NCBI GenBank assembly: GCA_002261195.1
Contig: MVBO01000154.1
Location: 1 to 34,687 of the forward strand
Origin: Bifiguratus adelaidae
Lineage: Eukaryota > Mucoromycota > Endogonomycetes > Endogonales
Direction of reading: 5' to 3'
DNA: 34,687 nucleotides
The position numbers were made by a program, and so were the translations under genes. Below are positions 1-34,687 of this stretch, in pieces (positions within the stretch are counted from its first letter, which is position 1; the number at the start of each line of letters is the position of its first letter). A model generated the notes under the pieces. That model ran no database searches. It was given only the letters and a program-made list of their open reading frames with translations, and had not been told where the DNA came from.

Positions 1-1677
1 TTTTCCTTTGTCGTCTGAACTGGCGGGTGCTCTCTGCGCATCTCCCCTAGCACGTTTTTTGTATACGAATAAGCGCTGGCGGTCAAAGTGCTGGCTGTGG
101 CTAGGGCTGCTGTCGCGGCTTCAGACGACTTTTGAACATCAGGTATAGCTGGAGGTGACGCGGCAAGTAAAGACACTCCTGACGTCGTGCTCATAGCTGA
201 TGTGGACGGCCGTGGTGATAGGGAAGGAGTTGGATCGTTTGAATTGGCATGAATACCCTGCGCAACGGTATTTTGTGCTTTGGTTGTGCTTGAAGTAGCA
301 GCTGTGACAATCGGCATTGGATTCAGAAAATTACTCGATTTCGTATTGACGCTTTTGGGACGGGTGGAAGAATTGACCTCGCTATCTTCTGTCTGCAGTA
401 TTGGTGTTTTGTCCGCTTGCGGTGTGCTGCTCGACGGGTGACCCGAAATGTTTACTTCTGTTGACAGTCTGCCCTTTGGCGACTGCGTGGATGATTGTCT
501 TCTGGGAAGAAATTGCGAATGCAAACTATCGGATAAGGTTCGCGCAAGCGTGGATGACAGACGACCACGCTTTGGAAGCCCAGCCTCATCCAACAAAGCG
601 AAAGCTGGAGCATCAGCATTTGTGATAATCTGACTGCTGAGTAGGGTGGACAGTTTGGCGAACTCGTCGACCGAATCTTCCTCATCGTGATTCTGCACTG
701 TATCGGCGTGGTTAGTCGCTATGACGGAATTTCTCACCGGTTCTCCCTTATTGACTCCCTTATTGCTAATCGTTGGAGAATCTGCTGTGCTATGTCCCGC
801 TCTAGGTGGAGACTGTAAAGCTGAGAGCGGAGGGTGATCTGCAGCAGCGCCTTTGGTGATTTCTTTCTGGGACGTTGCATATAAATTTGAAGTGGCATCC
901 TTGTTGGAGTTGAAACCGTCAATTGATTTGGTGGCCTTATCATGCAATTCATCGGGGTATTTCTGATCAACTTGGTCGACGTCGTCCACTCTCTCAGTCT
1001 CCTTTCTACCTGCGTCAATCGATTTAACCTCTCTCGTGTCGAGGCTGCCTGTGATGTTTGCGGATTGCTTCTGGAGTGACGGTGAGGTCAAAGACGCGAT
1101 CTCCGCTTGCTCAAGTTTCGGAACGTCGCTGAATGGTATACTTGCTTCTGTGCCATCAATCTTTGCTTGTGGTTCAACCAAATCATTCTCGCTTTCGTTT
1201 CCACGTTGCACTTCCTTTGCAGGCTTTGCCGAAAGAGCTGTGTCGGTTTGCGATGGTGTTATTGAAAGAGGGGGCCTATCGTCAATATCCGTTGGTTTGT
1301 CAACTTGTATATGCGCTTTGAGTTCTCGCAGCTGGTTTTCATAATGAAAAGCGGCATGCCGAATTAGAAAGGCAGTAGGCACCCCAAGTTGCCGAGATAT
1401 CCGGGACCCTAAAAACGTCAATAAGCACGCTTGACACTTGAATCATCCTTAGAACTCACAGTCTGCACTACCTCCCTTGTTCTCGCCCAAAAGATGCCAA
1501 AACTCCCGTTCCAGCCTTTCCGTCCATAGTATCTTGTCGTCAGTTAGTCTTCGAACTCTATCGACAAAGCCTTGTTCAACGTACCGGTGGAGGTTCTACG
1601 AAATCCTTTGGGCGCGGGAACGGTAGCTTAATGACGACATGCAAAGGTGGTCTCGCTTGGTCCTCCAGAGCGTTCAT
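1..1677 (-). CDS. ATG29: Autophagy protein Atg29 (3' end cut by window start)
   Basis: Atg29 joins Atg17 and Atg31 in the scaffold that starts autophagosome formation at the pre-autophagosomal structure. Exons: 1677-1585, 1532-1460, 1408-1 (open at the window edge); introns of 52 and 51 nt, the first with a CTAAC branch site. At least 524 residues are visible. Residues 13-82 show the Atg29 N-terminal domain: a VVIKLPFPRP start (VVIKLP from residue 14) followed by DFVEPPP, then a WTERLEREFW helix, a split Trp codon at residue 56 in SADW, and the closing AAFHYENQL. Both splice junctions fall inside this motif and restore it. After residue 90 the chain is low-complexity, rich in Ser/Thr/Asp, with no domain I recognise. 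Yeast Atg29 is about 213 residues, so the tail here is much longer. The start is the only ATG placed just before the domain. It is divergent from the ankyrin gene. Confidence 0.88.
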
Positions 1678-1857
1678 GACCCTAATGCCGTCATGAAGCA
1701 AGAGGTATAGACAGCTCACCTCCACTTCCACATGTGTAGATCACGTGATCGTCCTCGCCACTGCTAAAGCGTTCCATGGCAACACTTCTTACGCTTTGTC
1801 TTGCACTATAGTCTCACTCGGCTTTGGCTTTGAGTGAATGACTCAAGTCTTGGAACC
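1678..1857. promoter_or_regulatory. Shared promoter of ATG29 and the ankyrin gene
   Basis: The 180 bp between two divergent start codons must hold both promoters. A perfect 12-bp palindrome, GATCACGTGATC at 1739-1750, lies close to one third of the way in and has an E-box CACGTG core. In fungi such cores bind bHLH factors of the Cbf1 type. Its role here is inferred from position only. Confidence 0.5.
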
Positions 1858-3988
1858 ATGGGAACGGTCAGTCAGGATTGTACAGACTTTGGAACGGTCG
1901 GTGAATTACCTGCGACTCGCAGTTTGCACCTGCATTATGAGCAGCTCTTCCATCTGATATCGACGATTCCGGACACTACCTTGCGGGACACGGTACTTAT
2001 GCGGGCTGAGCTATGTGCTGTCACTAGCCGGAACCGGGATCAGACCATCAACGACATTATCTCGGCCCAGGCAGACAAAATCGTGCATTTGGAAACTCAC
2101 TATGAAAAGGCGGTTCGGGAACTCGCATTCTTTCGCAGAAAGTTTCAAAACGCAATGAAGAGCAAGAGTATGGTGACAACGGCAACTTCCGCTAATCGTC
2201 AGGACGAAGAGATCGCACGCCCCATGTCACCAGAACCTGGATTAGATATTAGCCGACGGCGAATCAGAGGCTCTTACGAGGAGCAGAGGGATCCAGGCTC
2301 CTTGTTTCGAGACACACAATTTTTACCGCAATCCGCTCAGCAAAGTTCTTCTTTGTCCTATCAGAAGTCCGAAATGTCGGCTGTGAATCCTTTGAAGCAG
2401 ACTTTGCCTACAGCTGAATTGAATGCGCGAAGGACAGTGGGACCTTCAACGAGGCGAGTCCTCGAGAAGAGATCTAGTCCGACCTTAACGCAATTGCCGC
2501 CGAATATTGTCACTAATCAATCTATCAGTCGGCCGGTCCGACAATACTCACAAGGAGACAGGCATCATAATGACGGAAGTATTGATGGCCATGAATCAGA
2601 TTCGCCACTGGATGACGTCTTGGATTTCTTTATGGGCGGAGATGTGCCATCAAATCGAAGTAGCACCTCGATCGCCACGCACTCTACGCGGAAGCGGCAT
2701 TCGGTTTTGGATACAGAACGACCTTTCCGGTCAGGCAATGCTAATGTGTCACCTCAATCGCCGACTATGAGAACGCCGTCGTTGCGGTATCATCATTCTT
2801 CGCAGTCCTCAATCTCAACGATCTTGACGCCACCTCTCTCGCGTTTGCAGCTCAACACTTCTGTGGAAGAAGATATTGACCAAGCCGGACAGTCTTCTGA
2901 GAGTCCAATGACGGGGGGAGCCAAAGGTCCGTTTAGATTACCATCAGCTCCATTCTCTTCGTTGTCGCTGCCAGAGGTGCTACAACGCAATTCGCAACTT
3001 CCTATCATCGGAGGTGGCGATAGGTTTTGGAGTTCCGTTGGTCGTATGTCGAATGACGAGGCTGCGTTCGCGAAGGTCGTCAGGTATGTCACATCGTCGA
3101 CTGTACGGTTGAAGGAGTGCTTACTTCCATCGAATTAGCAATTATTTTCGACGTGGTGGAAATCCTAATGTAGCCCAGCCAAAGTCGAACAATCCAGCCA
3201 TACCATTCGGACACACCCTAATTCACGCTGCGGTGTCTTTTCGGTACCATAAGCTCCTACATCTTATTTTGACGGCGGGTGGCAATCCTAATGCAGCATC
3301 TTTGGCTGTCAAAGAGGACAGCTGTGTAACACCGCTATATTTGGCGGCACGCAATGCAGACATCGACGTCATTCGCCTTCTAATGTCTTGGGGGGGAGAT
3401 TTGTTCACAGCCACTGGTGGTAGCAAAAAGAGCAAGTCTATCCTTGTTGCCGCTGTAGAAGCAGGAGACCGTAATACTTTGATATGGCTGCTCGAGCATG
3501 GTGCCGGAGATCTGCTTGCCCTCCCCGATATTGAGGGTATGACTCCACTTCACCACGTTTGTCAACTCAATCATCCAAATCTTATACAAACTCTTGTTGA
3601 AACATCCACCGGGAAGCGATTGCTTACCACTACCACGCTGGCCGAAGAAACACCCCTCCATATAGCCGCTCGCTACGGGCATTTGAATTGCGTCAAAATC
3701 CTGGTAGAGGCGTACGATGTCGAAATCAATATCGCCAGGAGCAAGAAGGGAGGAACATCCGTGGACGCAGGAAAGAGAGGAGGATCGGATTCGTGCAAAA
3801 AAGTAGTCGAATATCTAAAGAGCCGCGGCGGATTGTCTTACAAGAATCTGACCAAAGCTGAGAAGTCGCCTACCGGCACATTGGGAGACGTCGTCAACGA
3901 GTTTCGGCAGAGTAGCCTAAGTCTTGGTAGCTGGAATGGTAGCACATCTGGTTTGTTCAGCTCTTTGACCAGCAGGCGGGACGTGTAA
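1858..3988 (+). CDS. Ankyrin-repeat protein with disordered N-terminal half
   Basis: Two exons, 1858-3083 and 3139-3988, are joined across a 55-nt intron and give 691 residues. The first ATG in the open frame is at 1858; the frame also runs back to a GTG at 1834. Residues 1-100 look helical (LHYEQLFHLISTIPD, then a stretch that could form a coiled coil). Residues 100-405 are Ser/Pro/Arg-rich and probably disordered. From residue about 410 there are several ankyrin units, seen in GHTLIHAAV, VTPLYLAAR, MTPLHHVCQ and ETPLHIAARYGHLNCVKIL. The splice joins directly into the first repeat. No DNA-binding APSES domain is present, so this is not a Swi6/Mbp1 protein. Ankyrin repeats bind partner proteins, but the partner cannot be told from sequence. 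I do not recognise a specific orthologue. It ends 200 bp from the converging CHERP-like gene. Confidence 0.85.
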
Positions 3989-4188
3989 CTTGTTTCCCAG
4001 ACCTTTCTCTCCGCAGATAGATGCGGTGTATTTCGAAAAAGTATTTGCGAATGTACATTATAATTGTGTAAGAAGTTGTCATCCCTCATGTCGCAGAAAT
4101 GCTTCTAGAATTGTATAGATGGAGCGAGTAGAATTACAATGATAGATCACCAGGATAGTATTAGGTGCTCTATCATCGTTGTGTTTTT

Positions 4189-5757
4189 CTATCGTTCCCT
4201 TCCGGAGAAGGTCTCATGGAAGCGTGGCTCACGAGAGAATGGTCCAGGGGATGATGTGCCGTGTCGAGAATAGGGATCGTGGGATGCGTATGGTCGATGT
4301 GGCGATCCCGTACGCACCGGTGGCGGAGGTCTACCGAATCGTCTGGGAGACCGACTCCGCGACCTGGAAAAGGATGTGCGCCTGCCTCGATAGCTTGGAG
4401 ATCTACTTCGCCTTCTCCTGTATGGCGGAGACGCTGATCGTGATCTTGAGCGAGATCTTTGCAAGGTCAGTTAAGATCTTGGACGAACATGACATGATCA
4501 TACATACCTGGAATATTTTTCTCTCTTGCTTGGCGGACTGCGCTGCCTATCCCCATCTCCATAGGTGTAGCTACGATCTCTTGACCCGTTACTGCCGGAT
4601 AATTTGAATTTGCGGTCCAATTGCTCATAAACGCGATCCAGGAAACCTTCTTGCCAACCAAAACTGTCGATGCGCCTTACACGTCCATTGGATGCGTGGC
4701 TGAGATGATCGTCAGCTTCTGTGAACGTTTGGGTGCTCGACTGGTCAAGATATGTTTCCAACCCGTCGTAAAACTCCTTAAGCACAACGGCAAGAGCATC
4801 ATTCAGTTGAGCAGTAAAACTGGTGATCTGATGACTAGGCAATGGTCGATAGGGTAAACGTTGGGCCTGTATAATTGCCGCATTGGATCAGTCAACATGT
4901 CTGTCGCAGCCAACTGTAACACTTTACGCTTGCGACTTTCAACATTGAGCCCACTGGAAGTTGGTAATATTTCTTTCCTGCCTGACTTTCCACTGGCCTT
5001 TGAAATTTTTCTCGCGGATTGTCTGCTTCTGTGAATGGACGCGGTGGATATCCGGCAGTCGAGGCAGCCGAACGCGAGGGTGTGGTCTCTACTGGCGGCT
5101 CAATGGTGATGATTTCGCGCAAATGTCGCATTTGATCTGGCGAGTAGTGTCCGTGTTGATCCCATACGTCAAGCACCTAAATAGCTGTGTTAAACCCCAA
5201 TTCCTTTCTTTGTAATCATGCATACCTTTAACACTCGTTGCTTGTCCGTTTCAGATCCCTGAGGCGACCGGTAGGTGGAGTTGACAAGGTAGAGAAGCTG
5301 GGGATAAGCGGCACGTTTTATCCATTGCGTCTGTGGATGACTTCTATAGTGCGTGCAGCGACAGCCTGTTAATAGACGTGGAAAGAAAAGAGCAAAAGGA
5401 CTTACGCGTGATAAAGACAATCGCTCAGGAGATAGAGCATGTGTAGCTTGCCGTCAAATAACGGAAGCGCGTTGCAGACAGCCAACATATAGTCCAAGAA
5501 GGCTTTCAAGTCGGCAGGCGTCTGCAAGGCCGAGAACATCCAGTTTCTACCATTCTTACCGTGTATCAGAAACGATGAACGAGCGCAAAGCTCTTGACAC
5601 CACTTACCTCAATGTTGGCTCGTGATCCGTCCATGGTCAGGAGTGAGAGTATCCGGCCGGCATCTTGAACGGCGCGATCCGCCTCCACCGCACCGAGCGA
5701 CTTGCTCAACTGAGCACAGAGCTTCTCTCTCTGCTGACTAGGATCGCTCTGTCCCAT
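4189..5757 (-). CDS. CHERP-like pre-mRNA splicing protein (CID plus RS tail)
   Basis: Exons: 5757-5608, 5554-5406, 5343-5226, 5176-4928, 4866-4508, 4456-4189; introns 53, 62, 49, 61 and 51 nt; 430 residues. The order matches human CHERP, a U2 snRNP-associated splicing factor. Residues about 45-165 form a CID, the fold that binds the RNA polymerase II C-terminal tail (NGRNWMFSALQT, FDGKLHMLYLLSDCLYHA, RVLKVLDVWDQHGHY). The conserved short box KYYQLPVGSM follows at 208-217, then a helix with LKEFYDGLE. Residues 340-430 are an Arg/Ser-rich tail with many RS dipeptides. The N-terminal SURP domain and the C-terminal G-patch of animal CHERP are absent. Each splice junction restores a family motif. 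A nuclear role in splicing is inferred from the family. It shares a 417-bp promoter region with the stress gene at 6175. Confidence 0.82.
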
Positions 5758-6174
5758 TGCAAGGATATTTTAGAGCTGTTCTAAAATGTGCGAGACATTG
5801 ACGTTATGTTATGTGCAGCGTGCGAAGGTCTGTGGTCTTGATAAACGTCGACGAATAGCAAGACTAGGCTGCACCATGAATAGGAACCAATGACGTTGCA
5901 GTTCTCCGTGAACTTTGTCCATACAGAGCGAAACATTGACCATCCAGGTCCCGTCGCCACACACACGCGCAAACGGTCTCGACGTGCTAACCACGTCGCA
6001 TGACGTCAAGATGAAGCGTGAGGAGAGTCCCTTTTTCTCGCATGTGAATAGCTTATCTGAAAAGGAGCCTTGTCGTCATACTGAGAGGACCATGACGTAT
6101 AATGATATAGTGCATCTAGGCACACATCTATATAAAATCGTGGCGCTTGCACTGGAACGGCAACATTTCTCAAC
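5758..6174. promoter_or_regulatory. Divergent promoter with four TGACGT cores and a TATA box
   Basis: No gene is visible in these 417 bp. TGACGT cores lie at 5799, 5891, 6001 and 6093, all on the + strand. The one at 6001-6008 is the full palindrome TGACGTCA, the site for Atf/CREB bZIP factors. A TATA box, TATATAAAA, is at 6129-6137, about 40 nt before the stress-gene ATG. In fission yeast, Atf1 binds this type of site in stress genes, including hsp9. Control of 6175-6426 by a stress-activated bZIP factor is therefore a reasonable inference. Confidence 0.6.
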
Positions 6175-6426
6175 ATGGATCAATCACGAAAAGGATTCGG
6201 TGAACAAGCCAAGGAAAAGATCACTCCCGATTCGCAAAAGACCTATACGCAACAAGCGAGCGAGCACGTCTCTGGGATTGCTGACCGCGCTCAAGCTGCC
6301 TTCACGCCCGACAACCAAAAGAGCGGTATTCAACAGGGATTTGATGAGGCGTGCGGTACCAAGGATAACCACGAGAACCCTACCGTCGGTGACAAGATCA
6401 AGAGCACCCTTGGCATGAACAAGTAA
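6175..6426 (+). CDS. Hsp9/Hsp12-type small stress protein
   Basis: An intronless 83-residue, very hydrophilic protein. It begins MDQSRKGFGEQAKEKITPD and carries the family pattern of TPDSQKTYTQQA and TPDNQKSGIQQ repeats, followed by a short amphipathic tail (VGDKIKSTLGMNK). This is the Hsp9/Hsp12 family (WH11 in Candida): proteins that are unstructured in solution, fold into helices on membranes and protect cells during heat, osmotic and starvation stress. The length agrees with S. pombe Hsp9. The start is fixed by the family motif and by a TATA box about 40 nt upstream. The strong promoter architecture suggests inducible expression. It converges on the glycosyltransferase gene, with only 69 bp between stop codons. 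Confidence 0.9.
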   Translation: MDQSRKGFGEQAKEKITPDSQKTYTQQASEHVSGIADRAQAAFTPDNQKSGIQQGFDEACGTKDNHENPTVGDKIKSTLGMNK

Positions 6427-6495
6427 ATTGCCTCTCGTCTATCATACAATGTCATGTACATGTATATGGTTGTCTATATGAATGAATTATCTCGT

Positions 6496-8545
6496 CTATA
6501 GTTGCATATCGTTTACCTTTATGGAACAGACCTCCAATGGACCTTGCCATGTGTCTGTGGCGATGGCGACCTTGATATAACCCCAGATAGGCGTATCATT
6601 GGCATTGAGAATTCTGTTCAATTCGCTTCCGGAGCAATCCAGGTCGAACGAAAGAAGACAAGGGTCTTGGGTTTGGGTTGACAGGGCCTTTGTGCACAGA
6701 GTCCAGCTGTCTTCCTGCGCCGGTGAGGCATTGGATACAGAAATGGCCAGTTTCGAAACCCAATCGCTGATCGGTTGGGAGCTGCCAATGGTGAGGTGAT
6801 GAATTTCGGTGGCGTCGACAAAGTGGAGTCCGAAATAATCTCCCGGACGCGGGTCTGTTACAGTGAGAGAGATTGAGCGATGAATGCACCAGTTGTCATG
6901 CCTAACTCACCTTGGCGACTTCGCCAGCAAGAGTCAGTCATGCCATCGACGGCAAACTGGTATTGATATTGGTTCCAAAACTCGTCCGTGGGATAATCTA
7001 AAGCGTTGAACTCGGGCTCCAATTCCTTGACGGAGGCATGAGTTGATGGATTAAAGTGGGGAATATTGGGTGGTTGAGGGAATGGCGTGAGCGATGTCAA
7101 AAATAGACAGCGATCGTTGTGACAGGGTGCTCTGGGGGTTGGCATGTTGAATATAGTGACCTGTGAGCCAGGCACGGCGTATCCACCTACCTTGCTGTTC
7201 GATGCTCCAAGCCCGGAGACGCTTCCTGACGCTCAAAATAGTCATGATGAATCTCATCTGGGTGAGGTGACAGATTCCGATACAATTCTTTAGCCGCCTC
7301 ATACTAGGGATCAACGAGTAAGTGTTGGCCTTGTCGATGCGTCGCACTTACGATATTGCCATAAACTACCGCCCACTGATCGACACCCTCGCCGGTACTC
7401 CAAGCATCCTTCTGATCCAATGCCGTGAGCGGATTAACGAGCTGGATGGGATATTGGTTGGTCCAGATCGAGAAAAACATGTCTGCCAATCTCAATTTGT
7501 CCCTAGACATGCTACTGCTGGCAAGTTGGGCAAGAAACTGTTGTGAAAAGTCACGAGGAAGGAAAGAGCCACAACCGAGCCAAGTAAAACCGGCGTGCAT
7601 ATTGATCTCTATGTGCTATCGTCAGTTTTCCCCTTTCAGGATCATCAAACCTTCCGCACACACGCACCTGATTCATAGAATCGCCATCGCAATTGCTCAA
7701 GATGAATGATGGGCATGGTATTCGAGATGATGACATTCGGTGTCTCTAAGAATTGGGTATATAGGCTGTCCATGTGTATATTCAACCAGTCATCATCCTG
7801 AAAATAGCAATGCTCATAAGTTGCTTGCGAACATGACGAATGTTTGCCAAGGTCGTGTACATTTTCGCCGCTGTTGATGATGCGGACTGTAGTGTAAGGC
7901 GAGGCTTCCCGCTGTAGATCAAAATCCTAAATGCTTGGTCAGCGCATATTTCTGCCACAGCGTGAGACACGAGATACCAACATAGTGATCAAGCTCTTGC
8001 ACAGGATCATTGTTCCATATGATGATCTCTTTGATGTAGGGAAACTTGAGCAGATAGTGAATGACAAGTCTTAAACCTTCCCGTCGTTTCCACGAGAGCA
8101 ACACGGCGGTTACTGGTTTCAAACCGTTCGTCTCCAATGCTTCAGGCGTGAATTGCTCTGGTGAAAAGATGCTCCCGCGTGAGGCAGCATCGAGTGTCGT
8201 GTTTGTGAATCGTCTCCAGTTGGCCCGATCCCCCCATGGCTGTTTCTTGGTCAACTCTCTCCAATCCTCTAGGCCCCCCGGCTTTTGTTCTACCGTCTCC
8301 TTGTGCGCGTTGGAGGCCTTGATCGTAGGCTTTGATCCAATGCAGAAGCCAAACACCAGACAGAGCACAACGACGATGATCAATGCTCGTCCTTCGTGCC
8401 GTTTCTTGAGTTCTACCACATGTTCCTTGAGCGATGGCATAGATCTAGACTCTATAGGCATCGACACCACATGAGATCGAGAGACGGATCGTGTCCTTGT
8501 ATGCGTCAGTGATCCAGTTCTTCTATGTGAAGTCCTGGCGTCCAT
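6496..8545 (-). CDS. Type II membrane glycosyltransferase, GT-A/GT64-like
   Basis: Exons: 8545-7982, 7926-7668, 7608-7352, 7303-7191, 7131-6911, 6854-6496; introns 55, 59, 48, 59 and 56 nt; 590 residues. A basic cytoplasmic N-terminus is followed by one membrane anchor at residues 54-70 (ALIIVVVLCLVFGFCIG), typical of Golgi enzymes. The catalytic part has a GT-A entry strand (KPVTAVLLSWKRREGL, then IKEIIIWNNDP) and an acidic metal-binding motif, FQDDDWL, with D232-D234. Later come MHAGFTWLGCGSF and SIWTNQYP, then a Cys-containing segment APCHNDRCLF. The last 150 residues look beta-rich (GDYFGLHFVDATEI, then a Cys pair) and may be a discoidin-like module. I recall similar fungal proteins, but the donor sugar and acceptor are unknown. 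The first intron uses a weak GTTGGT donor. An internal Met at residue 29 is an alternative start. Confidence 0.8.
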
Positions 8546-8559
8546 CGCTGTCTTGCAAT

Positions 8560-8826
8560 ATGTTCTACGCCAAAGTCTTCTTCGGAGGAGTCGTGCTTGG
8601 GGGATTGCTTGAAGTAGCCTTGGTGAAGGGAAACTACTGTGAGTAGACGCGCTGTGAAGCTAGTGTTGACTGTAGTGCAGATCAGATGCTTGCCGTGTCT
8701 GAAGCAAAAGCACGACAAAAGAAACGAGAAGAAGAGTTGGACGAGTTGGCACGCTATGAAGCCATGAAAACAGAGACGAAGCCTGAGACAAGAGCAGCAG
8801 CTGGCTCACAAGGTCGTCAAGGTTGA
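8560..8826 (+). CDS. Small single-pass membrane protein, 74 residues
   Basis: Exons 8560-8638 and 8681-8826 are joined across a 42-nt intron with a TTGAC branch site; the frame closes exactly. Residues 6-24 form one hydrophobic segment with small-residue packing (FFGGVVLGGLLEVALVKG), followed by NYYQMLAVSEAKARQKKREEE, a charged helix. The size, the GxxxG-like glycine pattern and the charged tail recall small inner-membrane proteins of mitochondria such as minor ATP synthase subunits, but I cannot assign a family. The start codon lies only 14 bp from that of the divergent glycosyltransferase, so the two 5' leaders must overlap or one start is wrong. It is convergent with the SZT2 gene, 116 bp away. 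Confidence 0.6.
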
Positions 8827-8942
8827 AGGCAAACGTAGAGCCAAAGAGTTTATTGGGTTTCGCGGTGACAAGTTAAGGGTGATTAAGTACGGCTATACAA
8901 CAATGGTATATAGGGATCGTGAATGTATACTACATGCTATCT

Positions 8943-11900
8943 TCAATGGGATTCCTCATCGTCTCTACAAACGTGAGTCTTCCATAGGATGAACGACAAG
9001 AGTTGCGTGAGATGAGCCAAATGGTCCCTTTCGACGGGATCCAAGGGGTGAAAATCTTGTGTCGTGCGCTTGGTTCGCGAGACAGCCAGAAACTTCAGCG
9101 ATGGAGCCGATACATGTTGTTCCAACACAAGTGCAATCATGTAATTACTGCTTGTGGGGTTATAGAGGAGGAGATAGCGACGTTGTGTAAAACGGTAGCT
9201 ACGAGCTGGCTGCAGTGGATAGCTTGGTCGATCGTCCTTGGTGGGAAACATGCCTCGTTTCGATGGACCAGCCAAGCTACTGATGGATTGTGAGGAATTT
9301 TGGTGGGATTTGATTCCCCAACTCGTCTTTGGGGTTGCGGTGTGGTGACTGTAAGCGCGTTCAATCTGGTTCATGACGTCGTCCCAATTGGGATAGGTCT
9401 CGGATGCAGAAGAAACGCTTGCGGTATTCGCGAATGCCTGAACTACATCTAGAGGTGAATTGAGGAAAGAGGGAGCGTCGGTCAAGTCAATGCAAGAGAA
9501 ATGGCTCGGAAGTAGGAAAGGAAACGGGTCGACTTCGTCGGTAGAACTGGAGCGACTTGCACTGTGGGTCTCGAGCTTCTGTTGCAAGCAGGGATCGAAA
9601 AGATCGGGTATCTCTGCCAAGGGAGTGTGAAGCAGATATTGACTTTGCTGAAAGCGGCCCTCCCGTAGTGATTGCCAAAGCGAGTTTTGACTGTACAAGA
9701 CAATGGCCTGCAACGAACGCTGTGAGCACAAGGTCATCCATATCTGTATATGCATCTACCTCATTCAAGATGGCGTCAATTCGAGCTTCAACCACCTTGA
9801 GCATGTTACCCAACTCATTCCTGATCACCTCAAGGACCTTCGTGGCGGGCTCTTCGACCGGATAGTTGATGTTGCGGAAATTGTTTCGTGGAACGTAAAT
9901 GGATCCTGTCTTATTGCTACCCATATGGGTCGCAATAAGGCTGTAGTCGATTTGCAGACTGTCGGATGTATCCACGGCACCAAAAATTAGAGTCAGTTTG
10001 AACGGATGCATGGGTAACTTTTCCGCCTGCTTCGGGTGCACAAAATGGTTGAAATCTGTCGTATAGGTGAGGGCCACCTTGCCACCTTTCTGGGCAACGG
10101 TACCTAGACCGTGTCTCTGCGGGTTCTCCAACATGTAATCGAACAGTTTGTATCGCATCTCTGTTCGCGACGGTCGATACGTTCCTCGAAGCAAACGATT
10201 CCGCGAGTATCGACACGGATACGGATGGAAGACTGAGAAATCATTGAGCACTTGAACCAGGTCGATGTTGGGTTGCAGTTCTCTGGGCATGGTTGTCGTT
10301 TGCTGTATCCAGCGAAGTTGAAAATCGTGAACAAACGAGTTGATGTGAATTTTGGTCTTAAAATGTGTGCACTCGTTCATAAAAGTCTGAAAATCATGCC
10401 AATCGGATTGGTCACCTTCGCTGCCCTGTGCCGACATCTCCTGCCGAAGCTTTTTGAGTCGGCCATATTGCCGATGAAGAGAATACAATGTTACAGAAAT
10501 AAAACCGTCCTGAATCTTCACTTCGCACATGATTGAACCTCCGCGCAAGACCTTGATCAGATACAGAGACGGATACTCATTGCGGTCCGACTTATGATTG
10601 AATTCTCCATAGTTGTATCGATTAGGTTCGACACTATCAAGGAGTCCATAGAATGCAATGTGCATTCCTAGAGTTTCCAGATACGAAGCATAGTCCTTCA
10701 TAAACTGTTCAACCATTGAACTGAACCACTTGCTATCGACCTCTGCATTTTTGCTCTGCGGTACCGGTCGTTCTTGCTCGTCAGTGCTAGAAGTTATCAA
10801 GCATGGGGTCCGACCAAAATGAAGAAGTCGTGACGATCGAAAGACAACTCTGAGGTCGTTCATTGGCAGCTTTGCCGGGACTGGAACGGTGGAAGTCTTG
10901 GTGCTATCGTACTTCGCTGCCCACCGAAGGTATATTTGCAGCGCCTTCTCATGTGCCTCTTCGAGCGGGGCATGCCGAGCATAAGCTTCCAAAAAGTATT
11001 CTCCATGTCGCGTTAAGGCATCCGCAACTTCATGGTACTGGTAACGTGAAAGCGTGTTGCCAAACGTATCGCGATACACCTCATTGAAGTCAAACGTGCG
11101 GCGATCGGATGGGTTTTGAGATTGACCATGTTTTGGTTTCCAAGATTCCTTGTAGCCCGTTTGCGTTGGCGTCGGAAACTCTGCATAGACGAGCTCTGTG
11201 ACCATTGCTCGTGTATCAGACAACGGAGAGGCAGAATTATCCTCATCAGTTGCGGCAGCAATTGCAGTTAGATTACTTGTTGTTTTCATGTGACCGGGTG
11301 GAGATGCTCTGGCTAGTTGCGGAGATCCAAAGATTTTGTGAGGCGAGATAGATCGCGCAGAATTGATGCCAAAACCAGGTTGCGAATAGAGCTCATGCCA
11401 CTTGTCGGACAAGCTAGCTAATGAACTCTCAAAGGAGACCTCGTGCTCGAAGAGCCCCATCTTTTGATGCAAAATGTTGGAAAGCAGATACTTTCGCGTT
11501 GCATGATTCTTAGTGATTGCAACAACATGACTTTGAAGCGTTGTCGCGTCCTCTTCAGAAAGTTTGTAGGTGGAAATCTCGACTGAACTGCACGAAATGG
11601 AGATAATGAGGAGGGCGGATCCTGCGTTGACCTTCACTTTTGGACCGTCCAGGCGATAAAAGCGGTCAGTATTTTTCATATTTGGACCGATTTCTGTTAT
11701 GCGAGTATCGGTTGGAGCAGCATGCTGACTGATTGGAGTAGCGCGAGAAGAATGGAGCAAACTGGATTGCTTGTCAGTGGATGAACGTCGGCTCTCGTCT
11801 GCAGAATTATTTCGGGAATGAGTGCGGGTGGGAATGGATGGCCCGGAGTTGAAGCTATCGTGGCTTTTCCTTCTGTCATGGACTCCTCCTCCGCGCTTGT

Positions 11901-14900
11901 CGACCTCCTGGACTAACGGTTGAAGACCACTCACAACGTAATACTTCGCGTTGTCGCCGCTGTCAATAGCTGTTGGCCACGCTTCAACGAGCATCATTTC
12001 CTTGCTGTTATCCACGCTTCGCTTCATGACTATCGGAGGCGCCCAATGATCCTTTTTGACAACGGAGCATAGATTCTTTATGCATTCTTGGAAACTCCAC
12101 GGCGCTAGGTCAGTAGACATTGCCAGTTTCGTCACGAGAAGGTTCTTGATAGTTGCTGCATGATCCAAAAGCTCCAAGACAGGATCCAGGAACCCTTGGG
12201 CATCTCTTAGAGCCATGCAGGCTTCTGTAGAAAGACGCAAATAGCCGTCTGACCAGACTTCGATGCCATTGTTGAAGAAAGAGGTCACCGTACGATCAAG
12301 CATCAGATTCGACACTGCGTGCTCAAAGCATCGACGCACATGCAAGTGCAGGGCAGACGCATTGACATTGCCCATGGGCCAAATTTGTATGTTGATCCAC
12401 TGCTGCGCTGGGCGTTCGTCCGATTTACTTTCACGGGAAAGCGGATACTCAGCATAGGGTGCGTTGCCTTCAATAGTCAACCAGATGCCCGCCAGGCCGA
12501 CACCGACACTGCCCTCAAGTGTTGGCGATGACGTAGAATGTCTGCTGTCGAGGTTGTTATAGTAAAGGCAAGCATGTCTACGGGGATCAGACGGTCTATA
12601 AAGCAATTCAGTATCGTTAAGCGACCTGTTCCGAATACCACTTACACATCATGGTTACTACGCGTTAAACGTTCCTGCAAGGTCTCAGCCACAACATTAT
12701 CTTGGATGGGCCGTATCTGCTCTGATCGCAAAGCCTTCTTTATGTAGTCCAGCAATATTGTGGGATTGGGTATATATTCCCGCAACTTCCAAGGTGTCTT
12801 GATGGCAGGTCTCCGATTCGGGAACACAAATTCCATTTCCTGATCGTGCATCGATTAGTCTGGCGCCAATGCTTTTAGCGGGCAACTTACCATCTTGGTC
12901 CATTTCATGGTCTTGTTTCGTTCAAACAACGAAGAAACCTGAGGCAGAACTACGCGATTCTGCAATGGTGTTTCGAACATAGCAATGACATTGTTGCGCA
13001 GCGATGGCGAAAGCGGATCGATGCCGTAGATATCCAATATGACTTCTGATGAGTGTTGCGCTCGCACGCCAACCTTGGGTGACATTGGTTGCAAACTCGA
13101 TGATGTATGTCGAACTTGAGGGGTGGCTTCGACCGGACGGTTATCACCATGAATTTGCGTAGATAAGGCCTTCATTTCTGAAGTGTTTGTTGCATCTCCT
13201 TGATTGAATGAGCCGCTTCTGCCTTCACGAAGCCGACAGTAAACGATAACTTCACGTTTTGCCTCGTCCTCCATGCGAATAACGTAGAGGTTAGACGGTC
13301 GAACAGCTTTGGTATTGCCCATGAATTGCGGCATCAATTTGATGGCATTTTGTGCGTCGAGTCTCGGATACAAATGGAAGACCTTACTGTAAATCCTGTC
13401 GCACTGGAACTCGCCAAAATGGAACAGAGAGTTGTCGGCGCTGTTGCTTGGCGAGAGCTCTTTCAAGATATCATGCGCTATCGGATCATCTTCCTCAAAA
13501 GAGGAATTATCCGAGTTTGATGTTTCCGCTGGTCCTTCGTCGTATTGGAGCAAATATTGGCTACATATGCGTCAATAGGTGCGTCACGAGAGAGTAAGGG
13601 TTTCTACTCACCTGCATTCCATGGTCTGCTGCAAGTGACGCAAAAGGATCACTTTATTTGTCCGCCTTTGCGCGTCCAAGACCTTTTCCCTGATGGTGTC
13701 CATAAGACCTAGCCTTCCTCCAGTACTAACATCCACCCTCGAATAGAAAAGCAATTGGACATGCGCTTGGTCAGTGCGCACAAGTAACCAGAACGGTACG
13801 GATTCTTCTGGCGTATCTTCTTCTGTTTCGGGGATACTCGGTAGAGAATCTGTACTCTTCTCCAGCGAGATGCCCAGACCCTCAAGATCAATATCGTGCT
13901 CCTCTGCCTTGAAATCGTTATCATCGTCACCATGCCGAATCTGTTGCCACATATTGTTCCGGCCGGTGACGAAGAAATTGTTTCCTACTTGACGTAGGTG
14001 AAAGGGAAGGATGCTCATACGACCCAATTGACCAAGGAAGCATTGATAACTCTCCCGCTTACTCATACCTTCCTTTAGCGACACGAACGCAAGCGGAATG
14101 GAGTAGGTAGTCGGAACATTCGTATAAAGACATCCTGTTTGTAGTTCCATCTCTGCGTAATTGAAAACCGCATCGGTGACTGGACGCAGCAGCATCAGAC
14201 CGTCGAGTATTGTTTCGGTCAAGTACCACATGAGGCGACCATGTGAGTCTAGAATGTCGGCTTTTTGCTGCACTGTTATTTGTGAGCCGACAGTCAAGTT
14301 TGGCATAGGAATACGAGGAAGCGCGCGACCGGCGCTAAACCTAATGAGCATGTCTGTGAGCAACGGTTTGGACCCTCAGCAAGCGCTTACGTGTCAACGG
14401 GTTTCTCCCAAGCATCCATGTGGGCTTGTGGCTCGATTTGGGCGTTGAAAGGATCCGCCTGCATTGTTGGCAACGTGATGTAAATCAACCGTAGAACAAC
14501 CTTTGTCCCATTGACCGATTTGACGGGCGACTCTTCATCTCCAATCACGGGTGGTGTCCAAACGTCTTGAGGCATTGGGTAGGCGTGAGGCAACAGGTCC
14601 ACCTGATGGGTTTCGGATTCGGGAGGCTCCACCCTAGTATATACACATTCAAGTCGCAACAAGAGTGGATTTTGGCACGCTTCAGCTAGCGCTTTCGAGA
14701 TGACGTCCTCGTCCATGGGCTGCCCTTCACGTTTGAAGGCACTCAATGATTGGCGCAAAAGGGACTTGTTGTAGAAGATAGGACCAGCAGGTTTGCCTTC
14801 AAACAATTCCACACGCGAGAATTGTGCGGCGATGATATCGGCAAAGTTTTCATCCAGTTTATCATTGGACAATCCGCTACATAAAGGGCTGTCAGTGAGC

Positions 14901-17900
14901 AATTCATCTCAAACACTATGCAAGGAACTTACTTTCCGCCGTGACGTGCTCGTACCTGCACATTAAGGAAATCGGTAATGCCGATCTCCGTAGATGTTTC
15001 GATGCATATGTCAAGCATTTTCTGAAAGTCAAATCCATCGACGGCTTGTCCATGCAACATCGCGGCATAGACACTTCGAGCGAAGTTCCGATTGTATAGC
15101 TGATCGAGATCCTGCACCAAGCGTAAAGTGCGTTCAGTGGCTGACATGTTGACGGAACCAGGGTCAATAACACCCTTGTATAGGTTGGGTTTGATGGGAT
15201 TATCGATGGCATCCAACTCAGAAATAACCGCCGGAATGGATTCGAATCGAATCCTGGGGGCATGCGAAATGGTGAAGTCTTGGAGATCGCTGGCAGAGGC
15301 GCGACGATGCGACATGTGTTCTGATTTGATGATACCCATCCTTGAGCATTCGAAAAGGAAAGCACCCCAGGCAATATCCGATGCCGACATATCCTGATTA
15401 TGCGCGACCGGGTTCCTTTCGTGAGCTCTGGGACACCTTTTCAGACAACCACCTTTCGGAAGAAGTAGGGCGACCAGTGATCTTCCATCGTAAGCTTTGA
15501 CAAAACAACGAAAATCCTTCCACCGATTGACACCGTGTACTGCACACAGATGAGCCTGTCCGTCTTCACATTGGGACACAGCCTCGCGAAGAGCCTTGAG
15601 AAATGATCCCGAGAGATGAACGTCTTCCAGAATGACTTCGCCATCCGTGACCTTGGAAAGGCAGGTCGCCATCAATTCATTGAGCAAAATCTGACAATGC
15701 AGACGCGGCACCCGAGAGTGAATAATTTCCTTTCCCACTTTCACCTTGTCCTTCAAGGCGTCCGCTTTCATATGTGCCGTGGTCGTTGTTGCCGGTGGAT
15801 TATGCATGATAGGCGAGGCTGTCCGACTGCTCTGAGAAATTCGCCGATGAGGGGCCTTTGTGCTTGTTTTGTCCTCGAACGCACTTGCTTTAGCGGAAGG
15901 ACCAGGCGCCGAGGGCATGATGGTGTCGTACGCTTTGCCGGATGGTGCGGTCTCGTCGATCGCGTCAATCTCAATGTCAACATGCTTAATTTCGGTGAAA
16001 ACTGGAGTGTTGTACGAGGCGAGCGTTAGGTGACCATGAGTGAGAACGGATAGAATGTTGTATAGGGCTTTTCGGCGAGAATCTGTTCGAAACTCAGAAG
16101 GAATGTGCTCGTTTGTAAGAAAGGAGGCACCAATGAGAGCCCGCTCCCGGCGCCGGGCCATAACGTGAAGCTCATCAAAGGTCATGATTTGAGAGATGAG
16201 GGAGAGGTCACGGAAATTGATCGCTTTGGCGACAGCGTCGAAATAGGATCGTAAAGAGAGGTCTTGTGTGGGTTCCATCCATAATTGTGTCTTGATCTCT
16301 CCCATTTCAGGGTCCTTCCACAGAAAATGTTGGACGGCAATGGCTTCAACGTGATCGGGCTGGGAGATCTCTTGGTAGAATTGAATGCGATCGGGTTGGT
16401 TGAGAACGAGGATGGCACCATCGTCCAGCCGGGACTGACAAAGCCGCTGAAAGGCGACATCGTGCATCGCGGGTAGTTTATTCGCTGTCAGGTGAGCTGA
16501 ATTATTCATTGGCATGAGCCAGCACCATGTTTCACCACGTAGATAGTTTTTGGCAATGTACTTGCTGGATAGCCACATGTCGGACGGCATATACCACGAT
16601 TTGATTTTGCCAATCTCTGAGAGCTCTGTTGATGTTGAAAACTCTTTTGCAGAAGCTAGACGATAATGCTCGCGGTCGCGCAACAGTAAGCGATGTAATG
16701 GTCGTGAGCAAAGATAGGCGTACAGTTCTGGGGAAGCGGATACATTATCCTGGCTGGAACGCGGAGCAACTGATTCGGTGTCAAGAGTGTCAAGCAAGCT
16801 CTGCATTAGGCGCGAACGTTCGGCAGCTTCCACATTAAAAAATAGCAAGCGTAAATTCAAAAAGCATCCAATTTCGCGCCGTATGCGTACTTCGCAAAAA
16901 GATGGCATATCTGGTTCTCGCTCCAAAGCCATGATTCGACGCACGTAAGCGGCACCACCGGTCGTGGCGTCCGTCGCCTTGAAATGTGACCATTGGGCTA
17001 ACCTTTGGTGGACCGTGCGGACATGCGATTGGGTGAGCGATTCACTCTGCTCAAAGAGATGCAGCTGTCGATCCTCCGTCTTGAGACCCACAAATGGCGA
17101 AACGCCGGTGATGATGAGATTGATACTCGCCAACTCATACCAGCATTCCGTGGCAGCGCGAATGGGATGTGCTTCAAGGTTTTGCCAGGCGGCCACGAAC
17201 TGCGTAAGATTGCCACTTTGTTCTCGTTCGGTAACCTTTGGACTGATCGCCAGAGATGGCTCGTCAGACGCGATTCCTTTTGGGGGCTGCATTGTCGAGG
17301 CTTGATCAGCCTCAGAGCTGCCCGATGCGTCCGCTACCCAAGATTCCAACAAGTCATCCAATTCACTAGTCTGACTCAAGAACCGATGCAATTTATCAAC
17401 TTTGCTATAGAGAGGCAGACTCGAGGTGTCACTCCGATCTTGCGAGTATACTTTGCTGCCTTGGAAAGTTCGTCCCTTGCTCCGTTGTACCGAATGGAAA
17501 TTGCAAAACAATTGCGCAAAAGGGGTGTAGGCAATCACATGGATCTCTGTGCGCACGCGCCCGGTGATACCGTGATTGGGTTTCCAGGACGCTCGCACTG
17601 AATAATCAACGGTCACATTCGGTAGCCAGAGCATGCGAAAAGAGATGCGTAGTACCTTTGGTTTCTCTTCGGCGTTGGATGGAGATGTACTGTTGTCCCG
17701 CTTTATGTCGCCGTTGGAAGCTTGCTTCTTAAGTGTGGCTCCGACCTCGTCCTCAAGTGGCTCAGTGTTAGGATCCGTGAAGGCGATCCAGTGCATTCGG
17801 AACCCTTGTCGAATACGAGCGCCGACAAATGCTTCAAACAATCGCGCTGGAAAATGACCTTCCCTGTACTTGATAACCGTCAGATCCACGGAGGGGGGCA

Positions 17901-19690
17901 CACTGCGTAAGGTCCACGGAAACACGGCTGGCAACAAGCCAGCAGAACGATCGACTTCAACGCGTCCAGAATGCAACCCATAGCGTTCTCGCACCTGGTC
18001 CACAGGTGGGGTATCAGAGGACGCATAGAGTGGCCTGGATAGCTCGGTTTTCAATCCAGAATAGCGGTTCTCGTTCTTGTTGCGGACGAGTATCGTCTCG
18101 CGGATGAGAAAGTTGACGTGATAAAAGTTTGCTGCATAGACGATGGATGATGTGTCGCCATGATTGCGTTGGGACTGAGCTTTCAATGGGTATCTTACTG
18201 CCACGTGGGGAGCGGATGCTGTTCTGCTGATGGTCGGCAGGGATCGCTTTGCCACGTCCACCGGATGAGGAGGCTCGGTTTCCAAGCCTGTCGCGACATG
18301 ATTGATATCGGCATTGTCTACCGTACTGGTGGTGTGCCTCAAGCTGTGAGCATGTCCCTCAATCTCTGCGACCGAGAGGCAATCGGCTCCATAGGCAAAG
18401 GTACCTCCAGTGGCCGTGGCAACAAATCTCAACACTTCACTGTCATTGGCGAAACCAAAATTCGCTGCCGGGACGAAACCAGCATTGGAGCCGACTTGAA
18501 TGACATGCACCGGGATATCCCGTCGCGTATAGGTCTGAACGATTTGTTCGTCTGAAAAAGATGAGTTGTTGACTCCATCCGTCACCAGAACCACGGTCCC
18601 TTTGGCCTTTTTGGATAATAGTTCCAAGGCAAACAAACCTGCATGTAGATGATACGACAATTGACTTCCCGTCTTTCCCACGCCCCATTCATTGGACGAT
18701 TTCTGCTTGTTCTGCCCTTCCTCCTCATCGCGATCTGGGCTCTGCACCGCGTTACGCGGCAACTTTTCTCCTTCCTTTGTCATTTTGTTGGCCGTTCTAC
18801 CCCCGTCTCGACCAGCTTTTGCTCCTGTGGTCGATGACATGTATCGGTCGGGAATATCCTGCGTGGCGACATCACGATCTCCAACGTCCAGCTCGTAATG
18901 ATCTTTTTCTACCTTGTGCCGTTCTCTCCGTACATGTTTGCGAAAATCGGCCAACAGCTGTTGAAATCCAAACAATTTTCTCTTCACGTAGGCAATGATG
19001 TCGTGCGCATTTTGGCCATTGACCGAGACATCTTGTAGAATGACACTCAGAGTAGGGAAATTGGCGAGATAGGGAATGTAATTAAGGTTGGAGGCGAATT
19101 GTGCGCATTCGACAATGATGGTTATGTTGATCTTGATATCAGGCTGAATAAAGCCGCCTTTCGGAGATGTTTGGGCCGCAAACGGACGAACCATGCCCTG
19201 AATACAATTGCTTAACACTTTAAGCGCAGCTTCAAACATGACATCCCCGGTGGCTGGATCAATGGCTCCCAGACTAGAACTGATATCGACGAGAAAGACG
19301 ATCTGTTGTTCCTTGGCATAGGAGAATATCCGCGTATGAGGTGTGATGCGGTACCGTTTGCTCGGTTGCCCTTCCTCCTCATCGATACCCGTCGCAATAT
19401 CCAACTGAACGCCAACGCCCTTCTTTCCGTCTCGGCGTTTCTGAGGCAGCGTTCTACTCGGTAGCGCCCAGGGTGACTGAGCATGGCTTCTTGACGCCGT
19501 TACCTGCACCAGGCTGATATCCTATCCTCGCCGTGAGTCTAAAGCGCGTCAAGTACACGAACCTTACCTCTCTGTCTTGTCGATATTCTGACTGCAACAT
19601 CACCGACAAGAGCCATGGAGAGAGAGCCGAGCCATTCTTGACACAAAACAAGGCACTCGCAGCCTCTGATGTCTGTGTAGAAAGTGTCAT
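8943..19690 (-). CDS. SZT2: SZT2 homologue (KICSTOR scaffold, TORC1 pathway)
   Basis: Exons: 19690-19568, 19503-14933, 14876-14391, 14340-13612, 13560-12891, 12839-12646, 12595-9760, 9719-8943; introns 64, 56, 50, 51, 51, 50 and 40 nt. The joined frame gives 3,461 residues, close to human SZT2 (about 3,430). Near residue 110 a VWA-like fold starts with FLVDISSSLGAIDPATG and continues through ALKVLSNCIQGMVRPF; later come a GLFALELL helix and the strand VVLVTDGVNNSS. These match SZT2 in order. Further along are LVALLLPKGG, the helix-rich middle, VPFWLLVR, the block LYVIRMEDE..VIVYCRLREG and VILDIYGIDPLSP, all in SZT2 order. In animals SZT2 holds KICSTOR together and brings GATOR1 to lysosomes so that starvation shuts off TORC1. 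The first exon is short and uncertain; an internal ATG at 19600 is possible. It is divergent from CHO1. Confidence 0.85.
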
Positions 19691-19941
19691 TCCAAGCACT
19701 CTATTCAATCCTATCCACTATCCACGGCTTCTCTCTCTCGCTCACCTTGTCCATTCAATTCACATCAAATCTCACACTTGTGCTCTCTCTCTCTCTTCTT
19801 GCCTCTTATACTCTCTTGCTCTTTCTTCTTCTGTTATATACTCTCACATACTCTCACTCAGACACATAGAGCTTCACTTGACAGTGACAACATATACCGT
19901 CTACTCTTCGACTCTCCCATTAGACCACCACTCGATCACTC
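19691..19941. promoter_or_regulatory. Shared SZT2/CHO1 promoter with CT-rich tract
   Basis: These 251 bp separate two divergent start codons. From about 19725 to 19870 the + strand is strongly pyrimidine-rich, with runs of CTCTCT and TTCTTCTT. Such tracts are common just upstream of fungal transcription starts and point toward CHO1. I found no exact inositol-response element (CATGTGAAAT). Confidence 0.45.
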
Positions 19942-20889
19942 ATGTCCAAACGTGCAGGCAAGACAAAGGAGGAGCTTACGCGCGCCGAAAAGAAGCTGGT
20001 CGACACGAATCCAGGTCACTTTTCTATGGTTCGGTGAGTAAAAAGAGCGAGGGTATGGATACGAGGGGTGGAGCACCGTGCGGCCTGAGGCTATGCCAGG
20101 CGAGCTGCATTCTAGAGACGGTGCCTGGAGACAAAACGAGAGATCTCTCTTGAGAGGGACGGCTTGACTCATGGTGCTATAGCAACTTTCAGGTCGCCGA
20201 CTTGATCACCCTGTTGAATGGAGCGTGCGGTGCCATGTCGATACACTCCAACATGCGCTATCTCGTGAACGGCAATACCGTCGATTTATGGTTGGCCATC
20301 ATTCTCATGCCTCTCGGGATGATGTTTGACTTTTTGGATGGACGCGTAGCACGTTGGCGAAACGAGAGTAGTTTGCTCGGTCAAGAGCTCGATTCTTTGG
20401 CGGATCTGGTCAGTTTTGGTGTTGCGCCGAGTGTTTTGGGATTTGTTGTCGGTATGCGTACGCCGCTCGACGCCATGGTCTTTACCTACTTTATCGTTTG
20501 TGGAATAGCACGTCTCGCTCGGTAAGTTGTCTCTAGGAGGGCATGCAACCCTATCTTTCTGATTTTAAAACGTCATGATGTCTAGATACAATGCCACCGT
20601 GGCCATCATGCCCAAGGTACGCATGCGGTGATCCCTGTCTGAGCTTCTCGTACTGAACCATCTGTAGGACGCCAACGGCAAGATTAATTATTTCGAAGGA
20701 ACGCCCATCCCGACTACCTTGGGCGTCGTCGGTGTGATAGCCTACTTTATATCGCAAAACAGAGTCGGTGCCAACCTTCCCTTTGGCGTATGGCCTTTGC
20801 TTGGCATGGAGATACATCCTTTTGTGGGACTATTTGCCTTGAGTGGCACGCTTATGATCAGTAAGACCCTTCGCATTCCCAAGCCCTGA
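19942..20889 (+). CDS. CHO1: CDP-diacylglycerol-serine O-phosphatidyltransferase
   Basis: Makes phosphatidylserine from CDP-diacylglycerol and serine in the ER membrane, the first step of the de novo route to PE and PC. Exons: 19942-20033, 20183-20521, 20586-20616, 20668-20889; introns 149, 64 and 51 nt; 227 residues. The CDP-alcohol phosphotransferase signature is complete: D83-G84-x2-A87-R88-x8-G97-x3-D101-x3-D105. Flanking segments are also typical of Cho1 (NFQVADLITLLNG, LADLVSFGVAPS, GIARLARYNATVAIMPK). Several hydrophobic segments follow (GVVGVIAYFI, FVGLFALSGTLMI). The first intron is by far the longest well-supported intron in the window. The N-terminus before NFQVADL is only 31 residues. 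The gene ends 70 bp from the converging unknown gene. Confidence 0.95.
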
Positions 20890-20959
20890 TCACGTTACCC
20901 AACATGTATGCCTGCCAAAATACCGCCGCCCATATACATAAACTGATTGTTCATCACAT

Positions 20960-23900
20960 CTATTGAAATGTGATCCATTTTGACTTGTCTCTCCAGAAAC
21001 GGTAGGGAGAGGAGGTGTAGGGCAAAATGTTGAATCGCACAAAACCTCTCTCCAAGTCATGCCGTAATCGATCAGCACCAACCGGCGCCAAACTGGACAT
21101 AGCATGCGCATAAGCCCCAAGGTACAGCAAATTCTGCCAGCCTCCGGATGAATAGGACCAGGGAGCTTGTCGCGGAAAGTAAAGGTTGAATTGATCGTGG
21201 ATCGTACTTCGACCTGCGCCGTCATAGAGTCGTAGCCACCGTACATGATTCGAAACCGCCGCTCGAGATGTTAAATCCAGGCATGAGCTCTGCACGTCTC
21301 CATCCTTCCAAAGGCCTCGTCGTTTCAAAAGGGTCGTCAAGTCGAATTGATATTGATCGAGAATGGCCAATACCAAGGCATCCATAGATTCCGGCTGAGT
21401 GTTTGTCCCGCCGCATTGGTGAGTCAGACGACGCAATAGCCTCGCACGTTGGCTGATGGCCAATTTCGCCTTGGCGTTGCGTTGTCCTATACGCTCCATG
21501 CCCTGATACGCTCCATCCTCTTGGACCGAAGCGGTAAACCGTCCTTGAACAAGAACAGGCACATTGTAACGGTCCGGCGAGCGACGGTCGACGGTGACAG
21601 GCATACGCCTTGTGCCTCGGGTGATCGAATGCCATTCGGCCGGCGACGAAATAAGTGTCGTCTTGAGCAAAATCTCGGCTGTCCATGCAAGCACATGGTC
21701 TTGTTGTGTCGTGGCCTTGACCAACATGTCCTTGTAAACCCGTAGCTTCAATTGAAGAAACTCGGCAATGTCCTTACTTGACAGGACGAACCATGGCAGA
21801 CTAACCAATTGATGTGCGTCCAGGATATAGTGTCGTGGTGAAAGGTCCGGGCTGTCAATCAAGGCGTTGACCAATGGATGGACCCATCGATGTGCGACCC
21901 TATACTCGTATCGCACGCCAAAAGTGCGTGTGCTTGCATTGGCCAAGGCATGATTCAAACGTTGGCATATGCGATCCAGTGATTGCTGGGCGGTGGATCG
22001 ACTCGTCACGTTGGCATGGCCACTTTTGTAAAGCGCACGTCGTAAGGATATGTAAAGAGCGTCTTGTGCATGATCGTCTTGGGCCACGTAGGCTGCAGTC
22101 GGGACATGTTGAAAAGGATCGGGGGCTCGTGCGTCGGCCCACACGTTCTTGATGGAATTGTAGCAGCTCACATAGCTGATGCCGGACGCGTCTGCATCAA
22201 TGCTTTCTCCGCAACCATGGTGCGCATCGTTGGTGTGTGAGAAGCTGTACAACCGTTGCTTACTGGAGGAGATGTGATTTCTCGAGAGCCACGCTTCAGT
22301 AGCTGCTTTCTTGTGCAAAAGGACTAACGCTTGTCGTGATCCTGCGAGAGCACTTTGATGTTCAAGGCATACTTCCATGCCTATATCGTACTTGATACCT
22401 GTCAGCTTGTCAAAGTCGACATGGTGCTCCAAGCTTTGACAGATAATGGCCCAGTCCTCCCAGCTACGAAATTTGTAGACCAGTTTCCGGCCTTCGATAC
22501 AACAATGCAAGAAGCAGGATGCCCATCTGTTGCGAAGGGCGGACCGACTGTTTTGAATATTGGCTTGGATGGTGGTCCACACTTGTTCCAGACTGTGACC
22601 AGGAAGCGTTTGGAACCGCGTTTTCGATCTGGGCAAACCGTGCGCTTCCTCCGTCGATCCTCGAGAAGGCAATGGCCCTGATATGCTTTCCAGTCTGAGA
22701 TGTTGTAAAACGTCTGTGGGGTAGGATTGTCGAACGGCGGGCCAAACAAAATGTTCGTAGAATTCGTCAATGTCACGCCATTTGACTTTGGATGGCCCAT
22801 CGCAGGTAGGGGAGTAAAGATGTGGGGCAAACAAGTACAGTTTGCACGCATTCATATGGCCAAATTGTCCGAAAAGGAAGTGCGGTACTTGCCACATGGG
22901 TATACTCTTGCGAGCCATTGATTCGGGAACATGCTGATTGTCCGCAACGGTGACTGATACATACTCGTGGTTATGACGAGGTAAATTCCATGTCGGTGAT
23001 GCATTGAGACAGAGCTGTATTCCTTGACGCGCTACGGATAAACATGTTGCAGTACTGTACATTGAATCGAGATCAAAGGTGGTGTTTTGTCGAACCCGGA
23101 TACCTTGTAAACAAGATTCTCGCAAACTCAGCCGGATAGGCATGCCATTATTTCGACTGGCGAAACTGGACAACAAGTGTTCCGACATGCGCTCAGTGTC
23201 AACCTTGAGCTGACTGTTGAATGTTGAGAGGTTCCAGGAAGCGCCGTAGGGTTCTGGGGTCTGGTCCTGCAGGGTCTGCAAGTGAAGGATCCCCTCCCAA
23301 TCAGGTTGATAAGCATGGTCTAGGATAATGTCGTCTGTGTGACATGCATTGTCCACTTGTGAGTATGTAGTATGGTCCCATGACGCCTCCGCAGGTTCCT
23401 GATAATCAGGTATAGTCAATTCGGTTCGAAGCGGATTTTCTTCTGGGACGTCGCTTGACCAAAGGTCATCGATAAAGCTAATACATAAGTCAATCCATAT
23501 ATCGGGCATGAGTGGCTCATGTCTCACCCGTCTGTCTGGAAGGAGGTCAGGTTGTCCTGAGCCGCATTGTCCCCAAACACATTGCTAAATCGAGTTCATC
23601 TCTTGTCTTTCTTTTCTACGATTAGGTTTGTACTTACTTGTCGGCAGCGAATGTTGCTTGTATAAGAGCATTACCGTCGATCAGAAAGCTTGGCACATCT
23701 TGTCTCGGGATATGATCTTGGGAAGAGAAGGGTTGGGATGATGATGATAGCCGGTGTGGACCGTCATTCACGTGTTGTTCAGCTACTTCCCCCGGCCTTT
23801 TATCATGATCAGCTGCACAGGTCGACAGAACGAGATTATTACTTACTCCGTCTCGAGGAATTGGAGACAAGGATCCTCTTCGACCAATGCTGGATACTGT

Positions 23901-24286
23901 TCCATGAGGGCATTACTTTTAAACTGCTTTGAATTCAAGGAATTCAACAACGGATCAGGTATCTCCGCAGGGTATGTAGTCACAACAGAACGCATCGCAT
24001 GTCTCTCGTGCGCAACATCATTTGTCCTGTCGCGCACAATGATCGCGTCCAAGGGAACATCCGCACACTGTGTTGCCGACGTGCCTCGCTTTCTTCGCTT
24101 TCCCGTGATACATCTCAACAAGTGAGTGCGCCGGCCAGCAGGGCTTTTGCAAGCATCCGTTAGCCTGGTTTGACAGTGGGGACATGACTTGCTCGAAGAC
24201 CAAGCGGGGAATAGAGCTTTCTGCTCCGCCAAACTCAGTCGGTCCCAGATATCATCTGTGATGTCCTCGTGGATGTTGATAGACAT
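20960..24286 (-). CDS. Unknown large protein with N-terminal C2HC zinc finger
   Basis: Exons: 24286-23847, 23796-23638, 23584-23528, 23477-20960; introns 50, 53 and 50 nt; 1,057 residues. Residues 35-59 fit a C2HC zinc finger, C35-x2-C38-x16-H55-x3-C59, followed by a basic stretch (GKRRKRG) that could be a nuclear signal. Residues about 100-300 are acidic and Ser-rich. The long last exon holds a globular region with many aromatic residues (WQVPHFLFGQFGHMNACKL, LYLFAPHLYSP, FYEHFVWPAVRQSYP) and ends in an aromatic tail, PYRFWRDKSKWITF. I do not recognise a named family. The layout resembles large lineage-specific families of unknown function in basidiomycetes, some of which are linked to transposable elements, but that is an impression. 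No DDE or reverse-transcriptase motifs are seen. Function unknown. Confidence 0.75.
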
Positions 24287-25227
24287 TGGCTTCGCATTGC
24301 GCTTGGAAGATCATCTGCACCATTCGCAGAAGCCAAAGGAGCAATGATCAAGAGGGAAGGACGTTGGCAATAAGGTCCTCAACCCTTTTATTGTTCTTGT
24401 AAAACGTTAAGCGGCAACTCAAATTTCGACTTAGGGTAGGTTCCATTTCGCGGACTTCGATGGTGTTATGACAAAGGATGAAGTAGCTGGAATGTAGAGC
24501 GATTGGATTCCTTTTACTTGTAGAGGAGATGCTGTTTAAATGCCTAGAGGAGACACGCTTAAAGGGATGACGAAGAGTCCGTCCTAAAACAGCACCCTTT
24601 CACGTCTTGTTCGTTGTGGATTTTCCTTTATCCGTTCATGATACTATACTGCGATAGCTGCTTGCATCGTCTGTATATGATGAATTGCCACACTCCCGCC
24701 TCAGGAACCAAGTTGATCATGGAGAGCCGGCGAGTAAACAAGCTCCTCTGGGCGAGGCCTTGTTTTAGTGATAGATATCGTCAGATGCAGTAGGTGGAAC
24801 GTGATCATGTGCCATAAAGGGGTTAAACCGCCTAGAGCAGATCAACCTGCGAAATGTGATACGCCTTGTTTCTCCTTGCCATCACTGGAACGTACCTTTG
24901 GATGATTTATTGGGAACAAAAAGGCCCAGGGGCCACGTCTCCTTTGATGGCGCCATGAAGCATGGCCCATTCTCATCGTGCGAAACCAGCCAATGGCATT
25001 TTGCGTATGCCAAGCAGAAACAACCTTATTTCGCGCAGCATTAACATAAAAGGAGTCCTCCGCACGGGTTACCCTTTTATGCCAGAGCCACGTGCCTGTG
25101 CATGAGGAATACCAGGAACACCCACGGAAGGTGTAGATCAACCTGTTTTTCGTTGGACCAGTCGGTCAAGGCTGCCTTGGCGTATCGATTGCGACGTATA
25201 CAAGTGTAGATCAAGATTGCGCTCGGG
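24287..25227. other. Long divergent intergenic region
   Basis: These 941 bp lie between the start codons of the zinc-finger gene and the GATA-factor gene. Short open frames exist on both strands, but none shows a family motif, a consistent splice pattern or unusual composition. A CCAAT sequence occurs near 24990. It probably holds the two promoters. I see nothing else that I can support. Confidence 0.5.
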
Positions 25228-26598
25228 ATGAGTGCACTTCCAAAACCAGAGCTCATGTACAACAATGATGAGAATATGAGGGATCATCAATTCTCCAACG
25301 ACAATTCTGACTCGACGTCGCCTGGTCCGCGAGAACTTGTCAAAGAATGGTATCCCTTCACGTACGACCTCGGTACAGACGTACAAGACAGGTATCGGCA
25401 TGCGGAGACAGACTATTCGGGACCGGCGAGCAACGAATCTTATGGTGCCGCCGCATTTCAGCCATCAGATCATGTACAGCCGTCGATGGCGCGTAGGTAC
25501 TCCACAGAGTCCTACCTCAGCCATGAGCTTGCAAGCGATGGGATGTCCCATGACTCGACCAACCTTCCTCTGCGTAACTACAATCACACGTACCAAGAAC
25601 ATGTGCCCGCGAGTTCGCACAATGGTTCAATGTGGAACAATGGAGCGAGAGCTATCTACGATGGCCGATTTGATTGTGTTGCTGATCGCTACGGTTACAT
25701 GCCGCTGACGCAGCCTTATGCCGCGTATCAATCACACGTGTCGGCACCATATCTGGTTCCAGGCGCCAGAGGCCGATCCATGTCGTATTTGCCATCATTA
25801 GCAATGCAGCTTCCTGATCCAGCTTATCGAAGCGACCTTTCTGGACCGCCTGACTACTCATTTCATTTGGGCAGCTCAGAGCAGCTCAAACGTGCTTCAT
25901 CCTCTTCTTCGTCCAGCACAACAAGACGGCACAATAGCACATCTAGCTCAGAACAAGCCCCCAAGAAGATTTGCAGCAATTGTCGCACGGACCAGACTCC
26001 TTCGTGGCGGAGGGATTCAGAGGGTAAGGAACTGCTTTGCAACGCCTGTGGACTCTAGTAAGTGTCTTTTGTTTTGGTTTCAATGGAGGACAGTAACCGT
26101 ATGGTCAGTCAAAAACTACACAAAAGGCCAAGGCCAATCTACATCGCCGCTGATGGCACGATGAAGGTCGCGCGGGGAAACAACCACCAAGTACAGGCTT
26201 GCGATCAATGCCAATCCGTGGATTGTTCCATCTGGAGAAGAGTGAACGGCAGCGTTCTGTGTAAGTCGTAACTTTAGAAACGCCTTACTAAGTCTCCGTG
26301 GATAGGCAATCCTTGCGGATTGAACGCACGACGCGCACAGTACAGCTATGAGCACGACATGTCTTGTTCCGTATCGCTCTCCAGAGCGCCGCTATCGCCC
26401 TCATCGATGGGGTTTTCATCCTCGCAACAAGAGTACCATCTCTTTTCAGCAGACAGTAACGTTTCTCAAGACCAACAGGTATCCGGAACATCATCTGCAG
26501 AATATGAAGCTGCAGAAGGCTGTCAAGGAAGCGTGTGCTCGTCCGAGCAAAGGTTGCATGGCATCGAACTTCAACAGCCGTGTCCGGAGCAGATTTAG
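25228..26598 (+). CDS. GATA-type transcription factor with two zinc fingers
   Basis: Exons: 25228-26057, 26094-26260, 26306-26598; introns 36 and 45 nt; 429 residues. Residues 1-240 are low-complexity, rich in Tyr, Ser, Pro and His, with a poly-Ser run before the fingers. Finger 1 is C249-x2-C252-x18-C271-x2-C274 with the core TPSWRRD and CNACGLYNR; it continues with KLHKRPRPIYIAADG, a conserved basic tail. Finger 2 is C313-x2-C316-x16-C333-x2-C336 with IWRR and CNPCGLNARRAQY; it is shorter and divergent. Each intron sits inside or just after a finger, which supports both splice calls. GATA factors bind (A/T)GATA(A/G) and control nitrogen, iron or light responses in fungi. Two-finger iron regulators use an x17 loop, so this is probably not one of them. 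The target process is unknown. Confidence 0.85.
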
Positions 26599-26694
26599 AC
26601 CTCACATCTGCAATTGTGTGCCTTAAAAGTTCGTTATGCAATGCCTTCCATTTTTTCAGCGTGCGTAGCGCAATCTTAGAAGAGCGGGGTAGAT

Positions 26695-28020
26695 TTATTT
26701 CTCCACAACGTCAAAGTTATTGGCCACCTTACGTAGCAGATGTTGACCGTACACAACACTTTCATACTTCTTCTTTCCCCCACTCTGCGAGATGCACGTG
26801 TCTAGCGGCTCAATTACTGCGTCAAAGTTGGGTTCAAAGAAGAAGGGAATACTGAGGACACGAGTTGTCAAGTACGGCTGAATGGTTGCAGACCGCTGCT
26901 TACCTGATGCGATAATTGTCGCCTTTATGAATTACTCGATGAAGCGTTGATGTATAAAGGCCATTGGTCCAAACCTAGGAAGAGAGGAGGGGAAAAGGAG
27001 AAAAGAGACAGAGAGAAGGATCAGTGAGACTATTAAAACACACTCGCAAATATTTACATCCACCATGTCGCCAATATTGACGACATAAGCTCCAGGTATA
27101 GGATCGGCGTTAATCCAGGAACCGTCTCTGGTTTGTACTTGTAAAGCACCCATTGTACTATCTTGAAGCAATAATGTCAAGCATCTGAGCATATTCGCAA
27201 TGAACGCTCCATGGTCTGTTATATTCTGAGGTAGTATGACCTACCCATAATCCGTGTGCTCGCCGCAACTCACTCCAACATCGCCATTCTGCGAGACCAG
27301 TTTAGGATATCCAATCACACGCGCCACCCTGTGCAATGTTAATTATCGCTCAGCAAACAGGAGCAGTGAAGGCATACCAAAAGGAGTCATTCACCAAACC
27401 ATCAAAGAAAGTCTCCTCCATCCCAAGCGCTATGGCCATCGCCTTCATGACAGCCTCACCAACCTGCTTCATCTTTTCAATATAGGCTTCGAAAGTCGGC
27501 CTAAATTCAGGAATGCTCTCAGGCCAACGATTTTCGCCCCGCATAGGAAGTTGATGCTGCCGTAGGTAATGTGAATCATCGATTGGTTTGTAAAAGTCTA
27601 AGCCCTAAGTAAACGACTGTTATTACAGCGGCACTTTCAAGAAAGTTTTACCTCGTGCCAGTCCCTTTTGTACATGGTCACATTTTCTCCAAGTCGCTGA
27701 TAGCCTCTGCAGGGCAACGGTGAGCCAGTGGCCGATCAAAGTGGCAAAGGTAACATGCCGCACCTCGCATGATCGTTCTTGCCGATGGATAATACTTGCT
27801 TGGCTTCCTCGGGTAGGTGAAAGAACTGCTTACCCAAATCCAGCGAACGATTCATTTCCTCTTCACTAACACCATGTCCGACCAGATAAAAGAAGCCAAC
27901 ATCCTTGCAAGCTTGGTGGAGGGAGTTCACCGTTTGAGCTCGGTCTTTTGGACTACCGGTCTCGGTGAGGAAGGGACTAATGTCCACAGTAGGCAGAGAC
28001 TCTTTGTCCGTGTTTGTCAT
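26695..28020 (-). CDS. 2-oxoglutarate/Fe(II) dioxygenase, isopenicillin N synthase-like
   Basis: Exons: 28020-27764, 27706-27652, 27604-27378, 27328-27245, 27184-27058, 26974-26904, 26851-26695; introns 57, 47, 49, 60, 83 and 52 nt; 325 residues, the usual size. The non-haem dioxygenase N-terminal domain is clear (LPTVDISPFL, VGFFYLVGHGVSEE, FFHLPEEAK). The iron triad is complete: H204 and D206 in GEHTDYG, H262 in TLHRVIHKG. R272-x-S274 (YRISIPFFFEPN) is the usual 2-oxoglutarate anchor. Such enzymes hydroxylate or close rings on small molecules, and fungi carry many copies of unknown substrate. True isopenicillin N synthase does not use 2-oxoglutarate, so the RxS alone does not decide the cosubstrate. 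No peptide synthetase or other cluster core gene is nearby. It converges with the GATA gene, 96 bp away. Confidence 0.9.
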
Positions 28021-28268
28021 TTCGAATATAGCTCAACTCCCTTCCCGAAGCCTGTGAACTTAAAGTTAGCGAGCAAGAAGGCGCAATAGACCGTGAGACC
28101 GAAGGACACTCCACCGGACAAAGGTGATAAAGGGTCCATAAAAGGAAATCCCGATATTTGGGATGGACGGGACGCGTCTCAATAAAACAACTCTTGAAGT
28201 AAACAAGCAAAGTGTTTTGTACATCAGTCCAGGGGCAGCTCAGCGTACGCTTAGGTGTAATATGCATG

Positions 28269-28304
28269 CGTAAACCGCAATGTAAGCTAATGCTGCGGTT
28301 TACG
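28269..28304. repeat. 11-bp perfect inverted repeat
   Basis: Arms CGTAAACCGCA at 28269-28279 and TGCGGTTTACG at 28294-28304 are exact reverse complements, with a 14-nt spacer. It lies about 250-285 bp upstream of the dioxygenase start codon. It could be a dimeric binding site such as fungal zinc-cluster factors use (inverted CGG-type half sites), or an RNA hairpin. No terminator or transposon signal is seen beside it. Confidence 0.7.
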
Positions 28305-28389
28305 GACGCGACAACACCTTCGTGTTATTACGCCTGCGGTGAGGCGTTTGCATGTGCGTAGGGTCACATCAAAGCAGTCAGATACATTG

Positions 28390-28403
28390 GCTATGCGCAT
28401 AGC
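28390..28403. repeat. 14-bp perfect palindrome
   Basis: GCTATGCGCATAGC reads the same on both strands. It lies 370 bp upstream of the dioxygenase start and 86 bp beyond the inverted repeat at 28269-28304. The function is unknown; a dimer-binding operator is possible. Confidence 0.6.
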
Positions 28404-29109
28404 TAAAGGATCGATTATAAAGCCGCGATATGGGATATTGACTGAAACGCTTCGCTAGGTCAACAGAAGCCTAATTATGGTAAAGATTCGAACCAAAATC
28501 TGCAGCGTGCACAATCCACCCGACTCGTGCAATATCACATCTGTGTCCAGTGAAGCCGAACAATTCGTATTACCCGTGGTCAAAGTATATCAACTGGCCA
28601 CGTCTATGGAAACATGTAACATGGGTTTGTCAGAAGCTGCGGTAGACATCACAGAGTTAGTCTAAATAATCCATAATCACCAAAACATACCACCCATCCA
28701 GCAGGACATCACTCTGAGCTGCGACACTTATTGAAGCGAAATTGTGAATTCGGGCACTTTGTCGTCTATCACGCCTTCCAAGCCCACTTCGGATTCTATA
28801 TTCAAAGGATCATCCTATCCTCGCCGATTCTCTTGGTTTTGTAGCTACTGCGGACATTTCTTCTCGTTGCGATATAAGGTGCGCGACTTCCCAGTCGTCC
28901 TGCAGTTGCACAATTCTGTATCCTCAAGTGCAAGTTCGCTAATTTTCTTGGCGCCATTGGGTAGGTCCACCGAATCGGTGATCCAGTGAATTGAAGTTTG
29001 CCTAATCCCTGGTCTTGCTCGGCTGACAGCCTCGATGGTCGACCAGCAACTTTGAAGGCACGTTGATTGCCAACAATTAATCTTGGCTTAATCCAGATGG
29101 CGGGATCGA

Positions 29110-29526
29110 ACTTCACGATCTCCTTATGGGATCTGGTGATCAATGCTCTCTATATGAAGGATGGTAAGTGTTCTCTTGCAAAGTAACATTGACAGATATT
29201 GGCTAGCTTTCCCGGCTGCACCATCCGTGGAATTTCCTCAACGTCCACCTCACCAACGAGCACACCAACTCTCACATCCACAATAACCATTCCACTGGGC
29301 ACAACTACTGACGACCACGCCCACTTCAACCGGTCCGGTCGTTGTGACTGCAACAAGCACTCCTATAACCACCATCAACCCAAGTTTCGGAACCACTACC
29401 GTAACGGACGTCACCTCGACAAAGATCAAGACCAAGACCAAGACCCTCGAGAAAGCAAAGAAGCCAAAACCGACAAAGGATCGTGAAAACAAGGAGCATC
29501 AACATAAGAAGGAAACAGTACCATGA
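29110..29526 (+). pseudogene. Possible decayed Thr/Ser-rich protein gene with frameshift
   Basis: From about 29202 one frame reads a Ser/Thr/Pro-rich chain (FPGCTIRGISSTSTSPTSTP, then TLTSTITIPLGTTT) up to about 29305. The same composition then continues in another frame (LTTTPTSTGPVVVTATSTPI, then TTTVTDVTSTKIKTKTKTLE) and ends in a Lys-rich tail at the TGA of 29526. Neither frame keeps the composition alone, so a 1-nt shift around 29287-29308 is likely. A donor at 29163 and an acceptor at 29205 would join the first part to GSGDQCSLYEG upstream, but no secure start or signal peptide is visible. Mucin-like cell-wall or secreted proteins have this make-up. It could be a pseudogene, a sequencing error, or a gene with an intron that I missed. 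Confidence 0.35.
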
Positions 29527-29854
29527 ATGGTACGGACATCAAAAGGAAGAGCTTCCGATGAAGTGGGTCCCTGAAGGGGATGCTCTCCCCACGCACTTAT
29601 AGGAGAGGTCTGAGACATTTGGCTTTGTGCCTATAGAACTTAACACAGATGAAAATGATACCCAATGTTGGCATACCCTAGAGAATGGATCAAGTCAACG
29701 TACGAGGTGTGTAACGAGGCTCTATAATGTCATCTTCTACTATACACGTGCTTGGCGAGACAATTGCTCGCTGATGATATACAAGGGTGGATCGTCGTTT
29801 TCGGATACGAGAACAAGGGCAAGAGATATCCAGCCGTCTATGCCAAGAGGATCC
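29527..29854. other. Short intergenic stretch, nothing recognised
   Basis: These 328 bp separate the decayed Thr-rich gene from the end of the uS13m gene. The open frames here are short and lack motifs. I see no RNA gene or repeat. Confidence 0.4.
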
Positions 29855-30322
29855 TTAGCTCCGTCTCAACCACCGTCCATTCAGCTTCTTGGCGGTCTTT
29901 GCATTGTTTTGCGTATTCTGTCCACGTACTGGCAGTGACATGGCATGTCGTCGTCCCACGTAGCTCCCTAACACGCGAAAACACTTGTCAGTCCTTAAGC
30001 AAGACGGTGATCTTGCGCACTTACCGATTGTTCGAAGTCTTGTGATATTGGCTCGGATCTCTCGCTTCAAGTCACTCTCGATGGTCTTTGTACTCAATAA
30101 AGACGACAGTTGTGTGATTTGAGCCTCTGTGAGATCAGCTAACTTGGCGGATCGATGAATGGCGAGTTGATCACATAGTTTGCGAGCTGTTGGCGCGCCG
30201 ATGCCATAAAAGTAGGTAAGGGCAACCCTGACTGCTCTTCAATATTCTTGTAGCCATATATGCTATCATACTTACAATACAATCTTTCTATCGGGCAAGT
30301 TGACGCCCAACAGATGCAACAT
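29855..30322 (-). CDS. SWS2: Mitochondrial small-subunit ribosomal protein uS13
   Basis: Exons: 30322-30276, 30227-30025, 29967-29855; introns 48 and 57 nt; 120 residues, the usual size of bacterial-type S13. The family landmarks are in order: LGVNLPDRKIVLVALTYFYG at the N-terminus, the helix-two-turn-helix start GIGAPTARKLC, then LKREIRANITRLRTIGSY, and the rRNA-binding tail GRRHAMSLPVRGQNTQNNAK. The protein lies in the head of the small subunit and contacts 16S-type rRNA and tRNA; the RGQNTQNNAKT form with no long eukaryotic extension marks the mitochondrial (bacterial-type) copy. Yeast calls this gene SWS2. Both splice junctions fall in conserved residues. The start codon lies 81 bp downstream of the alcohol dehydrogenase stop codon on the same strand. 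Confidence 0.9.
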
Positions 30323-30374
30323 GGCTCCCTTGCCGCTGCCTCCCTTCCACCGAAAAAAAGGGGGACCAATTGGA

Positions 30375-30382
30375 TGACGTCA
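30375..30382. promoter_or_regulatory. TGACGTCA (CRE/Atf site) upstream of uS13m
   Basis: A perfect 8-bp TGACGTCA lies 52 bp before the uS13m start codon and just downstream of the alcohol dehydrogenase stop. It is the second full copy in the window, after the one at 6001. Binding by an Atf/CREB-type bZIP factor is inferred from the motif only. Confidence 0.4.
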
Positions 30383-30403
30383 CGCAAATTGCCATTGTGT
30401 TAT

Positions 30404-31582
30404 TCATTGTTCAAGCACATAGCGATATCGCACCTTGCCTTGTCTCATGCCTTCAATAGCATCATTGACTTTGTCCATGGGAATCTTTTCAATCCATGGG
30501 TGTACATTGTGTTTCTGTGCAAAATCAAGCATCTCGCGAATCATATCTGGCGATCCAATGACGGATCCAGTGATGATCAATTCCTTGAAGGCGATCAACG
30601 TAGCCGACAAGCCGCTTAGACGCTTGTCTGGCAAGCCTAAAAGGATGAATATACCTTCTGGGGCCAGCACATGAAAGTAGGCGTCCCATAACTGCTCTGA
30701 ATCACCTATAGCTGTGCAAACGATGTGGGTAAAGTAGTTTTCGTACTTGCGAACCGCCTCTTGGTCCTTCCACACGAGAAATTCATCGGCACCGAGTTGG
30801 AGGGCATCTTGCTTTTTCCTCTCACCCGATGAAATGGCCACTACTTTAGCTCCCATGGCTTTGCTCCATTGGATGGCTAGATGGCCCAATCCGCCAATGC
30901 CCACAACGCCCACTGAAAGAAGCGTTAACTTTCCACGCAGAAGTTGGTCCAATTGGCCTACCTTTGGAACCAGGTCCCACATGGTGCCTTTTCAAGGGGG
31001 TGTAGGTGGTCACCCCAGCACACAACAAGGATGCTGCTTCGTCATTCTCGAGTCCATCGGGTAGCTTGAAGACAAAGCGTTGATCACCTCGCCATCGATT
31101 ACCATACCCTCCATAGGTCGGTGTGCCTTCGGGCCAGGTATCATTGTACGTCCAAATGAATTTCGGGCACAGATTCGCTCGACCACTCTTGCAATACTCG
31201 CAGGAACCACAGGCACCCGATTGAGCTCCTACGCCCACACGATCACCCGGTTGAACATGCTTGACGTTTTCACCCGTTCGGGTCACGTTGCCAGTAATTT
31301 CATGTCCCACCAGACACGGATACTACACCCCATGAGTGGGGGATCCACCACATACCATTCACTCACCTTCGTGGGACCCCATCTAGTTCCATTCATGAGC
31401 ATGGGTGCTTTCATCTCTGCACCTACTTACCCAGAATCCATCGTATGAACATCTGTCCCACATATCCCACAATGAGTCACATCAATGTCTACATCATCCT
31501 CTGTAAACGTCTTGAGAGGCAATTCTGTCTCCCTTAACTTCTCTCCCTTGCCAAAACACGCATATCCATTCACAATATCCAT
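30404..31582 (-). CDS. Zinc alcohol dehydrogenase, NADP-dependent Adh6/CAD type
   Basis: Oxidises or reduces primary alcohols and aldehydes with NADP(H), probably in the cytosol. Exons: 31582-31431, 31382-31367, 31322-30962, 30912-30404; introns 48, 44 and 49 nt; 345 residues, normal for the family. The catalytic zinc ligands are visible as C38 (THCGICGTD) and H63-E64 (LVGHEITG). The structural zinc ligands are C94, C97, C100 and C108 (GACGSCEYCKSGRANLC). The nucleotide-binding Rossmann turn is VGIGGLGHLAIQW. The second exon is only 16 nt and encodes most of WGPTK, a stretch conserved before YPCLVGHE in Adh6 proteins, which supports it strongly. The closest relatives are yeast Adh6/Adh7 and cinnamyl alcohol dehydrogenases; the true substrate is unknown. 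It is divergent from SLA1 with a 266-bp shared promoter. Confidence 0.92.
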
Positions 31583-31848
31583 CGCTTTCAAAGCAACCAA
31601 CAAAACAATGGCTTTAAGCGTGACACAAATGACCTCATTCTCTCTCTCTGTTTAGCGGTTGGGAGGATTGGATAGTGCATATAGGGGTGAGACACGGTGG
31701 TTTATTGCCTATCGTTAACTTGCACACACAATACATCACCGGACAGTGCTGCCGTTCAGAGGTAGGTTCGGGATGAGCTGTTGTGAAGGAGATGGGATTG
31801 AGCCGTTGCCATAGGTCGACCTGACAAGCACCGTCCTGTTGGCGCGCC
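31583..31848. promoter_or_regulatory. Shared ADH/SLA1 promoter region
   Basis: 266 bp between two divergent start codons. It holds a CT-run around 31635-31651 and no clear TATA box for either gene. No gene or repeat is seen. Confidence 0.35.
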
Positions 31849-34687
31849 ATGACCTATCTAGCAGTCGTCAAGGCCGTGTATGACTACTCGGCGACCAATG
31901 AAGAGGAGTTGGACATTGCGGAAGATGATGTCTTGTATGTTCTAGAGAATGACGATCCCGAATGGTGGAAAGCGCAAAAGAAGATGCCGAATCCCGAAGA
32001 GACGGGCCCCATAGGCCTCGTTCCAAAGACATATGTGGATGAGGCAAGTCGGAGGTGTTGTCGGTACTCGGGAGTAGGCATACTAAGGTTGTGTAGCTTG
32101 CACCGATAGGGCACGCTACAGCCCAGTTCGACTATGAAGCGGCCCAAGACGAGGAACTCCATCTCTCCGAAGGCGCAGAACTGGATATTTATGAGATGGA
32201 TGATCCAGACTGGTATCTTTGTGGCTGCAACGGTGTTATAGGTTTAGCTCCGAGCAACTATATCGAGATTGAGGTGAGTGCGAACATGCATGCGTGTAGG
32301 CGGTTGTTCTTAACAGAGCATCGTACAGAGTCAAGGTGCGGAACACGAGGCCGAGGCCGACGGAGCCGCCGGTGAGGAAGAGTTTCACGATGCCTCTTCG
32401 AATCTTCACCCAGAGTCAGTCTCCCCAGGACCTGTAAGTCATGGGCATTTCGTGCACATTATCGATATTGACTTGGCGCGCCTAGCAAACACCTTCCGAG
32501 CCCTACGTAGATCCCCTGAAGGCCTATGCGGCAAGGGCGCATTCATTCTCTGAGAGTACACCAAAAACCGCTAAGCCAGCCCCGGCATTCAAGCTACCTG
32601 CAGATGAGATCAAATCATGGCCGGTGCAAGAACTTGACAAGAAGAAGAAAAAGAAGGGCAAAGGCAACTTGGGCATCGGAAATCACATGATCTTCTTTGG
32701 TTCGGAGACCGATAAGACCTCCCCAGTGAAACAGTGGGATATTCTGGACGTGCAAGAGTTTACACAGGATGGAAAGATGGTCAATCTCGCAATGGGAGGA
32801 GCCAAGGCAGCCACATTCCAGTTTTCATTAGGATCCAAATCTGATGCGAAGGCCTTGATTCAAAAGATTCGCGACTCCCAAGCAAGCGCATCAGCTCAAA
32901 AACCTAGTGAAGAGGAGGCCGCCGCTCCGGCAACACCTTCCTATAACCGCGGATCCTTTGCTGCCGCCATACCGACGCCACCTGGTCCTCCATCACAGCC
33001 TGAAACACCTTTTGAAGATTATCCGGAGCCTGTCCATGAACAGCCTGTCCAGGAGGAAGTGGTTGCTGAACCTCCGTGCGAGCCCCGATGGGGCGTCACC
33101 CTATACCCATTTCAAGCTGAAGGAGAAGATGAGCTCAGTGTTGGTGAATTGGACCAAGTGCTCATTATTGATTATGTGACGAGCGACGACTGGTGGAAGG
33201 TGTCTTATGAGGATGGCAGTGGTCGCGAGGGTGTGGTCCCGGCTTCATATCTGAAATTTCAAGAGGATTATGATGCCGACGTTGTGGCAGAGGAAGAGCA
33301 AAGACAGAGAGAAGAGGAAGAACGTCTTCGCCAGGAACAGGAATACCAAGAGCAAATGCGACTCGAGGAAGAAGCTGCAGAGAGACGAAGACAAGAAGAG
33401 CAAGATGCTTGGATGGCGCAAAAGCTACAAGAGGAAGAGGTGCAAAAGCGGAAACAGCGCCAGGAGCAGGATCGTCGAAAGGAGGCCGAGAGGCGTCGTA
33501 AGATGCAAGAAGCCCGGAGGCAGGAGGAGGAAATGGCTCGCAAGAGAGCTGCTGCACAGAAACAGGCCGAAGCACCTCCGCTTCCCCCACAGCCGTCGGC
33601 CCAAGCTGCGTCCAACATGACGCGAGCCGCGCGACCACAAGCTCAATCCGCCGGAGGGCAGGCTACCAGCAAGCCTGACAGCAGCAAGCTGCGTACTTGG
33701 ACAGACCGTACTGGGTCCTTCAAGGTTCAAGCGCAATTCCTCGACTATGCAAACGGCAAAATTCGACTACATAAGCTCAACGGCGTCAAAATTGATGTTC
33801 CGGTGGACAAGATGTGTGCCGAAGACATTCAGTTTATCGAAGAGCATATAGGCGAGAAGATTGTCGAGGACAACGACAACACGCCACTTGGACGGATCCA
33901 ACCGCCAAAGCAAGCACCAGCTATGAACGGCTCAGCGCTCAAGTCTAGTCCCAAGGCACCTGCCAATCAGAACAAGTCTGTGAATCCAGACTGGGACTGG
34001 TTCGAGTGGTTCTTGGCTGCTGGTATACCCATGACGAACGCAATGCACTATGCAGATGCCTTCAAAGGAGAGCAACTTGATGACAGCGATATCAACGATC
34101 TAAGCATAAGGAAGATGCGGGAGCTGGGTGTCAAAGATAAACATTTGGTACCACTTCAGACTTATATTGCGACTGGGCAACCCATAGCATCTGAAGAAGG
34201 TGCGAAGGAGGCACCAGAGAATTCTCGCAAGCGAAATGTTTCGTTTGGCGATACAAGCATCATAGGCGAGAGCTCGAGCAAAGACGCTAGGCAACAACAG
34301 ATTGATGACGACGAACGTTTTGCTCGTGAATTACAAGCCATGGAAAGCAACAAGACCCCAATATTCAGCAAGAATAGCCCAAACATTCAGAGGAGAAATT
34401 CGCGTCCTACACCTGCAAACGCAGCACCCAAAGATGTCAACGCCAGTGCTATCGCTCAAGCCAAGGATTCCATCAATGTGAAACCACTTACGCCGACGAA
34501 AGCGCCAATTATCACGACACCGCCTGCAAAGGACACTGGAAACCTTGGGTTCGATGATGACGCTTGGACACCGCGTGCCTCCCCGGCTACCACTGCTCCA
34601 AAGCCTGCCACCACTGTTAGTCAATCGACTCCAAAGATATCGCAACCCCCGGTCAACGCGCAAGCTCCTCCACCCCCACCCCCACCT
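31849..34687 (+). CDS. SLA1: Actin-patch endocytic adaptor Sla1 (3' end cut)
   Basis: Sla1 links clathrin coats, NPFxD-bearing cargo, Las17/WASP and Pan1-End3 at actin patches. Exons: 31849-32043, 32097-32273, 32329-32433, 32486 to the window end; introns 53, 55 and 52 nt; 893 residues are visible. Domains in order: SH3-1 (residues 3-65, AVYDYSATNEEELD), SH3-2 (about 70-124, AQFDYEAAQDEELHL), a PH-like region (HMIFFGSETDKTSPVKQWDI), SH3-3 (about 360-420, LYPFQAEGEDELSVGE), a Glu/Arg-rich coiled coil (about 421-520), SHD1 (about 560-625, RTWTDRTGSFKVQAQFLDY, the NPFxD-binding domain), SHD2/SAM (about 660-725, WDWFEWFLAAGIPM), then a Ser/Thr/Pro tail that enters poly-Pro at the edge. The first intron starts with GC rather than GT. 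The C-terminal repeats lie beyond the window. Confidence 0.95.

Follow-up and report, generated by a model that had tools for sequence, protein, structure and literature searches.

A long minus-strand gene in Bifiguratus adelaidae (Mucoromycota, Endogonales) raises the question of whether this soil fungus encodes SZT2 and, if so, whether the protein would hold the growth-braking complex GATOR1 in place as it does on the lysosome of animals. The gene lies in a 34,687-nucleotide stretch of contig MVBO01000154.1, the whole of which is referred to here as the window (Table 1). Eight exons and seven GT-AG introns of 64 (or 46), 56, 50, 51, 51, 50, and 40 (or 52) bases, with putative splice sites placed by consensus, yield a single protein of about 3,461 residues. 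Joining the exons with the intron 1 acceptor at 19504 and the intron 7 acceptor at 9720 reproduced the 3,461-aa frame proposed in the initial annotation of this locus, and the five landmark motifs on which that annotation relied (DISSSLGAIDPATG, VLVTDGV, VPFWLLVR, VIRMEDE, and VIVYCRLREG) occur in it once each. A full-length frame results from 8 of 48 nearby splice-site combinations, with products of 3,455-3,467 aa. Choosing acceptors 19522 and 9708 instead gives a product identical in every letter to BZG36_04764, a 3,463-aa B. adelaidae protein deposited as "hypothetical protein."

Table 1. Positions of the SZT2 gene and its neighbours in the window, and contigs carrying partner genes in the B. 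adelaidae genome
Feature	Position	Strand	Support
SZT2 gene	19690-8943	-	
SZT2 exon 1, start codon	19568..19690	-	agrees with deposited protein
SZT2 exon 2, vWA-like domain with DISSSLGAIDPATG and VLVTDGV	14933..19503 (deposited start 19521)	-	PDB SZT2 match, E 8.6e-11
SZT2 exon 3	14391..14876	-	joined frame
SZT2 exon 4, contains VPFWLLVR	13612..14340	-	joined frame, motif
SZT2 exon 5, contains VIRMEDE / VIVYCRLREG	12891..13560	-	joined frame, motif
SZT2 exon 6	12646..12839	-	joined frame
SZT2 exon 7, part of C-terminal half (human counterpart adjoins KPTN and KICS2)	9760..12595	-	
SZT2 exon 8, stop codon	8943..9719 (deposited start 9707)	-	joined frame, splice variants
Ankyrin repeat protein	3113-3988	+	
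874-aa open frame beside short cysteine-containing frame	20960-23584 + 23843-24310	-	
GATA zinc finger protein	25210-26058	+	
Two overlapping frames, like zinc alcohol dehydrogenase with intron	30404-31322	-	by eye
SLA1-type protein	32486-34687	+	
ITFG2 gene	contig C54	-	genome search; present
KICS2 gene	contig C9		genome search; present
DEPDC5/IML1 gene	contig C43		genome search; present
NPRL2 gene	contig C214		genome search; present
NPRL3 gene	contig C133		genome search; present

Among the neighbouring frames, the one of 874 aa gave nothing above the cut-off in Pfam (MADF, at E = 0.0083, fell below it), and the short cysteine-containing frame beside it had no Pfam match.

Long frames parted by seven short introns that have consensus support could also be read as two or more adjoining genes. 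Five fungal relatives argue against this, being single proteins in Parasitella (3,448 aa), Sporodiniella (3,283 aa), Calcarisporiella (3,321 aa), Rhizopus stolonifer (2,856 aa), and Rhizophlyctis (3,541 aa). These were divided into chunks of 450 aa, with tails shorter than 450 aa omitted, and compared with the B. adelaidae gene by tblastn. Matches at E ≤ 1e-3 were obtained for 27 of the 34 chunks, weak matches (E 0.005-0.054) for 3, and none for the remaining 4, and the best matches fall in the expected order along the gene. The depositors' annotation likewise treats the region as one gene. A division into several genes is therefore very unlikely, and the single gene initially proposed finds support in the colinear alignment of all five relatives.

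The family identity of the protein is carried by a profile of six fungal proteins, which matched four distinct PDB chains at E ≤ 0.1, all of them SZT2, with a best E of 1.1e-115. The initial annotation had named a better match to another family as grounds for rejecting SZT2, and no other family matched better. The match to SZT2 consists of seven colinear stretches between profile positions 17 and 3315 of 3323; one stretch is weak (E 0.033), and about 39% of the profile positions fall outside the matched stretches. Searched alone as single sequences, exon 2 (Table 1) and exon 7 (E 4.5e-9) both found human SZT2 in the PDB; exon 2 additionally gave weak matches to phosphoenolpyruvate carboxykinase, with a best E of 0.0078. 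Searched together as one sequence, exons 4 and 5 with most of exon 6 matched nothing in the PDB at E ≤ 1, so the middle of the protein depends on the profile. Searches of the whole protein against Pfam and NCBIfam returned no family at E ≤ 0.1.

Human SZT2 (PDB 9o5a, 9v0j, and 9v6e) resembles the deposited B. adelaidae protein in size, with chains of 3,432 and 3,451 aa, as well as in the order of conserved stretches, in its N-terminal vWA-like motifs, and in having conserved sequence in both halves. It differs in that overall similarity is low, with single-sequence searches matching short stretches only. The five fungal relatives are, like the B. adelaidae protein, single long proteins but are strongly diverged from it, with 25-29% identity in the multiple alignment. 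In the N-terminal vWA-like region, DISSSLGAIDPATG aligns with human DLSPSTGIVDDSTG, and VLVTDGV aligns with human IVITDGV. The TDG motif is found in 4 of the 5 other fungal rows of the alignment and DxSxS in 3 of 5; row P0005 lacks both motif places, and row P0006 is gapped at the first. The initial annotation had listed all five motifs as SZT2 landmarks in SZT2 order, which holds against the human sequence for these two, while VPFWLLVR, VIRMEDE, and VIVYCRLREG were compared among fungi only. In that fungal alignment, the proteins share a W with hydrophobic residues after it at the VPFWLLVR position, VY or FY followed by C or M is common at the VIVYCRLREG position, and RMEDE is particular to the B. 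adelaidae protein.

Structure models of two pieces of the protein, the N-terminal piece and exon 7, were of low confidence (mean pLDDT 47.6 and 43.7, pTM 0.39 and 0.34). SZT2 was ranked first in the fold search for both of these low-confidence models, with global TM-scores of 0.17-0.24 of the query in the SZT2 rows and an rmsd near 30 in the alignments of the exon 7 model with SZT2. For the N-terminal piece, 17 of the 21 matches at E ≤ 0.001 were to chains other than SZT2: 7 integrin I-domains, 4 mussel thread-matrix chains, 5 chains of repair or pre-initiation complexes, and 1 Ku-telomere chain. The occurrence of vWA-type chains among these matches, together with Pfam hits below threshold to vWA (E 0.023) and DUF5396 (E 0.051) within the first 1,565 aa, might suggest a giant vWA-domain protein of another kind. 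This is extremely improbable, since the profile matches SZT2 chains exclusively and exon 7, which is distant from the vWA region, matches SZT2 as well. Judged by sequence, the product of the minus-strand gene is the B. adelaidae orthologue of SZT2.

Barua, Plecha, and Muszewska (Sci Rep 2025, PMC11836306) have described KICSTOR from Mucoromycota as well as from further early-branching fungi and, in the parts of the article available to us, contrast this with an earlier statement of its absence from fungi. Since those parts mention B. adelaidae in connection with another protein, Ltor1, its proteome was one of those covered. The same text gives more than two SZT2 copies for all Mucoromycota, whereas a search of the whole B. 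adelaidae genome with exon 2 (window 14933-19518) matched exon 2 itself and nothing else. This search would miss a distant copy or one without the exon 2 part, and SZT2 is apparently single-copy in B. adelaidae.

A solo SZT2 without the rest of KICSTOR had been considered as an alternative, and this is not what the genome contains. A search of the 18.6 Mb assembly (286 contigs) for the partners named in the initial annotation recovered KICS2, ITFG2, and the genes for DEPDC5/IML1, NPRL2, and NPRL3 (Table 1), with KPTN the one not found. SZT2 in B. adelaidae is not solo, because three of the four KICSTOR components (SZT2, KICS2, and ITFG2) and all three GATOR1 subunits are encoded in the genome. 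The ITFG2 protein is enlarged, at 929 aa by a rough join of its exons; human ITFG2 is about 447 aa long. The KICSTOR of non-Dikarya fungi, in the available text of Barua et al. (PMC11836306), is like that of Bifiguratus in the presence of SZT2, KICS2, ITFG2, and GATOR1, and unlike it in that KPTN was not detected in Bifiguratus.

Several queries were used to look for KPTN in the genome. Human kaptin, the core of a Linnemannia kaptin, and a joined Blastocladiella/Linnemannia core each gave no matches. The full Linnemannia kaptin gave three weak matches, all within query residues 735-832, a charged low-complexity tail, and inspection by eye of two of the three loci showed nothing kaptin-like. 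FG-GAP_3 produced five rows at two places, on C113 and C210, which were rejected as KPTN by eye and are presumably ITFG1-like and GPI-phospholipase-D-like genes. A kaptin profile of 12 sequences had no match in the window and 23 loci, a small part of the genome. The fungal queries are themselves deposited as hypothetical proteins: P0156, a kaptin homologue of 675 aa from Blastocladiella emersonii, and P0157, a kaptin homologue of 912 aa (human kaptin E 3.3e-20) from Linnemannia zychae, which we take to belong to the Mortierellomycota.

The failure to detect KPTN has some weight because a control of similar size, a 450-aa fragment of Calcarisporiella SZT2, was recovered at 27% identity by the same search tool. 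It is no proof of loss, since the two fungal kaptins share only 24% identity across 273 columns and a KPTN gene could easily be missed. This bears on the alternative that B. adelaidae has a true SZT2 in which GATOR1 tethering was lost or is carried out by an altered KICSTOR of three subunits that lacks KPTN. Such a change would be in line with the three-protein KICSTOR that the available text of Barua et al. (PMC11836306) proposes for Mortierellomycota, a proposal that stands against the kaptin homologue found in Linnemannia zychae and on which the Linnemannia and Blastocladiella kaptins may bear. The same text mentions KPTN in Rhizopus delemar, which also belongs to the Mucoromycota, and the retention of GATOR1, KICS2, and ITFG2 argues against the alternative as well. 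We regard loss or change of the tether as unlikely, and the narrower proposal of a kaptin-less KICSTOR in Bifiguratus, in which SZT2, KICS2, and the enlarged ITFG2 alone would place GATOR1 on the vacuole, as slightly less likely still.

In our view the SZT2 orthologue was most likely inherited from an ancestor common to fungi and animals, with retention in early-branching fungi, and quite probably works as in animals, as a tether for GATOR1. An SZT2-based vacuolar tether would be the simplest reading of the B. adelaidae genome because both halves of the protein are conserved and GATOR1, KICS2, and ITFG2 are retained. The 1,349-aa human SZT2 chain that the N-terminal part matches is resolved together with GATOR1 in PDB 9o5d, an entry titled KICSTOR-GATOR1-SAMTOR that includes DEPDC5, while a 1,245-aa SZT2 chain matching the C-terminal part occurs in PDB entries that also contain kaptin and, in the case of 25gf, KICS2. 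A literature search judged by titles found no publication on these KICSTOR structures. In such a mechanism, the N-terminal half of SZT2 would hold GATOR1, as in animals, and its C-terminal half would join KICS2, ITFG2, and, if present, KPTN. The assembly would put GATOR1 on the vacuole, where GATOR1 would turn off the Rag GTPases and TORC1 under nutrient shortage.

That KICSTOR may recruit GATOR1 to the vacuole in such fungi is suggested in the available text of Barua et al. (PMC11836306), so the idea of an SZT2-based GATOR1 tether in Mucoromycota is already published, and both the protein family and its occurrence in this lineage were known. Because the idea is in print, what the B. adelaidae gene contributes is an example, full-length and apparently single-copy, and no new claim; the possible new points are limited to a kaptin-less KICSTOR and the apparently single copy of SZT2. 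The useful addition would be confirmation that KPTN is lacking, and if a kaptin-less KICSTOR were true, the KPTN arm would be dispensable in nature. It is reasonable to suppose that GATOR1 is recruited through SZT2 in fungi of this kind and that the yeasts lost SZT2. Should the scaffold act as it does in animals, the lack of KICSTOR in model yeasts would be a loss, and fungi such as B. adelaidae could be used as genetic models of how KICSTOR holds GATOR1.
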